A DNA stretch of 46,741 nt from assembly GCA_017406005.1 (NCBI GenBank), contig JAFQZI010000141.1, forward strand, positions 1 through 46,741, read 5' to 3'. Of the stretch, positions 1-46,741 are shown in pieces. Position numbers and translations under genes: made by a program. The notes under the pieces were generated by a model that did no database searches, was not told where the DNA came from, and saw only the letters and a program-made list of their open reading frames with translations. This DNA is from Oscillospiraceae bacterium (GTDB lineage Bacteria; Bacillota; Clostridia; Oscillospirales; Oscillospiraceae). The first letter of the stretch is position 1, and every line of letters starts with the position of its first letter.

Positions 1-111
1 ACCGAGATGCCCAAACACATGGATGACAAAGACTTTTCTTTTCTCGATGACCTGCTCCCCTGGTCGCAGGATATCCCGGACATCTGCAGAAAACCAACAG
101 CAGACTCTTGA
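1..111 (+). CDS. C-terminal end of an IS66-type transposase (partial)
   Basis: The reading frame is open from the first base and stops with TGA at 109-111, giving 36 residues of a protein that begins outside the window. The stretch F-L-D-D-L-L-P-W-S followed by a short polar tail resembles, from memory, the extreme C-terminus of IS66-family transposases, where a 'LLPW' motif sits close to the stop. A rho-independent terminator follows at once, so this is a genuine gene end. It suggests that the accessory island to the right borders an insertion sequence. The match rests on one short motif, so the family call is tentative; that a CDS ends here is better supported. Confidence 0.5.
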   Translation, partial: TEMPKHMDDKDFSFLDDLLPWSQDIPDICRKPTADS

Positions 112-117
112 TTTTCT

Positions 118-147
118 CCCGGCAGTCAAAAGCTGCCGGGTTTCTTT
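118..147 (+). terminator. rho-independent terminator after the partial transposase
   Basis: CCCGGCAG (118-125) pairs with CTGCCGGG (133-140) across a 7-base loop and is followed by TTTCTTT. It begins seven bases after the stop codon at 109-111. Confidence 0.8.
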
Positions 148-177
148 CTACCGTACAGGTTATTTACCGTTTACTAG

Positions 178-448
178 GAAAAAAAGATTGAATTATCCCG
201 GAAAACAGGGTATACTGAAAACAGAGATAAAAGTGACAAAGGATTTTGCATTTTGAATAGGATAGGAGGAACCATCATGAACATTCCCGAGAACATTCTC
301 AATACCCTCACTGACGAGCAGAAGAGGAAAGCCGAAGCTGCTCAGTCTTCGGAAGAACTTCTCGCAATAGCAAAGGAATCCGGGCAGGAACTGACCGATG
401 AACAGCTGCAGGCAGTTGCTGGCGGACTCTGCTGGGAAAATTGCCTGG
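178..448 (+). repeat. Precursor cassette, copy 1 (promoter + 5' leader + leader-peptide DNA)
   Basis: This block recurs at 5643-5913 with a constant offset of 5465 bases and no indel that I can see. It spans the promoter, the untranslated leader, the Shine-Dalgarno and the first ~57 codons of the precursor. Similarity ends in the core-peptide codons. On the left it ends in the A-run just before the -35 box. The pattern suggests duplication or gene conversion of an expression-plus-leader cassette followed by divergence of the core. Confidence 0.85.
188..216 (+). promoter_or_regulatory. SigA-type promoter of RiPP precursor 1
   Basis: TTGAAT (188-193), 17-base spacer, TATACT (211-216). The same -35 and -10 boxes with the same spacing, differing by one spacer base, precede the second precursor, so the two genes should be co-expressed. 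The likely 5' leader is about 55 bases and carries GGAGGA at 266-271 before the ATG at 277. Confidence 0.75.
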
Positions 449-459
449 ACGATTTTTAA
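277..459 (+). CDS. Nif11-type-leader RiPP precursor peptide 1 (core ...CWENC...)
   Basis: This is a 60-residue precursor. Residues 1-50 form an acidic, helical leader of the Nif11-like kind (T-D-E-Q-K, E-E-L-L-A-I-A-K-E-S-G, E-L-T-D-E-Q-L-Q-A-V-A) ending in Gly-Gly at 49-50, the usual cleavage site. The 10-residue core that follows is LCWENCLDDF, with two Cys bracketing Trp-Glu-Asn. I chose ATG 277 because GGAGGA lies six bases upstream and the paralogue starts at the same place. It is monocistronic, with its own promoter and a terminator-like hairpin downstream. Its maturase is presumably the radical SAM protein encoded 5.5 kb away beside precursor 2. No double-glycine peptidase/exporter is encoded in the window. 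Confidence 0.85.
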   Translation: MNIPENILNTLTDEQKRKAEAAQSSEELLAIAKESGQELTDEQLQAVAGGLCWENCLDDF

Positions 460-462
460 TCT

Positions 463-485
463 GTCAGGGGGACGGTTCTCCTGAC
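463..485 (+). repeat. REP-like short palindrome, copy 1
   Basis: GTCAGG (463-468) and CCTGAC (480-485) are inverted repeats around an 11-base centre containing GGACGGTTCT. Related sequences occur at 4528-4548, 8393-8412 and 8432-8454. It sits immediately after the stop codon of precursor 1. From memory, similar GGGACGGTTCTC palindromes are dispersed in many clostridial genomes. Confidence 0.6.
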
Positions 486-580
486 ATAAAAAATCTCACT
501 CTTCCCCTCCGTGTCTGCTGCCCCCGCATTACGCTGCTATGCTGTAAACTGTCGAAAGTGAGAAAAACGGAATACAGTGC

Positions 581-616
581 CCCGGATCCTTCTTCGGAAG
601 GGACCCGGGTATTTTT
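581..616 (+). terminator. Terminator-like hairpin downstream of precursor 1
   Basis: The stem has CCCGG...CCTTC on the left (581-592) and GAAGGGACCCGGG on the right (597-609), with one internal mismatch and a short TTCG-type loop. It is followed by TATTTTT. The hairpin lies about 120 bases after the precursor 1 stop codon and would end that short transcript. Confidence 0.6.
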
Positions 617-645
617 ATGCCAAAAATCCGGAAGGGAACCGCGAT

Positions 646-750
646 ATGTTTTCGCCGGAATACCGGCTCGATCTGCCTGAGGCGGAAGAATTCATACCGC
701 TTAGACCTGTTTGTGGCTGGGAATGCTGCACTTTGGCAGGTGAGCCGTAA
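646..750 (+). CDS. Possible small Cys/Trp peptide (34 aa)
   Basis: An open frame from ATG 646 to TAA 748-750 encodes 34 residues. It starts MFSPEYRLDLPEAEEF and contains VCGWECC near the C-terminus. GGAAGGGA (629-636) gives a plausible Shine-Dalgarno nine bases before the ATG. The acidic front half and the C-x-W-E-C-C cluster are reminiscent of a leader plus modified core and of the CW(E/D)NC cores of the two recognised precursors, but there is no Gly-Gly site and no Nif11 leader. It lies beyond the precursor 1 terminator and ends 15 bases before the convergent membrane-protein gene. I see no clear promoter of its own. It could be chance or a gene remnant. Confidence 0.35.
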   Translation: MFSPEYRLDLPEAEEFIPLRPVCGWECCTLAGEP

Positions 751-764
751 GTAAAAATGCGAAT

Positions 765-1469
765 TTAAGTGAACTGACGCGCAGATTGCACTGTTTCTGT
801 CGGATTCAGCCTGAGAGAGGTTCTGTTGTGAAGCAGGCGCAGAACTGTTGCAATGCCAAAGGTGAGCGGCATAAAGGAAAGCATGGAAATCCAGGAAGGA
901 ATACGGGTTAGAAATCCGTAAAAATCATCCCATCCGCCGTTATCCGGACCGAGAATCTCAACCATAAAATAATAGACCATTGCGTAGAGCATCACAGGGA
1001 TCAGAGCGAACAGGGATTCCCGCAAGGGAATCACGTGATTCGTAATAAAGAAGCAAAAGGCAATCATAGCCACGACCGGGCACACACCGTGCAGGAAAAA
1101 ACGGGAACCGGTGAAAATAAGGACGAAACCCTTTACCGGGGCCAGGATGCAAAGTGAAATCAGAAAAGTCAGCCCTACAGATGTTACGCCGGCAAACAGC
1201 AGGTCCACCATCCAGTCAGGAAGATAGAAATTCTTCGTTCGCAAACCGTCAATCGTATATGGCAGAGACATCATCATCGCAATACCGCACAGGATATTCG
1301 AGTTTACCGTGAACATGCAGAATGTACGCAGTCCCATATGATCAAAATTGACATCATAAAGCGTGGTCAGATTCATGGTTACACCGATACAGACGCAGAC
1401 GGCAACCACGGCTGAGCTGAACATCGCGGCGAGGCATCTTCTTCTTGTTATACTGAATGTATCGTTCAT
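765..1469 (-). CDS. Six-TM FAR-17a/AIG1-like (Pr6Pr-type) membrane protein
   Basis: A 234-residue integral membrane protein with about six hydrophobic segments. The pattern F-T-V-N-S-N-I in the second segment region and L-H-G-V-C-P-V / N-H-V-I-P further on, with P-D-N-G-G-W-D-D-F-Y-G-F near the end, resembles the FAR-17a/AIG1/ADTRP family. Animal members are intramembrane Thr/His hydrolases of fatty-acid esters of hydroxy fatty acids, and a Thr and a His are present in similar context here. ATG 1469 overlaps the NRPS stop codon (ATGA), with AAAGGAG upstream, so translation should be coupled to the NRPS; the in-phase TTG at 1478 is too close to that SD. Its role next to an NRPS, perhaps on a lipid product, is inference. 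Premature termination in the NRPS may reduce its expression. Confidence 0.5.
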   Translation of the reverse strand: MNDTFSITRRRCLAAMFSSAVVAVCVCIGVTMNLTTLYDVNFDHMGLRTFCMFTVNSNILCGIAMMMSLPYTIDGLRTKNFYLPDWMVDLLFAGVTSVGLTFLISLCILAPVKGFVLIFTGSRFFLHGVCPVVAMIAFCFFITNHVIPLRESLFALIPVMLYAMVYYFMVEILGPDNGGWDDFYGFLTRIPSWISMLSFMPLTFGIATVLRLLHNRTSLRLNPTETVQSARQFT

Positions 1470-4429
1470 CTGTCGCAAATCTCCTTTAGACAGGACAGGG
1501 GCCGGTTCTTTGTCTCTCCCAGGATCCAGTTCAGCAGCCCCGAAAAGAGGCCTACGGCACGGCTGATCTTCTCCTCGGAATAGATCGCCCGGTTAAACAT
1601 GAGGTATGCAACGATCCTGTCCGGATTTTCGATAATCTGTACGGCCAGGCTTCTGGAATTGATCGGGGCATGGCTCTCCACGTTCAGCCTTGTCCCGCCG
1701 ATGGAACCGATGCTGTTGCCGCTCATGATTTCCGCCGTCTCATAGCAGACGATCATCATATCATGCTCAAAGACATTGTTCCGCATCACGCTCCACTCAT
1801 AGGAACAGTGTGCAAGGCTTTCGTTGGATCTGGCGGAAACTTCATTAAGGAATTCCTGCAGTGTCATTTCCCCGCTGATTTTAAGGCCGACGGTGACATA
1901 GCGGAAGATGCAGCCGAAAGCGTTGCGGCGCACGTCATCTGTCCTGTCGTGGAAGATCCAGTCCAGCATGACATTGTTTTTCTTTTCCATTGCATGGATT
2001 CCCAGAAGTCCGACCGCAGTGAACAGGATATTTCTGGAAATATGGTTTTTCTCCTCCCAGGCTTTCATCTCCTCCGGCGAAATCGTGCGTATCAGCGGCA
2101 GGAAAGCTCTGCCGGCAGGACGTGCCTGCAGATCCGGAAGCAGGTTGATGCACCAGTCGTCCTTCTCATAGGCTGTCTCAAAGAATCTCCGGTCTTCTCG
2201 GTACTTTTTGCCTGCCCGCATCTGTTCCTGTTGATACAGATACGCATAGTAGGTATCCGTCGGCAGAGGCTCGCCCTTCCATGCGCGGACAATATCTTCA
2301 TTCAGAAGCTGCATTCCCGTCCCGTCTGTCATGATATGGTGGATATCAAAAAACAGGTAGACGGCTTCTTCTGTCTGATAAAGGCCGGCATGGACGAGAG
2401 GCTCGCCGGTCAGGCGGAACGGGCGGAGCAGGCTTTCCCTTTTTCGGGCGAACTCTGCTTCGGTGGTTTTCTCCACAGAGAGCTTAAGGATCTTTTCCGG
2501 TGCAATTCGCTGGACAAGCGAGCATTCTTCATTGAATTCAAAAACAGTGTACAGAGCTGTCCGGTTCGCCAGTGCTTTGTTTACCGAATCGCACAGACGG
2601 CTGGCGTCCGTATCCGCGGGAAAGCGGTACAGTCTCGGCAGGTTCCACATGATGGTGTTGGGGGAAAAGATGCAGTAATCAAAAATCGAGATCTGATTTG
2701 GTGTAAGGGGATGGGATTTCCCTCGTTCCCGTTTTTCTGTAACGGCCGGATCTTCCTGTGCTGCCCCGGCCTGTCGGTTATCATAGATGACTGCAATGCG
2801 TTCCGGTGTGCAGCCTTCAAAAATATCCGAAGCGAGAAGGACGGGCAGATTTGCCGCAGCCAGCACGCGCATTGTTCCGAGAGAGTCCCCTCCCAGATGG
2901 TAAAAATTATCCCGGATACCGACCGGACCCGCCTGTAGGGCTTTTGCGAATGCCTGGCACAGGACCTGTTCCGTTTCCGTGCGGGGAGGGATGTAATCCG
3001 TCTTTTCCGCCTTCGGTTCAGGCTTCGGAAGGGCTCTCCGGTTCATCTTGCCGTTGGGGAGCAAAGGCACTTCGTCCACCTTCAGGAAGAAGGATGGGAT
3101 CATATAATATGGCAGGTACTGTGCCATCTTCTCCCGGACATCCAGTTCATCAAACGTGATATTCTCCGTATAGTACAGACAGACGAAGGCGTGGAGCGGA
3201 TCTTCAAACCCTCTGGCCGCGCACCATTTCACGCCCAGTATTTTCTTCGCGACCGCCTCGATTTCCGCCGGTTCGATCCGGTTGCCGTTGATCTTGATCA
3301 TGTCCGTGCTGCGGCCGAGCAGTACAAGGTTCCCGTCCGGCAGCTTTTTGCCGATATCGCCGGTATGGTACAGGCCTCCCCGCAGCGCTTCCGCAGTCTT
3401 GTCCGGCAGATTGATATATCCGCGGAAGAAAGGATCCTCCACGCAGATTTCGCCTTCGGTTCCGTCCGCAACTTCCTTTCCGTCCTCATCCAGGATGCGG
3501 AGAACAATCTGATCCGGATCAGGCTTCCCGACAGGACAGGTTTCATATGGCCTGTCAATGATGAACTCTGCCAGAGGGAACCCGCACTCGCTCATGGAAT
3601 AGCCGTTCACCAGTTCTTTCCCTTCGACGAAGATGCCGTTTGCAGGTTCTCCGCCGATCTGGATCTGGCGGATTGTCGGTCCAGGATCCCCGATCAGGCG
3701 GATCAGGGAGGGGGAGCAGTAGGTGACGGTAATGCGGTTGTCCCAGTAATACTGGCGGAGCAAAACCGGGTTTTTGATGATGCTGTACGGAACGACAAAA
3801 GCATGGCAGCCGTCATAAACGGCGTAGATGTAGCGCCGGATGGCAGCAACGAAATTCAGCGGCGGGATCAGGGCCAGCCTGTCGGATTCGTCAATCCGGG
3901 GTTTCCCGTTCCTCGGATCGAGAGAAGCGGCCTGGATCAGTCTGATGCTGCCGTATTCATGCAGCGCTCCTTTCGGATTTCCCGTGGTGCCGGAGGTATA
4001 GACCGCGAAAGCGGCGTCCCGGATGCCGGGCTTCTCATAACCGGATTCCGGTTCTGTCTTCAGGATCTCCTCCCAGGCTTCCGCGTCTATTGTGGCTTTG
4101 CAGCTGCAGTCCTTGCGGATATAGGCAATCCGCTCCGGGGGATAATTGTCCTCCACCATGGTGAAGGCGGCACCGGCTTTTCATACACCCAGCACCGCGA
4201 TCAGCGGGACAGCGCCTCGGGGCAGGCACAGAAATACAAAGTCCTCCCGGCCGATCTTTTTTGCTTTCAGCCAGGCGTAGACCCGTCCGGACAGTTCGTC
4301 TACCTGCCGTCTGCTTAAGCCGCGCGGGTGGCGTTCATCCGTCAGTGCCAGAGCGGCAGGATTGTCCGACACGTGTTTTGCCCACGCATCCAGAATAATT
4401 TCCGTTTGATCCAGAAAGCTCAGATCCAT
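1466..4429 (-). pseudogene. Single-module NRPS (A-PCP-C) with an in-frame TGA
   Basis: From ATG 4429 (AAGGAGGG just upstream) the frame encodes 987 codons, with codon 83 (4183-4181) being TGA. The flanks read V-L-G-V-stop-K-A-G-A-A-F, exactly the adenylation-domain motif usually read GVWKAGAA or GVLKAGAA, so a single change such as TGG to TGA is enough to explain it; there is no frameshift. Domains after the stop are intact. The A domain has YTSGTTGNPKG at ~144-154, YHTGDIG near 354-360 and the A10 lysine in NGKMNRRALP near 461. The carrier domain has GGDS with its phosphopantetheine serine near 516. The condensation domain has HHIMTDG at ~697-703. Order A-PCP-C with no thioesterase suggests activation of one residue and condensation with an external acceptor. 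As read it is a recent nonsense allele; readthrough or a sequencing error are alternatives. A weak internal start at 4159 would lose the first A-domain subregion. Confidence 0.8.
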
Positions 4430-4477
4430 GTTTGTTCCCTCCTTCGGGTTTTCAGCACGGTACAATTAAAAATACGA

Positions 4478-4493
4478 GATAAAATATTTTATC
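4478..4493. promoter_or_regulatory. 16-bp perfect palindrome over the NRPS -10 box
   Basis: GATAAAATATTTTATC is a perfect dyad overlapping the -10 hexamer of the minus-strand NRPS promoter. Its position would suit a repressor operator. AT-rich palindromes also arise by chance, and no regulator gene is adjacent. Confidence 0.35.
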
Positions 4494-4514
4494 ATACTTC
4501 TTCTGTTCAAACAA
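4486..4514 (-). promoter_or_regulatory. Promoter of the NRPS-membrane protein operon
   Basis: On the minus strand: TTGTTT (4514-4509), 17-base spacer ending in TGA, TAAAAT (4491-4486). The extended -10 and spacing match another promoter in this window (15007-15035). It is divergent from the HNH gene promoter at 4614. Confidence 0.6.
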
Positions 4515-4527
4515 TGATAAAGTATTA

Positions 4528-4548
4528 GACAGGAAACGGTTCCCTGTC
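4528..4548. repeat. REP-like short palindrome, copy 2
   Basis: GACAGG (4528-4533) pairs with CCTGTC (4543-4548) around AAACGGTTC. It shares the ACGGTTC centre with the copies near both precursor/maturase gene ends. It lies between the divergent NRPS and HNH promoters. Confidence 0.55.
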
Positions 4549-4613
4549 TTGGAGAGAGGGTGAGAGGGCAGGTTAAATCGCTAAAGTGCGTAGGCGGGGA
4601 CGGCGCGGGTATA

Positions 4614-4641
4614 TTGACAGTGCGGATGTTTGTGGTACAAT
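4614..4641 (+). promoter_or_regulatory. SigA-type promoter of the HNH gene
   Basis: A perfect TTGACA (4614-4619), 16-base spacer, TACAAT (4636-4641). The HNH start codon is at 4732, preceded by GAAGGGG, giving a leader of about 80 bases. The rest of 4430-4731 holds only the divergent NRPS promoter, the palindrome and the REP-like copy. Confidence 0.7.
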
Positions 4642-4731
4642 TCTGTCGTCAGGAAAGCGGAGGTGTTGAACAGAATAATGTGTGAGGCGAACACGCAGAA
4701 GATCATCCGCGGTTTGTGAGAGAAGGGGAAA

Positions 4732-5721
4732 ATGGGATCCGAATATAAAACGATAACCCGTGACGGGGTACGAAAGCCCGCGCATGTGGTCCTGATGGAG
4801 GAATATCTCGGCAGACCGCTGCGGGGCAACGAGGTGGTTCATCATATCAACGGGGAAAAAGATGACAACCGCCTGGCCAATCTGCAGGTGATGGACCGGG
4901 CGGAGCATTCAAGGCTGCATGCTTCAGGGATCACGCCGAATGCCGATACCCTGAAAAAGCTGAGTCTGAGCCATAAAGGGAAGCCATCCGCTAACCGGAA
5001 GCTGACAAGGGAACAGGTTCAGAGAATTGCGGAATTGCTGAAAGCCGGTGTCTCGGCAAGGAAGATAGCGGAGGAGTATTCTGTCTCGGGACCGAGTATT
5101 GTTTCGATTCGGGACGGGAAGTCTTACCGGGATTTCCTTGAGGGCTATACGGATTCCGATTTCCCGCTTCAGGAGATAAAGCGGGGCCGGGCGAACCGGA
5201 CTGAGCGTAAGCTGGATCCGAAAGAGCTGGGATTTGTCCGCATTGCACTGATGTAAGGGGAATCGGTGCCGGTAATCGCAAAGCGTTTCGGCATTTCGCT
5301 TTCGAGTGTGAGAGCCATCCGGGACGGGCTGACCTATCGGGAGATCCCCTGGCCGCAGGAGGAAGCCAGGCTGTTCCTCACGCACGATATGCCCGCTGTT
5401 ATCCGGATCCTGCTGGAAGAACCCATGAGCGAAAAAGAGGAATACCATGCCCTGACGGAGGATTATCATCTGGTTCCGAATGTCGGCACGGTTCTGGCGC
5501 TGAAGATGGTCCGGAAGGCGATGGAAGGGGAGAGGGACCTCGCCCTGCTGCTTTTGCTGACGGCCGGATACGGAGACTGGGTGCAGCAGCTGATCCGGGA
5601 GGAGTCTGTCCTCTGGCAGACGGTTTTCACCCCTTTGAAAGACAAAAAAAGATTGAATTATCCCAGAAAACAGGGTATACTGAAAACTGAGATAAAAGTG
5701 ACAATTTTTTTTACATTTTGA
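4732..5721 (+). pseudogene. HNH endonuclease with HTH repeats, interrupted by TAA
   Basis: ATG 4732 opens a free-standing HNH nuclease of the homing or phage type. The N-terminal ~65 residues contain G-N-E-V-V-H-H-I-N-G-E-K-D-D-N-R-L-A-N-L-Q and H-S-R-L-H, the HNH ββα-metal core. A helix-turn-helix unit follows at ~85-135 (L-L-K-A-G-V-S-A-R-K-I-A...I-R-D-G-K-S-Y). The frame then meets TAA at 5254-5256 and continues in the same frame directly into a second, parallel HTH unit (G-E-S-V-P-V-I-A-K-R-F-G-I-S...I-R-D-G-L-T-Y). The stop aligns with an ordinary residue in the first repeat, so it is a nonsense mutation, not a gene end. Beyond that lies a helical C-terminal region of unknown function. 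From about 5643 the frame runs into the duplicated precursor cassette and stops at 5719-5721, so the original C-terminus was probably also cut off by arrival of that cassette. Confidence 0.75.
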
Positions 5722-5913
5722 ATAGGATAGGAGGAACCATCATGAACATTCCCGAGAACATTTTCAATACTCTCACTGACGAGCAGAAGAAGAAGGCCGA
5801 AGCTGCTCAGTCTCCGGAAGAACTTCTCGCAATAGCAAAGGAATCCGGGCAGGAACTGACCGATGAACAGCTGCAGGCGATTGCCGGCGGAATTTGCTGG
5901 GATAATTGCAATT
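5643..5913 (+). repeat. Precursor cassette, copy 2
   Basis: Second copy of the block at 178-448, with the same spacing from -35 box to core codons. Differences are scattered substitutions, plus a cluster in the AT-rich part of the leader (about 5706-5713). Its left edge falls within the reading frame of the HNH pseudogene, which dates the cassette's arrival here after that gene. Confidence 0.85.
5653..5681 (+). promoter_or_regulatory. SigA-type promoter of the RiPP maturation operon
   Basis: TTGAAT (5653-5658), 17-base spacer, TATACT (5676-5681), matching precursor 1. It should drive precursor 2, the radical SAM maturase and the downstream unknown gene, since no terminator is visible between them. 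Confidence 0.75.
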
Positions 5914-5933
5914 ACCAAGCCGTTCTCCTCTGA
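5742..5933 (+). CDS. Nif11-type-leader RiPP precursor peptide 2 (core ...CWDNC...)
   Basis: This is a 63-residue precursor whose leader (1-50) differs from precursor 1 at only a handful of positions and again ends in Gly-Gly at 49-50. The core is ICWDNCNYQAVLL, 13 residues. Both cores place C-W-(E/D)-N-C at residues 2-6 after the cleavage site and then diverge. The start is fixed by GGAGGA six bases before ATG 5742. It lies 34 bases ahead of the maturase start, so it is almost certainly that enzyme's substrate. Conserved W-x-N recalls the three-residue motif cross-linked by cyclophane-forming radical SAM enzymes, while the paired Cys would allow a thioether or disulfide. The actual modification cannot be read from sequence. 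Confidence 0.87.
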   Translation: MNIPENIFNTLTDEQKKKAEAAQSPEELLAIAKESGQELTDEQLQAIAGGICWDNCNYQAVLL

Positions 5934-5967
5934 TAAGAAACCAGGCTCTTATTACCTCGGAAACTGT

Positions 5968-7332
5968 ATGAGCAGCACAGAAATGCAAAAGAGCAGCTGC
6001 GCCTCGGCGAAGTGCACAGCCGGAGAGGCAGGCTGGCACATTTCGCGTTACAACCTGAGCGCTCCGGTCCCGGGCAGCGAAGCGGTTGCGATCGCCAACC
6101 TGTTCAAAGGGACCTGTGCTGAATATTCTCCGCTGGAGCTTTACCTGCTCAGCATTCTGGACAGGCTGGACGAGCACCATCCGATCATTGAGCGCTTTGC
6201 CAAACGCGGCATCATCACCCGGATCGACGAGCGTGCGGCTCTGGACATGATGGGGAGGGAAGCCTGTGCCGGACCTCACGGGATCAGCCTGACCATCTGC
6301 CCGACCATGAACTGCAATTTTGACTGTCCTTATTGCTTTGAGAATCACAGGCCGGGGAGGATGAGTGCAGAAGTACAGGATGATGTTGTCAGTCTGACCC
6401 GGCGTATGCTGAAAGCCTGTGGAGGAAGACATCTGAGCGTGACCTGGTTCGGCGGTGAACCGCTGCTCGCCATCGACGTGATTGAAGCGCTTTCGCTGCG
6501 CCTGATAACACTGGCGCAGGAATTCAGTGCCGAATACTCGGCCGGGATTATCACCAACGGGTATCTGCTTACACAGAAGAATATCGACATCCTCGAGCGC
6601 TCAAGTGTCAGCAGCTGTCAGGTCACTGTTGACGGGCTGGGCGGACAGCATGACGCAACCCGTCACCTCGCGGGAGGCGGGGCCACATTTGACCGGATCA
6701 TCCGGAACCTGCGGGATGGGAGAATTCCGTTCCGTGTCAGTATCCGCCAGAATGTGCAGGAAAGCAATCTGGCTGAAGTCCCCAAAGTCAGGGAGTTCAT
6801 GGAAAAGCTCGCGGAAGAATCCGGAAATAAGCTGGACTATGCACCGGCACCGGTCTACGGGAATAAGGCTGCTGACGAACGCGGCTCCCGGAGCGTTCTT
6901 CTTTGCGGTAAGGATTCGACGGATATCTGCATCCTGCAGGAAGCCGGGCGCTTCACTGCAGGCCGCGGGCACTTCTGCGGTGCGAATGTCCTGTGGTCTG
7001 TCGGAATCGACGAAAACGGAAACTTGTTCAAATGCTGGGAATCCGCTGCAGAACCTGCGCATGCTTTTGCAACAGCACGTGACTGGGATCCGGAAAAGCC
7101 GCTGGAGACGTCCTTTGCCCCGGATAATCTGACCATGTATCTGAATACCGCTCTTCCCGTGACGGACGAAGAATGCCGCGATTGCGTGTGGCTTCCGTTG
7201 TGTGTCGGCGGCTGTCCGCATCGCCGCCTGTTCTATGGGAAGAATTGTGTGGCATTCCGGAATCATCCGGAAAGCTATGTTCTGGCACTTCATGCCCGCA
7301 TCGGCAAAAATCCGCCGAAGGAGAAAAGCTGA
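5968..7332 (+). CDS. Radical SAM/SPASM peptide maturase
   Basis: A 454-residue enzyme expected to bind the precursor leader and install a radical-derived cross-link in the core. Residues ~25-100 form an N-terminal region (S-R-Y-N-L...L-S-P-L-E-type) that could hold a leader-recognition fold. The radical SAM barrel has the 4Fe-4S/SAM motif C116-x3-C120-x2-C123 and the GGEP motif at 162-165. A full SPASM domain carries two auxiliary clusters: C337, C356 (with G-x4-C), then C403-x2-C406-x5-C412-x3-C416 and C427. ATG 5968 is chosen because it clears the precursor stop by 34 bases and leaves the family-typical N-terminus; its Shine-Dalgarno is weak, so 5983 is possible and translation may depend on coupling. 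The stop overlaps the next gene (TGATG). Known relatives make sactipeptides, ranthipeptides and cyclophane peptides; I cannot assign the clade. Confidence 0.88.
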   Translation: MSSTEMQKSSCASAKCTAGEAGWHISRYNLSAPVPGSEAVAIANLFKGTCAEYSPLELYLLSILDRLDEHHPIIERFAKRGIITRIDERAALDMMGREACAGPHGISLTICPTMNCNFDCPYCFENHRPGRMSAEVQDDVVSLTRRMLKACGGRHLSVTWFGGEPLLAIDVIEALSLRLITLAQEFSAEYSAGIITNGYLLTQKNIDILERSSVSSCQVTVDGLGGQHDATRHLAGGGATFDRIIRNLRDGRIPFRVSIRQNVQESNLAEVPKVREFMEKLAEESGNKLDYAPAPVYGNKAADERGSRSVLLCGKDSTDICILQEAGRFTAGRGHFCGANVLWSVGIDENGNLFKCWESAAEPAHAFATARDWDPEKPLETSFAPDNLTMYLNTALPVTDEECRDCVWLPLCVGGCPHRRLFYGKNCVAFRNHPESYVLALHARIGKNPPKEKS

Positions 7333-8348
7333 TGAAGACGCCGTCTAACGCGATGGCCTGCAGGGCACTCTTTCTGCAGGCAGCCGGTGAAGGCCGCGGT
7401 CCGATTCTTTTCGGGGAAGACGGGGAACGCGCCTGTGAAAGGGTACTTCCGTTTCTGGAGGGTACTTCCTTTCCGGCCCTCTATCTGGAGTTTCCGCTGA
7501 AGGGGGCTCCGTTTCTGGATGTGACCGTGCTTTACGGAGGGATTCCGGAAGGCCTGCGCTTTACCCATCCTGCAGCTGCGGGTACGGAGCGGATGCTTGA
7601 CTGGTATGCCGGCGTGCAGAAAAAATATATTGACGTCTGCTTCGGCTTTGAACTGGAAATGAAAAAACCGTCCGGCAGTGCGGCGTCTGTACACTTCCAG
7701 TCTCACAGTGATACGGAGCTTGCCGGGCCCTTCTGCGAAGCGCTGGGAGACCCGGAAGCCGGCAGAAGGTATATGGAGAAAGCGTCCCGGATGCCGGAAT
7801 ACTGGCAGCTGGCTTACTTCGGGCTGTTTCGAGGCCGTCCCGGTGCTCCGCTTCGCATCTGCGGTTATATACCCATTGAGGAACAGAAACGCTGTGCGGA
7901 AGATCCTGCCCATCTGGCAGCAGTCTTCGGGCAGATCGGCTTCGTCGCCTTTGATCAGAAGATGCTTTCACAGATTTCCGAACTTCTTTCTGTCGTACAC
8001 GGCATTGTGGACTTTCAGTTCGATCTTCTGCCGGACGGGACGCTCGGAGAGACGTTTTCCTTCGATATTTGCTTCAGAATGCAGAAAACGGAAGATGTTC
8101 TCACATGTTTCCGGGAAGGACATGCCGCCCGGCTGATGACCCTGCTGGAAAGCTGGGGCATTGCGGACAGTCGTTGGAAGGAGGCTGTCGGAATGACCTT
8201 CACGAGGGTAATCCCGGTGGAGGATGAGAGGGGGAACAAAGCCTGCTTTGCCATGGTACTTACACCGAACTGGGTCAAGATCCGCTGGCGCAACGGCGTG
8301 CTTCAGCCGTCAAAAATGTACTGCGAGGGAAAAGCCAGAACGCTCTGA
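7332..8348 (+). CDS. Unrecognised 338-aa protein of the RiPP operon
   Basis: ATG 7332 overlaps the maturase stop codon, so the two are translationally coupled. The product is soluble, with no signal peptide, membrane segment, HExxH, P-loop or Cys-cluster motif that I can see. The N-terminal half alternates hydrophobic strands and helices, including K-K-Y-I-D-V-C-F-G-F-E-L. The second half contains V-D-F-Q-F-D-L-L-P-D-G-T-L-G-E-T-F and ends in basic W-V-K-I-R-W-R-N-G. The location makes it a likely second modification enzyme, a leader-binding partner or an immunity factor. I do not recognise the family. A terminator at 8464-8487 closes the operon. Confidence 0.7.
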   Translation: MKTPSNAMACRALFLQAAGEGRGPILFGEDGERACERVLPFLEGTSFPALYLEFPLKGAPFLDVTVLYGGIPEGLRFTHPAAAGTERMLDWYAGVQKKYIDVCFGFELEMKKPSGSAASVHFQSHSDTELAGPFCEALGDPEAGRRYMEKASRMPEYWQLAYFGLFRGRPGAPLRICGYIPIEEQKRCAEDPAHLAAVFGQIGFVAFDQKMLSQISELLSVVHGIVDFQFDLLPDGTLGETFSFDICFRMQKTEDVLTCFREGHAARLMTLLESWGIADSRWKEAVGMTFTRVIPVEDERGNKACFAMVLTPNWVKIRWRNGVLQPSKMYCEGKARTL

Positions 8349-8392
8349 TGGCTTTTCTACTCAATATGAAATTGTAAATTTGTAATTAGAAA

Positions 8393-8412
8393 ACAGGAGA
8401 CAGTTCTCCGTC
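8393..8412. repeat. REP-like short palindrome, copy 3
   Basis: ACAGGAGACAGTTCTCCGTC contains GGAGA (8396-8400) and TCTCC (8405-8409) around CAGT. It resembles the centre of the other copies and lies 45 bases after the end of the unrecognised gene. Confidence 0.45.
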
Positions 8413-8431
8413 CTTTGGTGTATGTCAGTAT

Positions 8432-8454
8432 GTCAGAGGGACGATTCTGTTGAC
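8432..8454. repeat. REP-like short palindrome, copy 4
   Basis: GTCAGAGGGACGATTCTG followed by TTGAC closely matches copy 1 (463-485), including the downstream ATA-rich tail. Both copies stand between a RiPP gene end and its terminator hairpin. Confidence 0.6.
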
Positions 8455-8463
8455 ATAATACTG

Positions 8464-8496
8464 CGGGCCCTTCCGAAGAAGGGCCCGTTTGAGTTT
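8464..8496 (+). terminator. Terminator of the RiPP operon
   Basis: CGGGCCCTTC (8464-8473) pairs perfectly with GAAGGGCCCG (8478-8487) over a CGAA loop, followed by TTTGAGTTTT. The remainder of 8349-8700 holds the REP-like copies and the tig promoter; I see no gene in it. Confidence 0.8.
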
Positions 8497-8631
8497 TGGG
8501 ATTATGACGATTCAGGATTTCTGCGCGTTCAGTATTTTCGTAAGTCCTGTCAGGTTCAGAGAACAATTCTGATATGGGGGCGAATCCGTCCTCCGGGAGA
8601 CGATTTTTTTGGAAAACAGACAGATTTATCA

Positions 8632-8660
8632 TTGATTTTGTGTGCGGAATCTGATAATAT
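8632..8660 (+). promoter_or_regulatory. Promoter of the tig-clpP-clpX-lon-engB run
   Basis: TTGATT (8632-8637), 17-base spacer, TAATAT (8655-8660), about 40 bases before the start codon of trigger factor, which has AGGAGGA at 8687-8693. Confidence 0.6.
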
Positions 8661-8700
8661 ATCAAATCGGCATTTTAAGTATAAATAGGAGGAATCTGAA

Positions 8701-10134
8701 ATGATTCTTAAGAATTCGGAAAAGAAAGAGAATAACTGGCTTGAGTTTCAGGTAGAGTCTGACAATGCGGAATTTGAACAGGCAATCAGAACAGCCTATC
8801 AGAAGAACAAAGGGAAGATCAATATCCCCGGGTTCCGCAGAGGCAAAGCTCCTCTTGCCGTCATCGAAGGGATGTACGGGCGTGAGGTGTTCTACCAGGA
8901 TGCGCTCGATGAGCTCGCTCAGCCTGCTTTTGATAAAGGTGTGGAAGAAGGCAGCATTAATTTCATTGGTATGCCCTCTATTGTTTCTGCGGATGTCAGT
9001 GAAGAGCGCACCGCTGTTTACACGTTTTCCGTAGAGCTTTATCCGGAAGTGGAACTCGGGCAGTATAAGGGTCTTGAAGTGGAGAAGGTTCCCACTGAGG
9101 TTTCCGAGGAAGAGGTCGACCGCGAGATCGAAGCCGTCCGCAAGCGCAACGCACGCAAACTCAGTGTGGAAGACCGGCCCGCCGAGAAGGGTGACACCGC
9201 CAATATCGATTATGAAGGTTTCCTCGATGCGGAGAAGACGACTCCGTTTGAAGGCGGCAAGGGAGAAAACCACGCTCTTGAGCTCGGCTCCGGTTCTTTT
9301 GTGCCCGGTTTTGAAGACCAGGTGGTCGGCATGAGCGTAGGCGAGGAGAAGGATATCAGCATCACCTTCCCGGAGGACTATACAAAGGATCTCGCCGGGA
9401 AAGACGTCGTTTTCCATGTGAAGGTCAACGGCATCACCTATCCGGAGCTGCCGGACCTGGATGATGACTTTGCCCAGGATGTTTCGGAGTTCGATACGTT
9501 TGAAGAGTACAAGGCAAGCATCCGGAAGGATCTGGAGGAACGCCGCGCCGAGCAGGCAAAATCCGCTTTCCGCAATGCAGCTCTCGAAAAGGCATGTGAG
9601 AACCTGAAGGCTGACCTGCCTGAGACGATGGTGAGAGCGCATGTCGAATCCATCATCCGCAACTTTGCCAACAACTATGGGATAAACGGTCAGAACATGA
9701 AGATCGAGACGCTCGTTTCCATGCTCGGGATCGATGAGGAAGCGATGAAGACGGCGATCCGTCCCAACGCGGAGCGCGAGACGAAGCTGGAGCTCCTCAT
9801 CAACGCGATCATTGACGCGGAGAAGTTTGAAGCGACGGACGAAGAGCTCGACGCCTATGTCGAGAAGATCTCCGGTTCCATCGGTGCTCCTGCCGAGCAG
9901 ATCAGGAAGTACTTCGGTAAGGATTATATCCTCTCCGAGTTTAAGAAAGAAAAGGCGATGGACCTTATTGCGGATTCCGCCGTTGCCGTGGATCCCGCTC
10001 CGAAGGCGGCTGCGGAAGAGCCTGCTGCCGAGCCTGAGAAGGAAGAGCCCGAAAAGGCTGCCAAGCCTGGGAAGAAAGAGTCCAAAAAGGCTGCCAAGCC
10101 TGAGAAGAAAGAGACCGAAGAGGTTGCCGAATGA
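8701..10134 (+). CDS. tig: Trigger factor (ribosome-associated chaperone, peptidyl-prolyl isomerase)
   Basis: 477 residues. The N-terminal ribosome-binding domain carries the signature region G-F-R-R-G-K-A-P near residues 45-52. The FKBP-type PPIase domain spans roughly 150-245 ([23 protein letters not shown]). The rest is the helical chaperone domain. It binds L23 at the exit tunnel and folds nascent chains. The protein is longer than the usual ~430 residues because of a low-complexity tail with two near-identical A-A-K-P-(G/E)-K-K-E blocks. The stop overlaps the clpP start (ATGA); placing tig before clpP-clpX is a widespread order. The start has AGGAGGA seven bases upstream. Confidence 0.96.
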
Positions 10135-10712
10135 GCCTTGTTCCGTATGTAGTGGAGCAGACGAGCCGCGGAGAGCGCTCGTATGACATTTTCTCCCGTC
10201 TTTTGAATGACCGGATTATAATTCTCTCGGAAGAAGTAAACGATGTGACGGCGAGCCTCGTGGTTGCACAGCTGCTGTATCTCGAGGCGGAAGATCCGGA
10301 TAAGGATATCCAGTTTTATATCAACAGCCCGGGAGGCAGCGTGACGGCAGGCCTCGCGATCTACGACACCATGCAGTATATCAAGCCGGATGTTTCCACC
10401 ATCTGTGTCGGGCTGGCGGCTTCCATGGGCGCGTTCCTGCTTTCCTCCGGAGCAAAGGGGAAGCGTATCGCCCTGCCGAATGCCGAAATCATGATCCATC
10501 AGCCTTCCGGCGGCAGCCAGGGCCAGGCTACGGATATTCAGATCCAGGCCGAGCACATTCTGAAGATTAAAAACAGGCTCAATGCAATCCTTGCCCAGAA
10601 TACAGGCAAAAGCGTGGAACAGGTCGCGGTGGACTGTGAGCGTGACCATTTCATGTCAGCTGAGGAAGCCCTGGAATACGGGCTGATCGACAAGGTTATT
10701 TACAAGCGCTGA
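10131..10712 (+). CDS. clpP: ClpP proteolytic subunit
   Basis: 193 residues, the standard length. Serine peptidase family S14 with the catalytic triad Ser98 (G-L-A-A-S-M-G), His123 (M-I-H-Q-P-S-G-G) and Asp172 ([11 protein letters not shown]). It forms the tetradecameric chamber of ClpXP and, if ClpC is present elsewhere, ClpCP. ATG 10131 overlaps the trigger-factor stop codon. It is followed by a GC-rich hairpin and then clpX, so ClpP could be made in excess over ClpX. Confidence 0.97.
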
Positions 10713-10719
10713 TATTTCT

Positions 10720-10742
10720 GGGGGAACTGCTGTTCCCCCTTT
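10720..10742 (+). terminator. Hairpin between clpP and clpX (partial terminator?)
   Basis: GGGGGAAC (10720-10727) pairs with GTTCCCCC (10732-10739) over TGCT, followed by only TTTCATTT. The stem is strong but the U-tract is short, so it may give partial termination or protect the upstream mRNA 3' end. Confidence 0.5.
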
Positions 10743-10758
10743 CATTTAGGAGTTTCAA

Positions 10759-12015
10759 ATGGCAAAAAACGAAACAAGACAGATCAGGTGTTCTTTCTGC
10801 GGCAGGCCGCAATCCCTCGCCGGCAGGCTGATTGCCGGCAATGGCGCGTATATCTGTGATGAATGCGTGAAAATGTGCATGGATATCGTAGCGGATAACG
10901 ACAGCAAGCGCCAGCCCGGGACCAGCAGCGATCTGACTGCGGATTTCAATCTCGAAAAGGTGCCGAAACCTGCCCAGATCAAGGAAAAGCTGGATCAGTA
11001 CGTGATCGGGCAGGACAACGCGAAAAAAGTCCTCTCGGTTGCAGTCTATAATCATTACAAGCGTATCTCCAACGGGAGTTCCGGGGAGGATGTGGAGCTG
11101 CAGAAAAGCAATGTCCTTCTGATCGGGAGCACGGGATCGGGGAAAACCCTCCTTGCCCAGACGCTCGCAAAAATGCTGGATGTTCCGTTTGCCATAGCCG
11201 ATGCGACGACGCTTACGGAAGCCGGGTACGTCGGTGAAGACGTGGAGAACATCCTCCTCAGGCTCATCCAGGCGGCTGACTTTGATATTCAGCGCGCCGA
11301 GCACGGGATCATCTATGTCGATGAGATCGACAAGATTTCACGGAAGAGTGAGAATACATCCATCACACGCGACGTTTCGGGCGAAGGCGTCCAGCAGGCG
11401 CTGCTGAAGATCATTGAGGGCACGGTATCCAATGTCCCGCCCAACGGCGGCAGGAAGCATCCGAATCAGGATTTCATCCAGATCAACACCTCAAACATTC
11501 TCTTCATCTGCGGCGGCGCGTTTGACGGGCTGGAGAAAATCATTGCCCGGCGTTCCAGCAAAAAATCCATAGGCTTTGAATCGGACATCCGCGGAGAAGC
11601 CGATCGGGATATCGGGGAGCTGCTTTCCATGGTCCGGCAGGATGACCTGCTGAAGTTTGGCATCATTCCCGAGCTGATCGGCCGTCTCCCGGTGATTGCA
11701 ACACTCCAGTCGCTCGGCAGGGAGGACCTCGTGAGGATCCTGACCGAGCCGAAAAATTCCATGGTCCGGCAGTACAAAAAGCTGCTGTCCTTTGACGGGA
11801 TCGATCTGGAATTTGAGCCGGAAGCACTTGAGCTGATTGCCGACCGGGCAATCGAGCTGAAAATCGGCGCGCGAGGGCTTCGCAGTGTGGTGGAGAGCAT
11901 TATGAACGACATCATGTTTGAAGCGCCATCCGATCCTGCTCTTCGGAAAGTAATTGTGACGGCTGAGGGAATCCGGAACCACACCGGCCCTGAGCGGATA
12001 CGGACCGGTGAATAA
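10759..12015 (+). CDS. clpX: ClpX ATPase, substrate-unfolding subunit of ClpXP
   Basis: 418 residues. The N-terminal zinc-binding domain has C11-x2-C14 and C33-x2-C36. The AAA+ module has Walker A GSTGSGKT at 123-130, Walker [11 protein letters not shown], and R-G-L-R-S-V-V-E near the C-terminus (sensor 2). It recognises tagged or partly folded proteins and feeds them to ClpP. The Shine-Dalgarno is TTTAGGAG. It is separated from lon by two bases, so clpX and lon are co-transcribed. Confidence 0.97.
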
Positions 12016-12017
12016 CG

Positions 12018-14378
12018 ATGGCAGAAGTGAAAAAGGATAACCATCCGGTTGTAGAGCTGAAGCAGAACCGGGTGACGATACCGATGATCGCCCTGCGCGG
12101 CCCGAGCATCTTTCCCGGGCTGCTGCTGACGCTGGATATTGAACGAAAGGTTTCCGTCGCTGCACTGAACAACGCCAACCGGTTTGAAAGGATGGTCTTC
12201 CTTGCGGCGCAGCGGGATCCTCTGGTGGATATCCCGGAAGAAAAGGATATTTACCGCATCGGCGTGGTCTGCAGAATCCGCCAGCTGCTCCAGCAGCCCG
12301 GCGCTTCCGTGTGCCGCGTGATGCTGGAGGGGCTTTACCGCGCCTCCGCGGAGGAAATGCATCTGGATCCAAAGGGATATACCGCCGTGCTGTTGCCTCT
12401 GGAAGATCTCCCGGAGCGGATCAGCGAGACGCGCCGGGAAGCCCTGGTCCGCACCAGCCTCTCCCTCTACCAGGAGTATCTGCAGCTCAGCGGGGAATTC
12501 AGCCCGGAACAGCTTCTGACGCTTTTCAGCAATTCCACACCCTCTTATATTTCCGATTTCCTTGCACAGAATGTGATGCTCACGCCTTCTGAGAAGCAGC
12601 ATCTTCTGGAAGAGCTGCATCCCTGCCGGCGGCTGACGGATATCAACCGCTTCCTGAGCCATGAGCTGGACATCATGAACATCGAGAAGGAACTCAACGA
12701 TGCCACGATCGAGTCGATGAACAGGGGCCAGCGGGAGTATTATCTGCGGGAAGAACTCAAGGTGATCCAGTCCGAGCTCGGAGAAGACGGGGCGGATGAA
12801 ATTGACGAATATCAGAAGAAAATCGATGCGCTGCCCGTTTCAGACGAGATCAGGAAAAAGCTGCGTAAAGAGCTCTCCCACCTGTCCAAACAGCCTTTCG
12901 GGTCCTCCGAGGGAGCGGTAATCCGCACCTATCTGGACACCTGCCTTGAGCTGCCCTGGGGGAAGTATACCAAAGAAACCGTAGACATCGAAAAGGCCCG
13001 CAGAATCCTGGATAAGGACCATTACGGCCTTGTGAAGGTGAAAGAGCGCATTCTGGAATATCTCGCCGTCAAGCAGCTCTCTCCGGAGATCAAGGGCGGC
13101 CTGCTCTGCCTTTCCGGAGCACCCGGAACGGGCAAAACGAGCATTGCCATGAGCGTTGCCAAAGCCACCAACCGGAAGCTCGTGCGTATTTCTCTCGGCG
13201 GTGTGCATGATGAAGCGGATATCCGCGGGCACCGGAAGACCTATATCGGCTCGATGCCGGGCAGGATTATCAATGCCATTACACAGGCGGGGTCGAGCAA
13301 TCCACTCGTCGTTCTCGATGAGATTGACAAGCTCGGTTCCGATTACCGGGGCGACCCCGCTGCCGCCCTGCTTGAAGTGCTCGATCCCGAACAGAATTCC
13401 ACCTTCCGGGATCATTTCCTGGAGATCCCATTTGACCTCTCCCATGTCTTTTTTATCACGACGGCCAATACGACCGCCACGATCCCGCGGGCCCTGCTCG
13501 ACAGGATGGAAGTGATCGAGCTCCCGAGCTATACCGATGAAGAGAAGTTGCAGATCGCAAAAAAGCATCTGCTTCCGAAGCAGCGCAAAAAGCATGGCCT
13601 CTCTGCCGCCCAGCTCAGGGTGCAGGATGCGGCGATCCGCAGCCTGATTCCCGCCTACACGAGGGAGTCCGGCGTGCGTGTGCTGGAGCGGGAGCTGGCA
13701 GCCATCTGTCGCAAGGCTGCAGGCGGTATCGCGGAAAAGAAGTATGACTCTGTGAAGGTCACTCCGGATAATCTGGCTGAATTCCTCGGTCCGGTCAGGT
13801 TCAAGCCGGATGAGCAGAGAAGGAAGGATACCGTCGGCCTGGTGCGTGGGCTGGCATGGACGTCCGTCGGCGGCGAAGTCCTTGATGTGGAAGTCGCTGT
13901 GGTGGACGGATCGGGCAAGCTGGATCTGACCGGGAACCTCGGCGATGTCATGAAGGAATCCGCCAAGGCTGCCATTACCTGCATCCGCAGCAGATCTGCC
14001 CTGCTTGGGATAGATCCGGAATTCTACAACAAAAAGGATATCCACATCCATTTCCCGGAAGGCGCCGTCCCGAAGGACGGGCCTTCTGCCGGGATCACGA
14101 TGACCATTGCCATCATCTCCGCCCTGACCGGCAGGCCTGTCCGCCACGATGTGGCGATGACGGGAGAGATAACGCTGCGCGGCCGCGTGCTTGCGATCGG
14201 CGGCCTGCGTGAAAAAACGATGGCAGCCCTGCGCAACGGGGTCAAAACGGTCATTATTCCCGCAGATAATGAGGCGGATCTCGAGGAGATTGATCCCCTC
14301 GTGCGCGCAAGGCTCTCTTTCACGCCGGTCAGCAGTATCGATGAAGTGATTCCCGCAGCGCTCGCGGAGGATTACTGA
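12018..14378 (+). CDS. lon: Lon ATP-dependent protease
   Basis: 786 residues with the three Lon parts: N-terminal substrate domain, AAA+ domain with Walker A GAPGTGKT at about 367-374, and the S16 protease domain with Ser690 in P-K-D-G-P-S-A-G and Lys733 in L-R-E-K-T. The 43-residue spacing of the Ser-Lys dyad equals that in E. coli Lon. It degrades misfolded and some regulatory proteins in the cytosol. It starts two bases after clpX and its stop overlaps engB (TGATG), the usual lon-engB pairing. Confidence 0.97.
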   Translation: MAEVKKDNHPVVELKQNRVTIPMIALRGPSIFPGLLLTLDIERKVSVAALNNANRFERMVFLAAQRDPLVDIPEEKDIYRIGVVCRIRQLLQQPGASVCRVMLEGLYRASAEEMHLDPKGYTAVLLPLEDLPERISETRREALVRTSLSLYQEYLQLSGEFSPEQLLTLFSNSTPSYISDFLAQNVMLTPSEKQHLLEELHPCRRLTDINRFLSHELDIMNIEKELNDATIESMNRGQREYYLREELKVIQSELGEDGADEIDEYQKKIDALPVSDEIRKKLRKELSHLSKQPFGSSEGAVIRTYLDTCLELPWGKYTKETVDIEKARRILDKDHYGLVKVKERILEYLAVKQLSPEIKGGLLCLSGAPGTGKTSIAMSVAKATNRKLVRISLGGVHDEADIRGHRKTYIGSMPGRIINAITQAGSSNPLVVLDEIDKLGSDYRGDPAAALLEVLDPEQNSTFRDHFLEIPFDLSHVFFITTANTTATIPRALLDRMEVIELPSYTDEEKLQIAKKHLLPKQRKKHGLSAAQLRVQDAAIRSLIPAYTRESGVRVLERELAAICRKAAGGIAEKKYDSVKVTPDNLAEFLGPVRFKPDEQRRKDTVGLVRGLAWTSVGGEVLDVEVAVVDGSGKLDLTGNLGDVMKESAKAAITCIRSRSALLGIDPEFYNKKDIHIHFPEGAVPKDGPSAGITMTIAIISALTGRPVRHDVAMTGEITLRGRVLAIGGLREKTMAALRNGVKTVIIPADNEADLEEIDPLVRARLSFTPVSSIDEVIPAALAEDY

Positions 14379-14968
14379 TGGCCGTGCTGAACACCGGCCG
14401 GGTGGAATTTGTGCGCTCGGCTGCAAACCCGGAGCAGTTCATCCGTTCTTCCGTGCCCTCGGTCGTCTTTGCGGGCAAGTCGAATGTCGGGAAGTCCTCC
14501 GTGATCAACAGGATCCTGAACCGCAAAAACTTTGCCAGAACAGGCAATACGCCCGGCAAAACCATCCACATCAATTATTTCCTTGTTGACGGGAAGGTTT
14601 ATTTCCTCGATCTTCCGGGCTATGGTTTTGCCAGCGTTTCACGGAGTGAAAAAGAACGCTGGAGCGTCCTGATGGAACAGTTTTTTTCTGAAAAGGACCT
14701 CTTCAGCCTGGGTGTTCTGATCGTGGATGCCAGGCATGCTCCCACAAAGGATGATATCGGCATGGCGGAGTGGTTTCGCGCCTCAGGGCTTCCGTATCTG
14801 GTGCTCGCCAATAAGACGGACAAACTGAAACAGAGCGAAATTGCGCCGAATCTGGAAAACATACGGCGGTCGCTTTCCCTTGAGGAGGCGGTTCCGCTCA
14901 TCCCGTTTTCCGCGCAGAACGGGCAGGGGAGGGAAGTGCTCCTGGCCTCCATTGCAAATCTGCTGTAA
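14378..14968 (+). CDS. engB: Ribosome-biogenesis GTP-binding protein EngB/YsxC
   Basis: 196 residues. TRAFAC GTPase with the P-loop G-K-S-N-V-G-K-S-S near 31-39, the G2/G3 region with D-L-P-G-Y-G-F-A, the base-recognition motif N-K-T-D-K and the G5 S-A-Q-N-G. It is needed for assembly of the 50S subunit. It overlaps the lon stop codon and is the last gene before a terminator. Confidence 0.95.
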   Translation: MAVLNTGRVEFVRSAANPEQFIRSSVPSVVFAGKSNVGKSSVINRILNRKNFARTGNTPGKTIHINYFLVDGKVYFLDLPGYGFASVSRSEKERWSVLMEQFFSEKDLFSLGVLIVDARHAPTKDDIGMAEWFRASGLPYLVLANKTDKLKQSEIAPNLENIRRSLSLEEAVPLIPFSAQNGQGREVLLASIANLL

Positions 14969-14976
14969 TTTCTGCG

Positions 14977-15018
14977 GAGCAGAGCCGGACTTTCTGTGCT
15001 CTGCTCTTGTTTTTTTTC
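14977..15018 (+). terminator. Terminator after engB
   Basis: GAGCAGAG (14977-14984) pairs with CTCTGCTC (14999-15006), followed by TTGTTTTTTTT. The U-tract doubles as part of the next operon's promoter. Confidence 0.8.
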
Positions 15019-15035
15019 TGTGAATTTGATAAAAT
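15007..15035 (+). promoter_or_regulatory. Promoter of the M50 protease-scpAB operon, embedded in the engB terminator
   Basis: TTGTTT (15007-15012), 17-base spacer ending in TGA, TAAAAT (15030-15035), an extended -10 promoter of the same make as the NRPS promoter. The -35 box is the terminator U-tract itself. Confidence 0.55.
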
Positions 15036-15067
15036 AACAAAAGTATCTTTTTAGGGAGGGAGAAGCC

Positions 15068-15760
15068 ATCAGCATCGTACGGGATATCTGGGAAGGATTT
15101 GACTTTTCATATCTTCTGAGCATCCTTCTGTCGGTAGTGCCCTCTCTGATCTGCATCACGCTCCATGAGCTCGGGCACGGGTTCGTCGCCTTCAAACTGG
15201 GGGACGATACTGCCTACCGCGCCGGCCGTCTCACGCTCAACCCCCTGAAGCATATCGATGTGACGGGGCTTCTCATGATGGTCTGTTTTCACTTTGGCTG
15301 GGCCAAGCCTGTCCCCGTGAATATGTACAGGTTCCGGGATCCCAAAAAGGGGATGGCGATCACAGCCCTAGCGGGGCCGGTCACAAACTTCCTGCTGGCC
15401 TTTGTGTTCATGTTCCTCTATGGGCTGCTGATGCATCCGCTCAGCGCGACGGAGGCGGGGCGGTATCTTCTCCGGATGCTGTCCCTGGGAGCGTATATCA
15501 GCACCGGCCTCGGCATTTTCAACCTGATCCCGGTCCCTCCGCTGGACGGGTCGAAAATCCTGCTCTCCGTTTTGAGCGATGAGAATTATACAAAGCTGAT
15601 GCGTTATGAGCGGTACGGCATGATACTGCTGATCGCCCTGGTCGCAACAGGTGTTCTCGGCAGGCCGCTCTCCGCGGTGATCTCGGCTGTATACAACAGA
15701 GTTCTGGTGCCTGTCGCACTCGGCACGGAAGAGCTTGTGCGCCCGCTTTTCTACAGGTGA
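15068..15760 (+). CDS. Site-2-type membrane metalloprotease (peptidase M50, YwhC-like), probable AUC start
   Basis: A polytopic membrane protease with the zinc motif H-E-L-G-H, then L-N-P-L-K-H-I-D, and a second metal-ligand motif P-P-L-D-G-S-K (N-x-x-P-x-P-x-L-D-G type). The first in-frame ATG/GTG-class codon (GTG 15137) leaves only eight residues before HELGH, removes the first transmembrane helix, and has no Shine-Dalgarno. AGGGAGGGA at 15053-15061 stands the right distance before ATC 15068, and starting there restores a hydrophobic N-terminal helix (Y-L-L-S-I-L-L-S-V-V-P-S-L-I). No ATG, GTG or TTG exists between the upstream stop (15035) and 15137. I therefore place the start at 15068 and the length at 230. 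Substrates are unknown. Confidence 0.75.
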   Translation: MSIVRDIWEGFDFSYLLSILLSVVPSLICITLHELGHGFVAFKLGDDTAYRAGRLTLNPLKHIDVTGLLMMVCFHFGWAKPVPVNMYRFRDPKKGMAITALAGPVTNFLLAFVFMFLYGLLMHPLSATEAGRYLLRMLSLGAYISTGLGIFNLIPVPPLDGSKILLSVLSDENYTKLMRYERYGMILLIALVATGVLGRPLSAVISAVYNRVLVPVALGTEELVRPLFYR

Positions 15761-15769
15761 TCCGTCTCT

Positions 15770-16564
15770 ATGGAAGATCCGAATTTTTATCTTGAAGGTG
15801 TTGTGCGGGAAAAGGATGAGCTGAAGGACTTTGAAGGTCCACTCAGCCTGATCCTGATGCTCCTGCAGAAAAATAAAATTGAAATCAGGGATATCCGGAT
15901 ATCCGAGATTCTGGATCAGTATCTGGACTATATCGGAAAAATGCAGGAGCTGGATCTGGAAGGTTCCAGCGAATTTGTGCGGATGGCTTCCTACCTCCTG
16001 TATATCAAAACGAAGACGCTTCTTTCCGGTGAGGAGAAAGTCTCCGAACTGGAAGCCCTGATGGAATCCCTTGAGGCGCTGAAATGCAAGGATTCCCTTG
16101 CAGCGGTACGGGAGATTACCCCCCTTCTCAGCGATGCCTATAGCCAGGGAGCGCTGCTCTATTCCCGCGCACCGGAACCGGCCCCCTCATGTGCCGCGGA
16201 ATATCCATATTCCCATAAGCCGGTGGAGCTGCTGAAAGCCCTGCTTCAGCTGTTTACTTCAACGGAAGCCAGACCTCCCGAGCTGTCGCAGATTGCCCGG
16301 GCTTTGCCCCAGCGCATTGTCTACAGCATCCGTGCCAAGAGCCGCCAGATCCTTGACAGGCTCAGGATTCGCAACATCAGCCTGAACGAGCTCTATGCGG
16401 AGTGCCGGTCCAGGTCGGAGCTGGTGGCCACGTTTATCTCCGTGCTGGAACTGTGCAGCATGGGCAGCCTTGTCGTCTCCGTTTCCCGCCATGGAGACGG
16501 GTATGACCTTTCCTTTGCCGGCGGAGATATTGATGAAATTCTGGAACAGATTGAAGAATCATGA
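15770..16564 (+). CDS. scpA: Segregation and condensation protein A (kleisin)
   Basis: 264 residues. The N-terminal region F-E-G-P-L-S-L-I-L-x-L-L is the hallmark of ScpA kleisins; a low-complexity middle and a C-terminal winged helix follow. ScpA bridges the SMC head domains and binds an ScpB dimer to make the bacterial condensin that organises the replication-origin region. It starts nine bases after the protease gene and its stop overlaps scpB. Confidence 0.93.
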   Translation: MEDPNFYLEGVVREKDELKDFEGPLSLILMLLQKNKIEIRDIRISEILDQYLDYIGKMQELDLEGSSEFVRMASYLLYIKTKTLLSGEEKVSELEALMESLEALKCKDSLAAVREITPLLSDAYSQGALLYSRAPEPAPSCAAEYPYSHKPVELLKALLQLFTSTEARPPELSQIARALPQRIVYSIRAKSRQILDRLRIRNISLNELYAECRSRSELVATFISVLELCSMGSLVVSVSRHGDGYDLSFAGGDIDEILEQIEES

Positions 16565-17163
16565 TGACAAAAACATGTTCTGAATTGGAAGCTATTCTTT
16601 TTGCTGCCGGGGAACCGGTTCCGGTCAGCAGGATTTCACTGATCCTCGGTGTTCCGGAGGAAACCGTGGAAGATGCCGCCGCGGAGCTCTCAGAGGTATT
16701 CCGCGCGGAAAAGCACAGCCTTTCGGTGATCCGGATGTCGGATAAACTTCAGCTTTGTTCTTCTCCGGAATATGCTCCCGTGATAGCAAAGATCCTTGAA
16801 CAGCGCAGGCCGCCGTCCCTATCTCCTGCTGCTTTGGAAACGCTTGCCATTGTGGCCTACTATCAGCCGGTTACAGCTGCGAACATCAGTGGTATCAGGG
16901 GGGTGGACAGTTCCTATACCGTCACGTCTCTCACGGAAAAAGGCCTTATTGAAGGCAAGGGAAGGCTGGAGGCGCCCGGCAGGCCGACCCTCTACGGGAC
17001 AACCGACCTTTTTCTGCGCACCATGCAGATCAGGGAGCTGTCCGAATTGCCGCCTTTGCCGGAAATCGCCTCCACCGAAGGGATTGCCAAACTCCAGCAG
17101 GCGATAGACGCTCTGCAGCAGCAGGATCCTTCGCAGGAACAGCTGACAATAACGGAATTATAA
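16561..17163 (+). CDS. scpB: Segregation and condensation protein B
   Basis: 200 residues of paired winged-helix domains: L-E-A-I-L-F-A-A-G-E-P-V at the N-terminus and A-L-E-T-L-A-I-V-A-Y-Y-Q-P-V-T-x-A-x-I-S-x-I-R-G-V in the second domain, both diagnostic. It dimerises and binds the middle of ScpA. The start overlaps the scpA stop by four bases. Confidence 0.94.
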   Translation: MMTKTCSELEAILFAAGEPVPVSRISLILGVPEETVEDAAAELSEVFRAEKHSLSVIRMSDKLQLCSSPEYAPVIAKILEQRRPPSLSPAALETLAIVAYYQPVTAANISGIRGVDSSYTVTSLTEKGLIEGKGRLEAPGRPTLYGTTDLFLRTMQIRELSELPPLPEIASTEGIAKLQQAIDALQQQDPSQEQLTITEL

Positions 17164-17221
17164 AAGAAAAATGCAACAATAAAGGCATTCTGTTGCCCGG
17201 AGGAAATGGGGTGAAAACCGT

Positions 17222-18076
17222 TTGCTTGCCCTGAAAATCATTGGGATTCTTATACTGATCATTTTCCTCATCTGTCAGATCCGTGTCGGGGTGGATATCA
17301 GCTTTGTTGAGAAAAAGCTGGTTCTTTCCGTCAAGCTATGCGGGCTGCTTGTGCAGATCTATCCGCGTAAAAATTCAAAGCTGAAAAAACCGAAGCAGGA
17401 AGAACCGAAGCCGGAAGAGAAAAAGCCCCCGAAAGAAAAGAAGCCCAAAAAGAAAAAACCGAAAAAGGAAAAGAAAGGGCCCGGCCTTATGATCAGCGGC
17501 GATGAGATTATCGAGCTGCTGAAGAAGGTCCTGGATGGTCTGGCGAAGTTTTCGCGGGGCTTTTCTGTCGATCGCTTTCTGCTCCACTGGGTGGCAGCCG
17601 GAAAAGATCCCTGTGACACTGCCCGCCTTTTCGCCTCGGTCAATGCGATCCTGTCTTCTCTTGCACCGTATTGTGCCGAGCGCTTTCACTGCAGAAACAC
17701 CGATGTCCGGACGGATATTGTTTTTACAACCGATAAGATGGCGCTGGATTTCGGCATAGCGGTTGTTTTAAGGATCGGCGCCGTTTTTTCGATGCTCTTC
17801 ACCATCCTCTTTGGCGTCATCGGAATTCTGATCCGCAACAAGCTCTACTGGGCAAAGCTGAAGCGCACCGATCCGGAAGAATACCGCTTCCAGGTGGAAA
17901 ATCCCGGCCTTGTCACGAAACTGATCCGATCTTTGCTGGATAAGGAAAAAGAACCGGAAGGGGAGTCCGCTGAATCTCCCCCTGCTGAAGCCGATGGTTC
18001 CCGGCCGGCACTGCAGCCTCAGAATGATACGAATACTATAACTGAACAGGAAAGGAAGCCTACAAATGGAGAATGA
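17222..18076 (+). CDS. DUF2953 (YtfI-like) protein
   Basis: 284 residues: a single N-terminal transmembrane helix, a strongly basic K/P/E-rich stretch at ~55-90, then a domain with R-T-D-I-V-F-T-T-D-K-x-A-L-D-F, and a hydrophobic segment near the middle of the C-terminal half. DUF2953 proteins typically sit immediately before GerW/YtfJ, as here. The start is uncertain: TTG 17222 fits the membrane helix, but GGAGGA lies 18 bases upstream and GTG 17211 is out of frame and reads only seven codons. Function is unknown; conservation with spore formers suggests a sporulation role. Confidence 0.75.
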   Translation: MLALKIIGILILIIFLICQIRVGVDISFVEKKLVLSVKLCGLLVQIYPRKNSKLKKPKQEEPKPEEKKPPKEKKPKKKKPKKEKKGPGLMISGDEIIELLKKVLDGLAKFSRGFSVDRFLLHWVAAGKDPCDTARLFASVNAILSSLAPYCAERFHCRNTDVRTDIVFTTDKMALDFGIAVVLRIGAVFSMLFTILFGVIGILIRNKLYWAKLKRTDPEEYRFQVENPGLVTKLIRSLLDKEKEPEGESAESPPAEADGSRPALQPQNDTNTITEQERKPTNGE

Positions 18077-18458
18077 AAAAGTAAACCCGATTGGCGAGCT
18101 CATGCAGACGACGATGGAGAATGTCAAAAATATTCTCCAGGTGGATACGGTGGTCGGAGATCCGATTATTACGCCTGACGGCATTACCCTTGTACCGATT
18201 TCCAAAATCAGCATCGGTTTCGGCGGTGGCGGGGTGGAATTCGGTCCCAAACGGAAGGACGGCCCGCAGCCCTACGGCGGCGGCAACGCAACGGGCGTGA
18301 AGATTGAGCCGTTCGGTTTCCTCGTGATTAAAGACGGCGTTGTGCGTATGATCAATGTAACGCCTCCCGCCAACACCACGGTTGACAGGATCATTGACCT
18401 TGTTCCCCAGGTAATGGACCGTGTCGATGCCTTCATCGCCAAGCAGAAGGAAGAATAA
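18066..18458 (+). CDS. gerW: Sporulation protein GerW/YtfJ family
   Basis: 130 residues with N-P-I-G-E-L-M-Q-T-T-M-E-N at the start and the glycine-rich centre S-K-I-S-I-G-F-G-G-G-G-V-E-F typical of YtfJ. The B. subtilis homologue is a forespore protein needed for normal germination. It overlaps the DUF2953 gene by 11 bases. It is one of the better hints that the host forms endospores or descends from a spore former. Confidence 0.9.
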   Translation: MENEKVNPIGELMQTTMENVKNILQVDTVVGDPIITPDGITLVPISKISIGFGGGGVEFGPKRKDGPQPYGGGNATGVKIEPFGFLVIKDGVVRMINVTPPANTTVDRIIDLVPQVMDRVDAFIAKQKEE

Positions 18459-18471
18459 TCTAAACATCTCT

Positions 18472-18500
18472 GGATCCGGCAATTCCCGATTGCCGGATCC
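18472..18500. other. Perfect 12-bp hairpin without a U-tract
   Basis: GGATCCGGCAAT (18472-18483) pairs with ATTGCCGGATCC (18489-18500) around TCCCG. No T-run follows, so it is unlikely to be an intrinsic terminator. It sits 22 bases before rluB and could protect the mRNA 3' end, act as a processing site, or pause polymerase. Confidence 0.6.
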
Positions 18501-18521
18501 GCTGTTAAAGGAAACAACAGT

Positions 18522-19253
18522 ATGCAGGAACGCCTCCAGAAAATCATATCCGCCTCCGGGCTGATGTCCCGCAGGGCTGCCGAACAGCTGATCGCCGCGG
18601 GAAAAGTCAGGGTGAACGGGATTACGGCGGAACTCGGGATGAAAGCGGATCCGGAAGAGGATAATATCATCGTAAACGGGCAGCCGCTTCTTTCACGGGA
18701 GAGGCATGTCACCGTTATGCTCAACAAGCCCGCGGGGGTTGTCACCACCCTTCACGATGAACAGGGCCGGCTGTCGGTTGCCTCCCTGGTGCAGGGGGTG
18801 CACGCGCGTGTCTACCCGGTCGGCCGGCTGGATCAGTATTCCGAAGGCCTTCTCCTTCTCACCAATGACGGGGCGCTGGCCAATGCACTCATGCACCCGG
18901 CCTCCGAAATTGCAAAGACCTATCTTCTCCGCGTGCAGGGCGAGAAGCTGGAATCGGCGGTGCAGTCTCTCTCCCGTCCGATTGAAATTGACGGCCGCGC
19001 CACCTCTCCCGCACAGGTGAAACTGGTGGGGATCAGCGGGCAGGAAGCGGAGTGCCTTGTTACCATCCATGAGGGCCGCAACCGGCAGATCCGAAGGCTT
19101 TGTGAGCGTGCCGGCCTGAAAGTGCTTCTGCTCCGCCGTGTGAGCGAAGGGCCTCTCTCGCTCGGCAGCCTCACACCCGGTGCCTGGCGCGTTCTCACGG
19201 AGCAGGAGTTGTCTGAACTTTGGGCTGCCGTACAGGCGGGAGGAAAACCATGA
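18522..19253 (+). CDS. rluB: 23S rRNA pseudouridine synthase, RluB/RsuA family
   Basis: 243 residues. An N-terminal S4 RNA-binding domain (M-S-R-R-A-A-E-Q-L-I-A-A-G-K-V-R-V-N-G) is followed by the catalytic domain with Asp in V-G-R-L-D-Q-Y-S-E-G-L-L-L-L-T-N-D-G and N-R-Q-I-R-R-L-C further on. In Firmicutes the scpB-linked member is usually RluB, modifying 23S rRNA; RsuA-type specificity cannot be excluded. AAAGGAA precedes ATG 18522. The stop overlaps the next start (ATGA). Confidence 0.88.
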   Translation: MQERLQKIISASGLMSRRAAEQLIAAGKVRVNGITAELGMKADPEEDNIIVNGQPLLSRERHVTVMLNKPAGVVTTLHDEQGRLSVASLVQGVHARVYPVGRLDQYSEGLLLLTNDGALANALMHPASEIAKTYLLRVQGEKLESAVQSLSRPIEIDGRATSPAQVKLVGISGQEAECLVTIHEGRNRQIRRLCERAGLKVLLLRRVSEGPLSLGSLTPGAWRVLTEQELSELWAAVQAGGKP

Positions 19254-20506
19254 AGCAGATCGCCGGTTGTGATCTTGTCGTGATCGGAGGTGGGGCCTCC
19301 GGGCTGATGGCTGCCTGCCACGCGGCGATGGGCGGCTGCAGTGTGCTTGTGCTCGATGCAAACCGCCAGCTCGGCAGAAAACTGCGCATTACGGGGAAAG
19401 GCCGCTGCAATTTGACCAACAATTGTACGGTTCCCGAATTCATGCAGAATGTCCCCGGTGACGGGAGGTTTCTCTACAGTGCGCTCAGCCGGTTTTCCCC
19501 GCAGGATGTGATGGCGTTTTTCGAGGCCAATGGCGTTCCGTTGAAAACGGAACGCGGAGCGCGGGTTTTTCCCTGTTCCGACCGCGCAGATGATATCGCG
19601 GACTGCCTTGTCCGCCTCTGCGAGGTATACGGTGTGAAGCGTCTGAAAACGCGGGCTGACAGTGTTGTCCTTTCGGATGGGGCAGTCTCCTGCGTACACA
19701 CCGGGGAAGGGATGATTTCCTGCAGAGCAGCCTGCCTCTGTACGGGCGGCCTCTCCTATCCGATTACGGGATCTGACGGGACGGGATATAAAATCGCCCA
19801 GGCACTCGGGCATACACTGGTCCAGCCACGAGCGTCTCTTGTCCCGCTGGAGAGCGGCGATGCTTTTTGCCGGGACCTGCAGGGGTTCAGCCTGAAAAAC
19901 GTTACGCTCCGTGCTTTTGAAGACGGCAAGCTGATCTATCAGGAGCTCGGAGAAATGCTGTTTACGCATTTTGGCGTCTCGGGGCCGCTCGTGCTCTCTG
20001 CCAGTGCGCACATGCGCCGGTTTCCGTCTTCTGTTTACCGCCTGGAAATCGATTTGAAACCCGGGCTGGATGAGGAAAAACTGGATGCCCGCATCCTGCG
20101 TGATTTTGCAGCCCAGCCGAACCGTTCCCTGCAGAATGTGATGCCCGGCCTTACCGGGCGTTCCATGGCACCTGTGGTGCTTTCCCTTGCCGGGGTTGAC
20201 GGCGGCACACCGGTGCATACCGTCACACATGCCCAGCGTACTGCGATCCTGAAGACGCTGAAAGCTTTTCCCGTCTCCGTTTCGGGCATGCGCCCGGTGG
20301 ATGAGGCTATTGTCACCTCCGGCGGGATCAGCACGAAAGAGGTAAATCCCCGCACTATGGAATCCAAGATCGTTCCCGGTCTTTATTTTGCGGGGGAGGT
20401 CCTTGACCTGGATGCCTATACCGGAGGGTTCAACCTGCAGATCGCATGGTGCACCGCTTTCACGGCAGCAGGCGCGATCGTAAAGAACACCGGGAAAACG
20501 GAATAA
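19250..20506 (+). CDS. HI0933/YhiN-family FAD-dependent oxidoreductase
   Basis: 418 residues. The N-terminal dinucleotide-binding fold has V-V-I-G-G-G-A-S-G-L-M-A-A, then G-R-K-L-R-I-T-G-K-G-R-C-N-L-T-N, the family's most conserved block, and C-terminal G-G-I-S-T-K-E-V and Y-F-A-G-E-V-L-D-L-D-A-Y-T-G-G-F-N. The family's reaction is unsettled. ATG 19250 has GGGAGGAAAACC upstream and overlaps the rluB stop, which rules out the in-frame codon 30 bases earlier. Confidence 0.9.
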   Translation: MKQIAGCDLVVIGGGASGLMAACHAAMGGCSVLVLDANRQLGRKLRITGKGRCNLTNNCTVPEFMQNVPGDGRFLYSALSRFSPQDVMAFFEANGVPLKTERGARVFPCSDRADDIADCLVRLCEVYGVKRLKTRADSVVLSDGAVSCVHTGEGMISCRAACLCTGGLSYPITGSDGTGYKIAQALGHTLVQPRASLVPLESGDAFCRDLQGFSLKNVTLRAFEDGKLIYQELGEMLFTHFGVSGPLVLSASAHMRRFPSSVYRLEIDLKPGLDEEKLDARILRDFAAQPNRSLQNVMPGLTGRSMAPVVLSLAGVDGGTPVHTVTHAQRTAILKTLKAFPVSVSGMRPVDEAIVTSGGISTKEVNPRTMESKIVPGLYFAGEVLDLDAYTGGFNLQIAWCTAFTAAGAIVKNTGKTE

Positions 20507-20535
20507 AAAACAAAATATGATAAAAGGATACTGCC

Positions 20536-21237
20536 ATGAATCAGAAACATTATTCCATTGCCGTTGATGGCCCGTCGGGAGCAGGGAAGAGCTCCCTTTC
20601 CAAAAAAATCAGCGCTGCCTATCATTTTGTTTACCTTGATACCGGCGCCATCTACCGCACTGTCGGCCTCGCAGCCGGCAGGGCCGGAATAGACCGGCAC
20701 TCCGAACAGGAACTTGCCGCCATTCTTCCGGATCTCAGAATCGAAATCCGCTATGACGATTCCGGCCTGCAGCGGATGATCCTCAACGGTGAGGATGTAA
20801 GTGAAGCCATCCGTATGCCGGAGATCTCCCTCTATGCTTCGGATGTCTCTGCACTTCCGGTCTGCCGTGCTTATCTGCTGGATATGCAGCGCAGATTTGC
20901 CCGGGAGTACAACGTGATCCTGGACGGCCGCGATATCGGGACGGTCGTTCTGCCCGATGCAGATCTAAAAATCTATCTTACGGCAAGCAGTGCCGCGCGT
21001 GCGCAGCGGCGCCTGAAAGAGCTTCTGGAGAAAGGCGTTGATACAACATTTGAAGAAGTCCTGAAAAATATTGAGCTGCGCGACTATCAGGATACCACGC
21101 GGGAAATTGCTCCTCTCCGCCGGGCGGAAGACGCTGTTCTTGTCGATACCAGCGATCTGGACTTTGACCAGAGCTTTGAGGCTCTCTGTGCCATCATAGA
21201 AGAAAAGCTTCCCGTTCGCCGGGAGGCAAAGGCATGA
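20536..21237 (+). CDS. cmk: Cytidylate kinase
   Basis: 233 residues. The P-loop G-P-S-G-A-G-K-S-S at ~14-22 is followed by Y-L-D-T-G-A-I-Y-R and G-R-D-I-G-T-V-V, both diagnostic of bacterial CMP kinase, which makes CDP from CMP or dCMP. It precedes ispH-rpsA, the common cmk-rpsA linkage, and overlaps it by four bases. AAAAGGA precedes the start. Confidence 0.95.
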   Translation: MNQKHYSIAVDGPSGAGKSSLSKKISAAYHFVYLDTGAIYRTVGLAAGRAGIDRHSEQELAAILPDLRIEIRYDDSGLQRMILNGEDVSEAIRMPEISLYASDVSALPVCRAYLLDMQRRFAREYNVILDGRDIGTVVLPDADLKIYLTASSAARAQRRLKELLEKGVDTTFEEVLKNIELRDYQDTTREIAPLRRAEDAVLVDTSDLDFDQSFEALCAIIEEKLPVRREAKA

Positions 21238-23351
21238 AGGAACTTCTTGTTGCCGAAAGTGCGGGCTTCTGCTTCGGGGTGCGCCGTTCAGTCGAGATGG
21301 CGGAGACGATCCTTGCACAGTACGGCATCTGCCTGAGCTGCGGGGAGCTGATCCACAACGCCGATGTGGTCTCGGAACTGCAGGAGAAGGGGTTGCGCGT
21401 CATATCCTCGCCTTCAGAAGTCACGGCGGGGGACAGGGTTATCATTCGTGCCCACGGGGTTTCCCGCGCCGTGATTGAAACGCTTGAGGCCGCCGGAGCC
21501 GAAGTCGTGGATGCGACCTGTCCGCGTGTCAAGCACATCCACCGTATTGTCAGCCGGGCTTCCGAAGAGGGACAGCATGTCCTTGTTATCGGAATGCGAA
21601 ACCATCCGGAAGTGGAGGCAATCTGCGGATGGTGCAGTGCCTGTACGGTGCTTGAAAGTGAGGAGGAGGCTTCTGCCTGGGCTCAGTTGCATCCGGAGAT
21701 GGTCAGTCAGCCGATCTGCGTCGTCGTACAGACAACACAGACCCGAAGGTTTTTCAATAATTGCGTAAATTTATTAAAAAAAAGATGTACAAATCTTCAA
21801 ATATTTGATACAATATGTTTTGCTACGTTCACGAGGCAGAACGAAGCGGCGGAGCTTGCCGCCCGGTGTGACGCTATGGTTGTCATCGGCGGAAAGCACA
21901 GTGCGAACAGTCTGCATCTCGCCCAGATCTGTCAGGAAGCCTGTCCGAATGTTCAGTTTATCGAGCGTGCGGATGAGCTTGACAAGACAAAGCTGGCCGG
22001 ATGCAATACTGTCGGGTTGACCGCCGGAGCGTCGACGCCGTCGTGGATAATTAAGGAGGTAAGAAAAGCCATGGATGAATTGAAGGTTGAAGAAACCATC
22101 GCAGTTGAAGAAGCAACTGCAGAAAAAGCAGCGGAAGAAAAAGCACCTGAAGCAGCACCTGCTGCAGCAACACCGGCAGAGGAAGTCTCTTTTGATGCAA
22201 TGCTGGAAGAGAGCCTTAAATCAATATATAACGGAGAGAGGGTCACAGGCGTTGTCACGGGCATCAGCGGTACCGAAGTAACGGTTGATCTCGGCATGAA
22301 GTACACCGGCTTCATTCCGACTACTGATTTTACAGATGCCGGCGAAAAAGTGGAAGATAACGTAAAGCTTGGTGACGAAATTGAAGCCCTTGTTGTCAGA
22401 GTGAATGACGTTGAAGGCACTGCAATGCTCTCCAAGAAGCGTCTTGACAACATTCGATTCTGGGATGATGTTGAAGCTGCAGCCGAAAGCGGCGCTGTGG
22501 TCGAAGGCACTGTCACGGAGACCAATAAGGGCGGCGTTGTCGTCAATGTCAGAGGCGTTCGTGTTTTCGTTCCTGCCTCTCAGACGGATCTTCCCCGTGA
22601 AGCCGAACTCGGCCAGCTCCTGAAGAATACCGTCAAGCTCAAAATCACCGAAGTCAACAAGGCCCGCAAACGTGTTGTCGGCTCGATCCGCCGTGCAGCA
22701 GCCGCTCAGCGCCACGCCCTGAGAGAAGAACTCTGGAACACCATCGAAGTCGGCAAACACTACAAGGGCGTTGTCAAATCCCTCACCAGTTATGGTGCTT
22801 TTGTGGACATCGGCGGGGTTGACGGTATGGTCCATGTTTCCGAACTCAGCTGGGGCAGAATCCATAATCCTGCTGAAGTTGTAAAAGTCGGGGACGAGCT
22901 TGATGTTTATGTCATCGGGTTCGACAAGGACGCCCATAGGATTTCTCTCGGCTTCAAAGATCCCGAAGCCAATCCCTGGAAGCTCTTTACCGATCGCTAC
23001 AGTGTCGGTGATGTTGCTTCCGTCAAGATCGTCAAGCTCATGCAGTTCGGCGCTTTTGCGGAAGTTCTTCCCGGAGTCGACGGCCTGATCCATATCTCGC
23101 AGGTCGCTGACCATCGGATCGCAAAGGTGGACGATGTTCTTCATGTCGGCGATGTTGTCGATGCCAAGATCACCGCGATCGATAACGAGAACCAGAAGAT
23201 CTCCCTCTCCATCCGTGCCCTTCTCGAGCCGGTCGCCCCTGCCGAGGAAGAGGCCGAAGAGGAAGAGCCTGTTGAAGAGGAAGCTCCTGCAGAAGAAGCA
23301 GCTCCCGCAGAAGAAGCAGTCCCCGCAGAAGAGGTTGCTCCTGCCGAATAA
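21234..23351 (+). CDS. ispH-rpsA: IspH-ribosomal protein S1 fusion
   Basis: 705 residues in two parts. Residues 1-~280 are 4-hydroxy-3-methylbut-2-enyl diphosphate reductase, last step of the MEP isoprenoid pathway, with the three iron-sulfur cysteines in G-F-C-F-G-V-R-R-S, D-A-T-C-P-R-V and F-D-T-I-C-F-A-T. After an Ala/Glu linker come four S1 RNA-binding repeats (for example Y-K-G-V-V-K-S-L-T-S-Y-G-A-F-V-D-I and V-K-I-V-K-L-M-Q-F-G-A-F-A-E-V) and an acidic E/A/P repeat tail. The fusion is known in Clostridia. A consensus TAAGGAGGT and ATG inside the junction could also produce S1 alone. ispD and ispF lie further along, so three MEP genes are in the window. Start ATG 21234 overlaps cmk. Confidence 0.95.
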   Translation: MKELLVAESAGFCFGVRRSVEMAETILAQYGICLSCGELIHNADVVSELQEKGLRVISSPSEVTAGDRVIIRAHGVSRAVIETLEAAGAEVVDATCPRVKHIHRIVSRASEEGQHVLVIGMRNHPEVEAICGWCSACTVLESEEEASAWAQLHPEMVSQPICVVVQTTQTRRFFNNCVNLLKKRCTNLQIFDTICFATFTRQNEAAELAARCDAMVVIGGKHSANSLHLAQICQEACPNVQFIERADELDKTKLAGCNTVGLTAGASTPSWIIKEVRKAMDELKVEETIAVEEATAEKAAEEKAPEAAPAAATPAEEVSFDAMLEESLKSIYNGERVTGVVTGISGTEVTVDLGMKYTGFIPTTDFTDAGEKVEDNVKLGDEIEALVVRVNDVEGTAMLSKKRLDNIRFWDDVEAAAESGAVVEGTVTETNKGGVVVNVRGVRVFVPASQTDLPREAELGQLLKNTVKLKITEVNKARKRVVGSIRRAAAAQRHALREELWNTIEVGKHYKGVVKSLTSYGAFVDIGGVDGMVHVSELSWGRIHNPAEVVKVGDELDVYVIGFDKDAHRISLGFKDPEANPWKLFTDRYSVGDVASVKIVKLMQFGAFAEVLPGVDGLIHISQVADHRIAKVDDVLHVGDVVDAKITAIDNENQKISLSIRALLEPVAPAEEEAEEEEPVEEEAPAEEAAPAEEAVPAEEVAPAE
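21786..21814 (+). promoter_or_regulatory. Possible internal promoter ahead of the S1 part
   Basis: TGTACA (21786-21791), 17-base spacer, TACAAT (21809-21814), within a strikingly AT-rich patch (about 21760-21825) of an otherwise GC-richer gene. It lies about 250 bases before the internal ATG at 22071. Matches are 4/6 and 5/6, so this is suggestive only. Confidence 0.35.
22052..22073 (+). promoter_or_regulatory. rpsA: Internal Shine-Dalgarno and start codon for free S1
   Basis: TAAGGAGGT (22052-22060) is fully complementary to the 16S rRNA 3' end and stands ten bases before ATG 22071, in frame with the S1 domains. Initiation here would give a 426-residue S1 protein beginning MDELKVEE. The gene encodes W-I-I-K-E-V-R-K-A across the site, the natural IspH C-terminus. 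Confidence 0.65.
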
Positions 23352-23391
23352 GCCGCTTCGGCAAAACGGCAGTTTTCCCCTGAAACTAAAT

Positions 23392-23423
23392 AAAAACCCG
23401 CTGAATTTCTTCAGCGGGTTTTT
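23392..23423. terminator. Bidirectional terminator between rpsA and tRNA-Leu
   Basis: AAAAACCCGCTGA (23392-23404) pairs with TCAGCGGGTTTTT (23411-23423) over ATTTCT. It has A- and T-tracts on both sides, so it can end the rpsA transcript rightward and the tRNA transcript leftward. Confidence 0.92.
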
Positions 23424-23458
23424 AGGTATACAATGTGAAAAGATATCATCTGAATAAG

Positions 23459-23541
23459 TGCCGGTGGTGGGACTCGAACCCACACAGTGTTGCCACCAAC
23501 GGATTTTGAGTCCGTCACGTCTACCATTCCATCACACCGGC
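23459..23541 (-). tRNA. tRNA-Leu (anticodon CAA)
   Basis: An 83-base class II tRNA read leftward from 23541. The acceptor stem is GCCGGTG/CACCGGC with discriminator A at 23459. The anticodon stem ACGGA/TCCGT holds loop CTCAAAA, so the anticodon is CAA, reading UUG. There is a long variable arm (GTG-GCAA-CAC) and a T-arm GTGGGTTCGAGTCCCAC. The 3' CCA is not encoded. Confidence 0.95.
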
Positions 23542-23554
23542 ATCAACTTTTCAA

Positions 23555-23583
23555 AGTATATCTCATTTCAATAAAAAAAGCAA
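23555..23583 (-). promoter_or_regulatory. Promoter of tRNA-Leu
   Basis: On the minus strand: TTGCTT (23583-23578), 17-base spacer, TATACT (23560-23555), with the tRNA 5' end 14 bases further on. Confidence 0.7.
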
Positions 23584-23607
23584 GAAAAATTGAGAGGAAT
23601 TCACAGT

Positions 23608-24306
23608 ATGCTCGGAGTCATAGTCAACACAATCGCTGTCATTGTTGGCAGCACGGTCGGCCTGATCTTCAAGAAAGGAATACCGGAACGCTTTTCCAAC
23701 GCTATCATGACGGGTATTGCTCTATGCACAGTCTATATCGGGATCAGCGGCGCTTTGAAAGGGGAGAACACCATTGTTCTTATACTTTCCATGGTTCTTG
23801 GCGCAATCACCGGCACCCTTCTGGATATTGACGGTCTTCTTTCCCGCCTCGGCGGAGTGGTGGAAAAGAAATTCCAGAAGGACGGGGAACATTCCGGAAT
23901 TGCGCAGGCTTTTGTTACGGCGAGCTTGCTTTTCTGTGTCGGTGCTATGACGATTGTAGGATCACTGACAGCAGGGCTTACCGGTGATAATGAAATGCTG
24001 TTTACCAAATCCGTCCTTGATCTGATTTCATCCAGCATGCTTGCTGTCAGTCTCGGTATCGGTGTGCTCTTTTCTGCCGCATTTGTACTGGTCTTTCAAG
24101 GGGCGATTGCGCTCGGCGCCGGTTTGCTCGAAGGAGTCTTAACCACCGCTGCCATCAATGAAATCATTTGTGCCGGGTCTCTCCTGATACTCGCACTCGG
24201 GTTGAACATGCTGGGGGTCACAAAAATCAAAGTGGCCAATTATCTCCCTTCCTTTTTCTTCGCTCCCTTGGTGCTTCATCTTGTCAGCCTCATTCCCGGA
24301 ATATAG
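23608..24306 (+). CDS. DUF554 membrane protein (YdfK-like)
   Basis: 232 residues, about seven hydrophobic segments. It begins MLGVIVNTIAVIVGSTVGLIF and contains F-V-T-A-S-L-L-F-C-V-G-A-M-T-I-V-G-S and a conserved C-terminal G-L-N-M-L-G-V-T-K-I-K-V-A-N-Y-L-P, all typical of DUF554. The function is not established. ATG 23608 has GAGAGGA eleven bases upstream; the TTG six codons earlier overlaps that Shine-Dalgarno. Its promoter is not obvious; it lies head-to-head with the tRNA promoter. Confidence 0.88.
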   Translation: MLGVIVNTIAVIVGSTVGLIFKKGIPERFSNAIMTGIALCTVYIGISGALKGENTIVLILSMVLGAITGTLLDIDGLLSRLGGVVEKKFQKDGEHSGIAQAFVTASLLFCVGAMTIVGSLTAGLTGDNEMLFTKSVLDLISSSMLAVSLGIGVLFSAAFVLVFQGAIALGAGLLEGVLTTAAINEIICAGSLLILALGLNMLGVTKIKVANYLPSFFFAPLVLHLVSLIPGI

Positions 24307-24309
24307 GAA

Positions 24310-24336
24310 TTAGCACTCGAACATAATGAGTGCTAA
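24310..24336. promoter_or_regulatory. CIRCE operator (HrcA binding site)
   Basis: TTAGCACTC (24310-24318), nine-base spacer, GAGTGCTAA (24328-24336): an exact match to the CIRCE inverted repeat bound by the heat-shock repressor HrcA. It begins three bases after the DUF554 stop codon and 174 bases before hsp20. hrcA is not in the window. Confidence 0.95.
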
Positions 24337-24483
24337 TATTCATAATTTGTTCATATAATATGCTATATTTATTCAAAATTGTGTGATATCTTATATACAC
24401 GCTGAAACGAAAAATATATTTGAAGAATATTTATCTGTCAGCTGTACTAATATCGTAATAAATTTTTGGAGGTATAGAGTATT

Positions 24484-24912
24484 ATGTTTGAACTGATTCC
24501 TTTTGACCGCAGAATGCACCGCATGTCCAATTATGATCCCTTCCGTGAAATGGATGAGTTTTTCAACAACACAACCAGAAACGTGACGAATCCTTTCGCA
24601 ACCGATGTTATTGATAACGGTGATTCCTTTGAGCTGAATGCTGAGCTTCCCGGCTTTAAGAAGGAAGACATCAATCTCAGTATTGAGAATGATTGTCTGA
24701 CGATTTCTGCCGAGCGCAAGCTGAATAAGGAAGAAAAAGTACCCAACTTTATCAAGCGTGAGCGTTTTTACGGTTCGTACAGCAGAAGCTTTGATCTTAC
24801 CGGTATCGATGTAGATAAGATTTCAGCTGCTTATGTTGACGGTGTTCTGAAGCTTACCCTTCCGAAGGAAGCGGAGGAAGTCCCGGTCAGCCGTTCCATT
24901 AAAATTAATTAA
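24484..24912 (+). CDS. Small heat-shock protein (Hsp20/alpha-crystallin)
   Basis: 142 residues. An N-terminal arm (M-F-E-L-I-P-F...F-R-E-M-D-E-F) is followed by the alpha-crystallin domain with A-E-L-P-G-F-K-K-E-D-I-N-L-S-I, a Y-G-S-Y-S-R-S-F region and the A-Y-V-D-G-V-L-K-L-T-L-P-K signature, ending in the R-S-I-K-I-N tail that carries the I-x-I motif. It is an ATP-independent holdase. TGGAGG lies before ATG 24484. The upstream CIRCE places it under HrcA. The ~147 bases between CIRCE and start are very AT-rich and may form a long 5' UTR. Confidence 0.95.
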   Translation: MFELIPFDRRMHRMSNYDPFREMDEFFNNTTRNVTNPFATDVIDNGDSFELNAELPGFKKEDINLSIENDCLTISAERKLNKEEKVPNFIKRERFYGSYSRSFDLTGIDVDKISAAYVDGVLKLTLPKEAEEVPVSRSIKIN

Positions 24913-24925
24913 ATGATACCCTGTC

Positions 24926-24952
24926 GGGCCGGCTTGCAGCCGGCCCTTTTTT
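24926..24952 (+). terminator. Terminator after hsp20
   Basis: GGGCCGGC (24926-24933) pairs with GCCGGCCC (24939-24946), loop TTGCA, followed by TTTTTT. Confidence 0.92.
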
Positions 24953-24962
24953 CTTGTATAAT
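24934..24962 (+). promoter_or_regulatory. Promoter of tatD, overlapping the hsp20 terminator
   Basis: TATAAT at 24957-24962 is preceded at 17 bases by TTGCAG (24934-24939), which forms the loop of the hsp20 terminator. The -10 is consensus and the -35 only half-matches, so readthrough from hsp20 may contribute instead. Confidence 0.5.
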
Positions 24963-25001
24963 TCATGTGTCCCGGAAAGATAAGAAGAGAGGATTGCTCC
25001 C

Positions 25002-25763
25002 ATGTATTTCGAAACACATGCCCATTATGATGATAAAGCTTTCGATGCGGATCGAAGAGACTTGCTTGCTGCCCTTCCGGCATCCGGGGTCGATACGATA
25101 ATTAATCCCGGGTGTGATCTCTCAAGTTCCTCCCTGGCGCGTACACTTGCCGAAGAATTTCCTTATGTTTATTTTGCGGCTGGAATACATCCGGAAGAAC
25201 TCTCCGATCTCCCTGCTGACTGGCTTTCGCAAATCAGCCGGATTGCGGACAGCCCGAAATGTGTTGCTATCGGGGAAGTCGGCTTAGATTATTATTGGGA
25301 TGTTTCAAAAAAAGATCTTCAGAAACAGGTTTTTGAAGCGCAACTTGATTTGGCACTCACTATGGACCTCCCTGTCATCATCCATGACAGAGACGCCCAC
25401 GGGGACTGCTTTGAAATAATTTCACGTCACCGGGAAAACAGGGGAGTATTCCATTGCTATTCCGGAAGTGCCGAGATGGCGTCCGAACTTCTCAGATTGG
25501 GATGGTATCTTGGTTTTGACGGCCCAATCACATATAAAAACGCACGCAAAGCTGTCGAGGTACTTACAATTACACCGCTGGACAGGATCCTTATTGAAAC
25601 AGACTCCCCTTACCTCAGCCCTGTTCCCATGCGGGGAAAAAGAAACGACTCCGGCAATCTCCGCTATATTGTGGAAAAGATTGCCGAAGTCAAAGAAATA
25701 TCTCCGGAAGAAGTTGCTTCTGCCACATCTCAGAATGCTAAAACACTTTTTCGCATAGCTTAG
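25002..25763 (+). CDS. tatD: TatD-family metal-dependent hydrolase/DNase
   Basis: 253 residues, TIM-barrel amidohydrolase. Metal ligands are visible in E-T-H-A-H-Y-D-D at the N-terminus, A-I-G-E-V-G-L-D-Y-Y, I-H-D-R-D-A-H, F-H-C-Y-S-G, and I-E-T-D-S-P-Y-L near the C-terminus. TatD proteins act as 3'-5' exonucleases on damaged DNA and as aminoacyl hydrolases on some substrates. GAGAGGA precedes ATG 25002. It converges with the DUF1294 gene. Confidence 0.93.
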   Translation: MYFETHAHYDDKAFDADRRDLLAALPASGVDTIINPGCDLSSSSLARTLAEEFPYVYFAAGIHPEELSDLPADWLSQISRIADSPKCVAIGEVGLDYYWDVSKKDLQKQVFEAQLDLALTMDLPVIIHDRDAHGDCFEIISRHRENRGVFHCYSGSAEMASELLRLGWYLGFDGPITYKNARKAVEVLTITPLDRILIETDSPYLSPVPMRGKRNDSGNLRYIVEKIAEVKEISPEEVASATSQNAKTLFRIA

Positions 25764-25796
25764 CCAATCTTTTTTCGGTCAATTATTGTATTTCTG

Positions 25797-26063
25797 TCAT
25801 TTTACGAATAAGTAGAAGGCAGTGATCTGCAGGACAAGTATGAATGGCATGCCTATTACAAAATACCAGTGCTTTGTTTTGTGGTGAAAGATCCACATGC
25901 CAAGAATACTCCCAACGCTTCCGCCGAGAACAGCTGTTAAAAACAATGTTTTCTCAGAGATTCGCCAAGCTTTATGCCTGGCTTTTTTCTTGTCTGTACC
26001 CATCAGAATAAAGGCGGCGGCATTTATAATCAGCAGGTATGTTATGAGTACTGACTTTATCAT
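25797..26063 (-). CDS. DUF1294 small membrane protein
   Basis: 88 residues with three hydrophobic stretches and the family pattern D-K-x-x-A-R-x-x-x-W-R-I-S-E-x-T-L...G-G-S-V-G-S-I-L-G-M-W-I-F-H-H-K-T-K-H. The function is not known. Start ATG 26063 has GAAGGAG upstream. It lies antisense between tatD and comF with its own strong promoter. Confidence 0.9.
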   Translation of the reverse strand: MIKSVLITYLLIINAAAFILMGTDKKKARHKAWRISEKTLFLTAVLGGSVGSILGMWIFHHKTKHWYFVIGMPFILVLQITAFYLFVK

Positions 26064-26098
26064 TTCGCAGAGAACTCCTTCATTGATTTTTTCTTGTT

Positions 26099-26127
26099 AT
26101 TATAATTAATAGTCCCGTGACATTCAA
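26099..26127 (-). promoter_or_regulatory. Promoter of the DUF1294 gene
   Basis: On the minus strand: TTGAAT (26127-26122), 17-base spacer, TATAAT (26104-26099), about 35 bases before ATG 26063. The rest of 26064-26306 is AT-rich and holds only the comF promoter. Confidence 0.75.
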
Positions 26128-26267
26128 TACCATACAATGGTTTCATTATTATTTTCATCAGAAAGAATATGTATAAAAAGACATTTCGGGGATAAAGAAA
26201 ACGGATGCAGTATTTTTTGAACATTTTGAAAACAAAAAATAAATAGTTACAAAATGTTACCATTCTC

Positions 26268-26296
26268 TGTACAGAAAGCAGAGGAGATGCTATAAT
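26268..26296 (+). promoter_or_regulatory. Promoter of comF, possibly giving a leaderless mRNA
   Basis: TGTACA (26268-26273), 17-base spacer ending TGC, TATAAT (26291-26296): consensus extended -10. The comF ATG at 26307 begins only ten bases after the -10 box, so transcription would start at or within a few bases of the start codon. Confidence 0.6.
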
Positions 26297-26306
26297 ACCT
26301 ATCATT

Positions 26307-26999
26307 ATGGAGAAAAATACGCTGCTGAACCGTGTGCTGGGTTTGTTCTATCCGCCGCGGTGTGTCTGGTGCCACTGCTTTCTGAAAGGAACGGAAAAAA
26401 GAGATCGGGTTTGCCGGACTTGCAAGACCTCTCTTCCTGTTTTCAACAGGGAAGAGAGGCCGCAGGTGCTGCCTGAACTGGATTCCTGTATTTCTCTGAT
26501 GGAGTATACCGGAAAGGTACGGCAATCAATCCTCCGCTATAAATTCAGCGGTCTGTCTTTTTACAGTTCAATCTATACGGATCTTATGATCAGCATTCTG
26601 GAGAAGGAAGAGTACGCCTGTGATATTGTCACCTGGGTGCCGCTCAGCAGAAAACGTCTGCGCAGTCGCGGATACGATCAGGCAAAGCTGCTGGCAGAAG
26701 GATTTGCCGAAAAAGCAGGACTGGATTGCGAATTGCTACTGAAAAAAATCCGTAATACAGCTCCGCAGTCCGGTACCGGCAGCAGAGCAGAACGTAAAAC
26801 TAACATCAGGGATGCTTATATCCCTTTATATGAGAATAAGATCGTTGGGAAGACGATTCTTCTGATGGATGATATTGTAACGACCGGGTCGACGCTTTCG
26901 GAATGTGCACGGATTCTGAAAGATGCAGGAGCAAAGCAGGTGAGAGCACTGACGCTTGCAAGGACGGATTTACAAACGTTAGGGATGGAGAAACCATGA
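26307..26999 (+). CDS. comF: ComF-family phosphoribosyltransferase-like protein
   Basis: 230 residues. The N-terminal zinc-finger-like Cys set is C-V-W-C...C-R-T-C. A phosphoribosyltransferase fold follows with V-P-L-S-R-K-R-L-R-S-R-G-Y-D-Q-A and the PRPP loop I-L-L-M-D-D-I-V-T-T-G-S-T-L. ComF is needed for single-stranded DNA handling during natural transformation; many non-competent bacteria keep it. ATG 26307 puts L-F-Y-P-P-R-C-V-W-C at the usual place, but has no Shine-Dalgarno at normal spacing. Its stop overlaps the MreB paralogue (ATGA). Confidence 0.92.
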   Translation: MEKNTLLNRVLGLFYPPRCVWCHCFLKGTEKRDRVCRTCKTSLPVFNREERPQVLPELDSCISLMEYTGKVRQSILRYKFSGLSFYSSIYTDLMISILEKEEYACDIVTWVPLSRKRLRSRGYDQAKLLAEGFAEKAGLDCELLLKKIRNTAPQSGTGSRAERKTNIRDAYIPLYENKIVGKTILLMDDIVTTGSTLSECARILKDAGAKQVRALTLARTDLQTLGMEKP

Positions 27000-28027
27000 C
27001 AGTATTTGAGAAAGATATCGCGATCGATATGGGGACTGCTTCAACCATGCTTTTTGAGCAGGGAAAAGGTATTGTTGCCCGTGAACCGACAGTCGTCGCG
27101 GTGGATAAATATAGCGGGAAGATTCTGAAGATCGGGCAGGAGGCACAGAAGATGCTGGGCAGAACGCCTGCAAACATCGTTGCTATCCGGCCTATTGATG
27201 CAAGTGTTATTTCAGACTATGAGATCACAGCTCATATGATGCGCGATCTGGTCAGCAGGATTACTTCCTTCAGTCTCTTTAAACCGTGTATGCTTGCCTG
27301 TGTACCGAGCAGTATCAGCGGCGTGGAAGAAAGGGCCATGATCGATGCTGCTATTGAAGCCGGAGCCCGTAAGGTTTACCTTCTGGAGAACGCGGTTGCA
27401 ACAGCACTCGGTGCCGGTGTCGACATTTCAAAACCTGACGGGCATATGATCATTGATATCGGAGCGGGGACAACTGAGATTGCTGTGATCTCAGCAGGCG
27501 GAGTGGTCGAGTGTGAAGCTATCAAGACAGCAGGTGCAGCTTTTGATGAAGCGATTGTGCAATATGTGAGAAAGCGGCACAGCATGCTCATCGGCCTCAC
27601 TGCAGCGGAGGAGTTGAAACGCAACATCGGCGGTGTGATTATGCGGCCGGATGTCGGCAGTGAAGAAGTTAAGGGCAGAAATCTTGTCAACGGTCTGCCG
27701 AAAACAGTTGATATCAGTTCTGCTGAATTGATTGAAGCACTGGTGGATCCCGTAAACCGGATTTTGGATGCCGTTCATATTGTTCTGGAGAGGACTCCTC
27801 CCCAGCTTGTCGGTGATCTTGACAAGAACGGAATTATCATGTCCGGCGGAGGTTCGCTGATTTACGGAATTGACAGGCTGATAGAACGCAGCACCGGGAT
27901 TCGTACAATGGTTGTAGATGATGCCATTTCCTGTGCGGCATACGGGGCGGGGAAGATGCTGAACCATCTCGCAGATATGCAGGACGGTATGATGAATTTC
28001 TATCGAAAGAGACAGCTGAAAGGATAA
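26996..28027 (+). CDS. MreB/Mbl-family actin homologue
   Basis: 343 residues. The actin-fold nucleotide-binding blocks are I-A-I-D-M-G-T-A-S-T (phosphate 1), I-I-D-I-G-A-G-T-T-E-I-A-V (phosphate 2) and M-S-G-G-G-S-L-I-Y-G-I-D-R-L (adenosine). It polymerises at the membrane to guide wall synthesis. Unusually it is not beside mreC/mreD; it overlaps comF (ATG 26996) and is followed directly by ispD, which suggests a secondary paralogue of the Mbl/MreBH kind rather than the main mreB. The longer in-frame reading from 26903 lies inside comF and is not used. Confidence 0.92.
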   Translation: MTVFEKDIAIDMGTASTMLFEQGKGIVAREPTVVAVDKYSGKILKIGQEAQKMLGRTPANIVAIRPIDASVISDYEITAHMMRDLVSRITSFSLFKPCMLACVPSSISGVEERAMIDAAIEAGARKVYLLENAVATALGAGVDISKPDGHMIIDIGAGTTEIAVISAGGVVECEAIKTAGAAFDEAIVQYVRKRHSMLIGLTAAEELKRNIGGVIMRPDVGSEEVKGRNLVNGLPKTVDISSAELIEALVDPVNRILDAVHIVLERTPPQLVGDLDKNGIIMSGGGSLIYGIDRLIERSTGIRTMVVDDAISCAAYGAGKMLNHLADMQDGMMNFYRKRQLKG

Positions 28028-28029
28028 AA

Positions 28030-28767
28030 ATGGACTATAAGAAGTTTCTTGATCAATTCAGAACAAATACGAAAACGCCTCATTGCAGTGCGGTGATTCT
28101 TGCCGCTGGGAATTCCACCCGCATGGGGAAAGACAAATCGGTTCTTTCTCTCGGAGGAATTCCTGTAATAATCAGGTCTATACAGGCCTTTGAACAGCAT
28201 GAGCTGGTGGATGAAATCATCGTTGTGACAAGAGAAGAAGCTATTCAGCCTATTGCCGATCTGTGTGTACAGTATAAGCTGAGCAAGGTTCGAAAGGTGA
28301 TGGCAGGGGGTGACACCCGGGCAGAGAGCTCGCTTGCCGGTGTTTCTGCGGTGGACAGTAAAGCTGAGTATATTGCCATCCATGACGGAGCAAGGCCACT
28401 GATTACCCGGAAGGTTATTACCGATACACTGTATGCTGCGCGTGATTATCACGCCGCAATTCCCGTCATTCCGAGCGCGGATACCCTGCGGAGTGTATCC
28501 GGAGGATTTATCAGCGGTGATGTGGATCGGGATAGTGTCATCCGTGTCCAGACGCCTCAGATTTTCGATGCGGATCTGATTAAAGGAGCTTTGACATATG
28601 CTGCAAAAAAGAAGATACCGATCACAGATGACAGTTCCGCTATCCGGCTTACCGGCTTTCAGGTCAGAACCGTTGAAGGGGATGTCGGCAATATTAAGCT
28701 GACGACGCCGGAAGATCTTCCCGTTGCCGAGGCAATCCTCCGTGAAAGAGAGGAGAATGCGTTTTGA
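28030..28767 (+). CDS. ispD: 2-C-methyl-D-erythritol 4-phosphate cytidylyltransferase
   Basis: 245 residues, with an ~18-residue N-terminal extension before the nucleotidyltransferase signature [13 protein letters not shown]. Further motifs are [10 protein letters not shown] and V-Q-T-P-Q-I-F. It transfers CMP from CTP to MEP in the isoprenoid pathway. It starts two bases after the MreB paralogue and overlaps ispF by four bases. Confidence 0.95.
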
Positions 28768-29243
28768 GAATCGGGCATGGATATGATGTGCACCGCCTGA
28801 CAGAAGGGCGAAGGCTGATTCTCGGCGGTGTTGAAATTCCGTATGAAAAGGGTCTGCTCGGGCATTCGGATGCGGATGTTCTTGTGCATGCGCTGATGGA
28901 TGCCATGCTTGGTGCCGCTGCACTCGGGGATATCGGAAAGCTTTTCCCGGACAGCGACGATGCCTATCTTGGAGCAGACAGTATTGTCCTTCTGGAAAAA
29001 GTAACATCTCTGCTGAAAGAAAAAGGGTTTGTGCTATCGAATGCCGACTGCACGGTAATTGCCCAGAAACCTAAGCTTGCCCCTTTCATTGAGGCGATGC
29101 GGCATAGAATTGCGGACGCAGCCGGCGTTTCGGCAGCGCAGATATCCGTCAAAGCCACAACGGAAGAGAAACTCGGTTTTACGGGAGAAGGGCTTGGAAT
29201 TGCCGCACACGCGGTTGTGCTGATCGAAGAGGTTTGCTCATGA
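28764..29243 (+). CDS. ispF: 2-C-methyl-D-erythritol 2,4-cyclodiphosphate synthase
   Basis: 159 residues, typical. Zinc ligands and signature appear in [32 protein letters not shown] and the C-terminal [17 protein letters not shown]. The start is TTG 28764, in the sequence TTTTGAGAATC, read as Met and overlapping the ispD stop; GAGAGGAGA lies just upstream. The product cyclises CDP-ME-2-phosphate. Confidence 0.95.
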
Positions 29244-30130
29244 GTACATTGGAAAATATCTTAAGCCGCAGCATGAACTATATACAGACCATTGGAATTG
29301 CCGATATAGTTGATATTCTGATTGTCGCTTTTCTGATCTACCGGCTGATTCTCCTGACGCGGAAGACGAATTCCTATAACCTCGCTAAGGGTCTGCTGCT
29401 GTTTCTGATCGCCCTCTGGCTGGCGGAGATCTTTGAGCTGAATATGATCAGCTTTATTCTCCGCAAAGCGACAGAACTCGGCGTCGTGGTCGTTGTGATT
29501 CTGTTCCAGCCGGAGCTGCGCCACATTCTCGAGAAAGTCGGCAGCAGGTTTTCTTCCCGCAGCAGTGTCGGAGATCCTGAAATAACCTCCGCCATTACGC
29601 AAACCGTTATGGCCTGCGCTGATATGGCGGAATCCAGAACCGGTGCGCTGATTATCCTTGAGCGTTATGTGAGCCTGCAGTCGATCATTTCCACCGGAAC
29701 AGTGATTGACTCCGAGGTTTCTTCGGAACTGCTGAAAAATATATTTTACAATAAAGCGCCACTACATGACGGGGCTGTCATTATAAGGAATGGACGCATT
29801 GCAGCTGCCGGGTGTGTGCTTCCTCTCTCATCAAGCACGACAATCAGTAAAGATCTAGGCATGCGGCACAGAGCCGGCATCGGGATGAGTGAGCAGTCTG
29901 ATGCACTGGTGGTGATAGTCTCGGAAGAAACCGGCGCTATCTCCTGTGCTGTTGACGGCACGCTCAAGCGTCATCTGAAGCCGCAGGCAGTTGACAGGCT
30001 TCTGCGCAAAGAACTGACCACCGAATCGACGGAACTGGAAGAGTCAAATTTTTTCATGAAACTGGCCAAGAAGCTTTTTGCCAGTAAGACCGAAGAGGAT
30101 ATAGCAGATGAAAAAAATAACGGACAGTAA
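29240..30130 (+). CDS. cdaA: Diadenylate cyclase CdaA
   Basis: 296 residues. Three N-terminal transmembrane helices are followed by the DisA_N domain with G-A-L-I-I-L-E-R, the catalytic D-G-A in L-H-D-G-A-V-I-I, and [10 protein letters not shown]. It makes cyclic di-AMP from two ATP; the messenger controls potassium and osmolyte uptake and wall homeostasis. ATG 29240 overlaps the ispF stop, preferred over TTG 29234. CdaR follows with a 23-base overlap. Confidence 0.95.
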
Positions 30131-31349
30131 ATTATTCTGGGCAATCACTGCGCTGATTCTCTCTTTCGTGTTCTGGCTTTATGTTACAAGTGTCGAGAAC
30201 GACAACATCCGGCAGACGTTTCGCGGCGTCCGCGTGGAACTTGCCGGCGAGGCGCTCCTTCGTGATTCCAAAAACCTTGTGGTGACAGGCCTGAGCACCA
30301 ATACTGTAAGCATTGAACTGGTAGGCCCGCGCAGAGTGGTTTCTTCCCTGAGTTCTGAAGATCTTGCGGCGCAGATTGATGTGAGCAAGCTTTCCCAGAG
30401 TGCCTATGCTTCGATGCAGTACACGGTGAGTTATCCAAGCCGAATCGATACTTCAGGGATTTCGGTTACGAGGAAAGTGCCTGATACGATAAACTTCACC
30501 GTCTCCAAGCTGAACTCCAAATCCATTCCGGTACGAGGCAGCTTTGACGGCAGCATTGCGGAAGGCTATACGGCTCAGCCGGTCACTTTTGAACCGTCAG
30601 AAATCACTGTCAGCGGGCCGGATGCTTTTCTGAGGAATATCTCCTACGCCTGGGTTTCGTTCAGTGCAATGGACGTCTCCACAACCTACTCGATTGAAAC
30701 CGGATTCACGCTGATGACAGCGGAAGATGAACCGGCCAGTACAGAGGGTGTCACATGCTCCACTGATCTTGTAAAGGCTACACTGCCGATCCTTGAAATG
30801 AAGGAGCTCCCGCTGACCGTCAATCTGATCTACGGATCCGGAGCGAATGAGAACAACACCAAAGTAACCATAAAGCCGGATTCCATTACCCTCGCAGGAG
30901 ACTCTGCTATTCTGGATGCAATGAACAATATTCCCGTTGCTACTATCTCTCTGGCGGACTTCAATGCGACCTACTCCTATACCTACCCCATCAGTTTTGA
31001 TAACTCCCTTATTAATGTGGAAGGTATTACCGAAGCAGAGGTAACGGTGGAAATTGTAGGCCTGGAGAGCAGAAACTTCACCGTGCGGAACATCCAGTGC
31101 AGAGGCGTGACAGAAGGCTACGAGGCAGAAGTCCTCTCCAAAGCGCTGACGGTCAAACTGCGCGGGACACCGGAGAGCCTTGCAAAGGTCACCTCGGAGG
31201 ATCTCGTTGCCATAGCGGACCTTTCCGACTACGATATCACAACGGGATCCAACATCGTCAATGTCCGGATTCAGGTAGATGGTGCTCTGGATGTCGGTGC
31301 CATCGGAGGACCATACACAATTATGGTCGATATCCAGAAAAGCAGCTGA
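30108..31349 (+). CDS. cdaR: YbbR-domain protein CdaR (regulator of CdaA)
   Basis: 413 residues with one N-terminal membrane helix (F-W-A-I-T-A-L-I-L-S-F-V-F-W-L-Y-V) and an extracellular part made of about four YbbR-like beta repeats (each with a pattern like V-E-L-V-G-P...V-S-G-P-D-A...V-K-L-R-G-T-P). CdaR interacts with CdaA at the membrane and modulates c-di-AMP synthesis. The usual third partner, glmM, does not follow here; yicC does. Confidence 0.9.
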   Translation: MKKITDSKLFWAITALILSFVFWLYVTSVENDNIRQTFRGVRVELAGEALLRDSKNLVVTGLSTNTVSIELVGPRRVVSSLSSEDLAAQIDVSKLSQSAYASMQYTVSYPSRIDTSGISVTRKVPDTINFTVSKLNSKSIPVRGSFDGSIAEGYTAQPVTFEPSEITVSGPDAFLRNISYAWVSFSAMDVSTTYSIETGFTLMTAEDEPASTEGVTCSTDLVKATLPILEMKELPLTVNLIYGSGANENNTKVTIKPDSITLAGDSAILDAMNNIPVATISLADFNATYSYTYPISFDNSLINVEGITEAEVTVEIVGLESRNFTVRNIQCRGVTEGYEAEVLSKALTVKLRGTPESLAKVTSEDLVAIADLSDYDITTGSNIVNVRIQVDGALDVGAIGGPYTIMVDIQKSS

Positions 31350-31373
31350 AACAGGAAGGAAGACGAACAGAAA

Positions 31374-32252
31374 ATGATAAAAAGCATGACCGGGTACGGC
31401 AGCGCAAAAGGTGATGCTGCCGGGTTTGAAATCAGCGTTGAGCTGAAAAGTGTCAACAACCGATATCTGGAGACATCCGTGAGAATGCCGCGAAGCTTTC
31501 TCTTCGCGGAGGAGGCTGTGAAGAGCACGATACAGCGTCATATCAGCCGCGGGAAAGTGGATGTATTTGTCAACATTAATGCAGTGTCGGTTGATGATGT
31601 AAAGGTTTCTGTTAATGAACCGCTGCTGCGGGGATATCTCGAAGCTGTCAAAAAGGTTTCTGAGGAATACGGCCTGAACAATGACATTACAGCGCTTAAC
31701 GCCGTGCGTTTCCCTGATGTTCTTCTCGTGGAGCGCAACGAACTGGATGCAGAGGCGGTTTCTGCAGGCATCTGCTCCTTCCTGGAGATGGCTCTGAAAG
31801 ATTTTGATGCTATGCGGGAGCGGGAAGGCGAAAAACTGAGGGACGATGTGCTCTCCCGGCTGGAAACCATCAGCACTTATGTTTCCCGTGTGGAGATGGA
31901 AGCGCCTCAGACCGTTGAGCATTACCGGCAGCGGCTCGAAAAGAAGATGGCCGAAGTTCTCGGCACAGCCGGCATTGATGAAGACAGAATACTTGCCGAG
32001 GCAGCCCTTTATGCCGATCATATAGCCGTTGACGAAGAGACTGTGCGGCTCAGAAGTCACATAGCCCAGCTTGACGGAATGATCCGCGGGAAATCTCCCA
32101 TCGGAAGGAAAATAGACTTCCTTGTTCAGGAGTTTAACCGTGAGGCAAATACCATCGGGTCCAAGTGCCAGAATTCCGAGCTTGCACACGTTGTGGTCGA
32201 TCTGAAATCGGAAATTGAGAAAATCCGTGAGCAGATCCAGAATATCGAGTGA
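31374..32252 (+). CDS. yicC: YicC family endoribonuclease
   Basis: 292 residues beginning [10 protein letters not shown], the family hallmark, and ending with the conserved [22 protein letters not shown] block. YicC proteins are endoribonucleases linked to mRNA or sRNA turnover and stationary-phase survival. The yicC-remA-gmk-rpoZ order is standard in Firmicutes. No strong Shine-Dalgarno beyond GAAGGAAG. Confidence 0.93.
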
Positions 32253-32260
32253 GGCTGAGT

Positions 32261-32521
32261 ATGAAGCTGCTTGGTATCGGCTTTGGGAACTATGTTTCTC
32301 CGGAGCATCTGATCTCCATTGTAAGTCCAGATTCTGCACCGATCAAACGCCTGGTGCAGGAAGTTCGGGAGAAAGGGCTGCTGATAGATGCTTCTTTCGG
32401 AAGGAGCACGCGGTCGGTTCTGATCGCAGACAGCGGCAACGTCATTCTTTCAGCATTGACACCTGAGGTGCTGGCCTCAAGGCTGGAGGAAACCATTGAA
32501 GAGGAAAAGGAGAAAGCGTGA
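32261..32521 (+). CDS. remA: RemA family DNA-binding regulator (DUF370)
   Basis: 86 residues: [12 protein letters not shown] at the start and A-K-R-L-V-type helix, then [19 protein letters not shown]. In B. subtilis RemA activates biofilm-matrix and osmoprotection genes by wrapping DNA. ATG 32261 is chosen over GTG 32249 because the conserved N-terminus begins there. It overlaps gmk by four bases. Confidence 0.92.
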
Positions 32522-33135
32522 ACAAAAAAGGAAAACTGATTGTGGTTAGCGGCCCTTCAGGCGCGGGGAAATCGAGCCTGATTGCCAAGGCGATGGAACA
32601 ACGCCAGGATCTCTGCTTTTCGGTGTCTGTTACGACGCGTGAAGCACGTCCCGGCGAGAAAGACGGAGAGGATTACTTTTTCATCACCAAGGAGCGCTTT
32701 GCGCAGATGGTGGAGGAGAATGCTTTGCTGGAGCATGCTTCTTATGTCGGCAACGACTACGGTACACCGCGCGCTTATGTTGAACAGAAGCGGGAAGAGG
32801 GCTTCAATGTTGTGCTTGACATTGAGGTGCAGGGAGCCGGGCAGGTTCACGCCATGATGCCGGAAGCCGTGATGATTTTTGTTGTTCCGCCATCTCTGGA
32901 AGAGCTGGAACGCCGTCTCACACTTCGCGGTACTGAAACTCCGGAGAAGATCCGGAGCAGGCTTGAACGTGCCAGGGAAGAATACCGGCACGCCGACCTT
33001 TATCAGTATATTATTGTAAATGATGATTTGTCCGTGGCAGCGGAAGAACTCTCTGCCATTATCACAGCATCGCACTGCCTCTATGAAGACAGAAAAAACT
33101 ATTTGAATGAAAGTCAGGAGAAGAAGGAATCATGA
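32518..33135 (+). CDS. gmk: Guanylate kinase
   Basis: 205 residues from a GTG start with AAAAGGAGAAAGC upstream. The P-loop [11 protein letters not shown] sits at 9-19, followed by the GMP-binding [17 protein letters not shown] and L-D-I-E-V-Q-G-A. It phosphorylates GMP to GDP. It overlaps both neighbours, remA and rpoZ. Confidence 0.96.
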
Positions 33136-33503
33136 TGTTATATCCACCGGTGGCTGAACTTGTTGAAAAGGTTGGCAGCCGCTATCAGCTTGTAAATCTT
33201 GTCGCAAGGAGAGCAAGAGCGCTTTCCCTCACCAAGGAAGGGGAGGAACCTTCCGATCGCAAGCCCGTCTCCGAGGCAATCGATGAAGTCTATACCGGCC
33301 GTCTTACAATTGTGAGGGACGGACAGAAGATGAAAAAGGACCGTGCGGAGTCAGCAGAGAAGAAAGCTCCGGCAGCGAATGTAATAAAGGCTTCTGCAGA
33401 ATCGGGAGCGCCTTCTCAGCATGAGTCGGTGAACCAGATCGAATCCGATTCGGAGGCTGACGGAGTTCCGGAGGCTGAAGAACAGGAACAGAGCGAAGCC
33501 TGA
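33132..33503 (+). CDS. rpoZ: RNA polymerase omega subunit, extended C-terminus
   Basis: 123 residues. The N-terminal ~60 match omega: Y-P-P-V-A-E-L, S-R-Y-Q-L-V-N-L-V-A-R-R-A-R-A-L, then K-P-V-S-E-A-I-D-E-V. The remaining ~55 residues are low-complexity and acidic (E, S, A, Q), longer than the ~70-residue norm. Omega helps assemble and stabilise RNA polymerase. The gene overlaps gmk by four bases and is followed by priA after 12 bases. Confidence 0.9.
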   Translation: MMLYPPVAELVEKVGSRYQLVNLVARRARALSLTKEGEEPSDRKPVSEAIDEVYTGRLTIVRDGQKMKKDRAESAEKKAPAANVIKASAESGAPSQHESVNQIESDSEADGVPEAEEQEQSEA

Positions 33504-33515
33504 GCCAACCAGACG

Positions 33516-35765
33516 ATGCCGGATGCAGTAGCCAAAATTGCGGTCTCTGCCGTACCATACTGGATTGACAAACCGTATGAGTATTCCGTCCCGGATACTT
33601 TTCAGGGAAGAATTCAGCCCGGGATGAGGGTCGCTGTGCCTTTTTCAGCAGGCAACAGGCGCAGCGAAGGCATTGTGCTGGCACTTTCGGACAGGGCAGA
33701 ATATGAGAAACTGAAAGAGATTTCCGAAGTTCTCGACGACGAGCCTGTTCTTACACCACAGCAAATCCAGCTTGCCCTCTTTATGCGGGAACGGTTTTTC
33801 TGCACGGTTTATGACGCGGTTCGGGCCATGCTGCCTGTCGGCCTCTGGTTCGACAGACAGGGACGCCGCCGTGTAAACGATAAAACGGTTGCTGTGGTTC
33901 GTCTGGCCGTTCCGGCCAGAGAGGCGCTTGATGCAGCTGATGCCATGCAGAAGCGTGTTCCTTCGCAAGCCAGGATTCTGCGGGAACTTGCGCCTTACGG
34001 CGAGATGCCACTGCGCGAGCTGCTGCTTTTTACAGGCTGTGCAAGAACGACGTTAAATAAACTGCTTTCTTCCGGACTTGCGGAGCTTTTTGAACGGGAA
34101 GTTTTCCGTATTCCGGAATTCAACGCGGGAGAGAAGCAGGAAATGCCGATTCTCAACGAGGAGCAGCAATCTGCTTTTGAGGGGCTTGACGCTCTTTCCT
34201 CCTCCGGAAAAGCTGCCGTATCCCTGCTGGAAGGTGTCACGGGTAGCGGAAAAACGAGCGTCTATATCCGCCTGATCGATTCCGCATTGAAAAGAGACAA
34301 ATCAGCCATTCTCCTCGTGCCGGAAATTGCACTCACACCGCAGATGCTTCACACGTTTTCTTCCTATTTCGGGGATGATATTGCGGTGCTGCATTCTTCC
34401 CTCTCACCTGGCGAGCGCTATGATGAATGGAAACGGCTGAAAACAGGGCGGGCCCATGTCGCCATTGGAACACGCAGTGCTGTCTTCGCACCGGTCGAAA
34501 ATCTCGGGATCCTCATTATTGATGAGGAACAGGAAGATACCTATCGGTCTGAAAACAATCCACGCTACGATGCAAAAGATGTTGCCAAATATCGATGCTT
34601 CAAAAGTGGCTGTCTGCTTGTGCTCGGGTCTGCCACACCGGATCTCGAGACGCGGTACTTTGCGGAAAGCGGCCGCTACTCCAGATTTGTACTCCGCAAA
34701 CGCTTCAATGAGCTGAAGCTCCCCGAGGTCAGAATTGTCGATCTCAAAAATGAGCTTCGCATCGGGAATATGGGAAGTATCAGTTCTCCTCTCCGTGCAG
34801 AACTTCTTGAAAATATCGAAAGAGGAGAGCAGAGTATCCTCTTTCTTAACCGCCGCGGGGCCCATAAACTTGTCACCTGCGGTGAATGCGGATATATTTA
34901 CAAATGCCCGCACTGCAGCGTCTCCTTAACATATCACAGTGTAAACAGGCGCCTCATCTGCCATTACTGCGGATACACCCGCCGGGTGGATGACTCCTGC
35001 CCTGACTGCGGCGGTATTCTTAAATACGTTGGAGCCGGTACCCAACTTGTTGAAGAGGAGCTGCATTCCCTCTTCCCGGACACAGAGGTTCTCCGCATGG
35101 ATGCAGACGTCCTGTCCGGAAGTGTAACCCATGAACAGGTTTTCGAGCGCTTCCGAACAGAGAATATCCCGATTATGATCGGAACGCAGATGGTAACAAA
35201 AGGTCTGAATTTTGAAAATGTAACGCTTGTCGGCGTCCTCTCGGCAGATCAGAGTCTTTATTCCGGAGATTTCCGGGCTTCAGAAAAGACATTTTCACTG
35301 ATCACCCAGGTGATTGGCCGCAGCGGCCGAGGGCAGAAGGCAGGCCGTGCCGTAATTCAGACATATACACCCTCCAGCGAGGTCATCTGCCAGGCAGCGA
35401 GACAGGATTATGACGCTTTTTACCAGTCCGAAATACTCCTGCGGAAGCTGCAGGATTCCCCGCCTTTTTCCGATCTCCTGTGTATTACAGCTTCAGGCAC
35501 GGAGGAACGGGCTGTGGTCGATGCCTGCCGGTTTGTCAAAAACAGACTCGGTTTTCTGCTTCGGGAGAAGGAAAAAACAGAACTCCTCGGGCCCACTCCT
35601 CTCGCTGTCGTCCGGGTGAACAATAGATTTCGATACAGAGTAATATTAAAATGCAGATCCGATCCTGCCATCCGCAGTGCGGTGTCGGGAGTGATCACAG
35701 AGTGCAGCACGGACAAACGGTTTCGGGGCATTTCCTTCTATGCGGACAGTGACCCTGATTTCTGA
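33516..35765 (+). CDS. priA: Primosomal helicase PriA
   Basis: 749 residues. An N-terminal DNA-binding domain is followed by the superfamily 2 helicase with Walker A V-T-G-S-G-K-T-S-V and motif II D-E-E-Q, and the zinc-binding insert with four Cys pairs (C-G-E-C, C-P-H-C, C-H-Y-C, C-P-D-C). It restarts stalled replication forks by loading DnaB. D-E-E-Q instead of D-E-E-H is, to my memory, common in clostridial PriA. The start ATG 33516 lacks a strong Shine-Dalgarno and may be coupled to rpoZ. Confidence 0.95.
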   Translation: MPDAVAKIAVSAVPYWIDKPYEYSVPDTFQGRIQPGMRVAVPFSAGNRRSEGIVLALSDRAEYEKLKEISEVLDDEPVLTPQQIQLALFMRERFFCTVYDAVRAMLPVGLWFDRQGRRRVNDKTVAVVRLAVPAREALDAADAMQKRVPSQARILRELAPYGEMPLRELLLFTGCARTTLNKLLSSGLAELFEREVFRIPEFNAGEKQEMPILNEEQQSAFEGLDALSSSGKAAVSLLEGVTGSGKTSVYIRLIDSALKRDKSAILLVPEIALTPQMLHTFSSYFGDDIAVLHSSLSPGERYDEWKRLKTGRAHVAIGTRSAVFAPVENLGILIIDEEQEDTYRSENNPRYDAKDVAKYRCFKSGCLLVLGSATPDLETRYFAESGRYSRFVLRKRFNELKLPEVRIVDLKNELRIGNMGSISSPLRAELLENIERGEQSILFLNRRGAHKLVTCGECGYIYKCPHCSVSLTYHSVNRRLICHYCGYTRRVDDSCPDCGGILKYVGAGTQLVEEELHSLFPDTEVLRMDADVLSGSVTHEQVFERFRTENIPIMIGTQMVTKGLNFENVTLVGVLSADQSLYSGDFRASEKTFSLITQVIGRSGRGQKAGRAVIQTYTPSSEVICQAARQDYDAFYQSEILLRKLQDSPPFSDLLCITASGTEERAVVDACRFVKNRLGFLLREKEKTELLGPTPLAVVRVNNRFRYRVILKCRSDPAIRSAVSGVITECSTDKRFRGISFYADSDPDF

Positions 35766-35791
35766 AATCCTCTGCACGGGAAAGGAACCCT

Positions 35792-36289
35792 ATGGCTTTA
35801 CGGAATATACTGACACAAGAAGACCCTGCCCTTTATAAGACTTCCCGCCCCGTCACGAAATTCGACCAGCGACTTCACACCCTGCTCGATGATATGGGCG
35901 AGACGCTCCGGGCGTCAAACGGCGTCGGGCTTGCTGCCCCGCAGGTCGGCGTGCTGCGTCGTGCCGTGCTTGTGGTCGAAACCAACGTCCCGGAAGGGGA
36001 AGAGGAAATCCTGCTCGAGCTCATCAATCCGGAGATCATCTCGGCGGAAGGGGAGCAGTGCGGTTCGGAAGGCTGCCTCAGCGTGCCGGAACAGTTCGGC
36101 CTTGTAAGGCGTCCCACAAAGGTAACCGTTCGAGCACAGGACAGAAACGGCAACTGGTTTGAGTATGAAGGAGAAGGCCTTACAGCCCGCTGCTTCTGCC
36201 ATGAGATTGACCATCTCAACGGCATTCTCTTTACCGCACTTGCCGAGAAAATGCTCACAGAGGAAGAAATTCAGAGCGGGGAATACTGA
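35792..36289 (+). CDS. def: Peptide deformylase
   Basis: 165 residues with the three motifs of the family: G-V-G-L-A-A-P-Q-V-G, E-G-C-L-S-V-P (metal Cys), and H-E-I-D-H-L-N-G (metal His pair and Glu). It removes the formyl group from nascent proteins and is paired with fmt, four bases downstream. GGAAAGGAA lies upstream of ATG 35792. Confidence 0.96.
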   Translation: MALRNILTQEDPALYKTSRPVTKFDQRLHTLLDDMGETLRASNGVGLAAPQVGVLRRAVLVVETNVPEGEEEILLELINPEIISAEGEQCGSEGCLSVPEQFGLVRRPTKVTVRAQDRNGNWFEYEGEGLTARCFCHEIDHLNGILFTALAEKMLTEEEIQSGEY

Positions 36290-36293
36290 TACC

Positions 36294-37205
36294 ATGCGAA
36301 TTGTTTTTATGGGTACGCCGGATTTTGCTTCGGCGTCACTTGATGCACTGCTTAAAAACGGATATGAGGTAGCCGGCGTTTTTACACAGCCGGACAAGGC
36401 GAAAGGGCGGGGGATGGAGGTTTCCTTCTCTCCTGTCAAAACGCTTGCCCTTGAACACGATATCCCGGTTTTTCAGCCCGCCAAAATGCGGGACGGCACT
36501 GCACTGTCCATCCTGCAGAGCCTGAAGCCCGATCTTGTTGTTGTGGTAGCTTACGGGAGAATCCTGCCGGATGAATTTCTGGCGGTTCCGCCGCTCGGGA
36601 CCATCAATGTGCATGGTTCGCTCCTTCCGCGCTATCGGGGGGCTGCCCCGATTCAGTGGTCGGTTCTGAACGGTGATGAGAAAACGGGAGTCACCACCAT
36701 GTACCTTGCCTCAGATATGGATGCCGGCGATATTATTTTTTCCGAAGAGACTGAAATCGGAGAATATGAGACTTCCGGAGAGCTCTATGACAGGCTTAAG
36801 GTGCTCGGAGCTGAACTGCTGATCAAGACTGTCCGTGCGATCGAGGCAGGGTGTACACCGCGCACACCGCAGGACCATTCCAAGGCAACCTATGTCACGA
36901 TGCTGGATAAATCACTCTGTCCGCTGGATTTTTCAAAACCTGCGCGTGCCGTTTCCAAATGGGTTTATGGCTTGCAGCCATGGCCTGTAGCAACGGCAGA
37001 GCTCGGCGGTGTGACATTGAAGATTTTTTCCGCATTGCTGACCCATCACCGGACCGATCTTGCTCCCGGCAGTATTGTTTCTGCCGGAAAGGACGGGATA
37101 GAGATTGCCTGCGGGGACGGAGAAACCGTACTTCTTACCGAGGTGCAGGCTCCGGGGAAAAAACGGTTGCGTGCCGAGGACTATCTGAGAGGGCATAAGC
37201 TTTGA
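36294..37205 (+). CDS. fmt: Methionyl-tRNA formyltransferase
   Basis: 303 residues. M-R-I-V-F-M-G-T-P-D-F-A at the N-terminus, the catalytic block N-V-H-G-S-L-L-P-R-Y-R-G-A-A-P-I and a C-terminal OB-like domain. It formylates initiator Met-tRNA. ATG 36294 starts the conserved sequence; an in-frame upstream extension lies within def and is not used. Its stop overlaps rsmB (TGATG). Confidence 0.96.
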   Translation: MRIVFMGTPDFASASLDALLKNGYEVAGVFTQPDKAKGRGMEVSFSPVKTLALEHDIPVFQPAKMRDGTALSILQSLKPDLVVVVAYGRILPDEFLAVPPLGTINVHGSLLPRYRGAAPIQWSVLNGDEKTGVTTMYLASDMDAGDIIFSEETEIGEYETSGELYDRLKVLGAELLIKTVRAIEAGCTPRTPQDHSKATYVTMLDKSLCPLDFSKPARAVSKWVYGLQPWPVATAELGGVTLKIFSALLTHHRTDLAPGSIVSAGKDGIEIACGDGETVLLTEVQAPGKKRLRAEDYLRGHKL

Positions 37206-38320
37206 TGCCGGGCGCCCGCAGTACCGCACTGATGGTGCTTAACCGCTGTTTTGAAAGCGGAGCCTGGTCTCAGCAGACGCTGAACAGCGCCATCGAAAAG
37301 CTTGACAAGCGGGACGCCTCCCTTGCATCCCGCCTTACCCTCGGTGTTTTGCAGAACTATATGCTGCTGGACTATGTTATTGATGCCCTGCTTACCGGAA
37401 AGAAAAGGCTGGATGCCCCGGTGCGGAACATTCTTCGTATTGGAGCCTATCAGATTCTTTTCAGCGACAGGATTCCTGCCCGTGCGGCTGTAAGTGAGAG
37501 TGTTGAGCTATGCCGCGCAAGCGGGTTTGCCAGTGCTTGCGGGCTTGTCAATGCCGTTCTCCGAAAGCTTGCCGACGGTAACGTGCATCTGCCGGATGAT
37601 CTCTCTGTCCGTTACAGCCATCCGAAATGGTTTGTCGATTGTATGGCAGATCGGCATGGCCTGCCCTTTACGGAAGCGCTTCTTGCGGCGAACAACACCG
37701 AACCTCCCGTCGACCGGCATGAAGCTTTCAAACCGGGGCAAACCTATGTGCAGGATCGCGCGGCGTATACCGCAGTGGAAATGGCTTCTCCTCAGCCGGG
37801 AATGCGTGTTCTGGATGCCTGTGCGGCCCCGGGAGGAAAGTCCTTTACAGCGGCTGTCCTGATGAAGAATGAGGGCAGTATTCTCTCCTGTGATATCCAT
37901 GAGAAGAAACTATCCCTGATTTCCGAGGGGGCAGAGCGTCTAGGCATTAGCATTCTCAAAACCCGATGTGCAGACGCAGGCTGTTTTCTGCCGGAACTGC
38001 AGGAAGCTTTTGATCTGGTAATCGCAGATGTTCCGTGCTCCGGATTTGGTGTGATCCGAAAAAAACCGGAAATTCGGATGAAATCGACGGAAGAGATCCG
38101 GAGGCTTCCCGCCGTACAGAAGAAAATCGTCGATAACGTTTCGCGTTACGTCGCTCCGGGCGGCAGATTGCTGTATTCAACCTGTACCGTATTTGAAGAG
38201 GAGAACGAACAGATTGTCCACAGCATCACTGGATTTGAAATCCTGCAGGAAAAGACTTTCTGGCCCCATCTTGACGGGACGGACGGCTTCTATGCGTGCG
38301 TTTTGAGGAAACCGGGATGA
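37205..38320 (+). CDS. rsmB: 16S rRNA (cytosine-C5)-methyltransferase RsmB
   Basis: 371 residues. An N-terminal NusB-like helical domain (R-S-T-A-L-M-V-L-N-R...A-S-L-A-S-R-L-T-L-G-V-L) is followed by the Rossmann methyltransferase with the SAM motif D-A-C-A-A-P-G-G-K-S, the first catalytic Cys in D-V-P-C-S-G-F-G and the second in Y-S-T-C-T-V. It methylates C967 (E. coli numbering). ATG 37205 overlaps the fmt stop. Confidence 0.95.
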   Translation: MPGARSTALMVLNRCFESGAWSQQTLNSAIEKLDKRDASLASRLTLGVLQNYMLLDYVIDALLTGKKRLDAPVRNILRIGAYQILFSDRIPARAAVSESVELCRASGFASACGLVNAVLRKLADGNVHLPDDLSVRYSHPKWFVDCMADRHGLPFTEALLAANNTEPPVDRHEAFKPGQTYVQDRAAYTAVEMASPQPGMRVLDACAAPGGKSFTAAVLMKNEGSILSCDIHEKKLSLISEGAERLGISILKTRCADAGCFLPELQEAFDLVIADVPCSGFGVIRKKPEIRMKSTEEIRRLPAVQKKIVDNVSRYVAPGGRLLYSTCTVFEEENEQIVHSITGFEILQEKTFWPHLDGTDGFYACVLRKPG

Positions 38321-39351
38321 AAGACATTCTTTCCATGCTGCCGGAAGAAATCGCTCAGGAGTTCAAAGCAATGGGGCTTCCGGCTTTTCGTGCGAAGCAG
38401 GTTTCCCAATGGCTCGCCAGAGGAGTGGCTTCCTTCGAGGAGATGCAGAATCTTCCCCTTGATCTCCGTTCCCGCCTGTGTGAGCTTTACGGCATTTACC
38501 GGCCCGCTGTTTTAAGAAAACAGGTTTCCGCGAAAGACGGCACCATCAAATATCTCTGGGGCCTGGAAGACGGCAATGCGGTCGAGACCGTTGTGATGAA
38601 ATACCGCTACGGCAATACCGTCTGCATTTCCACACAGGTTGGCTGCCGGCAGGGCTGTGCGTTCTGCGCTTCCACGATCGGCGGGCTTGTACGCCAGATG
38701 GAACCGTCGGAAATGCTCAACGAGGTGCTCTGTTCGCAGCTCGACAGCGGAGAGAAGATTTCCCACGTTGTCCTGATGGGTACGGGGGAACCGCTGGACA
38801 ATTTTGACAATGTCATGCGTTTTCTGTCTCTCCTCAACCATCCGGAGGGGTTTAACCTCAGCCTGCGTCATGTTTCCCTGTCAACCTGCGGCTTGATCGA
38901 GCGATTTACCGATCTTGCGGAGCGCGATCTGCAGCTGACGCTCGCCGTTTCCCTCCATGCACCAGACGACGAGACTAGAACGAAAATCATGCCTGCCAAC
39001 CGTGGCCGCGGTGTGGATGCATTGATGAAAGCCTGCCGGCAGTATACAGAGACCACCGGACGGCGTGTATCCTTCGAATATGCCATGATCGACGGCGTCA
39101 ACGATACGGAAACCCATGCCCGCCTCCTGGTGCAAAGGGCAAAGGAAGTCGGTGCACACGTCAATCTGATCCCGCTAAACCATGTGGAAGAGTCCCGCTA
39201 CAGGCCCTCAACGCAGGGCCACCTGAAAGCATTTATCAGAATCCTGGAAGAATCCGGCGTGAATGTAACGGTGCGTCGGCGGCTCGGGAGCGACATTGAT
39301 GCCTCCTGCGGCCAGCTTCGGAGAAAGTTTGAAAAGAGCAGAGAAAAATGA
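38317..39351 (+). CDS. rlmN: 23S rRNA/tRNA adenine-C2 methyltransferase RlmN
   Basis: 344 residues. The radical SAM motif is C-R-Q-G-C-A-F-C, followed by V-L-M-G-T-G-E-P-L-D-N and the second catalytic Cys in S-L-S-T-C-G-L. It methylates A2503 of 23S rRNA and some tRNAs by a ping-pong radical mechanism. ATG 38317 overlaps the rsmB stop; the TTG seven codons earlier lacks a Shine-Dalgarno. Confidence 0.95.
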   Translation: MKDILSMLPEEIAQEFKAMGLPAFRAKQVSQWLARGVASFEEMQNLPLDLRSRLCELYGIYRPAVLRKQVSAKDGTIKYLWGLEDGNAVETVVMKYRYGNTVCISTQVGCRQGCAFCASTIGGLVRQMEPSEMLNEVLCSQLDSGEKISHVVLMGTGEPLDNFDNVMRFLSLLNHPEGFNLSLRHVSLSTCGLIERFTDLAERDLQLTLAVSLHAPDDETRTKIMPANRGRGVDALMKACRQYTETTGRRVSFEYAMIDGVNDTETHARLLVQRAKEVGAHVNLIPLNHVEESRYRPSTQGHLKAFIRILEESGVNVTVRRRLGSDIDASCGQLRRKFEKSREK

Positions 39352-40097
39352 AGTATTACGGCATTTCTGACAAAGGAATCGTGCGCAAGGAAAATCAGGA
39401 CTGTTTTTCCTTTGATGAGATCGGCTCTTCGGGCTGTCTCCTTGTCGCTGTCTGCGACGGAATGGGCGGTCATGCGGCGGGAAGCCTTGCATCCAGGCTG
39501 GCAAATGACACCTTCCGGGAGTATGTCTGCGGCAGACTGCCAGCTGCGGAAGGAACGAATGAGGGGGTTGTCAACATCCTGCAGAATGCCTGCACCAGGG
39601 CAAACGGAGTCATTCTGAATTATTCCGAGATGTCGGAGGAATATGCCGGGCTCGGTACAACACTTGTCGGCGGTTTGCTGGCAGATTCCGGCACTTCCTA
39701 TCTCGTCAACATCGGTGACAGCCGTGCCTATCTGATCTCCGGGAAAGAAAAAACCATCGAACAGGTCACGGAGGATCATTCGCTGGTACAGGCATATGTC
39801 AATTCGGGACTGATCACCAAAGAAGAAGCCCGGACTCATCCGCGCAAAAACGTCATCACCCGCGCGCTGGGGGGAGATGTCTATGCCGAAGCGGATGTTT
39901 TCGAGCTTACCCTGGAAGAAGGAGACGAGCTGCTCTTCTGCAGTGACGGGCTTTCCAACATTGTCACGGATAATGAGATTCTTGCCACGTGCCTGCGTCA
40001 TTCCGATCTGGAAGAGTGCTGCCGGGATCTTCTCTCACAGGCCTATGCCCGCGGTGCGGGCGACAACGTCACGATTGCACTGGTGGTGAAATCATGA
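39348..40097 (+). CDS. prpC: PP2C-type Ser/Thr phosphatase PrpC/Stp
   Basis: 249 residues. PP2C metal-binding motifs are R-K-E-N-Q-D, V-C-D-G-M-G-G-H, I-G-D-S-R-A-Y and C-S-D-G-L-S-N, G-A-G-D-N-V-T at the end. It reverses phosphorylation by the kinase encoded next, with which it overlaps by four bases. The start overlaps rlmN. Confidence 0.95.
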   Translation: MKYYGISDKGIVRKENQDCFSFDEIGSSGCLLVAVCDGMGGHAAGSLASRLANDTFREYVCGRLPAAEGTNEGVVNILQNACTRANGVILNYSEMSEEYAGLGTTLVGGLLADSGTSYLVNIGDSRAYLISGKEKTIEQVTEDHSLVQAYVNSGLITKEEARTHPRKNVITRALGGDVYAEADVFELTLEEGDELLFCSDGLSNIVTDNEILATCLRHSDLEECCRDLLSQAYARGAGDNVTIALVVKS

Positions 40098-41779
40098 GCG
40101 AACGGTCTTATACAAAATATCTCGGCGTTGTGCTGGATGACAGGTATGAGATCCTCGAGAAAATCGGTGAGGGCGGCATGGCCATCGTCTACCGCGCCAT
40201 GGATACGCGCCTCAACCGAGAAGTCGCAGTCAAAATCGTTCGTGATGAACTCTTCGGTGATGAAGAGATCAGCAGCAGGTTCTTTGCAGAGGCGCATGCT
40301 GTTGCCAAGCTTTCCCATCCGGGTATTGTTGCCGTTTATGACGTCAGCCAGACTGAGGATATCAGTTATCTCGTCATGGAGCTCATCTCAGGCATCACGC
40401 TGCGCCAGTATATGGAGCGCAAGCATCCCGTCCCCTGGAAGCAGGTGCTGCATTTTTCACGCCAGATTGCCGATGCTCTGCAGCATGCACATGAACGCGG
40501 CATCATCCACCGCGACATCAAGCCGCAGAATATCATGCTTCTTCCGAACGGGTCCATTAAAGTTGCAGATTTCGGGATCGCGGCTTTTGAAAATGAACTG
40601 AAGGAGACCAAAGGCCAGGCACTCGGTTCCCTGCATTATATTGCACCGGAACAGCTACGCGGCAGGAAGGCGGATGCGAGGGGAGATATTTATTCCCTCG
40701 GTGTTTCCATGTATGAGATGCTCACCGGTTTCAAGCCATACACCGGGGAAACACCTGCCGAAATTCTTCAGAAGCAGAAAAACGGTTCCCTGCTGCCTGT
40801 CCGTGCCTTTGATGTGGACGTGCCGGAAGAGCTTGAGAACATCGTTCTGAAAGCCATGTCGGCCGACGCGAAGGAGCGCTACCAGACTGCCGGCGAGCTG
40901 AAAAAAGCGCTCGACAGGTTTACCAATCATCTGCGGACCGGATTTAACGGAACCGATGGCAGACCGCTGAAGGTTGCCGTTACTCCTACCGTCAATATCC
41001 CTAAATGGGAATATGTCCGTTCGATGCGCAGGTCCAACCGCATCGGCTTTTCCACAGGCTCGTTTGCTCTGCTGGCAATGGCTGTAGCCATGTTTGTCTT
41101 TCTATGGAATTTCTGGCTGAAAGATGTCTTTTCTCCGGCCGAGCGGATGGAGCTGCCGAACTTCGTCGGCAGCAGCTATGATACGATCTCCCACGATGTC
41201 TCTCTGACTTCCAGATATGACTTTACTGTCAATTATGTTGTGGATATCACCGCGCCTGCCGGCACGGTGCTCTCGCAGGATCCGGTAGCGGGGCGCACTC
41301 TCATGGTGACAGACGAGGGAATGCCGGTCCGCCTGTCGGTCAGCACCGGATATGTGCTCAATGAAGTTCCGAATGTTGTGGGCATGAACTATCGGGAAGC
41401 GATGCTCCAGCTCCAGAATGCAGGGTTCGCCGTCGAAGTCAGCAACGAGACTTCACAGACGGTTGCAAAGGACATTGTCATCGGGTCGAGCCCTGCCGCT
41501 GGGGAACAGATCAGTGCTGGTTCCACGGTTTACCTCACGGTGAGCAGCGGCGTACAGATCAACTATGTCCGTATGCCGAACCTGATCGGCCTGTCCGAAG
41601 CTGCGGCCATTGAAAAGCTGCGGAGTGCAAATCTCACCTATATCGGCAGCGAGCGCATTCCCAGTGTATATGATGTCGGCACTGTGATTGCCCAGAGCGT
41701 CGTTGCTTTTGCCGAGGTGGAAGAGCTCACCGGCATTACGCTTTCGGTTTCCTCCGGTGACGGAGGGATCTTCTACTGA
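40094..41779 (+). CDS. prkC: PASTA-domain Ser/Thr kinase PrkC/StkP
   Basis: 561 residues. The cytoplasmic kinase domain has the Gly loop I-G-E-G-G-M-A-I-V, the catalytic H-R-D-I-K-P-Q-N and D-F-G. One transmembrane helix lies near residue 325 (F-A-L-L-A-M-A-V-A-M-F-V-F-L). Three extracellular PASTA repeats follow (L-P-N-F-V-G, V-P-N-V-V-G, M-P-N-L-I-G). It senses muropeptides or lipid II and controls wall synthesis, growth and spore germination. ATG 40094 overlaps prpC; the longer reading lies inside prpC. Confidence 0.95.
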   Translation: MSERSYTKYLGVVLDDRYEILEKIGEGGMAIVYRAMDTRLNREVAVKIVRDELFGDEEISSRFFAEAHAVAKLSHPGIVAVYDVSQTEDISYLVMELISGITLRQYMERKHPVPWKQVLHFSRQIADALQHAHERGIIHRDIKPQNIMLLPNGSIKVADFGIAAFENELKETKGQALGSLHYIAPEQLRGRKADARGDIYSLGVSMYEMLTGFKPYTGETPAEILQKQKNGSLLPVRAFDVDVPEELENIVLKAMSADAKERYQTAGELKKALDRFTNHLRTGFNGTDGRPLKVAVTPTVNIPKWEYVRSMRRSNRIGFSTGSFALLAMAVAMFVFLWNFWLKDVFSPAERMELPNFVGSSYDTISHDVSLTSRYDFTVNYVVDITAPAGTVLSQDPVAGRTLMVTDEGMPVRLSVSTGYVLNEVPNVVGMNYREAMLQLQNAGFAVEVSNETSQTVAKDIVIGSSPAAGEQISAGSTVYLTVSSGVQINYVRMPNLIGLSEAAAIEKLRSANLTYIGSERIPSVYDVGTVIAQSVVAFAEVEELTGITLSVSSGDGGIFY

Positions 41780-42657
41780 TGGCAGAAGGTATCATCATTA
41801 AGGCTCTCAGCGGCTTTTACTATGTATCGGACGGTGCAAAGCTGATAAGCTGCCGTGCGAAGGGGCGCTTTCGGCATGTCAGCACCTCTCCGCTTGTCGG
41901 AGATCATGTAACTTACAGCGTCACATCGGATTCTTCCGGTGTGATCGAATCCATTGCTCCACGCCGGAATTCTTTTATCCGCCCTGCCGTGGCAAACATC
42001 GATTGCATGATTTTCGTCGCTTCAGTAGCTAAACCGGTCACCGATCCCTATCTGATCGACAGGGTTTCCGTGATTGCGGACCGGGCTTCCTGTGAAACCA
42101 TCGTCTGCATCAACAAATGTGACCTCAGGGATCCGGAGGAGCTCTCCGGCATCTATACGAAGTGCGGTTTTTCCACTGTATGCACCAGCGCACTGACAGG
42201 GGAGGGGGTAGAGAATCTCCGCACCCTGATGCAGGGCAAGGTTTGTGCCCTGGCAGGAGATTCCGGAATTGGGAAAAGCTCCCTGATCAACAAACTTCTT
42301 CCGGGTCTTTCCCTCGGTACCGGCGAGATCAGTGATAAGCTCGGCCGCGGCAGGCACACCACCCGCCATGTTGAGTTCTTTCCTCTCGATGAAGAGACCT
42401 ATGTGGCAGATACTCCCGGCTTTGCCTCTTTTGAGGTGCAGATGGTCGACAGTATTGAACCCGAGGATCTGCAGTATCATTTCCGGGATTTCGCACCCTA
42501 TCTCGGCTCCTGCCGCTTCGATGACTGCCGGCATCTCGCGGAACCGGGCTGTGCCGTTCTGGCCGCCGTCGCATCCGGCGAACTTCCGCCTTCGCGCCAT
42601 GAATCGTACAAAAAACTGTATGAAGTTCTGAAGACTCAAAGCAAGATCTACCGATAA
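41779..42657 (+). CDS. rsgA: Ribosome small-subunit GTPase RsgA
   Basis: 292 residues. An OB fold is followed by a circularly permuted GTPase with the order G4 (N-K-C-D), G5 (S-A-L-T), G1 (G-D-S-G-I-G-K-S-S), G2/T-T-R, G3 (D-T-P-G-F), and a zinc knuckle with C-R-F-D-D-C-R-H and a further Cys. It acts late in 30S assembly. The prpC-prkC-rsgA order is standard. It overlaps prkC by one base and ends the long operon. Confidence 0.95.
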   Translation: MAEGIIIKALSGFYYVSDGAKLISCRAKGRFRHVSTSPLVGDHVTYSVTSDSSGVIESIAPRRNSFIRPAVANIDCMIFVASVAKPVTDPYLIDRVSVIADRASCETIVCINKCDLRDPEELSGIYTKCGFSTVCTSALTGEGVENLRTLMQGKVCALAGDSGIGKSSLINKLLPGLSLGTGEISDKLGRGRHTTRHVEFFPLDEETYVADTPGFASFEVQMVDSIEPEDLQYHFRDFAPYLGSCRFDDCRHLAEPGCAVLAAVASGELPPSRHESYKKLYEVLKTQSKIYR

Positions 42658-42857
42658 CTATTCAGTTTTGTCTTTCCCACTATACTGTGCTCGCGACCGT
42701 GCATCGAAATCGAGGTACAATGGTGCCTTCGCGAGCAGCTGGTTTGTACTTGTTACGAAGCGACTGAACAGTTGCATCTACCGCTAATTTTTTCTTGTCA
42801 TCACCAATTCATTGTGCTAAAATCAAATAAAAAACCAGTAAGGGAGTTGTAAATCAC
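42658..42857. other. Structured intergenic region between rsgA and yebC
   Basis: About 120 bases contain a 9-bp perfect inverted repeat TGCTCGCGA (42688-42696) / TCGCGAGCA (42729-42737). Its loop carries a smaller dyad, TCGAAATCGA. A second hairpin GCGACT-GAAC-AGTTGC (42760-42775) precedes a T6 run (42788-42793). An outer pair CTATTCAGT (42659-42667) / ACTGAACAG (42764-42772) matches at eight of nine positions. TATACT stands two bases before the first hairpin but without a good -35. It may be a small RNA, a long-range structured 3' end of the operon, or a degenerate repeat element. I find no coding potential. Confidence 0.4.
42795..42823 (+). promoter_or_regulatory. Promoter of yebC
   Basis: TTGTCA (42795-42800), 17-base spacer ending TGC, TAAAAT (42818-42823). 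It is the third extended -10 TAAAAT promoter in the window. AAGGGAG precedes ATG 42858. Confidence 0.65.
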
Positions 42858-43598
42858 ATGTCAGGACATTCCAAATGGCATAACATTCAAAAGACAAAAG
42901 GTGCTGCAGACGCCAAGAGGGCACAGGCTTTTACAAAGATCGCCCGTGAAATGATCGTCGCCGTGAAGGAAGGCGGCAGCGGAGACCCGCGCAGTAATTC
43001 CAAGCTTGCTTCCGTAATTGCAAAAGCCAAGGCTGCCAATATGCCGAACGACAATATCAAGCGTACCATCGAAAAAGCACTCGGCTCCGGCAATACCGAT
43101 AACTATGAAAAAATCACCTATGAAGGATACGGACCGCAGGGCGTTGCGATCATCGTAGAGACCATGACGGACAACCGCAACCGTACAGCCGGTGAAGTCC
43201 GCCACCTGTTCGATAAATACGGTGGATCCATGGGTGTTACGGGCTGTGTCAGCTGGTCTTTCGATCGCAAGGGTGTTATTGTCATTGATGACGAAGACGA
43301 AGAGCTGGATGAAGACACCGTCATGATGGATGCTCTGGATGCCGGGGCTGCCGATGTTGAGCCTGATGAAGGTTCTTTCACCGTCTATACGGCTGAAGAT
43401 GATGTTGCAGCCGTTGCCGATGCCCTAACAGCAAAGGGATATACGCTTCTCTCCGCACAGGTCGAAATGCTCCCGCAGAACGGCTATGTCAAGCTTGCGG
43501 ATGAAGACCAGGCCAAAGGACTCCAGAAGATGCTCGACCTGCTCGAGGATAACGACGACGTGCAGAACGTGTGGCATAACTGGGAAGACGCAGAGTAA
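42858..43598 (+). CDS. yebC: YebC/PmpR family protein
   Basis: 246 residues beginning M-S-G-H-S-K-W-H-N-I-Q-K-T-K-G-A-A-D-A-K-R, with G-G-S-G-D-P-R-S-N, M-P-N-D-N-I-K-R and G-Y-G-P-Q-G-V-A, all hallmarks. Members were annotated as transcription regulators; recent work assigns related proteins to easing ribosome stalling at proline stretches. It is transcribed alone between its own promoter and terminator. Confidence 0.95.
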   Translation: MSGHSKWHNIQKTKGAADAKRAQAFTKIAREMIVAVKEGGSGDPRSNSKLASVIAKAKAANMPNDNIKRTIEKALGSGNTDNYEKITYEGYGPQGVAIIVETMTDNRNRTAGEVRHLFDKYGGSMGVTGCVSWSFDRKGVIVIDDEDEELDEDTVMMDALDAGAADVEPDEGSFTVYTAEDDVAAVADALTAKGYTLLSAQVEMLPQNGYVKLADEDQAKGLQKMLDLLEDNDDVQNVWHNWEDAE

Positions 43599-43644
43599 CT
43601 GGATTTTGTAATCCTCTTGAATTTGAGTTTTTCAATAGCTTTGT

Positions 43645-43682
43645 GGAAACCGTCACTTTGCAAAGTGGCGGTTTCCCCTTTT
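43645..43682 (+). terminator. Terminator after yebC
   Basis: GGAAACCGTCACTTTG (43645-43660) pairs with CAAAGTGGCGGTTTCC (43661-43676), with one G-U wobble, followed by CCTTTT. Confidence 0.75.
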
Positions 43683-43749
43683 CACGCTAACGATCAACTT
43701 TATCTTCTGTTGAAGCTTTCTTTATCGATTTAACGCGCCTTCTCGCCCT

Positions 43750-43782
43750 CTCTCCCTCAAAAATGCAGGGAGAGATTTTTTT
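43750..43782 (+). terminator. Second terminator hairpin downstream of yebC
   Basis: CTCTCCCT (43750-43757) pairs with AGGGAGAG (43767-43774), loop of nine bases, followed by ATTTTTTT. The gene it serves, if not yebC, is unclear: no CDS lies between the two terminators. Elsewhere in 43599-43902 I see only alternative hairpins before the CPBP gene (CTCTGC/GCAGAG 43843-43867 or AGAGGC/GCCTCT 43864-43880). Confidence 0.65.
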
Positions 43783-43902
43783 ATGCAGAGAGTCCGGTTT
43801 TTCTTTTCCATGTGTCAGTTCTGTGACAGTTGCTGTGTTACACTCTGCCTGTAAAGAAAAAGCAGAGGCAGGAAGCCTCTGACAGGATAAGGAGTGTTCT
43901 TC

Positions 43903-44844
43903 ATGGCAACTTCAAAGAAAACATTTTCACGTATCGGACTCGGACTTGTAGCAGCATATGCAGCTATTATCGTTTTCAGCAGATTCGTTTTTGCACCGTT
44001 GCTCACTCAAACAGACATTGCCAGACTGGCAGAGACTATCGGGCCGTCCCTGACACTTTCGCTGACCTATATCCCGAACATCATTTTCCTGGCTGTATTC
44101 TGGCTGATCATTCGGAAGATTCCGAGATCAGAGTGGCAGGGGGAAGCGATGAGCTTCAGGTGCCTGTTCCAGATCTTCGTGATGATGTATGTTATATCAA
44201 TCGTTATCAATATACTCGGCATGACAGTCAGCGAGGCAGCGCCTGCGCGCGGGAATGAATCCCGGGAGATGATCGGCTCGATCGTATCCACGGGGCTGCC
44301 GATCGGATTCCTGATGGTGACGTTCATCGCTCCAGTGCTCGAGGAACTGATTTTCCGGAAGCTGATGCTCGACCGCATCCGCAACTGCGGCGAAAAAACA
44401 GCTATTGTTTTTTCGGCCCTCTGCTTCGGCCTGTTCCACGGGAACCTGGCCCAGTTCCTTTATGCATTCAGTGTCGGCCTTTTCCTCGGGTACGTCTATT
44501 GCAGGACAAGGAAGGTACATTATACTATCGTTATGCATACCCTGCTGAATACGATCTCTTCCACCATCATGCTGTTTGCTCCGGCAATGAAGGATGACGG
44601 CAAAGCTGTGCTGATTGTCATACCTCTGGTTCTTGTTATCGCAACGCTGTTTGTGTGCGGCATTGTTCAGCTGATTCGACACCTGAAGCGCAGGGACCTT
44701 CACCTTGACAATACGATGGTGACATGCATCCCGAAAGAGGAAGTCCTGCAAACGGTGTATCTGAATCCGTGCGTTATGCTGTTTATTCTGTACTGTGTGA
44801 CAGGAATCGTGATGGATCTGATGAATATCCATGTTATGGGATAA
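43903..44844 (+). CDS. CPBP-family intramembrane metalloprotease (CAAX/Abi type)
   Basis: 313 residues, about eight hydrophobic segments. The three catalytic motifs are present: E-E-L-I-F-R (EExxxR), F-G-L-F-H (FxxxH) and H-T-L-L-N (HxxxN). Members process prenylated proteins or peptides, confer bacteriocin immunity, or have unknown roles. ATG 43903 has AAGGAG eight bases upstream. It could be a general membrane protease; no bacteriocin gene is adjacent. Confidence 0.92.
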   Translation: MATSKKTFSRIGLGLVAAYAAIIVFSRFVFAPLLTQTDIARLAETIGPSLTLSLTYIPNIIFLAVFWLIIRKIPRSEWQGEAMSFRCLFQIFVMMYVISIVINILGMTVSEAAPARGNESREMIGSIVSTGLPIGFLMVTFIAPVLEELIFRKLMLDRIRNCGEKTAIVFSALCFGLFHGNLAQFLYAFSVGLFLGYVYCRTRKVHYTIVMHTLLNTISSTIMLFAPAMKDDGKAVLIVIPLVLVIATLFVCGIVQLIRHLKRRDLHLDNTMVTCIPKEEVLQTVYLNPCVMLFILYCVTGIVMDLMNIHVMG

Positions 44845-45101
44845 ACAAAAGATATTCCAATAGCTGGCTTGAAGAGAGACTTGCTGCTCTGCTTCGGGCC
44901 GGTATTTTTCGCTCTGTATAATTCTACTCCACCTTCAGTTCCGGCAGGCGGAGTAGAAATGCATTCATTATGTTCTAAAATCAACAATATTTTACAGAAT
45001 CCGTCACTTTTTTCTCTTCTCCACCTACTTCACCTTCTCCACCTGGAAAGAGCTTTTATCCTAAAACGTAAAGAGAATGCAATACATCTTTATAACTTCT
45101 G
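44845..45101. other. Intergenic region with a hairpin and direct repeats
   Basis: TTCTACTCC (44922-44930) and GGAGTAGAA (44950-44958) form a 9-bp stem just after TATAAT (44917-44922); no U-tract follows. CTTCTCCACCT occurs twice, 18 bases apart (45016-45026 and 45034-45044). I see no gene. The hairpin may serve as a weak end for the CPBP transcript. Confidence 0.4.
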
Positions 45102-46556
45102 TTAGTTGGCGGGATATCCAGAATAGCTGTATGCCCCGTCATAATCATAGTACTGTCCGGCTTCATACATTGCATCATTCCAGTATCCCCAGTAAGACAA
45201 GGATTTCCCGGCGTCCGTTACATCCCTCAGATCCGATGTGGATTCCACAAAATCACAGCTGTCCACGATCCGATAGAGTTCGGAATCCGCGTTTTTCGTA
45301 TAGTCGATCAGCGTACAATAGTCCATGTCGAAGGGGAAAAGGAGCGAGCCGTTCGGAGCATACCTTCTGCCACTCTCACGGGAAAGCCGCAGCATATAGT
45401 TGAGCAAAATAGAGCAAAATTCTGCAGAGTCATAATCGCCCACGACAAAAGCGCTTTCAAACTCCGAGGTATCGTCAAAGCGCCCGCCGGAGATGTTGTA
45501 GATAATGTCATCGAGCGTTACTCCCTCATGGAGCATTCTGAGAATGTCGTTGAGGCCGGTACGGAGTACCGTACTGTCGACTTCGATGAAGCTGTTTCGG
45601 TCGAGATAGCAGGCACTATAACCTTCACTGTTTGCTGCAAGCTCAGCCAGGTATAAACATGCCAGATACCCGGTGACATAAATGTTCACGTTGATATCAA
45701 ACGTAAGCGGCAGCTCCTCCAGCTCTTCCAGATCGATATCGGTCTCAATAGCCGTCACTGCAAATGCGTATTGCAGATCCTCCGGGCTATACCATCCGTC
45801 AAACCCTTCCTCTGAAAAGTAGCGTAACTTGTCAAAACCCTTCTGCCGGTATGCATATTCATTTTCGACCGCTGTCGCGCAACCCTCTATGAACCACTTT
45901 AGGAAAGTGACCGCCTCAATATGCGTTATCACGGCTTCCGCTTCCTCTTCGCTGGAATAAGCGGGTAAGGATGCCATTTCGGGATCAATGAAGCCTGACA
46001 TACCGCTGTGGTTATAGTCTGCCATAAAAGCGTGCATCATCTCATGCGTAACGGTGCAACAGTACTCGTCCAGCCGCTCCCTGTCCGTTGTCAGGCGCAG
46101 CTTTCCGGTTTCAGGGTCCCTGACGGGATTTCCTGCGGCATCCTTCTCGACCAGATAAAGCGTACTGACTATGAGCTTATAGCCTGTATAGTATTCGCCA
46201 TCTTCATCCGGACCATTATCCCAGGCAAGAGAAGCTATAGAGTTGTCACTATTGTCATACAAGATCTCGAGACCGATCTGTGTGCTGAGCTGGTTCATTC
46301 GGGCGGCCTCCTCAAATGCAGGGAAACGCGTCCTGAGCAGCTCGACAGCCTGCGGTTCTATGCTGTATTTGGTCATTCCGATCAGCCTCGCAAGATCCTC
46401 CGGAAATATCCTTTTTATAACCGTTTCAGAGCAATGGATCGCTACATCTTCGGGGATTTCCGAAACGTACTGGCTGAAAGCATCTGCAGCACAGGCAGAG
46501 ATGCAGAAGGAGAAAAGCAGGGCCAGACTGAGGATCACGGCGAGCGTTTTTTTCAT
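45102..46556 (-). CDS. Exported zinc metallopeptidase (HEMMH), possible lipoprotein
   Basis: 484 residues. The N-terminus K-K-T-L-A-V-I-L-S-L-A-L-L-F-S-F-C is a signal peptide followed by I-S-A-C, which fits a lipobox; cleavage by signal peptidase I at A-D-A is the alternative. The catalytic site is V-T-H-E-M-M-H-A-F near residue 165, and F-I-E-G-C-A-T-A-V-E near 222 may provide the third zinc ligand, as in gluzincins. The remainder is acidic and helical with no cell-wall-binding motif I recognise. GAGGAGG precedes the ATG. It is a single-gene unit. Family beyond the MA clan is not assigned. Confidence 0.8.
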   Translation of the reverse strand: MKKTLAVILSLALLFSFCISACAADAFSQYVSEIPEDVAIHCSETVIKRIFPEDLARLIGMTKYSIEPQAVELLRTRFPAFEEAARMNQLSTQIGLEILYDNSDNSIASLAWDNGPDEDGEYYTGYKLIVSTLYLVEKDAAGNPVRDPETGKLRLTTDRERLDEYCCTVTHEMMHAFMADYNHSGMSGFIDPEMASLPAYSSEEEAEAVITHIEAVTFLKWFIEGCATAVENEYAYRQKGFDKLRYFSEEGFDGWYSPEDLQYAFAVTAIETDIDLEELEELPLTFDINVNIYVTGYLACLYLAELAANSEGYSACYLDRNSFIEVDSTVLRTGLNDILRMLHEGVTLDDIIYNISGGRFDDTSEFESAFVVGDYDSAEFCSILLNYMLRLSRESGRRYAPNGSLLFPFDMDYCTLIDYTKNADSELYRIVDSCDFVESTSDLRDVTDAGKSLSYWGYWNDAMYEAGQYYDYDGAYSYSGYPAN

Positions 46557-46672
46557 ATCAATTTCCTCCTCGTATGGTTGTGGACGGGTCCATATTTTAT
46601 ATAATTAGTGTCTACTGCAAACAAAAGAAATGCTTGAATAGCTAAGAAATAAGGGACTTTTCAGCTGCAACA

Positions 46673-46741
46673 TGGTATAATATATGCAAGGGAAATGCTT
46701 GAAAACCATCAAAAATCTTGCACATGGAGGCCATGATGTAT
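46673..46741 (+). promoter_or_regulatory. Extended -10 promoter and start of a gene running off the window
   Basis: TGGTATAAT (46673-46681) is a consensus extended -10. About 45 bases later, GGAGG (46726-46730) precedes ATG codons at 46733 and 46736, where the window ends. The direct repeat GAAATGCTTGAA occurs at 46627-46638 and 46692-46703, either side of the promoter. TGCAAG (46685-46690) could pair with CTTGCA (46717-46722) in the leader. The product cannot be told. Confidence 0.5.

Follow-up and report, generated by a model that had tools for sequence, protein, structure and literature searches.

A radical SAM peptide locus in an Oscillospiraceae bacterium with Nif11-like precursors and a predicted ABBA-fold, prenyltransferase-like partner

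Introduction

Which modifications does a precursor peptide receive when its gene stands next to both a radical SAM maturase and a protein of prenyltransferase-like fold? The question is raised by one end of a 46,741-nucleotide contig from an Oscillospiraceae bacterium (JAFQZI010000141.1; the whole stretch is referred to here as the window). Radical SAM cross-linking and prenylation are each known in RiPPs. A search of open-licence PMC articles, covering titles and the starts of abstracts, gave no paper joining the two among the matches listed.

Organization of the Locus

All features lie on the forward strand. Precursor 1 (277..459, 60 residues) and precursor 2 (5742..5933, 63 residues) each comprise a Nif11-like leader, a Gly-Gly motif and a core, LCWENCLDDF in the first and ICWDNCNYQAVLL in the second, which confirms the common leader and GG-x-CW(E/D)NC core described in the original prediction. 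An identical promoter-like box, TTGAAT-17-TATACT, lies ahead of both genes (188..216 and 5653..5681), and both have an AGGAGG ribosome site. The second box likely serves an operon of precursor 2, the radical SAM/SPASM maturase (5968..7332, 454 residues from the ATG at 5968) and ORF4 (7332..8348, 338 residues). The last base of the maturase stop codon is also the first of the ORF4 ATG, a one-base overlap, and a terminator-like hairpin of 11 pairs (8463..8488) lies downstream of the operon. Because an NRPS-like gene and an HNH endonuclease gene separate precursor 1 from precursor 2, "island" is a loose term for this arrangement.

Precursor Leaders and Cores

From about 100 bases ahead of the ATG to the end of the CWxNC codons the two precursor DNAs resemble each other, and beyond that point they diverge. 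Their leaders score 21.9 and 23.4 bits with TIGR03798 (cut-off 32.3) and 15.8 and 19.4 bits with the Pfam Nif11 model (cut-off 23.8); being under both curated cut-offs, they are Nif11-like only. Of 200 family genomes, 2 match GG-x-CW-x-N-C as a DNA pattern: the window genome has it twice, and G100 has a single match, which was rejected since it is out of frame with the longer ORF that contains it. Among 27 compared cores, C-W-x-N-C is held by both window cores and by one from RUG095, a rumen MAG. Homologous precursors lacking CWxNC, named in advance as evidence against the prediction, are thus mostly what is found. In a related genome 14 precursors lie scattered; their leaders are similar and their cores hypervariable.

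The relatives compared include MAG RUG095, a yak jejunum MAG and Lachnospiraceae JC7. All 27 cores hold at least two Cys, a count that applies to a chosen set, since several candidates were omitted: two precursor-like genes of G092 (cores of 58 and 87 residues, with 9 and 10 Cys and 1 and 4 Trp), G1125:C63 from the yak genome (a weak leader match with a 24-residue core and neither Cys nor Trp), G1124:C156 (79 residues after GG, 5 Cys, 2 Trp), G1124:C41, G1125:C263, a G1124:C109 copy with a stop within the leader and a false match in G1126:C3. The second copy at G1124:C86, which was counted, has no ATG in the expected position. Removing three G1124:C102 precursors leaves a set of 24, and further dropping JC7 and G505 leaves the nearest 16. 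About a dozen core measures were tried and the p values are uncorrected; chance figures for Trp assume independent cores, which related genes are not.

ORF4 and the Core Tryptophan

ORF4 is absent from the text of the original prediction. None of 11 members of its family matches a Pfam or NCBIfam family at E up to 10, a PDB sequence search with ORF4 returned only weak unrelated matches, and viral contigs gave no relative. The predicted structure is a ten-stranded barrel of five alpha-beta-beta-alpha units, and the (N/D)DXXD pattern is absent from all 338 residues. Judged by this model, ORF4 is an ABBA-fold (PT-barrel) prenyltransferase-like protein; the standalone Foldseek search was based on the first model. 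Identity to known enzymes is about 13% or less, a level at which a common fold is no proof of prenyl transfer. The indole prenyltransferases CymD, MpnD and PriB (9–13% identity) have free Trp or small molecules as substrates, unlike what is proposed for ORF4.

An ABBA-fold protein next door offers another role for the core Trp, which none of the 16 nearest cores lacks. Tyr takes its place in some relatives, and three of the seven JC7 cores are without Trp. That the residue is kept for the maturase or for target binding, and not for ORF4, seems somewhat unlikely. G092 has a maturase of the same clade and no ORF4, and Trp occurs in both of its precursor-like genes; Trp therefore does not strictly follow ORF4, but is less telling in this genome because the cores are long. 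Similarly, three cores on contig G1124:C102, which carries a maturase and no ORF4, have Trp, but four ORF4 copies lie elsewhere in that genome. The single core of G505, whose genome lacks ORF4, has neither Trp nor Tyr. Genomes without ORF4 number only these two, G092 and G505, and are therefore too few to serve as a control. ORF4 is also missing beside the maturase in G1125 and at G1124:C91, both genomes holding copies elsewhere.

ORF4 might alternatively have the fold and yet act on no peptide, prenylating a small molecule or persisting as a leader-binding relic. Its low identity to known enzymes and lack of a family match would suit such a role, and fold does not show function. Nevertheless, this is improbable in view of four JC7 cassettes in which ORF4, maturase and precursor are paired 1:1, the overlap with the maturase gene in the window, the constancy of Trp in the nearest cores and seven invariant charged or amide residues (E53, D63, R175, Q229, D231, K316, K328) that lie on strands of the better model.

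The Maturase and the Core Cysteines

The maturase motifs are complete as first described, with radical SAM C116/C120/C123 and seven SPASM cysteines (C337, C356, C403, C406, C412, C416, C427). The eight aligned sequences, window included, keep all ten without change, and a ranthipeptide assignment calls for just such a SPASM enzyme, carrying the Cys motifs of both the radical SAM and the auxiliary clusters. The highest scores come from Cys-rich-peptide families, namely TIGR04463 (180.5 bits, cut-off 525), Clo7bot (162.6, cut-off 600) and CefB (143.4, cut-off 600); with 180.5 of 525 as the best, the window maturase reaches no curated maturase-family cut-off. PapB (NF047865, 100.4 bits, cut-off 340) scores best among families of known chemistry, ahead of DynA (75.7 bits), whose product holds a Trp-Asn carbon bond. 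The SCIFF model gives 58 bits (cut-off 425), and the cyclophane-named families YhhB, AmcB and GrrM/OscB give 58.6, 47.2 and 45.5 bits. By sequence profile the closest solved structure is 5wgg, which we take to be CteB, aligned over profile positions 62–424; SkfB is among the other solved relatives. A literature search under the maturase family names brought unrelated matches (eye, astrocyte), and on viral contigs a search with the maturase profile found a single relative, weak and partial. The deeper branching order in a tree built from 14 maturases stayed open, so that a single origin of the pairing with ORF4 is neither shown nor excluded.

The maturase probably cross-links core Cys. Cys pairs of the form C-x2-3-C are enriched in the 24 cores, and Asp or Glu follows Cys more often than chance. 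Among the nearest 16, acids before Cys are enriched (p 0.03) and those after Cys are not significantly so (25 vs 21.8, p 0.15); in core 2 neither acid occurs beyond the second Cys. A sactipeptide or other Cys chemistry, in which Cys would be joined to alpha-carbons or to Trp and not to Asp, Glu or Asn side chains, would share the SPASM architecture, has SkfB in its favor and would fit the 11 of 16 nearest cores in which Trp adjoins Cys. It is nonetheless unlikely: PapB and 5wgg are of the ranthipeptide kind in the cited portions of two sources (PMC11002830, PMC9413430), and the excess of acids after Cys in the 24 cores points the same way, though not in the nearest 16.

The original prediction that paired precursors and a single SPASM maturase make up a RiPP locus is supported; its suggestion of a three-residue Trp-Asn cyclophane at W-x-N inside C-W-x-N-C is not supported as the common chemistry. 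Triceptides are a cyclophane class with a conserved aromatic-x-x acceptor motif, and the cores contain no such conserved motif. The reading, with the Cys free or in a disulfide, is quite unlikely: it could draw on the CWxNC cores, the constant Trp, the cyclophane and DynA scores and a slight excess of W-x-N in the 24 cores (4 vs 1.4 expected, p 0.05), but W-x-N occurs in just 4 of 27 cores, [WFY]-x-[NDKR] falls below chance (8 observed vs 12.8 expected in 24), Cys-rich-peptide and PapB models outscore the DynA and cyclophane models 1.3 to 4 times, and the feature that the compared cores have in common is Cys. Core comparison thus rejects the cyclophane for the family; one restricted to the two window peptides may still be formed.

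Proposed Pathway

From the computed gene content, motifs, ORF4 fold, maturase linkage, Trp and Cys content of the cores and presence of an exporter, a leader-guided RiPP pathway appears reasonably probable, in which radical SAM cross-linking of Cys, prenylation by ORF4 and NHLM export after Gly-Gly cleavage are combined; we infer each chemical step, their order, the prenyl donor, the exporter that serves and any biological role. The SPASM enzyme would recognize the Nif11-like leader and form the Cys cross-links of the core, most likely thioethers to nearby Asp, Glu or Asn, similar to those of ranthipeptides, a class defined by Cys sulfur bonded to a beta or gamma carbon. ORF4 would transfer an isoprenoid onto Trp in the core (onto Tyr in certain relatives), and the leader may guide this step as well. 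An NHLM exporter from another part of the genome would cut after Gly-Gly through its C39 peptidase domain and export the product. The window genome does encode such a system at G000:C146, with a C39 peptidase-ABC protein and a second ABC subunit both above their cut-offs (935.6 vs 853.3 and 719.5 vs 709.4 bits), which may export these peptides. Both window genes would belong to a family with conserved leaders and freely diversifying cores, an arrangement that lets a small number of enzymes handle many precursors.

Comparison with Known Systems

In the PapB/freyrasin system, too, Cys-rich cores meet a SPASM radical SAM maturase, and PapB is described as tolerant of spacing in the part of PMC9413430 cited here. 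However, the window cores are without CX3D repeats, and the locus has a Nif11-like leader and a prenyltransferase-like partner. CteB, the thermocellin/SCIFF maturase, is the nearest relative of solved structure by sequence profile but differs in its precursor. The MppC/MppE prenylated lanthipeptides come near to the proposed pathway in having an ABBA prenyltransferase and a Nif11-like leader. As far as the cited sections of PMC12715784 describe it, that system has a leader with L(X)4L and Trp prenylation with preference for the ring form, and the ring is made by a LanM, in contrast to the radical SAM enzyme proposed for this role in the window. The cyanobactin prenyltransferases KgpF, LynF and PagF are ABBA-type and modify RiPP side chains including Trp (passages in PMC11002830 and PMC12715784), and are leader-independent according to an excerpt of the latter; no NCBIfam or Pfam model recognizes the ORF4 family. 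In prochlorosins, many Nif11-leader precursors are served by one promiscuous enzyme, ProcM (PMC10783134, in the portion cited), a situation similar to the 14 scattered precursors of the related genome but with LanM chemistry and in picocyanobacteria.

Implications

Whether the locus stands for a new class of RiPPs among Clostridia-type bacteria of gut and rumen is close to an even question. Such a class would bring radical SAM Cys macrocycles and a Trp isoprenoid together on one peptide, the latter through an ABBA prenyltransferase that is a sequence orphan and is guided by the leader. A scattered library of hypervariable precursors would depend on one enzyme pair or a few, making the class a lipidated radical SAM counterpart of the prochlorosins. 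If true, the pairing of radical cross-linking and prenylation would constitute a new route to a lipid-tagged ring peptide, and the ORF4 family would extend the ABBA prenyltransferases, by fold alone, into sequence space unrecognized by the family libraries searched. The natural precursor set offers a ready library for testing the substrate range of a tolerant radical SAM/prenyltransferase pair.

Organization of the window locus

Precursor 1 (277-459, plus strand) encodes 60 residues comprising a Nif11-like leader, Gly-Gly and the core LCWENCLDDF. Precursor 2 (5742-5933, plus strand; 63 residues) has a nearly identical leader, Gly-Gly and the core ICWDNCNYQAVLL. Their DNA is near-identical over a stretch that starts some 100 bases upstream and runs to the CWxNC codons, after which it diverges; a promoter-like box is common to both. 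The radical SAM/SPASM maturase gene (5968-7332, plus strand) follows precursor 2, and ORF4 (7332-8348, plus strand) overlaps its stop by one base, the unit ending in a terminator-like hairpin (8463-8488, plus strand). The analysis bears out the original prediction of two precursors with a shared leader and CWxNC cores alongside one SPASM maturase. Downstream lie genes that we take to encode trigger factor, ClpP, ClpX and Lon. The position of the locus is not fixed, since the maturase sits in different surroundings in two compared loci (L006 and L007).

Between the precursors, an NRPS-like gene on the minus strand (1466-4465; adenylation, carrier, condensation) carries an in-frame TGA close to its N-terminal region; another, 33% identical to it, comes after a maturase in locus L092. 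An HNH endonuclease with a helix-turn-helix part (4732-5256), upstream of the second promoter box, is possibly linked to the precursor duplication.

The maturase

Few genomes hold a close relative of the maturase. At E 1e-70, matches come from 3 of 400 genomes of the family and 2 of 394 of the order; at E 1e-60, 5 of 391 genomes of the class have one. Each count includes the window genome. Named relatives occur in uncultured Clostridiales bacterium RUG095 (73%, best segment), a yak jejunum Clostridia MAG (68%) and Lachnospiraceae bacterium JC7 (49%). One contig of genome G505 (C57, locus L018) carries two tandem maturases of the window clade together with one further radical SAM-like gene, exporter genes and a Nif11-like precursor that lacks Trp. 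At L020:7758-9191 there is a more distant SPASM maturase with a leader-like N-terminus (FTEEQLRKIHGAKTPVDLISYAGGWGVELS).

The radical SAM cysteines (C116, C120, C123) and seven SPASM cysteines are invariant in 8/8 aligned sequences, window included. Among 25 NCBIfam models listed, the maturase passes only the cut-off of the general SPASM domain, TIGR04085 (42.6 vs 27 bits). The top-scoring model among the matches listed, TIGR04463, gives 180.5 bits, short of its cut-off of 525; also below cut-offs in that list are Clo7bot (162.6), FlmE/OhkG (144.5), CefB (143.4), geopeptide (120.5), PapB (100.4), DynA (75.7) and families named cyclophane-forming (45-59). The TIGR04463, Clo7bot, CefB, PapB and DynA models match all eight members scanned. 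A PDB profile search ranks 5wgg first (E 8.7e-18), presumably CteB, a ranthipeptide enzyme. It is fairly likely that the maturase makes thioethers. PapB itself is a thioether-forming enzyme. It links Cys to Asp or Glu at spacings of 0 to 6 (PMC9413430).

Core peptides and probable cross-linking chemistry

Precursor profile searches match 2 sequences in the window genome, 19 in RUG095, 3 in the yak MAG and 7 in JC7. Fourteen of the 19 have window-like leaders, spread over ten contigs, one being a broken copy. Among the nearest intact precursors (two from the window, one from the yak MAG and 13 from RUG095), identity averages 38% in the 16 cores and 71% in the leaders. Genome G224, from the genus of the window genome, gives ten weaker leader-like matches; no maturase of the window clade was found there at the search threshold used.

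The original prediction proposed a W-x-N cyclophane. The DynA product has a Trp-Asn carbon bond, and the maturase match to DynA speaks for such a linkage. As shared family chemistry it is nonetheless unlikely: CWxNC occurs in 3 and W-x-N in 4 of the 27 cores compared, and every core has at least two Cys. In 24 cores, Cys pairs at two- or three-residue spacing exceed shuffled expectation (25 vs 14.7, p 0.002), as do Asp/Glu within three residues after Cys with Cys fixed (41 vs 32.1, p 0.004). When only the 16 nearest cores are taken, the Asp/Glu excess after Cys does not reach significance (p 0.15), and acidic residues preceding Cys are enriched (p 0.03); these p values come from a set of a dozen measures and are uncorrected. 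Cys pairing and nearby acids therefore favor, at the level of sequence comparison, Cys-centered chemistry over the cyclophane, bond type aside.

ORF4 as a prenyltransferase-like partner

From structure prediction, ORF4 almost certainly adopts an ABBA fold. Its cassette with maturase and precursor recurs in six loci: the window, contig C53 of RUG095 (two copies) and 4/4 JC7 cassettes. Maturase and ORF4 copies number four and four in JC7, three and four in RUG095, and one and two in the yak MAG. ORF4 is absent from G092 and G505, two compared genomes with maturases, and among 366 class genomes is found in the window genome only (E 1e-8). A second ORF4 subfamily, perhaps with a second acceptor or donor specificity, occurs in loci L087, L089 and L048; in the last two it sits next to the first subfamily in tandem.

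Trp is present in 16/16 nearest cores (expected 1.5 at 0.5%, 5.2 at 2%) and adjoins Cys in 11; JC7 cores have Trp in 4/7 and Tyr in the other three. Trp is the natural candidate acceptor, with Tyr as alternative. Against Trp as substrate, both long precursor-like genes of G092 contain it without ORF4. On balance, ORF4 probably prenylates core Trp. The ABBA enzyme MppC geranylates Trp of a Nif11-leader lanthipeptide, requiring the leader and preferring the ring form (PMC12715784).

Export and proposed overall pathway

On another contig, the window genome has an NHLM pair with a C39 peptidase domain, above both curated cut-offs and suited to cleavage after Gly-Gly. Similar exporter genes adjoin maturases in L018 and L019, and we infer that this exporter serves these peptides. 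No pathway joining radical SAM cross-linking to prenylation appears among the papers listed, judged by titles and abstract openings in open-licence PMC. The whole pathway, with Cys cross-links, ORF4 prenylation and NHLM export, is somewhat favored. The main point is an unrecognized ABBA-fold partner of a radical SAM maturase, accompanied by Trp- and Cys-bearing cores.
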